From the NCBI GenBank assembly GCA_014925825.1, contig JACGCK010000176.1, forward strand, positions 1 to 64,000: a stretch of 64,000 nucleotides of DNA. The letters are read 5' to 3'. This document shows positions 1 through 64,000 of the stretch, piece after piece. The notes under the pieces are model-generated. The model was not told the origin of the DNA. It was given only the letters and a program-made list of their open reading frames with translations, and did not search any database. This DNA comes from Pholiota molesta (lineage: Eukaryota; Basidiomycota; Agaricomycetes; Agaricales; Strophariaceae). Every line of letters starts with the position of its first letter. Within the stretch, counting starts at the first letter, position 1. Position numbers and translations under genes: made by a program.

Positions 1-690
1 AACTAGTCACAAATATGACATCAATTTCCCATGCCAAGCTAGCCAAAGGTACTATGCGACTGATAAGGCGACAGGCGACCACTGACTTCTCCAACATGAT
101 TTGTCCGACCAGATTTGAGACGAGTGGACTTGTAACTTTCTATTGGTATCCTTATCTTATCTTTGATCGCACTTTTTGTCTTATCTTATCTTATCCGCAC
201 TGATGTTATTACTGTGCTGCTTATATAAGTGATTCTCAACATGATCTTGGTACCATTCTGCTCTGATTAACGCAGGCTACGTGACTTTACTAAAAATTAG
301 TCGCAAATATGATATCAATACTCCATGCCAAGCCAGCCAGACGTACTATGCGACTGATAACATGAGAAGCGACCACTGACTTCTCCAACATGATTTGTCC
401 GACCAGATTTGAGATCAGTGGACTTGTAGCTTTCTGCTGATATCATTATCTTGGATAAGATCGCACTTTTCGCTTTATCTTATCTTATCCACATTGATGC
501 CATTACTGTTCTGCTTATATAAGTGATTTCGGAGATGATCTTGGTACCATTCTGTTCCGATTGGTACAGGCTTCAAGAAGGTACCATCAACTAGTCGCAA
601 ATATGAGATTGATTTTTATGCCAAGCAAACCAAAGGTACTATGTTTACTGATAAGCCGACAGGCGACCAACGACTCACCTGATAAGAAAG
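1..690. repeat. Tandem repeat, about 294-bp unit, 2.3 copies
   Basis: Two full units (about 1-294 and 295-588) and a partial third (589-690) begin with a shared motif close to AACTAGTCGCAAATATGA. They share long stretches, including a block of repeated CTTATCTTATC near 150-200 and 440-490 and a TATAAGTGATT block near 222 and 518. The units differ by scattered substitutions, so the duplication is not very recent. No open frame runs through them. The repeat may continue beyond the left edge of the window. Confidence 0.85.
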
Positions 691-2064
691 TAAGTAACAG
701 ATTATTGACTTGGGAAGTAAAGACTACCTTTTCTTAGTCCGACGTTTTCACTTTTTGACTTCACCACTCACACTCTATGAGGGCTACTGTATGCAAAGCG
801 ACCGACAGAAATGACAAAGTGCAATAGTTGTGGCCCTACAGCCAACCAATCTGTCTGAAATTTTGCGTGGAGGGTCCCATCCTATAGACCTACTCCCAAT
901 TGCAACAAGTATTTGGATTTCCAACTCCTTGATTATCTATGGCAATAAACGACTTGCTATATCCATACATTGAGCAGCTACGGCCATTCCCAGAGTTCCA
1001 GACAAAAGCGATAGCTGCTAAAATGGGGATATGTTCAAACATGTTAGAAAACCATTCCTACCCATTTTCAGCCAATTCCGTCCACACAATCCCTCCAAGT
1101 AATGGCAGTTAGCCGACAGCTTAGTATCGACCTACGACCGGGAGGAGAGGAGATGTCGACTAACCAAAAGTGAGAGAGTTGGTTTTGAACCAACCTTAAT
1201 GGATTCCTAAAGTTTCAGATGATTCTGATCAGCCAATGGCCAACAGTAATGGGGCATCTCGGATCTGACCCAGATCCGACGGATAATATGGATAGTGATA
1301 GATAAGACCTTCGCTTGTCATTTGTCTGCCGCCTCTTGACGTGAAGTAGCGGGTGAACGACTGGACTGATCCCAATATATTGCATTCGGTACTTCATTGT
1401 ATATCCTTCCCTACGCATCCTGATGAGAGGCATCTTACAAATTCAGTATCTGGGGACTGCTTCATGCTGTATGTTATGTGGCGAAATCGTAGCTATGCAT
1501 GTCACTGTAGACTCGTGTATACCACACATGCTTCGTACTGATCACCTGCCCGCCGTCCGATGCAATTTCCTCGCGAGCAGGCCCACGAATCTATCAGTGC
1601 CTACCCATTGCACACGCGGTTGTGCATCTCACTGGTTTGAATCCCAGACCAGCAGACTACCTCAGAGGTAAATCGGCGAGCGTGGACAATAGAGTATTGC
1701 CGGTACTCAATTGGCATGCTCAGTAATAAAACAAACATTCGACGGTCAATATTATCTGCTATTGACGTGATCGACTGCTCACTAACCATAGATTCGGAAG
1801 CACGCTGCGTGCAGTTACCTATGTAGCAATTCACTTCCTCGTCAAAGCGGCAGATCTGCGACGAGCGCATACAAGACTATTGGCGCTACTTGAGGGGCAT
1901 ATTCACTAATATAACAAACATTTCACGATCGACAACTAACCATAGACTAAGCGTACAGCTACCTAGCAATTAGCTCTTTCATAGATAATAGTGGCATACA
2001 TACTTGGTATTCGTGGAGCGGAAGGTGTAATATTAATACAAGTCGATGTCAATGGTTTGGTGAC
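691..2064. other. Intergenic region without a recognisable gene
   Basis: Only short chance frames are present and none carries a recognisable motif. A GGTTTGAATCCCA stretch near 1634 resembles a tRNA T-arm, but no matching acceptor or D-arm is seen. Part of 1690-1960 is weakly self-similar (shared CACTAACCATAGA-like and ATAAAACAAACATT-like pieces near 1730-1800 and 1900-1950), suggesting an old local duplication. Confidence 0.5.
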
Positions 2065-2639
2065 TAAGGGAGGGAATTCAAATGTGTGGGTTGTATCTGC
2101 GCTGAAGGGAATTGGAAGTAATGGTCTGTATAGAAACTTCTGCGCCAGGTGTCAGGTTGATGCAGAGGGATTTGAGACCAATATAAAGAAACTACAAATA
2201 ATAAGTTATGGAAACTAGGGATATCGGTTTCTCCCCTTATCAGACACCTCTCCAGAGACTCTGTGATGCTATTTATATGTTTCTCGAACTTGGGCACTCC
2301 ATCCCTGATATCATATATGTGGCCTCTGCAGGAATTGAAGATGAGTTAATCGGCGAGAATGGTGGAGTAATGTCTACATACTTTGTCCCCTGTATACTCC
2401 AAGGCGCGGATGTCGCAGCTGCATCCTCAGCTGGGAGCCGCGATGCCACGCCCCAAAAGTCATACCCGAAAGTCATACGCGACGCCAATCGTCTGACCAG
2501 ACGTGGTACTCCTTGGGATGTGGCCTCTGCGGGGATGGAAGATGAGCGAATTGGCACGCCGCAAATTAAAGGAGTTCTACGTACTTTGTCCACTGTATAT
2601 TCGTCCCGCCGGTATAGGAGCCAGTTTTCCTCTGCCTGC

Positions 2640-2915
2640 TCAAGGCCTAAAGAAAATCAGCTCGGCGGGTAGAGCAACGAAGGGCGGGAGACCAGTACCT
2701 GGGACAGTCGTCAATGTCATCAAAGATGCAGGAATGCACGAGGTAGCCGTAGATTTGTGAAAGGGCATAAAATTTGGGGCCATTGGATTTGCGAGAGCGG
2801 TCGATGGACTGAGGTATAGTAGATGAAAAACCGTTATTTTATACTTACGGAGGCGAAAAATCATATGATATTGTTTAATCGATAGGATGGGCGACGGTAT
2901 GTACTCGAGTGGCAC
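2640..2915 (-). pseudogene. Remnant of a small unknown gene family (related to 40349-40946)
   Basis: On the minus strand the segment 2805-2700 matches the start of the putative gene at 40349 and the remnant at 34984. All three share an ATG followed by Asn-rich codons and a GATGACATTGACGA block. Here the frame after the block differs and no plausible full protein is seen. It is interpreted as a decayed copy carried in duplication arm 1. The family function is unknown. Confidence 0.35.
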
Positions 2916-3539
2916 CTCCTAAATCGTCGAACAATGCGATGTGATTCTGACGAAAGGACATCTTTCTTCGACTCTGGGGATGCATTTTGTGCCACTGAAG
3001 TGGAATCCGCATTGATTCCTACCCTGATTACTACCGCTACCTCTGCGAACATACATATATACACAAACCCGTGTTCAGGCTAGCGGAGCAGGAGTCGGTC
3101 CAGGACAAGGCCGAAATCTGTCGTCCAGAAACAATGGACGCGTCTGCATCTGCTTCCGCAGTGAGGAGATATTGTGATAAAGCTGTAAAGACAGGCCTCA
3201 TGCTCAATCTCGTGTCCACAGTCTCTCCCAGTGTGTTCGAGCTCCGGAGCCCACAGTAGTGATCGATATGTCTCCCCGAAATGCGAGATAGCGGGAGAAC
3301 AATGGGCTTCCCAACGAATCTCACCGCTTACCCGCAATCCGTTAGCATGCTATCGGTATTATGATTCGGATAAGCAGACGGAGCCTCGTGGGTATAGAGC
3401 ATGGCCATTGTATCCTCGTCGAGTGGCACTACTCGGGGATAGGCTAGCTCTCCCTCTGCTCATTGCGGGGCAAATGAAGCAAGCCTCATGGTCAATTTCC
3501 ATTCGATATTGTCTTATAATCAATTCAAAATTCAAAATT

Positions 3540-4200
3540 GTTTAAAAATTCATGTTATTCGATGAAGGAGCAACATAAATTACCAACAAGCGTCGAGAAA
3601 CCTTGAAACCTTGATATCCATACCACCACCGTCCATAAATACGCAAGTCGGCGATGCCGCACTAATCCTACGTTTCCACCTCCTCCTCCTTCCCCGTACT
3701 TTCCCACCCGATAACGATCCAGCAGCCATCCTCGCATCGAGCTGCGCTCTCGCGTCCGTCGGGCGGCGGTGGGAGGAAGTGGCCTGCGGAAGCGTAACGG
3801 AAGCGCCGGCTATGACGATCCGAGTGTAACAAACAAAGTACCCCGCGGCGGGTACCAAGCACTGCGACGGAACCGACGATAAGCCTAGGCGCACAGCCGA
3901 ACGCCCGCGCACGTCAGGCAACAGCGCATCTGCGGCGGGGCGTGGCATGGCGCTCCGCGCGCCGCCGCAGCGCTTCGTGGCAGACGCGATTTGATTTTGA
4001 GGTAGGACGAGACGCGATGGGCTGGGCTGGGAGGCGTCGGAGGTGGCCCCGGGGGGTGCGTGGGATGGATGGCGGCGGGATGTGGAGGTGGCTGCGCACG
4101 GATGGCGGCGGAGTGAGGGCGGCGGCTGAGGATGGCGTTGCGACGGACTAGGAGTTGCAGCACGTGTGTTAGTGTGGGACGGCGATGGAGGAAGGACAGC
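3540..4200. other. GC-rich noncoding block shared by three loci
   Basis: The block is rich in GGCGGC-type triplets. It recurs in reverse at 33300-34020 and, in the same orientation, in part at about 9040-9350. In each place it lies beside the 3' side of a decayed URC1 copy. Its long overlapping frames on both strands are a by-product of GC richness and have no recognisable domain. Confidence 0.5.
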
Positions 4201-4219
4201 TTATTGAATTACCTTTGAG

Positions 4220-5215
4220 TGTGTGGTGCGTGGTACGGTTTGGGTACGGAGGGCACAACGGAAGGTGCGCCGAACATTCGAAGTTTCCCTGAGCTACGAA
4301 CGATGTCAGGGCGCGATAGTCACATCAGCGACTCATGGACTTACATCCCACACACTATTGCTCGTGAACGTCTCCACCCCCGGATCCGCATCACCGTCCG
4401 TCCAAACTCCTCAGCGGCCGTCCCGTCACCACACGTTCCACGGATCTCCTCGCCTCCTCCTCCATTTTCAAGTCGCGCCTTCCTTGCCACCGCGACATCC
4501 GCGCGTACACCGAGCCACTCCGCATTTACCTTTGGAAAGCAAGCTTATGGGCACGGTTTCCCCACAGGTCGAGCGAAACGACCGTGGATGGACCCGCCCA
4601 GACCAAATCGCAAAGGACGGCGATGTGGCATCGGGATGGGCGTAGTCTGGCTTGTGGGAGGGTTGGGGTGCGGACGATGGTGAATAGCGGTGTGGTGGAT
4701 GCCACGTCAGCTGGAATGCGCGCCTGGGAGGAGGGGAGGCGCGAGCAGGAGACGACGGGCGCACGCGCCGATGCAGTTGGAGGGCGCGTTGAAGAGGGTA
4801 GGAGGTGCTGGGTATTGGCATGGTGGGTCCGCGTCATGGGGCTTGGGCGCATAGACCGTGGGGGGATGTCATGCTAGTTAGGTATACTGTAGATAGGTGG
4901 AGGTGAGCGTGATGGGGGTGGGTAGAGAGCAACGCACTGGGACGTTTGAAGCGACCGGGTAGGGAAAGGTCTCCTGTGCTGTGTCCGTCGGCGGAACTGC
5001 TAACGCAGAGCAAGGCCCATTACCATATGTATCGGATGCGCTCCTCTGGAATGCAGACGATGAGCGTGAAGACAGTGTGATGTGTGGCAGTAAAACGAGC
5101 TCAGGGTCTGCGGTGAGAACCATTGCGCACGGACTCTGAATCCGGCCCGAGACATCCTTGCCTGCTCAAGTATTCCCACTCGTCGCTTCCACCAACACCA
5201 ACCGCCCAACCAAGA
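4220..5215 (-). pseudogene. Decayed URC1 copy 1
   Basis: Read on the minus strand, this matches the intact URC1 gene at 12104-14369 in order: the CTCTACCCTGGCCG-like end of exon 2 (near 4955), the following intron, the exon 3 start, the Leu-Asp-Pro-Trp-Gly region (near 4570), the end of exon 3, intron 3 and the exon 4 start near 4285. Introns are kept, so the copy arose by DNA duplication rather than by retrotransposition. Many indels and stops destroy the frame. Its 5' side (about 5170-5215) carries the CTTCCACCAACACCAAC motif that marks the 5' flank of nearly every decayed copy. Confidence 0.7.
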
Positions 5216-5460
5216 CACCTTCCACCTCGCCCACTCTTGTCCATCTGTCTTCCGTCAGTGCGCTAGAGCTTCATTTATGTAATTTACACTCGCGAGCTGC
5301 TACATTTTGGTGGAACTAGATCAGAGCGACATCGATGCCTGCTCGGGCTACTCGATCATCGTTCCGACCGTAATATGACCTGATATCCTGTATCCGGATT
5401 CCGGTACGCTATTCATTCAGCCCTCATTCTAGAGTCTCACCCAACTATCCCTTCCATCTC

Positions 5461-5967
5461 TTTCACTGGATGATCACATCAATTGCGGGACTGTCGACTT
5501 TCAAGTGGATAGCGCAGAGATCGTGCGTCTCCATGAACTTTGTGCGCGAGAGAGCCGCCAGAGAGCTTCCATGATCGAGGGTTCCTCTTGGCAGAGCTTG
5601 AGTACCCTCTCGATTGTTGTAGAGCACTACGTTTACAGTGCTAACTGTGTTAAAGGGTGCTTGCTGTATGGACGCCGAGGTTGAAGGATGGTGGTATATT
5701 ATGACTCTTCGTGAGTGCCTCGATATTTTCTTCTTCGTTTCGAACACTTTCCCTTTTTCCGCGGCCATACCCTCGGTGGCATCTTGCCTGCACCCCCTCC
5801 GACGAATTTCTCAAAAAGTGGCGGTTCCCCGTCGTTCTACCTTTGTCTCGGTGTCAACTGAGAACATGCATTCTCAGCAACTTGTCGGAGCCATGCACTG
5901 TGCTGGCGCTGATGGCCGGACAAAGTATGTGCTAAAATGGTGGAAACCGATCTTCTTTTGTATATGA
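5461..5967 (+). pseudogene. Remnant of unknown 'DDHI' module
   Basis: An open stretch near 5463-5680 encodes a segment beginning with Leu-Asp-Asp-His-Ile and containing Val-Asp-Ser-Ala-Glu. A second stretch (5638-5967) contains ENMHSQQLVGAMHCAGADG. The same two blocks, with differing frames, recur near 10610, 11470, 32340-31860 (minus), 36065-35560 (minus), 41765-41240 (minus) and 42260-42000 (minus). Fainter copies lie at 54990-54600 and 60140-59900 (minus). The module usually sits head-to-head with a URC1 copy. I do not recognise the family, and no copy in this window is clearly intact. Confidence 0.4.
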
Positions 5968-6680
5968 AAGCTCGCGTGCGGGGGTGCTGCTTTGGTGTTG
6001 GTCGCGAATTCATCATCCCGGTGATAACATGATATCTCCTCGTCGTACTGAACAGAGTCTATACATCCAACGAAAACTCTGAAAGCTGATGCGATATTGG
6101 ATACATACCCTAACCACTCGCGGAGGGGTTGCTGCACCACGTCACCGCCGTGCCTTCGACAGGAGCAGACTTACAGAGCCCGACCGCCGCCCTTCCGTGA
6201 GAAGCAGACGCCCTCTCGTGAGCAGCAGACGTACCGTGCTCCGCTCGAACCGCGTGAATGACAAGCGCTCGAAGCGGCGCCACCGATGCGAGTGCGGCCG
6301 GCGCAGATGGTGACGCAGTCAGCGAGGGAGGGCACGGAGGATGGGGTGCAGGGTTCGCAACTTCACATCGTGGTCGATTTCAGGAAGGTGGGTGCGGATT
6401 GGGCGATGTTACAGGTCGTTGAACGTTCATTCAGTTTCATATCTTTTCACGCTACGAGGTAGTCGCTGCGTAGCGATATTTCAAGGACAAATTGATGACA
6501 ATATGGGACATCCTCATGAGCTTCAGTTTTAAGGTTTGCGATGCTGGCATCAGGGCCAAGCACGAGAAGCGTGTGTGTGGGAATGATATCAAATTTCCAA
6601 TGAAAAACACAAATGTCCTTTGAGATCTGCGTCCACAGTCTACAAGCCTAGACCATCCACTTTATCGAATCACTTTCGAA

Positions 6681-8651
6681 ATGGCGAACGATTTCTGTGA
6701 TTTACCGCAAGAGCTACATATTCAGATCCTTTCCAATCTCGATGCGGTTTCGCTCGTCCGATGTGCGACGGTGAGATTATGTACATCGCTATGATATCTG
6801 TGGAGAAATCTAAAACCACAGGATCGCACAGACGTGCACGTCCATCTACGACACCCTCAAAGGTTCCTCTTTGCTGGAGTATACTATTCAGCTGCACCTG
6901 GACGGCCTCGAAGATGGCGGAACATCACTGAGCCACACAGACCGTATCGCGTCCCTTATGCGCCGACGTCGGGCCTGGCTGGCACTCGAGACGAAAGGGC
7001 CTCTTACTGTGCAGACGCAGCCTGATGGTGATGTATTCGAGCTCGCCGGAGGCGCTTTCGCTACTGCGAGCAGCGAGCCGGATCACTTTGAAATTATATG
7101 GTTACCTACCGCCAGCGATGCCACTCAACGCACGATTCAAACACCCCTGAATCGAAGACCCCTGGACGAAAATCTCTTAGAAGGGAAGTTCACGATGGAT
7201 CCGACACAGGATTTGATGGTGTTTGTAGAGGACGACGGGACGTGAGTACCTGTGTATTATCTTGTAGTTCCACAATCTTGAGGTGAACCATTCGTAGCCC
7301 ACCATCAATGATCGACACGCGTATCGTCCACATTCACATTCGTGCTATATCTACCAATACTATCCATCCGCAGGCGCAGCAAAGCCCCTTGCAATTTACG
7401 GTTGTTCCGGAATATCGCCAAGAAAATGAGTACACCATTTCCGTTCTTCAAGTTGCGTACAGCGTCGTTGCCGTTCATTTCCACTATGCTGGAGGGAAGG
7501 CGCGTGCATTGGTATGGGACTGGACGACATCGGATCTGCTATTGGTGCGCCCGAATTTTATGCTACTTTGTAACATATTTGACGTTGATTATAAAGGATA
7601 CCTCTGCATCTTTTGATCGCTGCCCTCCCTCGTTGGAATATGACTTCCGGCTTCTCGATTCCACGTACTTCTTCATTACGACGGAAGCCATCTGCGGCGC
7701 GATTCAGCTATACAAGCTTGTACGATCCCACGCGACGACTACCCAGGCAGTGCACCTCGCTACACTTCATCTTCCGCCCACCTCCCCTGGCATCTCCATC
7801 CGCGGAATCGTCAGCCATGCTGGCCCCGTTGAGGCGAACCCCCTCCCGCATACACCATTCACGATACACGACGATCACCGCCTACACATGTTCACCGTGC
7901 AGTACAACCACCCGATGAATGTTGGGGAACATCGCGTTCGTTATGTGAACGTGTTCCTGCACCAGCGCGTGCTCCTCAAGTACGCCCGCCGCGCGCGTAT
8001 GGCCCAGGAGCATGCGCCGCTGGATATTCCCTGGGCGGAATGGGGCCCGCTGAACACGCGGGTGGTTTTTACTGTCCATCCGCATGATGGGTCGCACTGG
8101 AAAAGGTGGATATACCCGCTTTGTGGACGTTGAGGATATGCGCAGTGCTCACATTCTCTATTTCGCGTGCAGATGTGTCTATGGCCAACGTGCCGTTGTG
8201 ACGGAGAACACGCCAGAGCGCCCCCACGCCGTCGACCTCTTGGATTTCTCCCTAGCAGCGGTGCTCTCCGCAAAGGGCGTGCTGGATGCCCCTTCAACAG
8301 CCGCGGCCGCAAAGGGGCACCCTGGGCGCTTGTTGCCGTCCAGTACACGCAAGGAGGATGTGCCGCTCTTTCTTGACGACGTCGAGACGCATCTCCCATG
8401 CGTGCGATCAACGCTGGCCCTCAAGGAGATTCGCCCAGTTTACATGCTCTATGCGGATGGAATTATCGGTATAAATGTACGTCTACCACTTTTAGCTTGA
8501 GAGTATCTATGCGAATAGGCTTCCAGCCGCATATACAGTATTTGGGTGTTTTCTTTGGCTTTACCTCACTTTTTTGTGTATGCATCGTTGACTTTCTTCG
8601 TTGTAGGTCGATCGCGAGGGCAGGTCCGTCTTAACTGTTTATCCTGTCTAG
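6681..8651 (+). CDS. F-box protein, paralogue A
   Basis: Probable substrate-recognition subunit of an SCF ubiquitin ligase. Six exons fit: 6681-6770, 6832-7241, 7298-7544, 7597-8105, 8173-8476 and 8607-8651, giving 534 residues with consistent phases. The N-terminus has an F-box (LPQEL, then IL, LDAVSL, RC, TCTSIYD; about residues 7-40). The rest matches the other paralogues here: a DPTQDL motif about residue 155, WDWTTSDLLL about 245, LFLHQR-like and WAEWGP motifs in the middle, and DDVETHLPC near the C-terminus. The repeated aromatic segments suggest a beta-propeller-like substrate domain, which is inference. It is near-identical to 29282-31257 and lies in duplication arm 1. The start is supported by conservation of MANDFCDLPQEL among paralogues. 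Confidence 0.85.
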
Positions 8652-9640
8652 CCTCGAAAATAGTTTGTTAGTGCCGGTGATCCCATTCAGTAAATTGTAA
8701 TGTTACATATATTCATACTTTCATGGCGCGCTTTGTGAGACGCTATTTCGAGGCGATCTGTGTATATGTGGAGAGGCTGTGGTTGATATTGCCTACGCAG
8801 TCGGTGGCCCGGAGAGATCCATTCGGCATTGGTACCCAATTCATACCTCACTTGCAGGAAACGTACTTAGAAATAAAATATCCGACGTCGAATTCACATT
8901 CTAAATTTTCTGCTTCATGCAACAACAAAACAAATGATTATGTATAACAATTTAGTAAATCGATGTAAAGCATGACTACATAGAAATTAATTTGGCCGTT
9001 AATAAACGTGCAATACACAGACGCCCCGTAATCCACTGTGTTCGTCCCCAAATTCCTCGTCGTTCTCCTAGCCCTCCTTCTTGACCCGTCGTCGCCGCCG
9101 CCCCAGCCTACTGCGAGCGGTCTGACGCGGTCGCGCTCGCGGCGCGCCAACGTGGCCTCAGCCGGTTCAGACAGGCCGCCCAATCCAATCCGTAGCGATC
9201 AGCCGCCAAGTGACGCAGAGCCTCCACGCGCACGCGGGGCGGCGGGATGTGGAGGTGGCTGGGCGCGGATGGCGGCGGTGGGAGGGCGGCGGCTGGGACT
9301 GCGTTGCGGTGCTTGGTAGTGTGTCGCTCGCACTAGTTAGGGGTTGCATAGGAGTTAGTGTTGGGCGGCGACGGGGGGATGGATAGGTCAAGGATGGGTT
9401 ACGGATGGGGGCGTGGCACGGTGCTTTGATAGCGCGAGTACGTACGGACGTGAGGAGTGAGAATCTGCAAACGTCAACGTCAGCGTCGGGATTCCAGCAT
9501 CGTATAAGAGGAAGAGGGGCTGCGGGTGCGTCTTGCGGCATCGCTCTCCGTCCAATTCGCATGCTTCACCGGCCGCCCATTCACCACCACCGTACCATCG
9601 ATCTGCTCACCTCCTCATCCATATTCATACTGCACCTTGG
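8652..9640. other. F-box A 3' flank and shared GC-rich block
   Basis: Up to about 8930 the sequence is the 3' flank shared with the inverted copy at 29010-29280. From about 9040 to 9350 it is a degraded copy of the GC-rich block at about 3900-4150. No convincing gene is seen. Confidence 0.5.
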
Positions 9641-10345
9641 CCCCCGCGACATTCGCCGTTACACCGAGCCACACCGCAGTTACTCGCATACGACGGACTA
9701 GGCACGAGGGTTCCCCACAGGTCGAACAAAACGACCGTGGGTAGACCTTCCTAGATAGGACTGCAGAGGACGGCGATGTGGCGTCGGGGTGTGGGCGTAG
9801 TGTCGGTTGTGGGAGGGTGAGGTGCGGATGGTGGTGCAGAGCGTACGGTAGGTGCACTGGCAGTTGGGGCGCGCATCGAAGAGGGCAGGAGGCGGTGGGC
9901 GGCTGGGTGTTGGCGCAGTCGCGTTCGTGTCGCGTCCATGGGGAGACAACGCGCGGTGAGTGCTGTGGGAACTGAAGTGCGCGCCGATGGGAGGCGCGAC
10001 GGGCCCGAGCGTGGAGCCCGTAGGCCGATGTCATGTTGGTCAAGTTCACTGTAGATGGGTGAGGGTAAGCGGGAAAGGGCTGGAGGTGGTCAGAGAGCAA
10101 CGCACTGGGAAGGTTGACGCGACCGGGTGGAGAAACTCCTGCTCTGTGTCCGGCAGTGGAATGGCAAACAGCAGGCGATGTCGTTAGCCACATGAGGCAG
10201 AGCGCGACTCGGGTTCATGTGCATCGAACGCGCTCCTCTGGATTGCAGACCGGGAGCGTGAAGACAGAGTGAGGTGTGGCTGGTTGAACATTGCGCACCG
10301 ACGGCCCGAATCCCGCTTGCCGATTATTCCCACACATCGCTTCCA
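9640..10345 (-). pseudogene. Decayed URC1 copy 2
   Basis: It lies on the minus strand, in the same relative layout as copy 1. A region matching the Asp-Pro-Trp-Gly part of URC1 exon 3 lies near 9720, the exon 2 end near 10115, and the conserved CTTCCACCAACACCAAC flank near 10340. The frame is lost by indels. No F-box partner follows; weak matches to the unknown DDHI module (about 10606-10690 and 11466-11700) lie to the right, before the intact URC1 gene. Confidence 0.6.
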
Positions 10346-11990
10346 CCAACACCAACAGCGCCTTTCATCTCTCTGACTCTTGTCCATCTACAATCCATCT
10401 ATGATATCTGCATCAGTACCAGAACTCCATTTCGATTTGCGGGCTGCTTAGATTCGCCTGAACTCGATCACAGCGACGGCGATGGGCCTGCTCAGGCTAC
10501 ATACTCAATCATCTCTCCGATCCTTAATCTTCGATCCAAACTATGACCGAGGCATCCAGTATCCGGTACGCCCTCCATCCAGGCCCATAATAATCCTACC
10601 ACATTGTTATCAGCGGATGATTACATCCATCGCATGATTGCCACCCTGCAAGCAAATAGCGCAGCAACCATTCGTTTTTGGCCAGATAAATGTCGATTTA
10701 CCACATCCGAATGGAAACCGTATCTTTTTTTGTCAGAATCAGAAGTCTGTTGTGTTTTTCTGCTGTGGTATTGGGAACTAGTTTATCACTCCGATGAAAA
10801 ATGACTTCTAATCGGTTTTTCTTCGAACTGCTGGATGTGTATCGTACTGAACAGGGTGTTCAGTTATGTACTTGAGTATAATCGAATGCTAATTTTAATC
10901 GAATGCTGAACGCTAATCCAAGCTTCTATCTTACAATTGGTGCCATCATTTAACGCTATTTTGATACTAAGAAATTATCTGGAGGGTGTAGTTCCCCTCG
11001 TACGATGGAACGATCAATTGTAAAACATGTCGCTAATTATGTATCTCTGCGATAACAGTTACAGTAAAGTACCATAGAATCAAAGCGACAATTTTCAAGA
11101 GCGTATTAATCAGATCAGATGGCTAGTTGGCTGGAGGAAGTAAACAGCACCACGCTCAGCTGGTTATGCTATAGGGCAGGAAGTGAGGCCGCTGACGCGC
11201 CCGATGTGTTGATCTCGATGCGACTGTAATTCAGCTGCGCAATGCCGCGCTCGAGAGTGGGCGGAGATCGAAAATGGGGGTTTATGCGCGCTGCTGAATT
11301 TCGCCTGAACTAAACAACACGACAGTGTCGATGCCTGCTCGGGTTACTCGATCATCGCTCCGACCCTATCTCCGACCCTATCGAGACATTCGGTATGCAC
11401 GATGTTATTTATTTGGGTTCGAACCTCGGATCCTAGCTCAACATAATCATTCCCGCCATCTCTTGTAGTGGATGATTACATCGATCGCGCAACTGTCAAG
11501 TTTCAATACTCGAGTCAACCGCGCAGAATTCGTTCATTTTCATGAACTTCGTGCGCCTGCGAGCTGGCAAAGAGTTTCGAGGATCAAGGGTCCCTCGACT
11601 CTGTCATTGTAGAGCACTATAACCACCGTGTCCAAACTCAAAAGATGGGGGTATCCTGAGTGCCAGTTGGATCACTTGACATGTTTAGAGTTCAACTTTA
11701 GACAATGCGGCAAACGCGTGTCGAGGGCGTGTCGACGGCGAATCGACGCCTTCAAGGCAGCTAATACAATGTTTAATTCGTATCACTTGGTGCATCGATG
11801 AGTGGGAGGTCGCTATCAGGGAATTGTTGTCAAACTACTTATCTGTGTATCGAAGACCAATCGAATCTCTATCAAAGCTACAGCGCACGAGAAGCGCACG
11901 ATATGTTGACGATATGAGTTGGAAGCGAGATTAGAGAGCCGATATCTGCGGGCCGGTGCGGACAGGGGTCTCGGAACATGATGTCGAACC
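10346..11990. other. Intergenic region with remnants of the DDHI module
   Basis: Two plus-strand stretches, about 10606-10690 and 11466-11700, match the 5' part of the module at 5461-5967 (GGATGATTACATC followed by GCGCAG). Both are broken. Between them the DNA is AT-rich with no open frame of interest. This is the upstream flank of the intact URC1 gene. Confidence 0.4.
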
Positions 11991-12103
11991 ATATATAAAC
12001 ACGACCTGCGCCACCAACGTTCCTCTTTCTTCTTCCTCTCTTGCCACATCCGAATCATCGTCGAGTTTTGCAATATACCAGTTTGAACCAGAGAACGCCC
12101 ACC
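11991..12103 (+). promoter_or_regulatory. Core promoter and 5' UTR of URC1
   Basis: A TATATAAA box (11992-11999) lies about 105 bp upstream of the URC1 ATG. It is followed by a pyrimidine-rich stretch (about 12018-12045), typical of fungal transcription starts, and a CCACC context directly before the ATG at 12104. Assignment is by position and motif only. Confidence 0.5.
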
Positions 12104-14369
12104 ATGCCCGTGAGCGACGCGATATTGACACAGATCCTCGGCCAGCTCGAGGCCATGCAGGTCGCACAGCAGACCATGCAGGCAAAGGCAAGCCATCCAT
12201 CATCGACGTCACTCTCCCTCGCTGACCGTGTCCCAGCTCGACGCCCTTTCCGTCACCGCCACCCCGCTCGAACCGCCACCGACGCCTACCAAAGCCACGG
12301 CAGCGGCATCCCCGCCCGCCACGCCCACTAAAGGTGCCCGCGCGACCCTCGCTAGCGCAGAGCCTGCCGTCGGTGCACCAGCCGCGCCGCTGACGGACAA
12401 GGAGCGAGAGAAGCTGCTCTACCCTGGCCGTGTCAACCTCACAAGTGCGTGCCCCGCTCATACTCCTGTCCCCCCTTCCCGCTCACTCCACCCACAGCAT
12501 ACCCCGACCAACATGGCATCGCCCCCGCCCCGATGCAATGGGGCGCCCCCACCGCCGCCGCGCGCGGGCCCGTCGTCTGCTCGCGCCTCCCCTCGTCCAT
12601 CAAGCACCGCAACGCCATCGGCGCGCACTCCGGGTCGTACAGCATCTACCGCGCCTTGTCCATCGCCATGGGCACGCTCAACCCCTCGCACAAGCCGGAC
12701 TACGCGCACACGCAGCCGCCCGTCGACATCCCGTTCACGCCCGCGTGGGCGGACGCCTCGAAGATCGTGTCGCTCGACCCGTGGGGGCATCTTGTGCCGA
12801 GCGTCTTTGCGAAGGAGAGCGAGGCGGGGCTGGATGTGCGGCCGAGTATTGCGGTGACGAAGGCGCATTTGAAGATGAGCGAGCTGGATGAGGCGGCGCG
12901 GCGCGGGGATTTGGTTGTTGATGGGACGGTGGTGATGAAGAGCCGGCCGGTGAGGAATGCGGACGGGACGGCGAGCGACGCGGACCCGGGCGTGGAGGTG
13001 TTCACGAGCAAGGCGGCGGTCGAGCCGGTGTGGTATCTCCCTGGGGTCGCGGAGCGCTTTGGGATGTGAGTGCATGCATACGCGGGTGGTGTCGTAGTTC
13101 GTGCTGATGTTGTTTGTAGCTCGGAGACGCTGTTGCGTCGGGCGCTGTTTGAGGATACGGGAGGCATGTACCCTGAGCTGATCACTCGGCCGGATATCAA
13201 GGTGTTCTTGCCTCCAATCGGTGGCCTGACTGTCTATATCTGTGTGTATACCTTTCGTTTATGATTTCCCTCATCTGATGTGCATATCGTGCAGTTGGTA
13301 ATCCCGCGTTTATGCGTGACGAGAGCAAGGAACTGACGCTGCGCGTCCACGATGAATGTACGTTTCGTGCCTTGTTGTTATTCCAGTCTCCCAATATTTC
13401 CATTATCATTACTCTCTTGTTTTATTTTCAACTTTCGTATCCCTATTCTCGAACGGGCTTCATTTGTCGTTCTTCATCGAAGTCCATATCCGCTTCTACT
13501 ATCTTCTCTTTCTTCGTCCTACATTTTCTTCATCCATCATTCCCTTTAAATTCGATCCGCGCTGCTTGTCCATCCACTTACGAACATCGCTTTCTTCTAG
13601 GCAACGGCTCCGACGTATTTGGATCCGATATCTGCACGTGCAAACCGTACCTCACGTACGCGATCGAGGAGTGCATCCGCGGGGCGCAGAACGGTGCGTG
13701 CTGCGGTGGTTCTGGGTTGGTTCCTGATGCTGATGTGTATTGTTAGGCGGTGTTGGTGTGGTGGTGTATTTCAGGAAGGAGGGGCGTGCGTTGGGTGAAG
13801 TGACGAAGTAAGTGCTTTGGTTTGATTTGTGTGTTGCTCGTCTTCGTCTTCTTCGCTTCTCGTCACTTTCTTTACCGCCCTCAACTCATCTAACCCGCCT
13901 CCTCTCCCCCAGATACCTCGTGTACAACCTGCGCAAGCGCGGCGGCGACTCCGCGGACAAGTACTTCGCGGCGACGGAGCTGATCGCGGGCGTGAAGGAC
14001 ATGCGCTTCCAGGCGCTGATGCCGGACGTGCTGCACTGGCTCGGCATCCGCAAGGTCGACCGGATGGTGAGCATGAGCGATATGAAGTATAATGCGATTG
14101 TGGGGAGTGGGATAAGGATTTTGAAGCGGTATGATCTTCCGGGTGCGTTTCTTTGGTGTTTTTTTGGGTGGTTGGTTGGGATAGAAGCTGATGTATTTTC
14201 GCCGTCCCTCGCCGATATGTCATCCTCTGCAGACCACCTCATCCCGCCCGACTCGCGCGTGGAGATCGACGCGAAGATCGCCGCTGGGTATTTCTCGAGC
14301 GGGAAGCAAGTCACCGAGGCGGATCTGTTCAAGACGGTCGGGCGGACGTGGGAGGAGACGGAGCATTAA
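12104..14369 (+). CDS. URC1: URC1-type GTP cyclohydrolase II-like protein (uracil catabolism)
   Basis: Nine exons fit in phase: 12104-12187, 12237-12444, 12498-13065, 13120-13241, 13295-13357, 13601-13693, 13747-13807, 13913-14142 and 14233-14369. The first intron would use a GC donor (GCAAGC) with a CAG acceptor. The C-terminal half is a GTP cyclohydrolase II fold. The zinc-site region HDECNGSDVFGSDICTC keeps three Cys (Cys-x10-Cys-x-Cys) and is followed by a Gly-Arg-Ala-Leu-Gly loop. The N-terminal half (GRVNLTTYPDQHG, then an SLDPWGH motif) matches the extra N-terminal domain of fungal Urc1, which distinguishes it from plain RIB1. Urc1 is needed for the URC uracil-degradation route in Lachancea kluyveri. 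It is the only intact copy among many decayed ones here. Confidence 0.87.
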
Positions 14370-14756
14370 GTAGAATGGTGTCGTCGATGGGCGTGCGTTG
14401 AGATCCCGGTCGTGGGATGTATCGAACGTCGGATCTGGTGCTGTATTTCAGCTTGTTAGCATAATTGAATTTTGCGAGGCGTGGGGTTACCGTTCTGACT
14501 TCTGAGTGATGAGACTCAATTGAGTGATTGACCAAGAGAGATGCTGGGCATGCCACGCTATGCGCCACAGGTATTCCTCACCAGCGGAAGCGAGCACAAG
14601 CTGGCGCTGGTGCCATTCTGCGCACTGGATAGCGCCGAAGACAAGATAAAATTGGCAAGCGTGTGGGAAATGACATCCCACATGGGAACGGGTTCATGTT
14701 CGACGTTCAACAACCACGACTTCGTATACCATCTAATTCTTTCATTTTCTTCCAAG

Positions 14757-16646
14757 ATGGCGAACGATTTCTGCGATATACCGCAAGAGCTGCAAGTTCA
14801 CATTCTTTCCAACCTCGATGCTGTTTCGCTCATCCGCTGTGCGATGGTGAGGCAGTGCATCGCTTTCATCATCTGTGGGAAGGAAACTAAATCTGTGGGA
14901 TCACGAACAGACATGTAAATCTATCTACGACGTCCTCGAGAGCTCTTCTCTGTTGGTGTACACCATCCAGTTGCACTTGGATGGCCTCAAAGACGGCGGA
15001 ACGACGATCCCCTACCCAGACCTCATTGGATCTCTTGCACGGCGACGTCAGGCGTGGCTATCGCCAGAGAGGATCGAACCGGTTACTCTTTATACCCAAG
15101 ACGACTGCCGAGCATATGAACTTGCCGGAGGTGCATTCGCTAGCACGAGCGAAAATCGCCTTGAAATTCTATGGCTGCCTACTTCGAACGGTGTTAAAGG
15201 ATGTACGCTCCAAGAAGCCTCGATGGGAATCTCAGTTCGGGACTTTACAATGGACCCCACCCAAGATTTGATAATCTTATTAGAGGATACCGGAACGTGA
15301 GTGTCAGTGTACTGTACTCGTGTTGGAGTCCTAAAATCCAATGATTGAAAACTTTTGTAGCCCATCAATCACCAGCGCTCATGCGATCCACATTCGAGCG
15401 ATATCTTCGACCGCAATACATCCACTAGCTAAGCAAAGTCCCTTGCAATTCACGGGCCCTTTCGGGGATCTTGCAACCGCTATCAACTACACCGTTCTAC
15501 AAATTGCACGCGATATTGTGGCACTTTATTATCGCAACGTCTTACTGGAGCCGCGAGTATTGATATGGGACTGGATTACATCGGAACTTATATTGGTACG
15601 CCAAATATTATGCCGCTATTTATTTGTTTCATGAATTACACAGGATAGTACGATCTCTTTCGATCCCTTTCTTAGGCGTTTAGAATATAACTTCGGTCTC
15701 CTCGATTCCACGTACTGCTTTGCAACCGATCCGTCCAACGTCGGATCGATTCGGCTATACAAACTCGACCGTGCCCATGATGTTACCGCCCCAGCAATTC
15801 ACCTCGCTACGCTGTATCTTCCGCGCACCTCCCCTGGTACTACTATCCTCCGAATCTCTAGCCATGCCGGGCCCATTGAAGCGAATTCGGTTCCGTACGG
15901 AGCGTTCATAATCAACGACGACGACCGCTTGCATGTGTTCACGGCTATATACCAACATCGAATCGGCGACAGTGATATATGGCGAGTCAGGCCTTTGGTT
16001 TTGTTCCTACACCAGCGCGTTTTCGCACAGTATGCGCATCGAGCGCTCACTAGTCCCTGTCCTCTGGATATAGTATGGGAGGAATGGGGCCCACTGAACA
16101 CGATGTTCACCTGTCAAATAAGCTGCAACTCCTCCCGTTGGATAAGGTTCTTATTTTCTTCTTAGTGCCCGCCCAGTATACTTATCCCCTTCATTTGCAG
16201 GTATATTCATGGCCAACGCTATGTTCTCCCGGCCTCAGGACGTAACATTAATGACGATGCACATATGACAAATCCATCTCGCTATGTAGACGTCCTTGAC
16301 TTCTCTCTCACAGCCGTACTGTCTGCAAAAGGCGTTCTTACCAAGCTCCGGGCGACTCCAAGTCCCAACAAAAAGCCTAGGACTCCATTACCGTCAAGTA
16401 TAATTTCCGTCGAGGATGTGCCTTTTTTCGTCGATGACGTGGAGACGCACCTTCCGTGCTTGATCTCGACGCTGGACTTCACGCAAGTCCATGAGGCCTA
16501 CATGATTCATGATGATGGTATTATCGGATTAAATGTACGTTCACAACTTGTTTTTTCAGTCACCCATACAAATAAGCTTCCGTGTGCACATTTGGAGGAC
16601 TTTTAACCTTGCTGCTTGAATTTTTCAGTCGCTGAATTGTCGCTGA
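14757..16646 (+). CDS. F-box protein, paralogue B
   Basis: Exons 14757-14846, 14911-15296, 15361-15595, 15644-16146 and 16201-16534 are in phase. A short last exon (16629-16646) is tentative and would give about 521 residues. The F-box is at the N-terminus (MANDFCDIPQELQVHILSNL). Family landmarks follow: DPTQDL, WDWITSELIL, LFLHQR, WEEWGP, YIHGQR and DDVETHLPC. It begins about 390 bp after the URC1 stop, the same URC1-then-F-box order found with decayed URC1 copies further right, so this is probably the parental arrangement. It is clearly diverged from paralogues A and D. The terminal exon is the weakest part of the model. Confidence 0.8.
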
Positions 16647-17042
16647 ATCTTCTTTTTAGAGAGGAATTGGCGGCCGATTTTGCATGCACGCTCACACCGT
16701 CTAGTTATCAATGTGATCTGGAATGCTAAGGTGTTGGAATATTCGAGGGCAATCCGGCGTCGTCTGGCGCCATCGAGTAAGCGCCCGTGAGCGCCTAATG
16801 ACTCAGTACTCAGTACGCTATAGCCTCGTACATGGACATTAGTAATCATAAAATTCTACCTGGTTATTTGAATATTGCAGTACCCCGTACTTGCTCTATA
16901 TGTACACGATTCTCAATGTGAAAATCCGTAAGTAAATAAAGTTCGAATGCTTGGATCATTGATGAGTCACGGCAAGATGCGCCCACACGTGATCGTTTGT
17001 GACGGATGTGATTGCGCGTTTGTTCAACACTCTCTCTTAACG

Positions 17043-19943
17043 ATGCACCTCTTCCACCTGCCTCCCGAGATAATCCATGCCATCCTTTCCCGTCTCTCGC
17101 CTTCAGATCTTCTCTCATGCCAGCTCACTTCGAAATACCTCAACACCGCCATCCTCAACTCCGTCGGCATCCTATACAATCGCGCCCTCACCCTCGCATC
17201 CGCCACCGATAGCCCGTTCTCGACTCGACCCACAGCAGAGAGACTGAGATCGCTGAACGCGATTGAAAATGCATGGGCGAACATGCGCACCGACTTTGTG
17301 CTCAAGTCGGAGGTGCCACTCAGGGAGTCAGGGGTGTACGATTTGACAGGCGGCGTCTATCTATTGAGCACCTCTGATCGCACGGGGCTGGGCTACATGC
17401 GCCTCCCGAGCAAGGAAGGCGAGAAGGGGTCGTGGGAGATGATACAGGTTGGAAAACTTGTCGTCGATGTTGGCCTTTGCGTCTACGAGCACGACTTGAT
17501 GGCCGTCATCACCAGGTGAGCTTTCGATCGTTCTATCTCTTTTGTTCCTTGGAAATCTGACCTCGTGTGTAGCGCGGTACGGCTTACGCCTGCTGGAGAG
17601 CCGAACACGTACGACATCCAAATCGAACTACTTGAAATCTCGACCAAAAAGCCCCACCCACTCGCGCCAACGTCTCCCATCTACGTCTTGAACTCTTTAT
17701 GGGAGAGGCCATCCGTTGGCATCGAGATCGTAGGAAAGCATCTCGTCCTCGTCCTTTCTTTCAATGCTCGCGAACACCCCGAAGACCGGGTATTCATCTA
17801 TGAATGGCAAACTGGTGGCACGATCGCTGTACGTCGTTGCTTTTGCTCGCAACCGCAATTCCACCGTTCTAATCTTTTCCATTCTTTCTGTACCCAGAGC
17901 TTCGAAGCGCGCTGTCACACCTACGGCAGTATACTATTCCTCGATGAAGACCACTTCCTGTTGCCGAACAGCCGCACCAACGCCCTCGACATATACCGCA
18001 TTCCCTCAGCGCCGACACTCGCACGCTTGGAGCCCATCCTGCAGCTCGCGCTCCCGCCGCTCGTCGAAGGCCGCATCCTGGGCTTCCTCTGCTGCCGCGC
18101 GGAGCCCAACCCCATCGGCAAGGACTCGTACGCAAACATGCGCGCCCGCCGCCGTCGCTCCAGGACTGGCACCGGTGCTGCTCCCTCCTCGGAGGGCGCT
18201 GGCGGCGGAGAAGGAGAGCAATCGCCGCTCGACCTCCTCCCGGAGCGCGACTTCCTGCTCGAGGCGTCCACGGCGCTCTGCATGTTCGAGCTGCGCATCC
18301 ACGTGATGATGTTCCACCTCGTGCCCGGCGGCGGGCTGCAGATGGGCTTCCCGTTCCGCTACTCGTTCACGTTCGTCGCGCACCGCGCCGCCTTCCTCGC
18401 CCTCATCGCCGCGCACGCCGCCCCGCCCGGGCAGCACGTGGACGTGGAGACGCCCGTCGCTAACGCAGCGCCCGCGGGGCCCAGCGCCGATGCACCAAGC
18501 GCACCCGCGGCCGGCCCGCCGAAGCTCGCGTACGACGTCTGGGGCCCGGCGTGCACGCGCTGGTTCGGGAGCAACGAGTACGACGTGTCCGTGCGCTGGA
18601 TCACGACGAGCGCCGGCGGGCGGTGCGTGCGCATGCCCGCGCCGCGCGGGCTCGCCGGCGGGCCTGTGACCGGGGACGAAGGCGATGGGGAGAAGTTCTA
18701 CGTGTACGATTTTAATCAGCGGAGCGTGGCCGCGGCGCGGCGGCGCAGGGACAAGGAGGCCGGCGCGGGGCTGGCGGGCGGTGTGGACGGGAAAGTGAAA
18801 GGGAAGGGGCGCGCGGAGGGGGGTGGTGGTGGCGAGGGCGAGAGCGATGGCGATGAGAGTGATGATGGCGACGATGGGGCGCCGCGGCGGGACAAGGGGA
18901 AGGGGAAGATGCGCGCGGAGGAGCCGCCGCCCGAGTCGGACGACGAGGGCACGGGCGCGGAGCGGAGCAGCCCTCCGGGGCCCCGCAGGCATTTGGCGGT
19001 GAGGGCACGCCGCGGGCGGCTGCCGTCCTCTGACGAAGGGCGGTCTGAGGCGGCCGACGCCGACGCGGAGGCACGGCGCAGACGCGATCACGATTGGACG
19101 GTGACGCTCACCTACAACGACGGCTCTACGGCACACCATCGATTCAGCGGCCGGGACGATGGTCACGACCCTGAGGAAATCGACGAACTGGCGGACGGCG
19201 ACCCGCAGCAAGGGTCTGCAGACGCACCGGCGGAGCAGTCCGCGTCAGACCGCACGATGGACATGTTCTTGGAGCACGTCGACGCGATGGAGGAGTTCGG
19301 CGAAGACGACCTTGCGCTCGATGACGAGGAGCAGTTTGACGACGACCATCTGAGCGAGGACGAGGAGCACGATCAGGATACCGATGCGATGCCGATGCTT
19401 GTTAGCCACGACGATGACGACGACGAGGCGCACGCTGCCGCGGGCGGTGCGCGTGGCCCCGGCATCTTCGGCCTCGTGCCCGACGGGGATTTCGACGGGG
19501 ATACGGTCAACCCCTTTCCCGACTTTGGCCTCCTGGCTGGCGGAGATTTCGACGATGACGGGGATGAGCTCCCCCCCATTCCCGACTTTGACCTGCACGA
19601 CGCAGCGCAGATGCAGATCGAGGCATCCGCGGACCGTGAGGACTGGACGTTCGACTTCCTCCCCACGAGCGGGACGTTCGTGCTGGACGAGGCCTCCACG
19701 CTGGACTGTCCCGAGGTGTTCCAGACACCGATCCGCCATTCGCTGCCGTGCATCATTCGCGGCTCGGAAGAGGCCCATCGGTGGAATGGCGTGTTGTTGG
19801 ACGAGGAGCGCGTTATCGGTATCATTGTGAGTGACTGTTGATTTATCATGGCGTTGTAGATCGAACACTGATGGATATCGTTCTTCCAGGCGGATCCTAT
19901 GACTGGCCATGTTGAGGAAATCGAAATTCATCACTTTGGATGA
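17043..19943 (+). CDS. F-box protein, paralogue C, with long acidic insert
   Basis: Four exons (17043-17515, 17573-17828, 17898-19826, 19890-19943) give 903 residues, much longer than the roughly 530 of its neighbours. The F-box is at residues 1-40 (MHLFHLPPEIIHAILSRL). The flanks are homologous to paralogues A-G: a WGPACTRW segment corresponds to their WAEWGP motif, and LPCIIRG followed by ERVIGII corresponds to their LPC and GIIG motifs. Between these, from about residue 440 to 790, lies a low-complexity region. It starts basic and Gly-rich (RRRRDKEAG, KGKGRAEGGG), then becomes runs of Asp and Glu (DDEEQFDDDHLSEDEE, HDDDDDE). The insert is probably disordered. Codon use is very GC-rich. Confidence 0.85.
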
Positions 19944-20060
19944 CTTGTTGCTCTAGAGGAAGGTTTCGTTTATGCTACCTATTTTGACACGAAAATGTCC
20001 TCCGATCGATGCGTGCGATATATTCCCATTTTTTGTTGCTCATAAGTTCGAAAATCTACT

Positions 20061-21648
20061 CTACACATGCGGTAGGAAAGATGTCCAGTTGACTGCAGCT
20101 GTCGTAGAAAGCGGGAGGTTCCTCAAACCTGCGATCGCCTCTGCGATAAGGAAGAAACGTGCTAAGATGTACGTAAAGATGCAAATGCCGCACAAGAGCA
20201 CAACGGCAATTTGGGCCGCCGCCGAGTTGAATATCATCGTAACGTACGGATTGTGGTTGAAATCGAAGAAATCAAAGATCAAGTATACCCAAAAGAAAGA
20301 TAGCAGAATCACTGCGGGACCGCCAAGAACAAGGAGCGAAGATATCCGCCACAGAAGCCCTTCGATCGTGGAAGTAAAGGAGAAAATCCAGCCGATGCAA
20401 TGGATCGCCCCGAATATCATACCGATGACAGAGACTGCCATGGTGATTAACCGATCGTCTTTGCTAGATATAGTTAACGCAAAGAAGATGGGCACGCGCT
20501 TTTTCCCTAGTAAGAGATTGTCGGGTCTGGAATTGAAGAGCTGATATCGTTCGACTGCTGCTGTTTTTAGGCGGGATGCTAATCGTCGCATAAGAAGATC
20601 AAAGATCAGGTCGGGCTAACGAATTATCGATATCGGAGCTATAACCCACCTATCGTTGTTTTACTGCGGGAAGGGAAAGGCTTCTCCTCGACGTCGGCAA
20701 AACTGCCTGATTCAGAAACGCAGAAGAACGTCAAAGTTGGTCAATCCTTCAATGTAACGGAAAAAACAATGAATAATTACTTCTATTAATTTGTGTTGGG
20801 TACAAATATTTGATCGCAATCGGTGTCCGAACATCGAGGGGTTTGTTCCACCAAAAGAAATACATGAACCCATTCAAGGCCGCAAACGCAAGCGTCACTA
20901 GCTCTAGCTCAGTGACAGTGAGCCCTTGCACAAGTCGCGCCACGAACTGAGCGATAAACCAAGCCGTCTGTCCTACAACCAGGCCCTTGGAGAGCCAGTC
21001 GCCTTTACTGCGATCCTGAATTTCCTCTTCAGTAACCTCGGGAAACAGTATCTCTTCTTGGTGGAGGAGGCTTTCAAAATGTGCGAAGGATAAAACACCC
21101 TTCTTAACGGTGCCATCGAACAACATAAATCCGCCCATTTGGATAAAATATCCATGGGTCTTCGTCCAGCCTCTATCTGTATAGCATGCGGAGAGATGAA
21201 CATAAGATTATGTTCGAAATACCAGGGAACCGTATTGCATACCTTTGTAGCGTTTCTGAATCTGACGCGCGCCAATCCATTGCCTGATAGCCCAATATAT
21301 GACAAACTCCGGTGATAGAATCGTCCATAGCATCAGCTCAAGTCTGATTAATCCGGTCCTCCACCATTTCGCATTCGCCGAAGGGATATTGGGATGTACC
21401 GCAAGCCACGAGCATGCAAATATCGTGGCTAGACACCCCCAGACGATGTCCTGTACGGATCGCTGATTGTCATCTGCGGGGCAGGCAAGAGGTTGAGCGT
21501 TGCTACGATAGCTGACGGCCAAGTTTGCAGCGTTCGACTCGAAAGGGAGAGGTGTAGACTTCACGAAAATGTCATGGTGGGAGAGAAAGGCAACAAAGAA
21601 TGCGAAAAATATCATGGACGGCAATGGAAAACCGCGCGATTTCATCAT
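20061..21648 (-). CDS. Multi-pass membrane protein of unknown function
   Basis: Four exons on the minus strand (21243-21648, 20781-21176, 20665-20702, 20061-20615) give 464 residues in phase. The 38-bp third exon is the least certain. The N-terminus is hydrophobic (about residues 7-25) and several further membrane segments are visible, including a Trp-rich YWAIRQWIGARQIQ region, a GWTKTHGYFIQMGGFML region, and hydrophobic stretches in the last 150 residues. From memory, the order GWTKTHGYF, WWNKPLDV, FGAIHC and a WTSFLPHV end resembles a large uncharacterised membrane family common in Agaricomycetes. No transport or catalytic motif is recognised. It converges on the F-box gene 17043-19943, leaving about 117 bp between the stops. 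Confidence 0.8.
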
Positions 21649-21923
21649 GGTTCTATCATGGCTGTGAGAAGGAACTTAGGCGAGATATCGCCAAGCACAC
21701 GCGACATGAGCACCGCCTGGGCCCTGCACAGCCTATATGGAGTACTTGCTCGTCGTACAGATGGTAACATGACGCTTGTAATGTAAAGAGTGGCGACTAC
21801 TCGCCGGCTTCAACTTGTGCTTTACAAAGTATTGATGAATCCAAACAGTAATAATACATGTACATGCAGGGATATACGAGTGAACAAGCCCAAGGAAAGA
21901 AGGATCGAGAGATTGAACAAGAG

Positions 21924-24917
21924 TTACTTCAACTCGTCGGCGACCATCTCCAAAATCTCCTTGGTCGATTTGCCAACGTTCTTGACGTCCTTCGCAATGG
22001 CCTGCCAGACAGCGCCGTGGTGTGGTTCAGCGGCGATACATTTCGTCCGCACGATCTCGCGCTGCTCCTACAAACGAGAAACACATTAGCTCAAAGTAGG
22101 CACGACGAACAGCGCAATAAACGTACCTCGTTCCCATGCTGCCGCTCAAACTTCAGCCACCACCCCCACACGTCCCCCAAATCCGGATCCAGCACACTCG
22201 CCCGCCCAAACCAGTCCCTTGCACGCTCGATCACCCGGTCCGCCCACAGCACCCGCGCGACGGTACACACCACGAGCGGGCTGTCCTTCGTCGCCCTTAG
22301 CGCGTCCACGCTCTTCGTCTTCCTTGACGCGCGCGGCTCCGCCCACAGCGCCATCGCCCAGAGCAGGCCCGACGCGGCGCACTCCTGCAGCGCGCGCGCG
22401 AGCATCGCCTTCGCCTGCACCGCGCCGCCGGAGCGCTCCTCGACGCCGACCGCCTCCGCCCACAGGCGGTCGTTCGCGGGGTTCACGAGGCGCGCCTTGT
22501 CGAGGATCGCGCGCGCCTTGATGCTCTTGCCGTCGCGCTCCTCGAGGCGCGCGGCGAGGATCCAGAGGGTGGGCTCCTTCGGCGTGGCTTTGGTGCCGGC
22601 GGCGAAGGCGGCGCGGGCGGCGGGGATGTTGCCTTGCGATTCGTAGATCTGGCCTTGGATCATGTAGAGCTTGGAGAACTTGGGGAATTTGGACAGCGCG
22701 GTGCGAAGGGTGTCGAGAGCAGTGTCGAGCTGGCCTTGCTGACGTTCAAAGACAGCGGACTTCATCCAGATCTAAAGCATCCGTCAGTATAGAACAAAAA
22801 CGAAATAGAAAGAATGGGAACGCACCCTTTCGGTATCAGCCACACTCCTTGCACGGATCAACAGCTCTCGGGCGACGGCGAACTCGCCGTTCTCCGCCTC
22901 GAGCTTCACCGCCGCGAGCCAGATCTGCTCGCTCTCCGGGTTCGCCACGAACGCGCGCTCCAGCACCTCGCGCGCGGCGGGCACGTCCCCGGCGAGCCAC
23001 TTCTCCTTCGCCGCCATCAGCCACAACACCTCCGCCTGCGGGCAGTGCGCCACCGCGCGCTCCAGCAGCGCATCCAGCGTCGCGCGCGTCCCGTGCGCCT
23101 TCTCCAAATCCGCCGCGCGGCGCCACAACGCCCTGCGGTCCGGGTAGACGCGCAGCGCGTACGCCAGGATGGCGCGCGCGGCGCCGACCCGCCCGCGCCC
23201 CTCCGCGCTCTCCGCGTCGCCGACCCACGTGTCGAGGCGGTCCTCCTCCTCGACGTCCATGCCGACGGTCGCCTTGACGATGGCCTCGCACGTGCGCGGC
23301 GAGCCCTCCGCCTCGCACGTCTCCGCCTCCTTCAGCCACTGCTCGCGCGTGAGCAGCACGCGGTGCTGCCGCAGGTTGCGCGTCGCGGCCTCGATCGTCT
23401 TGTCGACGATGGCGAGCTCCTTGTCGCGCTGCTCCGCGGCCTTCTCGGGGAGCATGGCCTCTTGCTCGAGGAGGCGCGCGGCGGCGATCCAGAATTCGTG
23501 CGAGGTGGGGACGGCCTTGCGGGCTTTGTTGAGCACGGCCTTTGCGCGCTCGGGGGTCTCGAGGCGGGCGAGGGCGAGCCAGAGCTCGACGGAGAGGGGG
23601 ATGACCTCGACGGCGCGGGCGAGGAGGATGCGCGCATCGGCGGCGGACGACTCGAGGTTGACGGTCTCCTTCCACAGACGGACCGAGTTGGGGATGTGCT
23701 CGAGCGCCTTGCGCAGGACGCGCTTCTTCGCCTTGACGTCGTGCTCCAGGTCCGCGCGGCGAGCCAGATCTTGACGCTCTGCCCGACGTGCTGCACGGCG
23801 TTCGCGAGGATGACCTTGGCGTCGTCGTTGTTGTGCAGGCGCGCGGCCTCGAGCCAGACGTCCTCGCTCGTCTTGCACTCCTCGCAGCCCATCTTGATGA
23901 TCTTGCGCGCTTTCACCATGCGGCCCGCGTGCTCCTCCAGACAGGCGGCGGCGATCCAGCCCGGAGCGTGTTTGGGATTCGACTTGACGAGAGAGTCGAA
24001 GAGCATGCGGGCGCGCTTGATGTCGCCGATTTCGGCGTCGGACTTGAGCACGACGCTGTCGAGGGAGGTAAGATAGCCGCGGGGGTCGATGGAGGTGGAG
24101 AGGCCGGAGGTGGCGGGGTGTTGGAGATCTGGTCGAGCTTGAGCGAGAGGATCTTGTCTCGCGCCTGGCCGATCTCGACGAAGTTGGTGAGGCCGCCGTC
24201 GGCGGGCGTCTCGAAGCCGCCCTGGGCCTGCTGCCGCGCGTCGAGGGCGGTCTCGTATTCGACCTTGCTCCTGTCGCCCACGAGGACGCTATCTGGGACG
24301 ACGTAGGTGCGGCTGTTGTCATCTGTGCGTCTGCGTTTCTTGCGAGTGAGGTTGCCCACCTCTGGAATCGACTCCCATTCAGCGTCTGTGACGGAGGACA
24401 GGCCGCGCTTGAGGTCTGCGAACTGTTGTTGGATTTTGGGGCGTTCGGCGCGGTGCTTGGCCAGCTGGGCTTGTTCGGCGGCTTCCCTGAGAGCAAAAGT
24501 CAGTACAGATACAAAGAAAAGAGAAGCAACGCAACGTACCTTTGTTTCCGCCGCCGAGAGTCCATTTTGTCATCAACGGACTCGTATATACGGTCCGCCT
24601 CCTCGTCGTCCTGCTCGTAGGTGGTGCCGGCAAAGAGACCGTATTCGTTGTCGGGATCCTGGAACTGGTCGGGGTCGACCTCCGCCTCTTCCCCGCGGCG
24701 TGCTTGCGCCTCCGCGATAACTTCAGCGGACGGCCCCTCGCGAGCAGGTCCGATATCCGAGCGCGTGGTAAAACCCGAAGCACTGTGGATGGAATGTCAG
24801 TCAATGAGCTGAGAGAAAACGCATGTTCGGAACGTACCCTCGACCGAGACCAGCGACGTAGGACGCCGGTGCCGGCATGGACAGGAACGCGAGCTTGTTG
24901 GGCTTGTTTTGCGCCAT
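21924..24917 (-). CDS. PRP6: Pre-mRNA-processing factor 6 (U5/tri-snRNP splicing factor)
   Basis: Five exons: 24838-24917, 24540-24782, 22826-24486, 22127-22771 and 21924-22067. The N-terminus has the PRP1 splicing-factor region ([20 protein letters not shown]) and a basic NLTRKKRRR segment. It is followed by a long array of HAT/TPR-type repeats ending in [15 protein letters not shown], as in Prp6 (S. pombe Prp1). Prp6 bridges U5 and U4/U6 in the tri-snRNP. Two single-base losses break the frame: one in a G run at 24115-24118 and one near 23752-23760. With those allowed for, the length is about 924 residues, normal for the family. An essential gene broken twice by single bases suggests assembly error. 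It is divergent from MPDU1. Confidence 0.9.
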
Positions 24918-25076
24918 GGCTGCGCTGGGAGTGGTGGTGGTAATGGTACAAGTCAGTACAAGCTCTCACAATCCAACGAGTCAGCGTTGTAGCGTCACGC
25001 ACGTGATATGTGACGGTGTGACGATCGTGGCCAGCGTTGCAAACCCGGCGTCGACACGCGCCCTCCTCCCATCCCC
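24918..25076. promoter_or_regulatory. Bidirectional promoter between PRP6 and MPDU1
   Basis: Only 159 bp separate the start codons of the divergent PRP6 and MPDU1 genes, so promoter and 5' UTR elements for both must lie here. A TGGTGGTGGTAATGG stretch (about 24932-24946) and a CACGTGATATGTGACGGTGTGACG stretch are visible; the latter includes a perfect CACGTG E-box near 25000. No obvious TATA box is present, which suits a housekeeping pair. Confidence 0.5.
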
Positions 25077-26164
25077 ATGACCGCTATCACCCAGAACCTG
25101 CCCTGGTTCGTCAAGGACCTAGGCGTATCTATCGTTGGACAGGTGTGTTGTGGCTTAAGAGATCCAAACCATTGCTAATGAAATTGCAGGAATGCTACAC
25201 GTCTCTTGTCGAGAACTTGCATCTGGACGATGTCAAGTGCCTTAAATACTCGCTTTCGAAGGGCCTTGGAATCGGTATCGTTCTCGGCGGGTCAATCATG
25301 AAAGTGCCGCAGATTCTCCTCAGTACGTGCCTCCCAAAATGTTACACTATCCAGCTAACCGCCCACGCAGTCACTTCCGCGCGCTCCGCTCGCGGCCTCT
25401 CATTGCCCGCCTACTTGCTCGAGACGGCCTCGTACGCCATAACCCTCGCCTACGCCGTCCGGCACCACTTCCCCTTCAGCACCTACGGCGAGAACCTCTT
25501 CCTCACCCTCCAAAATACCATCATCACCCTCCTCATCCTCGCCTACTCCCCCACCCCGCCGCGCTCCCTCGCGGCCCCGGGCACGCCTAAATCCCAGACC
25601 ATCGCCGTCACCGCCGTCGGCCTCGCCGCGGGCGCCGCCGCGCTCTGCCTCGTGCCCGACGACGCCCTCGGGCTCCTCCAGCTCACCACGCTCCCGCTGT
25701 CCCTCTTCAGCAAGCTCCCGCAGATCCGCCAGAACGCGCGCGCCGCCTCCACCGGGCAGCTCAGCGCGTTCGCCGTGCTCAGCCAGATCGCGGGCTGCCT
25801 CGCGCGCCTGTTCACCACCGCGCAGGAGGTCGGCGACCCGCTCGTCGCCGCGGGCTTCCTCCTCGCCCTGATCCTCAATGTGGTGCTCGGCGTGCAGCTC
25901 TGGGTGTACTGGGGCCAGGAGGACGTCGAGGCGTCCTCCCACATCCGCGAGAAGGAGAAGAAGCAGGCGCAGGAGAAGCACTACGCACCCGCCGCGTGGG
26001 AGGCCAGTACGACTGCGGGCACGATACACGCCCCCGTGGCCAGCAGGGGCAACGCCGCGCAGAGCTACGGCGTCCTCGGCGGCGAGGGATCCCGTGTGGC
26101 GACGCCGCCGCCGCGTACACCCTCCTCCGCCGGCGGCAGAAAATGGGCCAGAAAGGTGGATTAG
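25077..26164 (+). CDS. MPDU1: Mannose-P-dolichol utilization defect 1 homologue (PQ-loop protein)
   Basis: Three exons (25077-25142, 25190-25322, 25371-26164) give 330 residues. Two PQ-loop repeats are seen, with Pro62-Gln63 in KVPQILL and Pro183-Gln184 in KLPQIRQN. Several hydrophobic segments complete the seven-helix PQ-loop/SWEET-like fold. The N-terminal pattern CLKYSLSKGLGIGIVLGGSIMK is typical of MPDU1 (Lec35). In animals this ER protein is needed to use mannose-P-dolichol and glucose-P-dolichol for N-glycan, GPI and mannosylation pathways. The C-terminal 50 or so residues are polar and probably cytosolic. The start is the first ATG in frame and gives the usual length. Confidence 0.9.
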
Positions 26165-27434
26165 TCAGTTCGTTCGCTCGGTATATTCCATTATATTAAT
26201 TGCTACTGTATGTATGGGTATACTCTAGAATCTACGTGTGTATGATATGGTCTGACAGCTCAACTCTGAATATTTGAGAAGCTACGTGCTTCGCGCCTCT
26301 ATGCTCAGCCGCGCGTCAGATGGCCCATTCAATGCCTGGCGATGGCGTCGTATTCTCATGCGTGGGTTCAAGCCATGTATACTTTGAATCGGTATGGCTA
26401 ATATGGCGAGGAGTAAAATGTTGTGGATAGTGGATGGGATGGAGGGAGGAGGGGTGGTTTTCCGACGACGTCCTCCACATATCTGTTTCTACTGGAGCAC
26501 TGGAAGACCGAGAAAAACTTGGAGCCAGAGCCAAAAATCAGGAAGACAGTACTAGTAGTCTACTGAATCGCATACGTTATACCAGAACATCCCGCAGCGC
26601 CAAAAAAAAAAAAAATCCTCATCGAAGTATCATGCTAGAGCGGCGACGAGACCTCCAAGAACATCTTCAGATACCCCTGAATACCGCCCAAAGCGATTGT
26701 GCTAGACTATATGGTAGAGACGGCGCCAGTGATCAGGTTCTTTGAAGCAAGTTCTTAGCAATGGCATGATTCGCAGTTGTATGATTCGATTTTTGTTATA
26801 CATATACGTTACGGGGGTACGTCTTGCATACAATTCGAGGATAATTCAGCGCCCAGATCACTGTGAGGGCCGCCTATCACACTGTATATGGTCGCGTTCC
26901 ATTGTCCTTAGGAGAACTCGAGCGGAAACGTGGGCTGAAGATTTACAACGTGTCGATGTTCTCGACACCAAAGAGACAGCGGGTGTCGGCAAGAAATATT
27001 ATTGGTGGATATTTGGCCTGTAAGCAATGATACAGTCCACGTTTGGGAAACTCTGTACCCTTTTCTGGTTCGTTGTTCGCCGTCCCTCTCTCGTTATAGC
27101 TTCCAGAAAAAAATCGCCATTGAGTCGACATTGGACATCTGTTGGATATCTGCGTGCAATTTCGTGCATTGGAAGCCGTCAATTTCATCGGAGATGCGGC
27201 AATATCGTCCTTTGTGATTCTAAACACCGTGGAGGTGACTCAATTTAGGGTTTGCTGTTTTTCTGCAGGAACGCGAGGCCGTACGAAACCTGACAGCGCC
27301 CATCAACATCGACTCAAGCTACTCCCCCCCCAACAACCATTCAACGAGCCCTACCAGCCCAGACACCACTGCTATCCGACATCCACATTATTACCTCCAG
27401 CAACAACTTCACCGGCGACCGCCAGTCCTCGACA
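26165..27434. other. Intergenic region, no gene seen
   Basis: It contains the 3' flank of MPDU1, an A13 run at about 26602-26614 and the presumed promoter of the F-box gene at 27435. That promoter is C-rich and A-rich just before the ATG (about 27290-27430). Only short unmotivated frames are present. Confidence 0.55.
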
Positions 27435-28967
27435 ATGCCAACGCACGCTCAGAACCCCTTCGCCCGACTTTCAACCACGTTGCTGCTGGCCATATTCCAA
27501 ACCATCTGCGACTACCAGCCCGTTAGCCTTCCGCTGCACGCATCGCATCCACGCCATGTCCTCAACTCCGTGTGCAAGGGGTGGTACGACATTGTTCGCT
27601 CAACGGGTGCTTTGTGGGACAAGATTCATTTTCGAGCGAGCGCTGGCGAGGCCCATCCGCCACACCCTCTCCTCCCCCAGCTCAATTTCTGCGTCCGACT
27701 CAGCGGCTCAAACCCGTTGACGATGACCTTTGACACGGTCTTCGACGGCTGGGCGTTCAGCTTTGTCGACCTCGTCATCATCCCTCACGTCCACCAAATA
27801 CAGAACCTGAAGTGTATGGTTCAAGGAAACACCGAGATCAAGAAGTTCCTCACCGTTGGAGAAGGTCGTTTCAGCATCCTCGAGTCTCTCGACGTCTGCT
27901 TTGTCAACACATTGCTCAGACAAATTTCGTATTTTCCCTTGGAAGACTGCCTCAAGTTCACCACCCTGCACACTGCCCCATGCCTGCGTCATGCGACATT
28001 CCACCTCGCCAACGGTCTCCATCCTATAGACCTGCATCTTCCATGGGGGCAGCTCAGCACCTTAGACCTCGGAACAGTGGCGATGCCGCCAGATGTCTTC
28101 ATAAAGATATTGCACGCCGCCACCTGGCGCCTCGAAGACGCCAATTTCTATGTCAGATTCAGAAAACCTATGCATCCGCGTCTCAAACTCTCGAAGCGTC
28201 GGGTGACCATGCATGCGCTGCAAACCTTACGATTGCGGCTGCATTCTCCGAGTCGAGACCAGCGCCTATTCTCACTTCTTCGACTCCCGGCGCTTCAAAA
28301 GCTCTATATCGAGATGTATGATTATTCGAGTTATCAAAACTGGGACCTTCCGCTGTATACCAAACTCCTGCGCGCATCTAACAAAACACTTCGGGAGCTA
28401 TACTTGGATGATTACCCACCCCACGGTAGCAAAAACAACGGCTTCATAGTCAGACATCGCTACCGCGAAACAAGTCAGCAAGTACTCGCCAAATTCTTCA
28501 GGACCATCTCAAACGTCGAGAACCTTCATCTCCCACTGGGGCTGGACATCGATGCAGCAACTCTGAACAAAATGGCGGCATACACGCTTCTTCCCAGGCT
28601 TTCCTCGCTGCACTTGAGCAGCCTCCACGGATGGCCTCTGCTTGCCATGGCCCGACGGCGGCTCCAGATGTTCGTCGATGCTTCATGCGCCGCCGCACAA
28701 GCTGAATTCGAACCAGGTCCCGCACGACGGCCAGTCATCGTGTTTCGCCCGCCTACGTCCATCCATATGTTGATTCCGCATCGTTGGAGTGTGGCAGAAA
28801 AGAGGGCGCTTGTTCAGGAAGCACAAGCGCTTGGGTTGTGTGGGGTCACATGTGCTGTGCAGAGCACATCCACGCTGCCTCTGCCGGTCGTAGATCTTAG
28901 GGACGTTATGCGGGCAAGATTGCTTGCCTGGATAGACGGAGTACCCAGCGTGGACTTAATGCTTTAA
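27435..28967 (+). CDS. F-box protein of a different subfamily (LRR-like body)
   Basis: A single uninterrupted exon of 510 residues. An F-box is recognisable at about residues 8-60: a Leu-rich LSTTLLLAIFQTICDY segment, then VCKGWYDIVRSTGALW, the pattern of basidiomycete F-box genes. The rest has irregular leucine-rich stretches such as LPALQKLYIEMYDY, TLRELYLDDYP, NVENLHLPLGLDID and LPRLSSLHLSSLHG, spaced like degenerate LRRs. It probably recruits a substrate to an SCF ligase. It is not related in sequence to the multi-exon F-box family around it and has no duplicate in the window. Confidence 0.8.
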   Translation: MPTHAQNPFARLSTTLLLAIFQTICDYQPVSLPLHASHPRHVLNSVCKGWYDIVRSTGALWDKIHFRASAGEAHPPHPLLPQLNFCVRLSGSNPLTMTFDTVFDGWAFSFVDLVIIPHVHQIQNLKCMVQGNTEIKKFLTVGEGRFSILESLDVCFVNTLLRQISYFPLEDCLKFTTLHTAPCLRHATFHLANGLHPIDLHLPWGQLSTLDLGTVAMPPDVFIKILHAATWRLEDANFYVRFRKPMHPRLKLSKRRVTMHALQTLRLRLHSPSRDQRLFSLLRLPALQKLYIEMYDYSSYQNWDLPLYTKLLRASNKTLRELYLDDYPPHGSKNNGFIVRHRYRETSQQVLAKFFRTISNVENLHLPLGLDIDAATLNKMAAYTLLPRLSSLHLSSLHGWPLLAMARRRLQMFVDASCAAAQAEFEPGPARRPVIVFRPPTSIHMLIPHRWSVAEKRALVQEAQALGLCGVTCAVQSTSTLPLPVVDLRDVMRARLLAWIDGVPSVDLML

Positions 28968-29281
28968 TCCAATATCGCACATAGTAGGTGGTGCTTGCTC
29001 TGCATAATCTGCTGTTGCATGAAGCAGAAAATCTAGTATGTGAATTCGACGTCTGATATTTTATTTCTACGTTTCCTGCAAGTGAGGTATGAATAGGGTA
29101 CCAATGCCGAGTGGATCTCTCCGGGACACCGGCTGAGTAGGCATTATCAACCGCAGCCTCTCCACATATACACAGATCGCCTCGAAATAGCGTCTCACAA
29201 AGCGCGCCATGGAAGTATGAATATATGTAACATTACAGCTTACTGAATGGGATCACCGGCACTAACAAACTATTTTCGAGG

Positions 29282-31257
29282 CTAGACAGCATAAACAGTT
29301 AAGACGAACCTGCCCTCGCGATCGACCTACAACGAAGAAAGTCAACGATGCATACACGAAAAACGTGAGATAAAGCCAAAGAAAACACCCAAATACTGTA
29401 TACGCAGCTGGAAGCCTATTCGCGTAGATATTCTCAAGCTAAAAAAGAGTGGTGGACATACATTCACACCGATGATTCCATCCGCATAGAGCATGTAGGC
29501 TGGGCGAATCTCCCTGAGGGCCAGCGTTGATCGCACGCATGGAAGATGCGTCTCGACATCGTCAAGAAAGAGCGGCACGTCCCCCTTGGGGAGTGTACTG
29601 GACAGCAACAAGCGCCCACGGTGCCCCTTTGCGGTCGTGGTTGAAGGCACGTCCAGAAGGCCCTTGGCGGACAGCACCGCTGCCAGGGAGAAATCCAAGA
29701 GGTCGACGGCGTGGGGGCGCTCTGGCGTGTTCTCCGCCACAACGGCACGTTGGCCATAGACACATCTGCACGCGAAATAGAGAATGTAAGCACTGTAAAT
29801 ATCCTCAACATCCAAAAAGTGGGTATATCCACCTTCGCCAGTGCGCCCCATCATGCGGATGGGAAGTAAAAACCACGCGCGTGTGCAGCGGGCCCCATTC
29901 CGCCCAGGGAATATGCAGCGGCGCATGCTCCTGGGCCATACGCGCGCGGCGGGCGTACATTAGGAGCACGCGCTGGTGCAGGAACACGTTCACATACCGA
30001 ACCCGATGTTCCCCCACATCCATCGGGTGGTTGTACTGCACGGTGAACATGTGTAGGCGGTGATCGTCGTGTATCGTGAATGGTGTATGCGGGAGGGGGT
30101 TCGCCTCAACGGGGCCAGCATGGCTGACGATTCCGCGGATGGAGATGCCAGGGGCAGGGGGCGGAAGATGGAGTGTAGCGAGGTGAACTGCCTGGGTAGT
30201 CGTCGCGTGGGATCGTACAAGCTTGTATAGCTGAATCGCGCCGCAGATGGCTTCCGTCGTAATGAAGAAGTACGTGGAATCGAGAAGCCGGAAGTCATAT
30301 TCCAACGAGGGAGGGCAGCGATCAAAAGATGCAGAGGTATCCTTTATAATTAACGTCAAATATGTTACAAAGTAGCGTAAAATGTGGGCGCACCAATAGC
30401 AGATCCGATGTCATCCAGTCCCATACCAATGCGCGCGCCTTCCCTCCAGCATAGTGGAAATGAACGGCAACGACGCTGTACGCAATTTGAAGAACGGAAA
30501 TGGTGTACTCATTCTCTTGGCGATGTTGCGGAACAACCGTAAACTGAAAGGGGCTTTGCTGCGCCTGCGGATGAATAGCATTGGTAGATATAGCCCGAAT
30601 GTGAATGCGGACGATACGCGTGTCGGTCATCGATGGTGGGCTACGAATGTTTAACCTGAAGATTATTGAACCACAAGATAATACACAGGTACTCACGTCC
30701 CGTCGTCCTCTACAAACACCATCAAATCCTGTGTCGGATCCATCGTGAACTGCCCTTCTAAGAGATTTTCATCCAGGGGTCTTCGACTCAGGGGTCTTTG
30801 AATCGTGCGTTGAGTGGCATCGCTGGCGGTAGGTAACCATATAATTTCAAAGTGATCCGGCTCGCTGCTCGCAGTAGCGAATGCGCCTCCGGCGAGCTCG
30901 AATACATCACCATCAGGCTGCGTCTGCACAGTACGAGGCCCTTTCGTCTCGAGTGCCAGCCACGCCCGACGTCGGAGCATCAGAGACTCGATGCGTTCTG
31001 TGTGGCTAAGTGATGTTCCGCCATCTTCGAGGCCGTCCATGTGCAGCTGAATAGTATACTCCAGCAAAGAGGAACCTTTGAGCGTGTTGTAGATGGACGT
31101 GCACGTCTGTGCGATCTCGTAGTTTTAGCCGCTTCCACAGAGATCATAGCGATGTACATAATCTCACCATCGCACATCGGATGAGCGAAACAGCATCGAG
31201 GTTGGAAAGGATCTGAATATGTAGCTCTTGCGGTAGATCACAGAAATCGTTCGCCAT
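29282..31257 (-). CDS. F-box protein, paralogue D (inverted twin of A)
   Basis: Six exons on the minus strand (31168-31257, 30697-31106, 30394-30640, 29833-30341, 29462-29765, 29282-29326) give 534 residues, the same exon lengths as paralogue A. Differences from A are scattered substitutions that keep the frame, for example in the Ala-rich segment before the DDVETHLPC motif. That suggests a recent duplication with both copies still under coding constraint. The F-box and all family landmarks (DPTQDL, WDWMTSDLLL, LHQRVLL, WAEWGP, VYGQRA) are present. A role as SCF substrate receptor is inferred from the F-box only. Confidence 0.85.
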
Positions 31258-31859
31258 TTCAGAAGGGAATCAATGAAGTGGATGGTCCAGGCTTGTAGAC
31301 TGCGGACGCAGATCTCAAAGGACATTTGTGTTTTTCTTTGGACAATTGATATCATTCCCACACACACGCTTCTCGTGCTTGGCCCTGATGCCAGCATAGC
31401 AAACTTTAAACTGAAGCTCATGAGGATGTCCCATACTGTCACCAATTTGTCCCTGAAATATCGCTACGCAGCTACTACCTTGTAGCGTGAAAAGATATGA
31501 AACTGAATGAACGACCCGTAACATCGCCCAATCCGCACCCTCCCGAGCGGAGCACGGTACGTCTGCTGCTCACGAGAGGGCGCCTGCTGCTCACGGAAGG
31601 GCGGGGGCCGGGCTCGGTACGTCTGCTGAATCCTGTCGAAGGCACGGCGGTGACGTGGTGCAGCAACCCCTCCGCGAGCGGTCAGGGTATGTATCCAATA
31701 CCGCATCAGCTTTTAGACTTTTCATGGATTATGTAAAGGCTCTGTTCAGTACGACGAGTTTGAGATATCATTTTATCATTTTATTACCGGAATAATAAAT
31801 TCGCATCCAACACCAAAGCAGCACCCCCGCACGCGAGCTTTCATATACAAAAGAAGATC

Positions 31860-32340
31860 GGTTTCCACCATGTGAGCACATACTTTGTCCGGCCATCAGC
31901 GCCAGCGTAGTGCATGGCCCCGACGAGTCGCTGAGAACTGCATGTTCTCAGTCGGCACCAAGATAAAGGGAGGATGACGTGGATCCGACCTCCTTTAAAG
32001 AGAATCGTCGGGAGGGGTGCAGGTGAGACTCCAGCGAGTGGATGGCCCGGGAAAGTAGGAAAGCTCTCAAAACGAAATCAATCCACTCACAACATACGCC
32101 CATCCATTGAGTGTGACGTTCATACGGTGCTGCTCTTGGACACAGCTAGCGCTGGTCAAAGTGGTGCTCTACAATAGCCGATAGAGTACCGTAGCCCTAA
32201 TCCAGAGGGGCCCTCGATCCTGGAAAGCCTCTGGTGACCCGCCGCCGCACGAAGTTATCGAAGACGAACGATCTCTGCGCTGTTGACTGGCACATTGGCT
32301 CGATTCCATAATCCGCTGGCAGAGATCAGATCAAGCGGTT
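31860..32340 (-). pseudogene. Remnant of unknown DDHI module in arm 2
   Basis: It is the inverted counterpart of 5461-5967. Minus-strand matches cover the GCGCAGAGATCGT block, the GTAGAGCAC block and the GAGAACATGCA-like block near 31945, with frame-disrupting indels between. It lies head-to-head with URC1 copy 3, as in the other units. Confidence 0.4.
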
Positions 32341-32394
32341 AGGTTAAGCTCAGGACGGAGGGCTTGCACAAATAGCATACGAGATACCACCTTG

Positions 32395-33330
32395 GTTGTT
32401 GGTGTTGGTGGAAGCGATGAGTGGGAATACTCGAGTAGGCAAGGATGTCTCGGGCCGGATTCAGAGTCCGTGCGCAATGTTCTCACCGCGACTTCGTTTT
32501 ACTGCCACACATCACACTGTCTTCACGCTCATCGTCCGCAATCCAGAGGAGCGCATTCGATGCATATGTGTATGGGCCGTGCTCTGCGTTAGCAGTTCCG
32601 CCGACGGACACAGCACAGGAGAAGTTTCTCTACCCGGTCGCTCAAACGTCCCAGTCTGTTGCTCTCTACCCACCCCCATTATGCTCACCTCCACCTATCT
32701 ACAGTACTTATATGTCATCCCCCCACGGTCTATGCGCTTAAGCCCCATGACTCGAACCCACTGTGCCAATACCCAGCCACCCACCGCCTCTTACCCTCTT
32801 CAACGCGCGCTCTAACTGCATCGGCGCGCGTTCGCCTCCTGTTCGCGCCTCCCCTCCTCCCAGGCGCGCATTCCAGCTGACGTAGCGTCCACCACACCCC
32901 GACCCTCCACCATGCGCACCCCGACCCTCCCACGAGCCAGACTATGCCCGTCCCGATGCCACATCGCCGTCCTCTGCGATTTGGCCTGGGTAGGTTCATC
33001 CGCGGTCGTTTCGTTCGTCCTGTGGGGAAACCGTGCCCATAAGCCTCCCGAAGGAAAATGCGGAGTGGCTCGGTGTGCGGGCGAATGTCGCGGCAGCAAA
33101 GGCGCAACTTGAAAATGGATCAGGAGGCGAGGAGATCCGTGGAACGTGTCGTGACGAGACGGTCGCTGAGGAGTGTGAACGGACAGTGATGCGGATCCGG
33201 GGGTGGAGGCGTGCACGAGCAGGGCGGGGGCGGTAGTGTGTGGGATGTAAGTCCACGCGCCGTTGATGTAACGATCATGCCCTGGCATCGTTCGTAGCTC
33301 AGGGAAACTTCGAATGTTCAGCGCACCTTC
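32395..33330 (+). pseudogene. Decayed URC1 copy 3
   Basis: Plus-strand matches to URC1 run in order. The GTTGGTGTTGGTGGAAGCGATGAG flank begins near 32398 and the GGGCCGGATTCAGAGTCC block near 32452. The exon 2 end follows near 32625 and exon 3 pieces near 32840-32880 and 33010, with an exon 4-like start near 33297. Indels remove any long frame. It is the inverted counterpart of copy 1. Confidence 0.7.
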
Positions 33331-34066
33331 CCCTGTGCCCGCCGTACCCCTCCTGCTCCCGGCCTTCGCATCCATCCACGCCAGGCAAGACACATGCGAG
33401 CGCCCTCTTCTTCCGATATGCTGCTGGACTTTCGACGCCGACGCTGTTATCGAAGACTCTGCAAGAGCGAAGTACCGTAGCACACACTCAAGGCAATTTG
33501 GCAAACTATCCGTCCTCCATCGCCGTCCCACACTAACACACCTATGCACCCCCTAGCTCGACACATTACCACGCACCGCAACGCCATCCCCAGCCGCCGC
33601 CCTCCCTCCGCCGCCATCCGCGCCCAGCCACCTCCCCATCCCGCCGACATCCATCCCACGCACACCTCAGGGCCGCCTCCGCCGCCCAGCCACCCCCTCT
33701 CGGCGCGTCCTGCCTCAAAAAAACCGCGTCTGCCACGAAGCGCGGCGGCGCGGGACCCGAAGCCGCGGCGCGCGGCGCGCCATGCCATGCCCCGCCGCAG
33801 ATGGTCGCGCGCCCGACGTGCGCGGGCGTTCTGCTGTGCGCCTTACCCTTTGGTGATCGTTCTCGGGTGGGAAAGGACGGAGGAGACGTAAGATTAGTAC
33901 GGCGTCGTCGACTTGCGGATCTATCTATGGACGGTAATGGTATGGATTTATATCAAAATTCAAGCTTTCTCGACGCTTGTTGTAGCTCCTTTATTGAATA
34001 ATATGAACTTTCAAACAAAGTAGTGTGCAGTCGAAACGATTATAACACAATATCGAATGGAAATCG

Positions 34067-34452
34067 ACCACGTGGCTTTTGTTTTGCCCTGCGACGAGGA
34101 TAGGTATACATAGGGAGAGCTAGACTATCCTGAGTAGTGCCACTCGATGACGATACAATAATGGCCGTGCTCTGGACCCACGAAGCTTTAGCTGCTCATC
34201 CGAATCACAATACCGATAGCATGCTAACGGATTTCGGGTAAGCGGTGAGATTCGTAATTGACCACGAGGCTTGCTTTGTTTTGCCCTGCGATGAGTCACG
34301 GTGTAGGGAGAGCTAGACTTATCCTCGAAGAGTAGTGCCACTCGATGCTACAATGCTCATGCTCTGTACCCACGAGGCTTGATCTGCTCATCCGAATCAC
34401 AATACCGATAGCATGCTAACGGAGTTTGGGTAAGCGATGAGAGTCGTCGGAA
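34067..34452. repeat. Local tandem duplication, about 194-bp unit
   Basis: Two adjacent units begin at about 34067 and 34260 with GACCACGNGGCTT. Both contain GTTTTGCCCTGCGA, a GAGAGCTAGACT block, AGTAGTGCCACTCGATG and CACAATACCGATAGCATGCTAACGGA. Arm 1 has a single unit (about 3300-3480 in reverse), so this duplication happened after the arms formed. A related GAGTAGTGCCACTCGATGA block lies near 39930. Confidence 0.75.
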
Positions 34453-34983
34453 GCCCATTGCTCTCCCATTATCCCGCATTTCGGGGAGACATATCGATCA
34501 CTGTATACTCCGGAGCTCGACCACCCCTCGCAAGACCGTGGACATGAGATCGAGCATGAGGCCTGTCTTCAAAGCTCTATCACAATATTTTTTCACTGCG
34601 GAAGCGCATGCAGACGCGTCCATTGTTTCTGGATGACAGATCTCGGCGTCGTCCTGGACCAACTCCTGGTCTGTTGGCCTGAGCACGGGTTTGTGTATAT
34701 ACGTATGTTCGCAGAGGTAGCGGTAGTAATATCAATGCGGATTCCACTGCAGTCAAACTTCAGTGGCACAAAATACATCTTCGGAGTCTAAGAAGTTGTC
34801 GTTCACTCAGAATCACATCGCATTGTTCGACGATTTAGGAGGTGCCACTCGAGTACATACCGTCCCCATCCTATCGATTAAAATATATCATATGATTTTT
34901 CGCCGCATCCCAGAGTATAAAATAGTGGGTTTTTCGTCTACTATGCCTTAGTCCAAGTCCATCGACCGCTCTCGCAAATCCAA

Positions 34984-35245
34984 TGGCGCCCAATTCCACG
35001 CCCTCACACAGCTCTACGGCTACCTCGTGCATTCATGCATCTTTGATGACATTGACGACTGTCCCAGGTACTCTTCTCCCGCCCTCCGCCCTCTACCCGC
35101 CGAGCTAATGTTCTTTAGGCCTCGAGCAGGCGGCGGAACTAGCTCCATCTGCATCTCGGAAGGAATATACAGTGGACAAAGTATGTAGAACTTCTTCAAT
35201 TTGCGCAGTGCCAATTCGCTCATCTTTCATCCCCGCAGAGGCCAC
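34984..35245 (+). pseudogene. Remnant of the 40349-type small gene
   Basis: The ATG at 34984 opens a stretch matching the start of the gene at 40349 (ATGGC, then CCAATTCC, then the GATGACATTGACGACTGTCCCAG block). The downstream frame differs and soon ends. It is the inverted counterpart of 2640-2915. Confidence 0.35.
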
Positions 35246-35559
35246 ACCCCAAGGAGTACCACCTCTGGTCAGACGATTGGCTTCAAGTTTTTGGGCAAGG
35301 GAGAAACCGATATTCCTAGTTTACCCAATTTACCATTTGTAGTTTCTTTATATTGGTCTCAAATCTACATCAACCTGACACCCGGCACAGAAGTTGCCAC
35401 CCAGACCATTACCCCCAATTCCCTTTGGCGTATATACAACCCCACACATTTAAATTCCCTCCCTTGTTATATATAATACATAGCTACAATTTCACCACAT
35501 AATATACATCATAAAGCAGTCCCCAGATAGTGAATTTGTAAGATGCCTCGCATCAGGAT

Positions 35560-36065
35560 GCGTAGTGCTATCTGAGAACACGGAGGCAGATAACTCTCAA
35601 TATCAAAGCAGCCCCTCGCCCCAAATGCTCTCCAAAGAAGGTCGATTTCTACAATTGTCACTACTACTCACCTTTATCAGGCCACCGGAACCAGCGCAGC
35701 GCATGGCTCCGACGACGTCGCTGAGAGAACGCATGTTCTCAGTCGACGCCAGGTCAAAGGTAGCTTGTGGAACCGACCTTCTTTTGAGAGCATCGTCGGA
35801 GGGGGATGCATGGACATGATGTAAGCGAAGGGGATGGCGCAGGAAAGTGGAAAGGTTCTCGAGACGAGACGGGAAATGTCGGGGTACTCACGATATCCTC
35901 CATCCGTTGAGTTCGGCGTCCGTACAGCACCCTTTGGCACAGTGAGCAGTGGTAAACGTAGTGCTCTACAACGATGGAGAGGGTACAGAAGCTCTCACCT
36001 AGAGGGGTTTGATCCTGGAAACTCTGGTGCGCCAAACGGAATGTTGACAGTTGCGCGTTCGATGT
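35560..36065 (-). pseudogene. Remnant of unknown DDHI module (unit E)
   Basis: On the minus strand the GATCACATCGAACGCGCAAC start, the GTAGAGCACTACGTTTACCA block and the CTGAGAACATGCG block are present, as at 5461-5967. A 94-codon frame (36035-35754) spans the middle, but its start and end are not shared with other copies. It is the first element of the tandem cassette that continues with a URC1 remnant and F-box paralogue E. Confidence 0.4.
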
Positions 36066-36359
36066 GATCAGCCGCTGAGAGAAATTGGGGGATGATTAGG
36101 TTAGACTGGAACCCGAACCCAAACGAATCACGTAGTGCATACCGAATGTCTTGATCCCATTACTCGTATGGATCGATGTATGGTCGGGAGCGATGATTGA
36201 GTAGCCTGAGCCAGCATCGATGTCGCTGTGATCGATTTCAGGCGAATCTCAGCAGCTCGTGAATCAAAGAGGGGTTCTGGTTCTTCAAGTTAGACGAATA
36301 TCATACACATAGATGGACAAGGGTCAGGGAGATGGAAGGTGCTTGGTTGTGCAGGCGCT

Positions 36360-37395
36360 GTTGATGTTGGTGGAAGTGATGAGTTGGAAAAATCGCACGA
36401 CTAGGCAAGGACTCAGGAGGCACTGACCGGGCCGGATTCAGAGTCCGCGCGCGATGTTCGAACGGCAGCCACGATGAGCTCGTTCTACTGTCTCCGTGTA
36501 GCAACCGTGTAGCGCATTCATTGTATCTGCCTCATACGATTATCGATAGCACCTGCCATTAGCCGTTCCCCAGACGGACACAGAGCAGGATACATTTCTC
36601 TACCCGGTCGCGTCAACCTTACATACCCAGTGCGTTGCTCTCTGACCACCGTTAGCCTCTTCTTGGCCCCTTCCTGCTCACATCCGTCTATCTACAGTGT
36701 ACATGGCTAGCATCACATCGCCCCCGCCGGCGCCGTTCTCAAGCCCATGTTTCCTCGCGGCTCTCATCGGCGCCCACTTCGCGTCCTCCACACTCACCAC
36801 GCCTTGTCCGACAGCATAGACACAGCACGAACGCCGCCGCGAGCAAACACCCAGCATTCCACCGCAACCTGCCCTCTTCAACGCGCCTTCTAACTACATC
36901 AGCGCGTTCCTGTCACCTGCTCGCGCCTCCCTCCTTTAGGCGCACATTCCAGCTGACATAGCATCCACCGCACGCTCCTCACCACCGTCCGCTCCCTGAA
37001 TTATCCCACATGCCAGACCGCGCCAGCACCCGACGCCACATCGCGAACCTTTGCCATCCCGCCTGGGCAGGTCCATCCACGATCGTTTCGTTCGACCTGT
37101 GGGGAAACCTCGTGCGCAGTCGTTTGCAAGCGTCTGCATTGTGGCTCGGTCTAAGGCCGAATGTCGCGGTGGCCAGGGCGCAATTTGAAGATGAACGAAC
37201 CTGATGAGAACGCGAGGCGCTCGATGGTACGGCGGGGTGGAGAGACGGTGAAGCCCCACGCATCCATGGTCCCATCCATCTGACGTGCGTATGCGGCAGT
37301 TCGCGGTCAAAACCCCTTCTGCCCCGGTGATTGCTCGAAGCATGGATCGCGCTCGCATCACTTCCTTAATACTTAACACCCATAGCCGTAAAGTA
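36360..37395 (+). pseudogene. Decayed URC1 copy 4
   Basis: It starts with the GTTGATGTTGGTGGAAGTGATGAG flank at about 36364 and the GGGCCGGATTCAGAGTCC block at 36433. Matches to URC1 follow: the exon 2 end near 36598 and the exon 3 Asp-Leu-Trp-Gly region near 37095. Later exon 3 pieces are badly decayed. No long frame is left. F-box paralogue E follows in the same orientation. Confidence 0.65.
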
Positions 37396-37879
37396 ACATG
37401 AATTCGATCTCGACGCTATGGGAACCTGGAACAGTTCAATAGGCGCGGTAACATCATCATCTTCCAAGGAGACCATTCGGGCGAGTGCGAATCTGTTTCT
37501 TTAGAATGAATCCATCTATGCAATGGATTATGTTGTATCAAATCAATGAACGCGCATAGCGTAGCGTATTGCTCACTAAGAAGCCATATCCCTCGATCGT
37601 GTAAGTAACGAAGCAAAGGGCCGCGCACTCGATGAAGTAATTATGTTTCTATGTACTCAAGGTGCCATCTACGAGCTAGTAGCTACGCTTCTTTCCATCC
37701 CCCGTCCAACTGTCCTAACGAAATGGAAGCCGAGAAATTTTCTGAAGGCCGAGGCCGAGACATCACAAACTTGTGGGTTTACTGTGGGAAGTTTGCCCAC
37801 AAGAAACATCTCGATTCTCTCTATTAAGCCACGTCCGTAGTAACTTCGAATATCATCCAACCCATCTGCTCCTTCCAGA

Positions 37880-39766
37880 ATGGCGAGCTTCTCTGATTTG
37901 CCACAAGAGCTGTATATCGAGATACTGTCCAACCTCGACCCCGAATCACTCATCCGCTGCGCGATGGTAAGGCAATGCGTCCATGTATCCCAATAGAGGC
38001 TAAACCTGTTGGACCACAACAGACATCTAAATCTATGCACGACGCCCTCAAAAGCTCCTCTTCATTAGTGTATACTGCTCAGTTGCACTTGGATGGCCTC
38101 AAAGATTGCGGAACATCAATCGCCTACCCAGATCTCATTGAGTTGCTTGTACGGCGACGGCAGGCGTGGCAGTCACCAGAGAGGAGAGAGCCTCTTACTT
38201 GCCGTACGCTACGTGATTCTGAAGCGTACGAGTTTGTCGGCGGTGCTTTCACTAACACGAGCCAGGGCACGGACTTCCTCCAATTCATACAGGTCCCAAT
38301 CTCCAATGGCGGCCAAGGATGTACGGTTCGAAGGCCGTTGATTGGGATCCCAGTTGAGGCGTTGGGCTTGGATCCGACACAGGATTTGATAGTCTTTCTA
38401 GAGGAAATCGGAATGTGAGCACCAGCGTATTATCCTTGTGCGATCTCAAGTTTCAATGCCTCCATAGACTAGGCGACACTCGTACCCTGCATGTCCATAT
38501 TCGCACCATATCTGCGAACACAATACATCCGTTCGCGCAGCAAAGCCCCTTGCGATTTACTGTCTTTGCGAAACTTGAACATTTGTACGGAGCCGCTCCC
38601 GTAGAAACTGCCACTCTACAAATCGCACGCAACACCCTTGCGCTTTTTCTGTGTAGCAACACGGAGGTGCCAATACTAGCGATATGGGACTGGACTACAT
38701 CGGAACTTATATTGGTAAGTTTGCCTGATTTTATACCGCTTTCAGTCTATTTCATAAATCACACAGGATAGTGCTATCTCTTTCGACCCCCTCTCACATT
38801 GGGATACAAGTTCGGTCTCCTCGATTCCACTTACTTCTTTATAGCCTGTCCGTGGAACTACGGATCGATTCGGCTATTCAAACTCGTGCGATCCCACGCG
38901 GGCGCGGCCCCAGCAGTGCACCTCGCTACGCTGCACCTCCCACTCACCTCCCCGAACACGTTCGTCCGCCGAATCTCCTGCGACGCCGGGCCCATCGCAA
39001 GGCACCCGCTCCCGCAGACATCGTTCACGATCAACGATGATGACCGCTTGCACGTGTTCACCGTGGTATACGACCACTGTAACGCGAGCCGGCGCGTCAA
39101 TCCTGTGACCTTGTTCCTGCACCAGCGCGTACTTGCAACATATGCGCACCGCGCGCTCACGCTCGAGACACCCTTGGATGTATTGTGGGAGGAATGGGGC
39201 CCGGCGAACACGATGTTGGCCCAGCCTTTTGCGCACTATGAGCCGAACTTCATAAGGTTCTTATTGACTTATTTATTTGCGCGATGACTGTCTTCACCTT
39301 CTATTCCTTTCGTTCGCAGATACGTCCACGGCCAACGCTGTATTTTCCCGGGAGGGATCATCGGCGATGATAATCCTATGCAATGTCCGCCTTCCCGCTA
39401 TGTGGAAATCCTCGACTTCTCGTCTGCAGCCGTGCTGACCTCTAAGGGCATGCTGCCCGCGCTCCTCCCGACGCCAAAGGGCAAGCCGGGGACATTGGTG
39501 CCGTCGAGTATCGTTCGCAGTGAGGATTTTTCGTTCTTCCTCCACGACGTGGAGACGCACCTTCCGTGCGTCATCACGACGCTGGCCCTCAAGCAGCCTT
39601 ACGACGCCTACATGATCCATGCTGACGGCATTGTCGGTGTAAAGGTACGTTGACTCGTTTGATCTATTTGTACTTTAGTCATTGATTTTCCTCCATGTAG
39701 ATGAATCGCCACAAGGATTATTTTCTCTTACACATGTACGCCGCCTACCTTAAACGCTCTTCCTGA
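37880..39766 (+). CDS. F-box protein, paralogue E, with one frameshift
   Basis: Exons 37880-37966, 38022-38414, 38468-38714, 38767-39256, 39320-39644 and probably 39701-39766. The N-terminal F-box (MASFSDLPQELYIEILSNL) and the landmarks DPTQDL, WDWTTSELIL, LFLHQRVL, WEEWGP, YVHGQR and DDVETHLPC are all present. In exon 4 the frame shifts after FDP at a run of five C (38787-38791). One more C would join the two halves and restore the paralogue pattern up to FGLLDSTYFF. Either this is a base-call loss or the gene is newly broken. The last exon has no resemblance to those of its paralogues. Confidence 0.75.
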
Positions 39767-40348
39767 GTACTTTTTTCTACTCTGTTTCAGCTGGTTCTCC
39801 TCCATGTCCACAATCCGGTTCTCTCTCTGTCATGTATGTATGTCTGGAATCTGCTATAGATTTTCATTATGCGATGATATTTATGTTTAATTCGCCAAAC
39901 ACCCTTCTCTTATCGACTACGCATGTTCCGAGTAGTGCCACTCGATGATAAAATATACCGCGCGAGGCAATGAACACGAGATCGACCAAGAGGACATGGC
40001 AATTTAAATACAGCATCATCGTCATGTTTCTTTACTAGGGTTGCAGACTCCGATACCCCCCCATTGTTTTCGTACAATCGATAACGGCGTGATCCTGGTT
40101 TGCTCACCCAATCGCAGGGTATATATATGATCACAGATAGGTAGTAGTAAACAGATGCGAGTCTCATTGCCCAGTGGCACAAACTTGATTTCACATTGTT
40201 CGACGATTCAGGAGAATCCACTGCGCACTGTGATCCATCCTCCCATGATGATGCTCTGTTGATTAATACTGCCGTCGTAAATATAAAACACCAGTTTCGC
40301 GTCTACCGCATCCCACCTCATCGACCGCTCTCAGGCTCGCCAGTACGA

Positions 40349-40946
40349 ATGGCTTCCAATTCCAAATTCCCAAAGAGATCCACTCCACCCATCTTCGATG
40401 ACATTGACGACCATGCCCAGCGCGAAGATCACGTCGAACTGGGCCCACGCCGCTCGGGCTTGTTCGAGCCGGATTTTTTGGGCCGGATCAATGACGAACC
40501 TGAGAGGCATCCTGCCCCACGACGAACGTCGACACCAACGTCAACGACGACAATGACGAGCATACCCCGTCGCGTCGACAAGCACCGCCGAATAGCCTGC
40601 ATGCGCAAGACAGCCAGGTACGCAGTCTGAGTCTTTACCAGCCATGCCACGAACCCTGCTAATGCTGACTTCTACCGCCCGTTTCAGCAGCACCCGGGCA
40701 CGCAGTTGGTGCCCACATCGAGACGGCGGAATGACAATGTGCTCCCATTCTTCCCCTCAATACGGCGAGCCCACTGATCGGAATCAGGGGGCTTGGCAGC
40801 CGCGTATCCGTAGCCCGAATGACTATAGCGCTCGCGAGCGGTCTGAGCTAGAAGATCTCGAATGCGCCGGAATTCACTTCTCAGAGGTCAGAGGGAGACC
40901 TAGGGTGTTCAGTGTCCTTGCAACAGTATTTGTATTACTTGGATAA
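40349..40946 (+). CDS. Hypothetical protein, Arg- and Ser-rich
   Basis: Two exons (40349-40617 and 40688-40946), joined in phase by a GTACGC/CAG intron of 70 bp, would give 175 residues. The product begins MASNSKFPKRSTPPIFDD, is rich in Arg, Pro, Ser and Thr, and ends in a hydrophobic tail (VFSVLATVFVLLG). No domain is recognised. Decayed relatives of its 5' end lie at 2640-2915 and 34984-35245, within the duplicated arms. Repetition of the ATG and of the FDDIDD-coding block argues that a real gene once existed, but expression of this copy is not shown by anything in the sequence. Confidence 0.4.
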
Positions 40947-41239
40947 GCCCATGGACTAGCCTTGTTATCTGAATTGATTCTATAATTTATTGCATAGTAC
41001 TGTAAATATAATCGCCGAAACATGTACTAATTACCGAGATGGTTTACCATTGATCGTTCCATCGTCTGAGGGTAATTCCACACCCTTGATACGCCGTTCA
41101 GATATTTACATATCAGCATTAGAATTTTTACAATTGAATACTCTGCTCAGTACGCTACACATCCCAAACCTTCGACGAAAAACTATGGATCATCAAAATG
41201 ATAAATTCATTCCAACATCAAAGCACGCCACGCCTTAGG

Positions 41240-41765
41240 CGCCTCCCAAAAAAAGAAGATCGATTTCCACAAATTCATCCACAATACACTTTGTCCCGCC
41301 ATCAGCGCCAGCACAGTGCACGGCGCCGACGAATTCGCTGGGAACATGCGTTCTCAGTCGACACCAAGATAAAGGTAGAACGACGGGGAATCGACCTGCT
41401 TTGGCGAGAATCGTCGGAGGGGGCGATCATCGGCAGGCAACCCACATAATACTAGCGTGGGGATGGCCCAGTTTTCGAAACGACACAGAAAATCTCAAGG
41501 CACTCACGAATACGATGGGGCATGATATACCACCATCCTTTGAGTTCCGCGTCCAAACGGGACCCATTGGTACAGTTAGCACCGGTAGACGCAGTGCTCT
41601 ACGTACGACGATCCAGAGGGTACAGAAGCTCTTACCCAGAAGAACCGTCGAGCCTGGAAGCCCTTTGGCGGCTCCCACGCGCACGAAGTTCACGAAGCGA
41701 AGACGCACGAGCTCTGCGTTATCCACTCGAAAGCCGACAGTCCCGCGCACGATGTGATCATCCAA
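41240..41765 (-). pseudogene. Unknown DDHI module, best-preserved copy
   Basis: A 112-codon minus-strand frame (41765-41427) begins Met-Asp-Asp-His-Ile and contains GTVGFRVDNAELVRLRF. The downstream GAGAACGCATGTTC-like block near 41330-41350 corresponds to the second half of the module at 5461-5967, but in another frame. A short intron starting GTAAGAG near 41635 is possible, but the following frame soon stops. The family is unrecognised and this copy may or may not be functional. Confidence 0.4.
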
Positions 41766-41999
41766 CGAAAGATCTGGGAAGGACAGTCAGATGAAACGTT
41801 AGAATGCATGAGGGCTGGATGAATGAATAGCGTACCGGATACCGAACGTCGTGGTCATATCACGGATCGAAGATATTGGTCTCCGAACAACAATAGGAGG
41901 AGGGTTGGAGAAGGATATATACGACTCAATTCCGTACAACGTACATCGAACGACCGGCAGACAACCGCCAAGTATACAATCATATCATGTCCAACACCG

Positions 42000-42260
42000 A
42001 AGCAGCCCCTCGCCCCAGGCGCCTTCCAAGTTCTGACAAAAGAAGGTCGATTTCACCTCGTAAATAGTTCATCTGGCCACCGGAACCAGCGCAATACATG
42101 GCGCCGACGAAGGCGCTGAGAGCGCGTGTTCTCAGTCGACGCCCAGATAAAGGTAGACCGTGGAACTGGCCTTCTTTTGTGAGAGGCATAGGATGGTGGG
42201 TGCAGGTACACGATGCAAACAAGGAAGGGGATGGCCGCACGCACTCTCCGGGTGGGTCAG
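42000..42260 (-). pseudogene. Second, partial DDHI module copy (unit F)
   Basis: The minus strand near 42160-42050 matches the second block of the module (RTRALSAFVGAMYCAGSGG in one frame). The DDHI block itself is missing or too decayed to see. It lies head-to-head with the URC1 copy that the transposon splits. Confidence 0.35.
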
Positions 42261-42525
42261 AGACGCACATTGGCAAACGCGTTGGATGTGAATATGCGTT
42301 GATGGAGGACGGTCAGCCTGTACTCGGAAATGAGGATGTAGGACTGGACTGACAATCGAGCATCGAGTAGCCGCGTAGACATCGCTAGCGGGATGTAGCT
42401 CAGGAAAAGTTCAGCAGCTCGCGAATGAGAGCCCAGACGGATACGGCGGGCAAACAAGAATAAAGAACGCGGAGAGTCTAATGGTTATCGATAGCTAAGC
42501 GGTGACAGAAGATCAGATATGTCGC

Positions 42526-42534
42526 CTCGGTGTG
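42526..42534. repeat. Target-site duplication, left copy
   Basis: CTCGGTGTG directly precedes the first GG of the transposon and is repeated exactly after its last base. A 9-bp duplication is the hallmark length for Mutator-like elements. Confidence 0.9.
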
Positions 42535-42569
42535 GGTGGTTCAAAAAGTAACTTGTAAAACTAACATAT

Positions 42570-42607
42570 CCCTGCCATATGTTAGCATAAGCTAACATAT
42601 GGCAGGG
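42570..42607. repeat. Perfect 17-bp hairpin in the 5' subterminal region
   Basis: CCCTGCCATATGTTAGC (42570-42586) is followed by a 4-base loop and its exact reverse complement (42591-42607). It lies 12 bp inside the left terminal repeat. The stem contains the CATATGTTAG motif that recurs in both ends of the element. It could be a paired binding site for the transposase, or extrude as a cruciform. Confidence 0.9.
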
Positions 42608-43176
42608 CAAGTTAGTTTCTCACATGTTAGCGCATGTTGCCGAAACTCCGCTCGCTTAACTTGGGCGAGCAAGCGAGCGCTAACATGCAGTAACATGTGG
42701 GCGCTACATGTTGAGCTACAAGTTAGTGGAAAGTATATAGAAGCACTGCATGTATATTAGCATGTATCTCGATATTTTGTATAATATCTTTGTGAAACGT
42801 TGACATAGGAGGCAGAACCATAGAAGTTGTCACTTGATCAGCAGATACAGATTTATTTCAAATAATCACTGCATGATATCGACGCTCCATTCTACTTATC
42901 TGCCTCCGCATGATAAGCTGCAGTATAGAAAAGAACATTTGACAATGGGGGCCGTTAGCTACTCATCTCGACGATGCTACAAAGAATTCGACAGCTTTTT
43001 GGCTTTTTGGGACAATCCGGACAAACTCCCACTGAGCCGTCTATCGTGCAAGACCGCAATGCATATCCTGCACAATATGTTGGGCCCCCTTATCTTGGTG
43101 TGATACATGAAACTCTCAATTGAATCATCGAGTTACTCATTAAATTATAGGGTATCACCCAATATTTAATCCTCCA

Positions 43177-46100
43177 ATGCTTCATCAGACAGACATGACG
43201 GCGCCGCCAAGTCTGTGAAATCTACGTTTGGTCTATCAATTACTAAATGCGGATATACAGACGTTCCAATGGGCTACCCGCCATACTTCTATCCAGGATA
43301 CATGCCTATGATGCCCCCACCTGGCCCTCAGTACCCGAATCATACTGTTTTTACTCCACCCTTTCAGTTGCCTTTGATAAATCCGACCCATAGGGATCCA
43401 ATTGCACCTGTTTCTGGACAACAGTCGATCAAACAGGAAGCCGGCGAGGGAAAACAGATGGCTGCTCTGACCACCGAGCGCCTAGAGGATAAGACGAAAG
43501 TAATAATAGAGTCTCCCAGTAAAGGTGAAACAATGAAAACTATTAAAGGACATGCCGCTAATTGATTATAGATGATAACACATTGGATTGGCCTAATGGC
43601 GATCAACATCGCGAATGTCTTGCAACGGAACAGCCACGGAAGTGGAAGGCAACCAAGTGGGCATGGCGCTCGACTGGATACGTTGACCACAATGAATACC
43701 GGGCTGAACTTCGTATCTGTCTGGGAATACTGTCATGCACAAATTCTGCCTGTGGTCGCCTTGTTCGTCCCAAAACTGTCACCTCTACTCGCGACAATCA
43801 AATCATTGACGGCTGCAAAATTTGCCACTCACCCATGGTAAAGAGCCCTGAATGTCCAGCTCGAACATTCCATTATGATTTTACCAAGAATAATCAACGA
43901 TACAAGGGCTGGGATCATAAGGGACATCACAACCATCCAAAGCTTCCAGGTGGTTACTTATCTGTGGCAGAGGAAGATGCTTTCGACGCGCAAGTTGCAC
44001 GCAATCCCACTGCCTCTGCCCACGCTTTACGCACTGGAAATACCGTCCCTGGATCGGTCCCATTACCTGATATCTCCGCAACTTTGGCTAATCCTCAAGC
44101 TGCTCGGTATCGACTCTCGCAAAGCCAGGTACGGCTTGGTATTTCAAATCCTACATCGACCAAAGGCGGAATATCTGTCTTTAAAATGATGTATCAACTT
44201 TCATCTGAGCTAGGCGATCCATTCATTATCGATTCTTCGCTTCATGGGCCTTCGTTTATAATGTTCCAGACCCCATTTATGAAGTCGGTCCTTGTTGATT
44301 CAATTAACTCATGGAACAACGATTCCAATGGCGCTTCTACTGGACGACATGGATTTGTAACCGATGGCGACCACTCTTTCTTTCGTGAAGGAGTCCTCAA
44401 TATGACCTGTGTCTTTAATTCTGTTATGGGTGCCTGGATTCCTGTCTTGTACACTTGGATTCTCCGACAGGACATTGCCCATCACCGTCCTCATTTTCGC
44501 CGTATCTCACAGACCGTTATTGAGCATATCCAGCTCCATGACATGCCCTTTGAAGGCAAATATCTGCTACATGTAATATTATATTTTACCACCGTCTTCA
44601 TTTTTTTTAAAATTGGATGGCTAATTATTTTCACAGGTTTTCGATTTCTCAGCTGCACAGCGCTCCGCTCATGCCGAAGAATATGCGGAGGCTCTCATTT
44701 CAATGCTGCCAGGATATTCGAGGCTTACCAAAGCTTCGCAGGCTATTGAACGAGATTCTTTTCTTCAGCAAGCTCTCGAGGTGGAGAGGGGATGCTCATT
44801 TCACTTTTGGGAATCTGCCGAGCGTATTAAATCGAACGGCGCTCTCATTCCACAGGAAAAGGCCTACGAATTCAATCGATACCTTTGCATACTCGTCGAT
44901 GAAGGCACAACTCATGATGAGTTCGATAAAACCATTGATTTGTTACATTCAAATTTTCCCCGCATTCACAACTGGCTATCTTGGTGGCTTCGCCCTACTT
45001 ATCGCTCAATGATCTTCCCTGCTTATAGCATGCTTGATCCTGATATTGCAGCCCAAGTTCCCAAGACGTCTAACCCCGCTGAACATTCACACTCTCTACT
45101 CCATAATGCTGTTGGAACCGATCAGGATCTTATTCCTGGTATTAGAAAACTCTTTCTTCATGTAAAGCAGCTTGAATCCCAATTCAATGCGATTAAAGGT
45201 ATGATTCTATATATTTGAGTATGCTATATGATCAGTTCTAATCGATATAATTCAATATTTAGATGGTCACTATGATCCAGCACCCCCTCGATCGTATCGT
45301 TCCCCTGCGAAGAAGACATTCGATGTGAATGATGGTCGTGCTCCGGACACTGAGCAAGCACTCAATCCTCGGCGCATATTCGATTTCAATCCCTTGACTG
45401 TCAATAGCAACCACTTGGTCTCATACAAGTGGTTGAGCCCAAACTCCTGCTTTATTGATGTCGGGCTTGAGATCTGGTTTCGTGCTTACTGTGCTTGGCC
45501 TAAAGAGGTGAAGACTGCATTTTTATCTGCCATTCCCAGCAACACCTTTCTATCGTGTCTTTTTTATCATTATGATCGTCGGTTCAAGCAGCTATATGTT
45601 GCCAAATCAAACACCAGCCTCAGACAAAATTTGGACCTCATGCAGACCATGGCTCTGAATTATGTCTTCGATAAATGGCAACTTTATTCAGATAGAACTG
45701 AGTATGGGTGTGCGAAGACATGGCTCACTCACGCTGTTCGGGTACGTCATGGTTATATCATTTGACATAAATTAATTTCCATATTTTAATGTGTAGGATG
45801 GAAACCCCAGTATCGAACTCCAGGGATATTTCGGTCTCACCCATGAAATTCACTGTAAATGTGTGAATGGACATATCTCCTCCGTTCCAATCGCGAAACT
45901 TCCGGAAGTATGGTTCACAATCAATAACTGGGACATGGAGATTGCACATTCTGTCTTCGGTGGCCAGGTCACTACAACGAACTACTTTCAACATTACATT
46001 CCTCGATCTTCGGGAGGAAACTTTGCAGGTGGTACAACCCCGATCCATCTTATACCCAGCGAGAAATGTTCCGACCCCTCATGCTCGGCTCCATCTGCCA

Positions 46101-48171
46101 TCTCATCTGTGTCAACATGCTGGCCTCAAATATTTAACATCAATGCCGACGTCCGCATGGATTCAGAAAAGCTGCGATTCGAAAACAGCTTCACAATCCT
46201 CGATGGCGACTCATCAGTTGTCACATACGAGCTTGTAGGAAGGGTTCGTCATATTAATGGCAATCACTTTATTGCAGAGCTTCGTTTTGGCGAGCAATGC
46301 TATGTCTATAACGATATGACAACCGAAGGAAAGCTTGTGGCTTCAGATAATCCGAAGCTATTAGAGATCAGAAATGACCTCGAGTCTGTCTGCTATATTT
46401 ATACTCGTAGCTCAACGAAACACAAGGTATGTTTCTGTGGTATACATGTATGGCTGATCGTCTCATAATATTATTTTACAGACTACAAAATTGGTTACAG
46501 CGATCGAGGCCGACTACACACGCCGGCAAGATTCAGCTCAGTCCAACCATGTCTTGGATCTCTGTTCCCCGACGCCGGCACCCGCCCAACAAATTCATCC
46601 CCAGCCTGTACCGGCTGACAATGACCACCCTCCTGTCCAGCTTGTACCGGGCCTGGTTGACAGCGGTCACACTGCTGTCGAGTTGGATAGCTATCCTGTC
46701 GACTCATATGAGCTTTGCGACGTCTGTAAAGTCTCGAAGCTGAACAAGGATAGCCCATTCCCATGCATTATGGTTACATGCACTCTATGTGAACGAAAAT
46801 GGCATGAAGACTGTGTTTCATTGGGCTCTAATACCGCTGACTTGGACGATACCTGGGCATGTCCTGCCTGTGTTAATCCTCACAAAGGCCGATGGGACGA
46901 AGCTATGTGAGTTTTATGTTTTACAACATGACTCTTCAATTTTAATTAATATACACAGGCTTGGAGCTTATATACTCCTGAAGCCCGTACCATCCGCACG
47001 GTTTTATCCCGCTCAAGTTCTGGGACGGACCTCTACTCACAGTGTTCATGTTGAGTGGTACAGTGGCAATGTTTATCACACTCATGACGACCCACCGAGC
47101 CCTGTATCTATATTTACTCCCCTTGAGTGTTTACAAGCGAGAAACCGGGACTCTTTCTTTTCGTATAACAAGGTACAGTGGCAATTACTATGTTTTTTAT
47201 ATTTTACTCACTGATAATTTTCTCAGGAAAATTTAGGAACAATACGGTGGCCTATACGCCTCGAAGAAGACGCCGTTGAGAGGCATAATTATCAGAATGA
47301 AGACATCCGCAAAACCTTGGAAGCTGCATATGGAGCGATACTGGAGATCATGCTCGGCGAACGCAAGCACCCAATCGTCGATCTATATATCGCCTGGATC
47401 AAACATCGACCCCGTTCCAACAAGATGATACTTGATCATCAGTTCAACTTCACGGAGCAATTCGAACCTGATATTCTTCCTGCGGACAAGTCTTTAATCG
47501 ACTCCTTCCTGGCTCATCTCTCGCAGGATACAAAGGGCGCAAAAATTCTCGTGGAACAGCATTGGATCTCCAATGTGGCTAGTGTCTTATTTCGTCTTGC
47601 AATTCTACGCCAATATCTCGGACGACAACCCTGTGACGATGAACAGATATTCTATTTAGCTTACACCGGCACTTCCTACTCCAACCATCCACCCGACGAT
47701 ATCTATGCCGAAGCCAAGGATGGCTCTGTCATTCGTATCTTTACCCCTGCTGAACAGGTCGCATCCGCTCTGAAATCCATCGATACTCTTGGCATCCGAC
47801 AAGGTCTTAGGTTTGGTCGGATTGTTGACATGCATGACTACTTGCACGGCATACAACTTGTACGGCCTAGGACTCAAGACGGTGAACAATATTCGTTCTT
47901 TAACACGACGGCTTCTGGAATGGTTGGAGAGAGGCAATTTGTCTCAAATCGGCGATTCGAACCTACTCAGACAGTGAAACCGACCTCAAACGGTAAAGCG
48001 AGACCGCGCCCGAAAGCAAGACCAAAGGGGAAGGCCAAGACGATGCTTTTGGAAGAGGAGTATAGGGTTATAAAACCTGGGCCAATGGTACCGGCGGCCA
48101 AGCGAATGCGAGGTGTGGAGAATGCGACAGGCATTGAACTTCGAAGGAGCAAGCGAAGTAGGACGGATTAA
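43177..48171 (+). CDS. MULE transposase fused to USP-like peptidase, PHD finger and Tudor/PWWP-like segment
   Basis: Nine exons (43177-43210, 43261-43518, 43572-44572, 44637-45198, 45263-45741, 45797-46426, 46482-46906, 46959-47172, 47227-48171) join in phase to 1,515 residues. In order: a Pro/Tyr-rich start; a WRKY-GCM1-type zinc finger (Cys147, 153, 158, 179, 182, 192, then HHNH at 216-219); a transposase core with Asp362 (TDGDHSFF), Asp434 (FDFSAAQR), Cys484-x2-His487 and Glu580 (NPAEHSHS); a USP-like peptidase with Cys681 (PNSCFID), His935 (NGNHFIAEL) and Asn950/Asp951; a C4HC3 PHD finger (Cys1067 to Cys1118); a Tudor/PWWP-like stretch (about 1131-1170); and a basic tail (RRSKRSRTD). The GCM finger with a MULE core is an established combination. 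The peptidase and reader assignments are from motifs only. The first two exons are the least certain. Confidence 0.87.
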
Positions 48172-49642
48172 ATGTTCACTAAGGGTTGGTATCTCATCTC
48201 ATATAATATATTGAAACATGAGAAAACTATCCATTAGCTGTAAACTAATCTACAAATGGTCACTCAGGCGTACTCGACCATTGCCGTGCATCCTTGTGCC
48301 GTGGGAACGCGATTTGGCTCGTATCGACACGTAGTGAGTGCGCGAAATCTGTAGGTCGCAACAGAGCACCGTAGAAAGTACGAATATATTATCCAGTAGT
48401 CGTATACAACATGAGAAAATTACCCGTTAGTTGTAAACTACCTACATGTTAGTGTATGGTAGCTACATGTTACCTACATGTTAGTGTATGATAGCTATAT
48501 GGTAGCTACATGTTACCTACATGTTAGTGTATGATAGCTATATGTTAGCTATATGTTAGCTATATGTTAGCTATATCATAATATGTTACATACATATTGA
48601 CCGTAATAACATACAGCTATGCTGGGCCAACGTACTCGTACATGCAACGTACATGCACTGCAGTGCAAACACAGCCACATTGTCGCACAGAAACAATGTT
48701 ATCCTCATATCCTGAGCACAACTGACCAGAAATGTTAGAAATCTACATAGCTGTACTCTACTCAGCTGTAGCTTGCTTCATATACCAATCTTACACCTTA
48801 GCCGTACATGCCTCTTGCTACAGCCCTTGTGCAGCCCTCCCCGGCACTGATTGTATCGTGGGAACTTAACTTTTTGGCTGGTGTTGAGACGTATTGAGCG
48901 CGCGAAATCTGTAGCTCATAACAGAACGGTATAGAAAGACCTTATGTACAATTTTGTAGTAGCATAGAATGGGGAAAAACTATTTAGTAACTGTAAACTG
49001 CGCTACTAATGGCTATTATAGCCTTTCTCCACTTCAAAAACGCTTGAATGAGCGATAAGTACCGTAACAAAAGCTGTATTGGCCTCTAAAATTATATCCA
49101 GCTACCATTTCCATTTATGAAACGACTTGAAAAGAATGGAAGTGTTGTGAGTCACCGTTCAAAAGTTAGGACAGGTCCTCCTGGTCACCCAATGTACTTT
49201 GGGTGTTTTCTGTGTGAAATTTTGTATATCAAGCATTTGTAAGTGTATTCCCAGCACTATCATACAAATATCTGCTCGGTACATTTTATTTTAGGCTGAT
49301 ATAAGTCATATTCCTATTTTGCGAACATAGTTTCCTCCTCCCCAAGATGAATATTTTACCACTGAGGGCGTCGGAAAGGCATTATGTCCGTGATAATGGT
49401 TTGAAATCGTAAAAATTTGACTTTATAGCAATATACATGTATTATTTGGAATGAAGGTACCACACCGCTGTGCATGCGCATTGATATGCCCATCCCACAT
49501 CTGTATACAGAGGACGCACAGGTCATATGTGAGGTACATGTGTGGGAATATGTTAGTCGCATGTTACAGCGCGCGGCATCTCGGCATTTGGCTGGTGCAC
49601 AAGTGGGCATGTTAGGCGTTACAAGTAACTTTTTACGCAGCC
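48172..49642. repeat. 3' noncoding tail of the MULE with internal repeats
   Basis: No coding frame of interest is present. A block around ACATGAGAAAACTATCCATT plus GTAAACT occurs near 48217, 48411 and 48971. A block with GTGGGAACG, TTGGCT, GCGCGAAATCTGTAG and CAGA occurs near 48300-48370 and 48858-48925. So a unit of about 190-560 bp is repeated in degenerate form. Between 48447 and 48590 the heptamers ATGTTAG and GTAGCTA are repeated many times, mirroring the left end. These are candidate transposase binding sites. Confidence 0.75.
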
Positions 49643-49651
49643 CTCGGTGTG
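49643..49651. repeat. Target-site duplication, right copy
   Basis: An exact second copy of CTCGGTGTG, directly abutting the right terminal inverted repeat of the MULE. Confidence 0.9.
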
Positions 49652-51350
49652 CTGTTGGTGTTGGTGGAAGCGATGAGAGGGAAGAATCGAACGAGAAAGA
49701 ACGGAATCAACGGATGTCGCGGGCCGGGTTCAACTTCAGCTTCCGAGTCCGTGAGCTTCTTCCTTCACTGACACAATGACCCGCCCTTGCTCAAACCGTC
49801 CGGGCTCCTGGTTTGCACTCCAGAGGACCGTGCGATGATACTGTGGAACAACCTCGACCCGAGGCGCGCTCTGATCCATGTGGCTACCTGGCCATCCTCC
49901 AACCCATTGACGACGTACTCGAGCGCTGCGTGGTGGGATACCAGTCCGTGTATGCAAAGGCATGCTATGACATCCATCCCAAGTCTCCCAGCTCGACGCC
50001 TTCTCTGACATCGCCACCCCCCGTGCCCACCCTTGCTGACGCCATCCGCATCATCGCTGGCACACTTCACCACCACCGGGCTCATCCCCCCAACACGTCT
50101 CGCCTGCGTCAGTATGCCCGCCATTCAACCTACGCAGTGCGTTCTTCCCCGACGTGCCTATCCCCCCTTCCCTTTCCGCTCACCACGTTCGCAGCCTCAC
50201 CCGATCACCGTGGTGTCGCTCTCGCTCTCCCGCAAAGGAGTGCCCCCACCTCCGTATGCGTCCGCTGTCTGCTCGACCAAGCATCTCCATTTCATCAGCG
50301 TTCGCTCCAGGGACCATCCCCTACAGCATTGACCGCGCCCCATCCCCTCGCGCAAACCTGACTTTCCCAATCCCAAATGCCTCAGCACCATCCCCTCCCC
50401 TTCAACCCCGCCTGCTCCACCCAATGCAAGTCCATCACGCTCAATTCCTGGCACATCTCGTGCTCCGTACCCCGAACGAGGAGTCCGCGGAGTGCCTGGA
50501 CGTAGGCTCGCGTATCGTGCGATGATCACGGCACATCTGAAGGAAGATGTGCGCTCGGGACGACGCGCTGCGGCGGGGCACGGCGGAGGTGTTTACGCGC
50601 ACGGCGGCGGGGAGCCAGGTGTGATGCACTGCTGAGCGGCGGCATGAGGTATGAATACATTTGCCGTTGAATGTTGCGATTGCGTGCTGATTATTCCTTA
50701 TAGTTAGGAGACGCTGTGAGCGTCGTGCGCTGTTTCGGCGGGAGACAAGTACGCTGAGGTGGTCGCTCGACCTGGTATTACGAAGTTTTCGTGCTCCGAG
50801 TAGCGGTCTAGTTGTTGTGAGCCGTGTACATCCGTACGTCCATCCTCCGTTCGTGGTTCTCCTGATCTGACGTGTATCATGCAGTTGTAGATCCTGTCCG
50901 CAGACACGATAATGGCGATGCACTGACTCTTCGCGTCTACCTTGTCCTTTCGCGATCACGATATTTCCGTGGTAGTGTTGCGCCATGATATGAGGTCTTC
51001 CTTCCAAGTATAGTTGAACGCTGCCGTATCCCGAATAGACGTCGAACCGTCACCCCTTTCTCATGGCTAGTCATCCATCATTTTTGGCCTGCACTTATCA
51101 TTCCGCTCATTCTCATGTCACCCTTCGCTTTCCATTTCTCTCCGCAGCGTTCCTCGTTCACCATCAGATTCCATCCATGGTCCCATCCCACAGCCCCAGG
51201 TACCGACGCGGGCATCCGAATCTCGCTCGGCTTTGGGTTCCGGATGCGCGGTATTGGGCGGGGATTAGGGAGAGGGATCGGACGGGAAGCATGCGCGGGA
51301 TGATGTGTGATGCAGTTGCGGGGAGCGGCATCATGTCTTCTCCGGTGTGG
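49652..51350 (+). pseudogene. Decayed URC1 copy 5, interrupted in its 5' flank by the MULE
   Basis: This is the longest decayed copy. It has the CTGTTGGTGTTGGTGGAAGC flank (49652) and the GCGGGCCGGGTTCA block. Then come the end of exon 1 (near 49955), the CCCAGCTCGACGCCTTC exon 2 start (near 49987), and pieces of exons 3-5 up to about 50940. Near 51250-51330 a segment matches exon 8 (reading GATCGGACGGGAAGCATGCG, then GTTGCGGGGAGCGGCATCATG). The left part of the flank is on the other side of the transposon, at about 42360-42534. Frames are destroyed throughout. F-box paralogue F follows. Confidence 0.7.
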
Positions 51351-51573
51351 GTGCGCTTTGATGCACGTCGTTCTCTGTGTGTATAAACAATGATGAACGT
51401 CATCTTGTGTGTATACCCACAACATCCTCCGGCGTGGCCGAGCAACGATAAAAGTGTGTGTATATCCTGAAAAATGATGAAATTTTATAATGTGACGATA
51501 CAAATACCGCAAATGTCTCTGAGATTGACCTCCACGGTCTGCACACCATCCTATCCAAGGATTCTTATCGAAA

Positions 51574-53534
51574 ATGGCGAATGCTTTTTGCGAATTACCG
51601 AACGAGCTGCAAGTCGCGATTCTGTCCAACCTCGATGCCGTTTCAATCATCCGCAGTGCCATGGTGAGTGAGGCTACGTCCCTTCGCTCTCGGAAACAAG
51701 CTAAATCAACAAAATCACACAGACATGCACATCCATCTACGACACCCTCAAAGGCTCCTCTTTGTTGCAGTATACAATCGAGCTGCACCGGGATGGCCTC
51801 AAAGACGCTGGAACATCTCTCAACTACCCAGACCTCATCGCGGCCCTCAGGCGGCGACGCCAGGCGTGGCTCCGCCTCGAGATAAAAGAACTGGCACTTA
51901 CTCACCTTACCCCACCCATACATGGCGCATACGAGCTTGTTGGGGCGCATATGCGGATTTAACCGAGGACCGCTTGGAGATGCTATGGCTCCCTGCTCCC
52001 AGCAACGTCAAGGCGCATGCGCTTCAAAGAGCCTCGGTCGGGGTTTCGGGTGTGCATTTTACGATGGATCCGACACAGGATTTGATGGTGATCCTAGAGG
52101 AGGAGGATGAGTGAGTACTTACTTGCGTATCTCATAGCCTGCTCACCTCGAGCGTTGATCCTCTGCAGCCCGCACACCCTCCACATTCGCTCGATATCCA
52201 GGAATGACATCCATCCGCGAGCGCAGCAGAGTCCTTTGCAATGGACCAACATTCCACACACAGACGAGAACGGTATCCGTCTCAACTCGGTTGTTCTGCA
52301 AATCGCATACAATCTCTTGGCGATTTTTTTCACAATGCCTCGAGGGAGGCACAAGTGAGGGTATGGGACTGGACGACATCGGAGCTCCTCTTGGTGCGCG
52401 CAAACGTTATGTCACTTCTCCCTCTATTTCATTTGAATTACACAGGATACCTCTATATCCTCTGACCCTTCCCTCCTGACTTCAATATACGACTTCAGGC
52501 TCCTCGATTCCACGTACTTCCTCATTACATGCCGTTCTGGCTTCGGATCGATCCGTCTGTACAGGCTCGTGCGATCCCACCGTCACGACGCCAACGCCCA
52601 GGCAACCCACCTCGCAACACTTCACCTTCCACCTACCGCCCCCGGCGTCACCATCTACTCAATCCAGCACGAATCAGGCCCCATCGAAGCGAACCCACTC
52701 CCCGGAGAGCCATTCGCGATACACGACGAGGACCGGGTGCACCTCTTCACGGTGATATACCACCCCGAGGAACTCGCGGAGCACTTGGCGCGCTACGGCC
52801 GCTACTATTTCTTCGCGAACCTGTTTCTGCACCAGCGCCTGCTCCTAAAGTATGCGCGGGGAGCGCTTGCCGAGGACGCGCCGATGGATGTTCCGTGGGC
52901 GGAATGGGGCCCGCTGCACACGCGGTTCACTTATTCGCCGCAACAATACCGGTCTCTGAGCGGGAAAAGGTGCAATCCCACATCCCTTTGACCAAATAAC
53001 GCGAATGCTGTGCTCACATCTTACCCCCGTGCGTAGGTATATCCACGGCCAACGCGCTATCTTCTCGGAGGGTGAAACGAGCGGGCGCTCCACCTCCGCG
53101 AAAATCATGGATTTCTCCCGCGCAGCGGTGTCGTTCGCCAAGGGCCTGCCCCCCGTGCGGTCCTCCGCGGCATCTTCGCCTTGGACTCGGAGGCGCAAGC
53201 CCGGGGTGTTGTCGCTGTCCAGTACGATTCGAAGACGGGACATCCCTGTGTTCCTTAGTGACGTGGAGACGCACCTTCCGTGTGTGACGTCGGTCTTGCA
53301 GCTGGAGCGGACGAATGAGATGTACATGATCTATGCGGATGGGTTTGTCGGTGCGAAGGTACGTACGTTTACAGCTTCCTGAGTCGGTGTTGTCTGTGGG
53401 AATGGGTCTCGATCTTAATGTCTGGGACCTTCTCTTGACTTTGTAACTCGAACATGGACTTCAGTCATTGACATTCCCTTTTTTTGTAGTATCAATTCAA
53501 CAACACCCTGGACTTAAACATATACCCCATCTAA
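51574..53534 (+). CDS. F-box protein, paralogue F, with two frameshifts
   Basis: Exons 51574-51663, 51723-52110, 52169-52393, 52446-52969, 53037-53358 and 53490-53534. The F-box is MANAFCELPNELQVAILSNL. The landmarks DPTQDL, WDWTTSELLL, LFLHQRLLLKYARGAL, WAEWGP and YIHGQR are present. Exon 2 breaks at a run of four G (51942-51945), and exon 3 at a run of three G (52344-52346). In both places one added G would rejoin a frame that matches the paralogues exactly. Two single-base losses in G runs look more like base-call errors than decay, but true inactivation cannot be excluded. Confidence 0.75.
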
Positions 53535-54600
53535 ACATATCTCTCCAAAAGCCACTGAGGATATGTCATCCACTGACGCTTGAGTTGGGCAGATGAAAAG
53601 CACGGGTTCACCCCATGTACCAAATGTATGGGGGCCACAGAAAATATGCCGGAAAGTGTGCGAGGCGTGCTTGACCGTGTGTGCGGGCACTGTCGAGTGC
53701 GAGTGATCGTGTGTGGTGCGTGCGCATCAAAAACTGACCACGCACAAATGCCATGCTCTCAATAGAACATGGATGTCAGTAGCTTAATGTAGATATCTTA
53801 TAGAATGCAGCTCTTGAGAAAGAAGAGGAAGAGCGTCGGGTTTGAATCGCGAAATTCCCTCATGGCAAAGTTGCGGCGGCGATGAGTTGGTGATGAATCG
53901 ATGAAGCTTCAAAAGCTGGCAAGATAGCTAGGTAGCCACATGTGAAGCAGAGTGCGACGCAGGACGAGGCGACTCCATAATTTCATCGTACGCTCCTTTG
54001 GCATGCAGATGATACTTAGAGCTCAAAAGGTCAAGCGCTCATGTGAGTCTGTGGGGAAGATTTGGGGAAGATGCGAACGTTGCACACGGTGAAGTTCAAG
54101 CGCGGCCCGCGACTTCCCTTCTTTGTTGTTTGGATTCGTCCCCTCGTTGCTTCCACCAACACCAACAGCATGTCTAACTTCCTCCCACCGCTTGACTATC
54201 GTTAACTACTGGACTCTCCGCGTTTTGACTCTTGTCCGCCCACCGTATCCGTCTGCGCTTCCGTTCACGAGCTGCTGATTCGTCTTCTGGCAAGTAAAAC
54301 ACCCATCCACATAACGGTTGACAAATTCTGACATGCGCGGCCAATAGTAGTTCCCAACCTCTGGAGGTGGTATAAGTATGTCTATATAAACACCTATCCA
54401 TTGCTATAACGTCGCCACCTATACGTCACAGCGATCCCTATAAAAATGTATATAAATCTCTGGACACGTATTTCAGACCATGCGTACATCATATACAATC
54501 CAAATCCACGTCTGCAAGCATCGAACCTGGGATCAATACCGTCGTCACATCCCGAAAAGAAGGGGCCGCAGAGCTGGATATGTGTGCTACCACCTTATCC
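53535..54600. other. Intergenic region with an inverted URC1 5'-flank fragment
   Basis: About 54050-54170 on the minus strand matches the 5' flank of the decayed URC1 copies (GCTTCCACCAACACCAACAGC at 54150), with only faint traces of coding sequence. A Cys-rich frame without an ATG start (53580-53765) is discussed as a finding. Nothing else is recognisable. Confidence 0.5.
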
Positions 54601-54990
54601 GCCATTAGAGCTACGCGAGTGCGTAGCTCAGACGGAGTCCCTGAGAATGAATACTTCTCAAACGACACCCATTCAAAGGTAAGTTGCAGTACTACGGTCG
54701 CCCGCCTTTTCAGGTCATCGGACGGTTGAGACCAGCCGACGACGTACGGGACAGATAAGCGAAGAGGGTGAGAAAGGTTGCGGATGACGAGATAAGGAAT
54801 ACTGGGCCACTCACATATAGTCCCCATCCTGACGTGCGTTCGGCCCTCTTTGACAGAGTCAGCACTGGGGACGCAGTGTCTTGATATGATCGCCAGATTC
54901 GTCGAACCTCTCGTCTGAGGAGCATTCATCGATCTTACGAGCTCTCCAGCGGCTCAGAGGTGCGCGAAGTTCATAAGGATAAAATAGTCC
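54600..54990 (-). pseudogene. Faint remnant of unknown DDHI module (unit G)
   Basis: The minus strand shows a CAGTGCTGACTCTGT block (near 54855) and a CTGAGAA block near 54650, in the order seen at 5640 and 5868. Divergence is strong. Its position, head-to-head with the following URC1 remnant, is the main argument. Confidence 0.3.
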
Positions 54991-55254
54991 TGAGCCATAT
55001 CCTTGACGCGCGACCAATGTGAGCCTCCGCTGGTGGAGGAAGGCTAGCTTGAATTCCAGAATGTAAGCATAAACGGACCACGTACTGCATACACAACCGG
55101 ATCATACAGGGACGGAACGATTATGGAGTGAGCAGGCATCGATGTCGATCTGACCTAGTCGAAAGTTCAGCAAAAGTTCAGGCAAAGTTCAGTACCACGC
55201 ATGTGGGAGGTTGTCGGTGGTGGAGCTCTGAAGCCTAGGCCGAAACAGATACAG

Positions 55255-56350
55255 TGAATGGAAAACAAAGATGAAAGGCAATGCTGTTGGTGGTGGTGGA
55301 AGCGACGAGTGAGAACAGAGTGAGAAAGAATTGGCTGACGAAGAATGGATAGCTCGGGCCGGATTCAGAGTCCGTGCGCATGCGTGACGGCGAGTTCACG
55401 CAGCCTCGCACGGCCACTTTCCTTCTCTAACATTGCTATTGTAACATCGCTACCTCCTCGAGTCGCACCCGCATCGCCCGAAGCCTGTGTTATTGGCCTG
55501 CTTTCAACCACCTGGATGCACCTGCACGACCCTGTCCAGCGCATCGTCCCTATGTCGTGTGTTCTTCCCTAACGTCCCCGTGCCTTGTTTATCGCCGTGG
55601 CACGCTCAACCCCGCGCACAAACCAAACTACACGAATATCCAGCCTCTCATTGACATCCCATGCAATCCCCTATGACATAGCGTCCGCTCCTCTACAATG
55701 GGGCGTTGCTTCCGCATCCGACCTCTTCTTCTGCTATCACAACGCCATCGGTCACTCAGTGTCCACTTGGTGTCCACTATCGTTCCTACGACCTCCGCTG
55801 CGCCTTGTATATCGCCATAGGAATGCTCGACCCCGAAGCACAACCAGACTACACGACTACAGACCCTCGATTTTCCATCACGCTCAATCCCACCTAGGCT
55901 GACCCCTGCAAGGTCCTCTTTGCAAGGGCAAATGCGGAAGTGCGGGATGCGATACTGAACGCCACATTGACCAAGGGGCGTTTGAAGGTGTGCGAGTTGG
56001 ACAGTGCGGCACCGCGGGATGATCTGGTGATTACTGGAATGATGATGACGAAGAACTGGCTGTGAAGAATGCGGATGAGATGGAGAGCGATGCGAATTCT
56101 GTGGCGGACGCGTTCGAAGCGGTTCATGATGTAAGTCTATGCGCTACTGTCGTGAATTGCGTACTCATCCATTTTCCATGTACATAGCTCGAAAACCCTG
56201 TTGCGGGATGCAGACGATATGCGCTTACTCTGCAGCTCGTTCATCCCAGTCTGGACCTTACGCTCATGTCTCTTCGCAGCTGGAAGTCCTGCGTTTACGC
56301 GCGCCGTGCTCAAGCAGTATTCAACGGTCCCCACTCTCATGCCTCCGCTT
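55255..56350 (+). pseudogene. Decayed URC1 copy 6 with an internally repeated exon 3 fragment
   Basis: It starts with the GTTGGTGGTGGTGGAAGCGACGAG flank (55283) and the GGGCCGGATTCAGAGTCC block. The exon 3 segment encoding an Ala-Leu-Ser-Ile-Ala-like run (CGCCTTGTNTATCGCC) occurs twice, near 55579 and 55801. The rest of exon 3 and the exon 4 start (near 56190) follow. There is no usable frame. Confidence 0.6.
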
Positions 56351-56479
56351 TTTCACTGTCTATCTACACCCTACCATCCTGTCCATGACTACCTTGCACA
56401 GCGAGCGATCTCTTTCGGCAGAATCGCTCTAAAGCCCTCCTATTCGTAGCACCGCAGGGTTTTCCCCTCCGCAAATCGC

Positions 56480-57500
56480 CGTCTTTCGAGCGGCAAATAC
56501 CATGCGCCCGCTTCCTACTCATCGCCGGCCCGCACCCATCGCCCCCCGCACGACCCTGACGTCGCGCACATCCGACCACCGTCGCCATCCTGTTCGGCCG
56601 CACCTCGTCCGCCCTCGCCCATCATGGCGCTCGGCCCTATGGGGCCGTCTGGTGGTCCGTGTCACGGTCAAGGAGTGCAGAGGCTTCGGACGTGCGACCG
56701 AGTCGTGCAGTGCCCAACGCGGGTCTGGAGCTCCGCGAGCTGGACTATCATCAATGCGACGCGGTCGGGGCTCCGAAATGCACCTGTGCAACGGGCCTGT
56801 CCCGAGCATCGCCTGCCGCGGCCCGTCCGTGCGCCTCTCCCGCCCACCTCGGCGGTATGTTCCCCCCGTGATGTTGGTGCCCGTCTTTCCTGCGCATTCC
56901 CCTCCGCAGCCGACCCGGATCGCGGTGGCAGCGCACGCGCTGCGGCGCTGCAATGGAGTTCCCGACCGCCGCCGTGCGTGCGTGCGTGCGTGCGTTGTCT
57001 GCTCCATCATGCTGCGCTGCGCCGTCGGCGCCACTACGGGTCCGAAAGTAGCGATCGCGCTCTGTCCGTCGCGATGTGCACGCTTCGCCCCCTCGTATGG
57101 ACCTAACTTCGCCGACACCGAACCTCGCCAGTACCGAACCTCGCCAACACCCACCCATCAGCCCCCACCTGGTCCAAGATCGGCGCGCTCGTCCAGTGGG
57201 GCTATCGCGTCCAGTTTTAAGGCCGGTGCAGTGGCCCACGCACGCTTGGAGATCCGCGCGCTGGCAGATGCGGCGCGGCGGCGGGGAGGGTGGGAGGGTC
57301 GCGGTGAAGCGCCGGCTGGTGAGGAAGGCGGGGTGGGACGGAGCCATGCAGATGAGGGCGGCGAAGTGCGTCGGTAGAACCGGGGTGGAATCTCTCTGGA
57401 GCTTCTACGCGGGTGGGGATGTAAGTTCGTGCGCTGTTGATCTGAGCCTTCACAAGCTTCACATACACGATTCGTACGTTTCCTCTATCGCTATCGTTTG
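56480..57500 (+). pseudogene. Decayed URC1 copy 7
   Basis: A second, GC-richer partial copy follows directly. The end of exon 3 (GATGCGGCGCGGCGGCGGGG, then GGCTGGTGAGGAAGGCGG near 57270-57325) is recognisable, followed by a GATGTAAGTTCGTGCG splice-donor-like end at 57419. Earlier exon 3 pieces appear near 56990-57115 and, in part, again near 56625-56760. The long overlapping frames on both strands here are GC artefacts. Confidence 0.5.
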
Positions 57501-57803
57501 ACCCTTTCCTCGTCATGGGATTCTTGTTTTTTCTTTTCTTCGGTGTTGCAAATTAGTCGCGATCTTCTCTAGTCTGACGCAGGCAATGTTACAACTTTAT
57601 CACCTTGGCTAAATAGAATTATAAGCTGGTTGCTGCGTAGCCAGCCCGCGTACGAATGTCGGAAACGTTGAAGCCGAGCCGAGCCAAACGCGGGCATAGG
57701 CAAGCGTGTGGGAAGTGAAATATTATACAGTACTTGCGCAGTGACAACGTGAGCGCCTCTCTGGGAGCGACGACGTCCGCGTTCTGATCGATTCCCTGCC
57801 AGA

Positions 57804-59721
57804 ATGGCCAATGATTTCTGCGATTTACCACAAGAGCTGCAAATTGAGATCCTTTCCAACCTCGATGCTGTTTCGCTCGCCCGCTGCGCATTGGTGAGAT
57901 CTTGTTGCTTCAAAATCTGGGGAAAGACTAAGACCAACGGACCACGCAGACATGTAAATCCATCTGCGAAACCGTCCATAGCTCCTCCATATTAGTATAT
58001 ACTGCTCAGTTGCACCTGGACGGCCTCAAAGACGGCGGAATGTCAACCAGCCACCCGGACCTGATCGACACCATTGTGCGGCGACGTCAGGCATGGCGGG
58101 CGCTTGACGCGAAAGAACCGCTCACCCGCAAAACGCAGCGCGGTCGCGCAGAAGAGCTTGCCGGGGGTGCGTTCGCTACCATGAGCAAAGACAGAAACCA
58201 CCTCGAGATTATATGGCTGCCTACCGCCGGAAACACAGAGGATTGTAGGCTCCAGTTACCGATGGCGGGTATCACTGTTCAAGAGTTGACAATGGATCCG
58301 ACACAGGACCTGCTAGTTTTACTGGAGGATAGAATGTGAGCTTTTGTGCATTATCTTTCCCATAACCACGATCCCTAATCTGTCGTAGCTTGCCATCGAC
58401 CATCGACACTCAGATCATCTACGTGCACGTTCGTTCCTTATCCACGAACACTGTCCATCCACGCACAAGGCAAAGCCCCTTGCAGTTCACCGTCTATAAT
58501 GATACATCCGATACATATTACTGGACCCGCTCCGACAGAGCCAATTTCCAAATCGCATACAACATCCTGGCAGTTTATTTTACACATGCACCGATGGGGA
58601 CGCGAGTTCTAATATGGGACTGGACAACATCTGATCTACTATTGGTATGCCGAGATTTATGGCGCTGTTAACGTATTCATACTTTGCATTAGGATAGCGC
58701 AACCTCTTTCGATCGTTCTCCCCCAACTTCGAGGTACAGCTTCGGGCTTCTTGATCCCACGTACTTCTTCATCACTTGTCCGTCCGATTGCGGATCGATT
58801 CGGCTGTACAGGCTCGCACAGTTCCCCAAAGGCAGTACGCCCGACCCCACTCACCTCGCGACGCTGCATTTTCCACCTACCCGCCCTCCCGTGAAGCTCC
58901 GCATGGTGAACACCGTGGCCGGCCCCACGGAAGCCAATCCGCCCACGCACCTCCCGTTCACGATAAACGACGACGCGCGCATACTCATGTTCAGATTGGA
59001 ATACGACCCGCAGAACCCTCTCGGCGACTGGTTGAGCGACCGCTTTGTCAACTTGTTTGTACACCAGCGCCTGCTGCTCAAGTATGCGCGCCAAGCGCTC
59101 TCCGCGCACGCGCCTCTGGATGTTCCGTGGGCGGATTGGGGCCCCGCGAATACGCGGCTGATCGAGTCGACCTCTTCGCAGTACGTCAGGCGCGTCAGGA
59201 GGTCCGTGGTCTGCGCTCTTCCGCAGAAAATCGCAGTGCTCACACGTCACCCCTCTACGCGCAGGTTCGTCCACGGCCAGCGTGTCGTTTTCACTGGGAG
59301 AAACATCGGCGAGGACGGCCAGATGGTGTGGCCGCCCCGCTCCGCGGCCTACATCTTCGACTTCTCCCTCGCGGCTGTGCTTTCCGCCAAGGGTGCGCTA
59401 GCGACGCGACCGCCGTCCTCGAGCTCAGTTTCAGAGGGAAAAACCGGGACGTTGTTGCCGCCAAGTTTGATCCGCGCAGAGACCGTCCCTATCTTCCGAG
59501 CGGATGTGGAAACGTATCTTCCATGCGTGATGTCGACGCTGGACTGCAAGAAGATCTATCCAACCTATATGATCTATGCGGATGGGATAGTTGGTATACA
59601 TGTACGTCCACAGCTCCTTTTACTCGGGGTCCTTGGGCCTCAATCAGTCAGTCGTTGACTTTCTTTTTCATAGACGGAACCATTAGATGGGGGTAGTCTC
59701 CTAGATATATACCCTATCTAG
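57804..59721 (+). CDS. F-box protein, paralogue G
   Basis: Six exons in phase (57804-57893, 57950-58335, 58389-58644, 58693-59201, 59265-59601, 59674-59721) give 541 residues with no frameshift. The F-box is MANDFCDLPQELQIEILSNL. Then come DPTQDLLVLLED, WDWTTSDLLL, LFVHQRLLLKYARQAL, WADWGPANTR, FVHGQR and a DVETYLPC motif. It ends in DIYPI, similar to paralogue F's NIYPI, a shared C-terminus that supports the last exon. It lies downstream of URC1 remnants in the same orientation, the standard cassette order. A role as SCF substrate receptor is inferred from the F-box. Confidence 0.85.
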
Positions 59722-59779
59722 CCACTATGACGAAACAAAAAAATAGAGCTATTCACAACACCCAATTATGTGCATCGAT

Positions 59780-60140
59780 TGAAATTTATTATCAGGCGGG
59801 CGTGAATAGAGTCGGCTAAGACGCCCCCACTCTCGCATGAGATCAGCTAGCGAAGAATGGGAGGAAGGCCGCGAAAGACGAAACAAAAAATATCAGGCTA
59901 CTCACCTGCACTCCCCATCGTTTATGTCGCGCTTCTGTGTGGTACTCTATGACATGACAGAGTCAGCACTAGTGAGTGCGGAGCACTAATAGAGTTGACA
60001 GACGCGCCAGGCCTTCCATATGGCGGGAGTTCTTGATCCTGGGCACTCTCCAGCGGATCGGCGGTGCACGAAATCAATGACCACGATGGATTGCTGCGGT
60101 ATCTTGAAGATTGGCAGTTGAGCGACCGGTGTGAACCTCC
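59780..60140 (-). pseudogene. Faint remnant of unknown DDHI module (last unit)
   Basis: The minus strand from 60140 shows CTCAACTGCCAATCTTCAAG and a GATTTCGTGCACCGCCGATC block, comparable to the unit at 41765-41690, then a CTAGTGCTGACTCTGT block near 59975. It is short and highly diverged. Confidence 0.3.
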
Positions 60141-60329
60141 ACTAATGGAGACGGAGGTGGAACAGTTAGTTTGGACGCGGGAATATGAGCACGGATTCAT
60201 CACGTACTGCGTACCAAGTACTAGTGTTTCGCCAGTGTTGTAGACAAGTTGTAGATGAGGTTCCTAGCAAGTTTTTAGGGTGGAAGGAACGATTAGGTAG
60301 CCCGAGCACACGTCGATGTCGTTCTAATC

Positions 60330-61190
60330 TAGCTCAGCCAAAGTTCAGTAGCTCGTTAGTGAGGTGGAGTGGGTGGAATCTGGAGACCAGACGAATATGG
60401 TGGGAGGACGAGAACCTTGCGAGAACCAGGAAGCGAAGAATCGCTAGAGCGGAGGTCTCGGGCCGGGTTGAGAGACCGTGCGTAATGTTTGAACTTCGAA
60501 CCAAGTTCCAACTGCGAACTCTATCCCTCTCCTTACGCCCTTCACGCTCCTGGATTGTAATCCAGCAGAGCGCTATGCTGTCTGATGGACACGAGTAGCA
60601 CTCTGCTTCATCGATCTCCCAAGCCACCTAAACGCAAGCCCTCTTTTATTCAAACTGATTCTGAGTCCTGATGATCTGAACTTCGAATTCAACAGTTGGA
60701 TATCGAACGACATTGAACACGGAACACTGCAGCATTCAGGCTACAAACGCTAAGTAATTGGGAACAGGACCGCATAAGCGCAGGTAAGTCATTAAATTCT
60801 TGAATCCTATCCCACCGTCTACTACCAACACCTCCCAGCTCGACGCCTTCTCCGACATCGCCAGCCCTCTCAAGTCGTGCCCACACTTACCACCGAAGCC
60901 ATTTTCGTTGGGACGTCTTCAACCATACCAAGCTCATCCACCACAATGCGCCCGTGCAGCGCTGTTCAGTACATTGCCTGCCGTGACCTGTTCGCTTGAG
61001 TACGCCTCTGCCGCTCACTTAAATAGTGCAAGCTTGTACGATCCCATACGCCGGCTACCCAGGCAACTCACCTCGCTACGCTTCATCTTCCCCACACGGC
61101 CCCAGGCGTCACCGTCTACAAAGATTTTCAGTCATGATGGCCCTATTGACGCGAACCCCTCCCGCACACGCCGTTCGCGTAAATCTTCCC
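60330..61190 (+). pseudogene. Chimeric remnant: URC1 5' part joined to an F-box gene fragment
   Basis: The GGGCCGGGTTGAGAGACC block (60462) and the CCCAGCTCGACGCCTTCTCC exon 2 start of URC1 (60836) are followed by a fragment matching exon 4 of F-box A/D at about 61030-61180 (AGCTTGTACGATCCCA, then CACCTCGCTACGCTTCATCT). The intervening URC1 exons and the F-box N-terminus are deleted. This is the collapsed last unit of the tandem array. Confidence 0.65.
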
Positions 61191-61631
61191 GTCCGTCTAT
61201 GAACCGCAACATTGCCTCCACTATTTTCTTGCCACTCGAACGTGCAACTCATATTCATCCCCAAATATCCAGCTTTCTAGATAGCACATCTAAAAGTTAA
61301 ACGTCAAACCCGCTTTGCTTATGAACGTCGCCGAACACTGCCAAGGATATCGATGTATAAAATGGAATCCATGCGCTCTGGCAATAGCGAATATTACTTT
61401 AACTCAGTGTCCACAATTTTATAGCAAAAGATCGATTAGCCGATTTAATAATTGTAGGCTACGTACGCAACGCCTGGATTAGCCTCATGGTGAAATAATC
61501 ATATATACACACCCCTTCAGTACAATATCCATCAAACACTCGGCAGATAACAGATGAAATGCCTGCACGTCATCTGCACTATCAAAACCATCGAAACCGA
61601 ACACCGCAACAAACAGGCATGGTGAAAGGAC

Positions 61632-62382
61632 GGTCCCAAAGATAGTCCCATAGGTTATATATGGAATTAACTCTGAAATAAATTTATATCTTATCTGTGG
61701 CGAGTATGTGTAGAACGTCCCACATGTTATCTACAGAATAACCTGTACATTCTATCTGTAGAGAATTCCGAATATTTTCTGCAAAGACAGTTCACAAATT
61801 GGTCTGAATTATATCTGCAGGACTTTCTGTAGAGACCTTCCATATCTAATCTGTGGGGACCTCCTATATAGAATTGTGCAGATAACCTGCAGGCCAACAT
61901 GTGGAAAGACTCTGCAGATTATCTGTAGAGCGAAGTTACAGAAGTCTCCAAAGGTTTCTCCAAAGATTATCTGCGGAGACTCTCCAAAGGTAAATCGGTA
62001 CGCTCATCTGGGTCGCGTGATTATCTTTACAGCCTCTCCGCAGATAATCTTTGGAGAAACCTTTGGAGACTTCTGTAACTTCGCTCTACAGATAATCTGC
62101 AGAGCCTTTCCACAGGTTGGCCTGCAGGTTGTCTGCACAATTTTCTATAGGAGGTCTCCACAGATTAGATATGGAAGGTCGCTGCAGAAAGTCCCACAGA
62201 TACAATTTAGACCAATCTGTGAGTCGTCTTTGCAGAAAATATTCGGAATTTTCTACAGATGGGGTGCACACATTATTTCGAAGATAAAAAGTGGGACGCT
62301 CTACAAATACACTCCGCAGATAAAATATAAATTGATTTCATAGCTAATTCCATACATAACCTTTGGGTCAAACTTTGGGACC
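61632..62382. mobile_element. Palindromic foldback (MITE-like) element, 751 bp
   Basis: Two 348-bp arms (61632-61979 and 62035-62382) are inverted copies around a 55-bp centre. The inner 69 bp (61911-61979 against 62035-62103) pair perfectly, while the outer parts match with scattered differences. The ends read GGTCCCAAAG and CTTTGGGACC. Short motifs such as CAGATTATCTG recur within each arm, so the element is also self-complementary on a small scale. No convincing target-site duplication is seen at these ends, and no gene is inside. Probably a non-autonomous foldback transposon. Confidence 0.8.
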
Positions 62383-62429
62383 AATCTTTAGAGGGCCTCC
62401 AAAGTTTGGCACCCCCGACGTGTCAGGAC

Positions 62430-63680
62430 GTTGTAAGTCGCTGTGGTGGAAGCTTGAAGCGAGGTGGAAGCGAAAGTCGGACGACAAAGCTAGAGCGGAG
62501 TTTCGGGCCGGATTTAGAGTCCGTGCGCAATGTTCGAACTGCGAGCCTCGATGTTACAGTCGCTCTGCTTTTGCCTTCAGGGTCCGGGATTGCAATCCAT
62601 GACAATACGGAATCACATCTCAGGGGAGCTTGTAAATGACTTGTACTCTTCCTCAAGTGCAAGCCGATCTCGCATGCCACCAAAGATACAGACGACCTGA
62701 ACTTGGACGAATAGTTGCAACTTTGAGTGTCGAATTCCTGAAGTTATCATGCTGCAAGTGCTATGTACTTTTAGTGGGGAACCAGACCACGTAGGCGCAG
62801 ATGAGCTCTCCAACCCTATCCCACCGTCTACAACTAATACGAATCTCCAGCACGACGCCTTCTCCGAGTCCATCGCACTCACTGTGCGACGACGTGGTGC
62901 GCCCACCGCCTCTGCGTGGGCGCTCGCTGTGTGCTCCATCATGCACCGCACCGCCATCGACTTCAGAGTATCTATGGCTTTCTGTCCGTCACAATCGACA
63001 CGCTCACCCCACCATGCAAACATGCCTTCACCACCACCCAACCGCCGATCGACATCATCTTCAGTCCTGCATGATTCGACCGATCCAAGGACGTTACGCT
63101 CTACCCGTGGGGCAATATCGTGCCCAGTTTCTTGGCCGTTGAAAATGCAGATGAGTAAGATTTACGGCGGAGCATCGCACGACGCAGTGCCATGGGCGCA
63201 TTACAGGACGCGCGACCTGGACTGGTGCCGCAGGGGATTCCATGATCATTGAGGTGGTGGTTAAGAGAAGGCGGCCGGTGAAGAATGCAACTGAAACACA
63301 GAGCGATGCATTGAGCTATTTACGAGCACGGCTGCGACGGAACCGCTGTTCCCCGCTGTTTCCCTGGGGTTGTTGACAGTCGAACGGCTCAGGATGTGAG
63401 TACATAAGTATATGTGCTGTCGAAGTTAAGATGTCGTCCTGATTATCGTCGTAGCTCTGACTCCTGGGACGTTGTTGTGTCATGCACTTACCCTGACCTG
63501 AGTACTCGCCCGGGTTTCAAGGTATGTCTCCCGTCGATTGCATATCTGACCTTTATATCTCCATGTTCATTTTCTGTTCACAGTTTCTTTGGTCTGATGT
63601 GCGTGTGGTCTAGTTCGACATTCCGCACTCCTGCACGATGGAAACAAGAAACTCACTGTTCGCTTCCACCATGGAAACTC
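62430..63680 (+). pseudogene. Decayed URC1 copy 8
   Basis: Matches to URC1 run in order: the GGGCCGGATTTAGAGTCC flank block (62505), a GACGCCTTCTCC exon 2 start (62855), exon 3 pieces (CACCGCACCGCCATCG near 62946; the CTCTACCCGTGGGGC region near 63099), and the exon 3 end at AGGATGTGAGT near 63390. The exon 4 start (CTCTGACTCCTGGGACG) lies near 63455, and an exon 5-like CTGATGTGCGTG plus GCACTCCTGCACGATGG part lies near 63595-63640. Stops and indels break the frame. Confidence 0.65.
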
Positions 63681-64000
63681 CTGCGGATATGTTTCTTTTT
63701 TTCCTGGGAGCGTTCCGGCTGTTGTTATTGTGGAGTGCAGTCCCATTCTTCAGTGTTTCTGTGTATGCAGCTTCAAATTCCTCCTTCGCATTCTACTTCT
63801 CCCGTACTATTTACCTTCTCTACCCGACCAGTCATCGCGCCGAATATATGAAATAACTTGGCCCACTCCTAGGATCCTGAAACGGGACGCGAGTTTTGTT
63901 CAAGATGATAGAGATCTAGATGGTCTGATGGCGAGCGTAACGGAGTTGATAAGGCTGATCCTTACTTATGTACATATGTCGAGATCGTGCGCTAAGAAGT
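63681..64000. other. Right edge, no gene recognised
   Basis: The sequence is T-rich with one 72-codon frame of hydrophobic residues (63638-63856) and no recognisable motif. It is probably further decayed URC1 intron and flank. Confidence 0.4.

Follow-up and report, generated by a model that had tools for sequence, protein, structure and literature searches.

Can a Mutator-like element (MULE) carry, inside its own transposase, a ubiquitin-removing enzyme and parts that dock on chromatin, and what would these do there? The question is raised by a gene in a 64,000-bp stretch of Pholiota molesta DNA (the window), for which the original prediction proposed a transposase fused to a deubiquitinase and two chromatin-reader-like modules. 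The reading favored here, with a probability of roughly 0.6, is that of an autonomous MULE whose single protein combines an end-binding part, a DDE core, a USP-fold deconjugating protease and a PHD–Tudor-like tail. The element is laid out as follows.

42535..49642, + strand: complete MULE of 7,108 bp, with ends common to the copies on C445 and C23
42526..42534, no strand: left 9-bp target-site duplication CTCGGTGTG, identical to 49643-49651
49643..49651, no strand: right 9-bp target-site duplication CTCGGTGTG, identical to the left one
42535..42558, + strand: left terminal inverted repeat, imperfect, 18 of 24 bases pairing with the right end (by eye)
49619..49642, - strand: right terminal inverted repeat, from comparison of the element ends
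42558..42687, + strand: left subterminal near-palindrome and five ATGTTAG motifs (two forward, three reverse)
48446..49615, + strand: nine right-end ATGTTAG motifs, all forward, six of them in a short tandem array at 48446-48570

Perfect 9-bp duplications border all three copies examined (this element and those on C445 and C23), and the MULE superfamily duplicates 8–11 bp of target (PMC6446971, excerpt). The element thus has a duplication in the MULE range and terminal inverted repeats, short and imperfect; with its ends shared between copies, the prediction of an apparently complete MULE held, and 42535..49642 is probably autonomous and moves by cut and paste. The two non-coding ends contain 14 copies of ATGTTAG, the gene none and the remaining 56,892 bases of the window two. 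In 1,000 mononucleotide shuffles of the ends the motif turned up 0.4 times on average and at most 3 times, versus the 14 observed, which are not independent, because six form the tandem array. The C445 and C23 copies have 10 and 14, respectively, and the repeats are candidate transposase-binding sites. A 61-base near-palindrome at 42558-42618, next to the left end, matches itself on the other strand at 87% and is present in C23 and C445. Elsewhere in the window lie six similar open frames (7312-8133, 15635-16165, 29805-30410, 38772-39287, 52437-52991 and 58693-59658; five on the + strand, one on the - strand), all carrying some version of an LLDSTYFFIT-like motif (by eye).

The C445 copy (L023) is full length, has its own perfect 9-bp duplication, TGAGAAAAT, and is 84.5% identical to the element over 5,717 aligned bases, 91.4% over 791 and 79.6% over 614. 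Ks between the 43177-48171 gene and C445 was 0.28–0.46 over residues 1-1125 and 0.93–1.17 in the Tudor-like and C-terminal parts, while identity returns to 91% over the element's final 791 bases. The two copies look mosaic, perhaps through recombination between element lineages. The C23 copy (L024, 1407-4409, about 3 kb) also has its own perfect 9-bp duplication, CAAGGTCAG; its middle is deleted and its ends are 99.5% and 98.6% identical to those of the element. It would be a recent non-autonomous derivative, mobilized by the transposase in trans, and the deposited model P0038 probably runs across it. A fourth relative, on C529, is divergent (63–72% in matched blocks), and its contig stops nearby.

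The gene and the parts of its product are the following.

43177..48171, + strand: nine-exon transposase gene, 1,517 aa, no internal stop
43177-43210, 43261-43524, 43572-44572, 44637-45198, 45263-45741, 45797-46426, 46482-46906, 46959-47172, 47227-48171, + strand: exons, all introns GT..AG
43646..43978, + strand: GCM-type zinc finger, residues about 125-235, matched to PDB 1odh by profile and fold
43991..45381, + strand: DDE transposase core, residues about 240-660, with D364, D436, C486xxH489 and E582; two introns inside
45382..46426, + strand: predicted USP-like protease, residues about 661-990, with C683, H937 and D953; one intron inside
46701..46886, + strand: C4HC3 PHD finger, residues about 1064-1125; Pfam PHD at E 0.0049, under the cut-off, and PDB profile matches
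46959..47172, + strand: Tudor-like part (exon 8), residues about 1132-1203, weakly supported
47227..48171, + strand: conserved C-terminal part and basic tail, from the alignment and profile matches in other copies

The gene had been described as open across nine exons, and this was borne out: the 1,517 aa contain no stop, and the C445 copy keeps all eight introns (GT..AG) and the frame, its exon indels being multiples of three and its product 1,526 aa with one terminal stop. Exon identity to C445 was 65% for exon 1 and 75–94% for exons 2-9. The model is least secure at exon 1 (34 bases); the intron 1 donor was picked to preserve the frame, which a donor two bases further on breaks, and an alternative start at 43269 would give 1,503 aa. 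In a 51-row alignment (the 1,517-aa protein and 50 relatives, P0001 among them; P0038 was left out since only residues 1-278 match), all 38 rows with an amino acid at position 1 have Met, which supports the start weakly, since alignment programs readily pile up initial Mets. The deposited protein of the same gene, P0001, is 99.9% identical to residues 100-991 and partial, beginning at residue 100 and stopping after the USP part, and no annotated model covering the whole fusion was found for this copy. The relative P0002 is continuous, with 57% identity over residues 42-1517. The continuous frame, the C445 copy and single open frames in other lineages argue that the domains are indeed fused in one protein.

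The GCM-type zinc finger was recovered by both profile (PDB 1odh, E 6.6e-15) and fold (E 1.6e-6), as predicted; the Pfam GCM model had no match on the 1,517-aa protein itself and was above cut-off in one of five relatives. WRKY-GCM1 zinc fingers are linked to MULEs. The catalytic residues of the D-D-CxxH-E core are near-invariant across the alignment, being present in 49/49 (D364), 48/49 (D436), 47/47 (C486), 47/47 (H489) and 51/51 (E582) rows with a letter at the site, and the core stands as described. The Pfam MULE profile PF10551, a library model rather than a defining trait, did not match the 1,517-aa protein at E up to 10. Identities as hAT and KDZ were also considered. hAT elements duplicate 8 bp of target, and the 9-bp duplications favor a MULE; Pfam includes a KDZ model, and none was among the matches at E up to 10. 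The CxxH motif is also found in hAT elements and is therefore not exclusive to MULEs (PMC5225508, excerpt).

The USP-like domain was supported by structure prediction and a conserved Cys-His-Asp triad. Predicted models matched the USP fold in fold searches, and Cys, His and Asp follow the USP order, with the Cys opening a helix (in P0001, helix 584-598 starts at C584, corresponding to C683). The triad Asp is replaced by Ser in 5/45 rows and by Asn in 1/45, and the Cys is missing in 2/46. For P0028, which is without the Cys box and has a weaker model (mean pLDDT 67.4), USPs made up 49/50 and 50/50 of the matches listed in two fold searches aimed at its PHD and Tudor-like parts. By sequence the link to known USPs is marginal, the predicted identity showing by fold: no USP name was above cut-off with Pfam on the 1,517-aa protein, five relatives and seven USP segments, or with NCBIfam on four relatives, and Pfam UCH_1 appeared in one of the seven segments (E 0.011). 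A PDB profile search with the USP part gave no USP and, as its sole match, a sorting nexin (E 0.0023), taken as chance. Searching with the USP part alone found only six members of the transposase family. We infer an active protease, with ubiquitin as the likelier substrate and SUMO as the less likely one.

The C4HC3 PHD finger was confirmed by its zinc ligands and profile matches; the Pfam PHD model was above cut-off in three of five relatives, and CxxC-x4-HxxC is present in 43 of 44 PHD regions, including this one. PHD fingers that read methyl-lysine (H3K4me2/3) usually have a Trp two positions ahead of the His that binds zinc. The present copy has Lys at this site and 24 of 42 motif-bearing relatives have Trp, so that histone reading may differ between lineages, and the Lys counts against the simplest version of the original prediction that the element may choose its insertion sites by histone marks. 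Of the proposed Tudor/PWWP-like stretch, a Tudor-like part is tentatively kept, with Tudor_3 matched by three of 16 members (E 0.0044 at best) and strands at the exon 8 part in the P0028 model; neither profiles nor folds gave a firm match. The C-terminal part (47227-48171) recurs in a divergent locus, L042, at 7723-8679 (E 2.2e-60).

Three protein searches, whose reach was proteins with exact 5-residue words in common, yielded 93 relatives, including three from Pholiota molesta, one of them P0001. The genera of the 88 organism-named proteins are, we presume, all Agaricomycetes; four species looked up belong to the Agaricales, Gomphales, Amylocorticiales and Polyporales. DDE and USP occur together in 81/93 proteins and DDE, USP and PHD in 43/93, or in 37 of the 42 proteins of at least 1,250 aa. 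These counts are partly circular, as the profiles were built from 28–50 rows of the 51-row alignment; among the 43 proteins outside profile building (P0038 included), DDE was found in 43, DDE and USP in 32 and all three in 12. No PHD match was obtained in 38 of the 81 DDE–USP proteins, many of which are short gene models; P0066 (Gomphales) and P0062 (Amylocorticiales) have USP and no PHD match. The 12 proteins without USP are 499–1,103 aa long and may be fragments. By best match, the order DDE, USP, PHD is kept in 43/43 proteins having all three; ten apparent exceptions were an artefact of using the earliest among multiple matches, and the best match restored the order. Because the arrangement recurs in many mushroom species, it would seem to be an enduring property of the element rather than a chance event.

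Eight divergent Pholiota molesta loci have transposase identities of 24–32%, and seven (L036-L042; L016 was left out) were analyzed with their flanks. USP was found in six of the seven and PHD in five; L036 (C108) has GCM and DDE only. A single open frame spans DDE and the USP Cys part at L041 (4157-5746). The USP His part and PHD likewise lie in one frame in L037 (4581-6008), L038, L039, L040 and L042. None of these loci has the whole USP part in a single frame; the 43177..48171 gene has an intron inside USP, and the divergent loci are supposed to carry one there too. Related copies are 95–99.7% identical in the main blocks and 91% in one 178-base block, and the L036 to L042 elements were probably recently active because some have near-identical copies. 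A piece of a distant copy had no match in plasmid records.

Ka/Ks against C445 was 0.288 for the N-terminal part, 0.135 for GCM, 0.086 for DDE, 0.084 for USP, 0.346 for the linker, 0.048 for PHD, 0.094 for the Tudor-like part and 0.195 for the C-terminal part, values taken from one pair of copies and with wide bootstrap ranges. On these values the USP and PHD parts are under constraint similar to that on the transposase core.

Singly, these additions are known: transposon deubiquitinase domains, Ulp1 in plant MULEs, and PHD fingers in Rehavkus and RAG2-like proteins (excerpts of the sources below). The element resembles Mutator-like elements in its 9-bp duplications, terminal inverted repeats, DDE core with CxxH and GCM-type finger, whereas Table 1 of PMC6446971 (excerpt) contains no USP-type domain, and ‘peptidase’ and ‘protease’ are absent from the main text of that article. 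Rehavkus likewise has a MULE-like transposase with a PHD finger and 9-bp duplications, but differs in its arthropod and annelid hosts, its minisatellite and, in the same excerpt, the naming of no protease (PMC6446971). Helitron VTD/OTU domains are deubiquitinase-type domains within the transposon’s own protein, but in a rolling-circle element and, for VTD, with an Asp-x-His arrangement (PMC9741609, excerpt); ‘phd’ is absent from the main text of that article. Kaonashi (KIU), the Ulp1 of plant Vandal MULEs, is a MULE-borne protease domain for ubiquitin-like modifiers, but lies in the VANC gene, one of three element genes, and not in the transposase (PMC13317346, excerpt). The RAG2-like protein of RAGL transposons brings a PHD finger to a DDE transposition system, that of sea urchin RAG2L binding H3 dimethylated at K4, but is a separate subunit with kelch repeats, no protease being named in the excerpt (PMC7204232). 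Literature titles and abstract openings, mostly from outside subscription journals, gave no USP-type domain in a transposase and no USP-fold enzyme with a PHD in one DDE transposase.

Under the favored reading, the GCM finger would probably bind the element ends, perhaps at the ATGTTAG repeats, and the DDE core would cut and join DNA. The USP-fold protease would remove ubiquitin (less likely SUMO) in or beside the transposition complex, from the transposase and its partners or from histones at donor or target chromatin, and the PHD–Tudor-like tail may keep the complex on nucleosomes. Guarding of the transposase and editing of histones cannot be told apart from sequence. That the USP part chiefly shields the transposase or its partners from the proteasome, with chromatin not its target, is a serious possibility, if short of probable: the fusion places the enzyme directly on the transposase, and Helitron VTDs have been suggested to prevent proteasomal degradation of transposition proteins (PMC9741609, excerpt), but shielding alone leaves the frequent PHD neighbor (43/93; 37/42 of at least 1,250 aa) unexplained. 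Somewhat more doubtful is a role of the USP part in stripping ubiquitin from histones at donor or target sites, as a portable chromatin deubiquitinase next to a reader that might loosely resemble the SAGA module. Equally tentative is a broader version, a chromatin-editing single-polypeptide transposase whose tail would dock on nucleosomes while USP erases histone or transpososome ubiquitin, licensing insertion, as an old conserved strategy of Agaricomycete MULEs.

A SUMO protease, in parallel with the Ulp1 domains of plant MULEs, seems unlikely; the USP part matches USPL1, a SUMO protease, about equally with ubiquitin USPs, but USPL1 accounts for only two of the 22 USP-family rows (E up to 0.001; the rest are other USP/UBP entries), and fold cannot decide. 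MULEs tend to pick up host gene fragments (PMC6446971, excerpt), but low Ka/Ks, the conserved triad and identical order in divergent lineages make it very improbable that the extra parts are captured passengers with no role in transposition. Least credible is a wrong merging of two adjacent genes by the splicing model, which the end of P0001 after the USP part would fit, but which the continuity of P0002, the eight introns kept in C445 and the single frames in other lineages oppose.

Read as an autonomous MULE with its protease and PHD–Tudor-like tail in one protein, the locus bears on ubiquitin-family proteases, which are known from transposons as unrelated as Helitrons and plant MULEs. In the present element the protease is joined directly to the transposase and to a PHD finger, selection maintains it between two intact copies, and a probable recent derivative exists. 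The fusion would add a USP-fold lineage nearly missed by sequence profiles, and the old question of why transposons carry such proteases becomes directly testable with point mutants.
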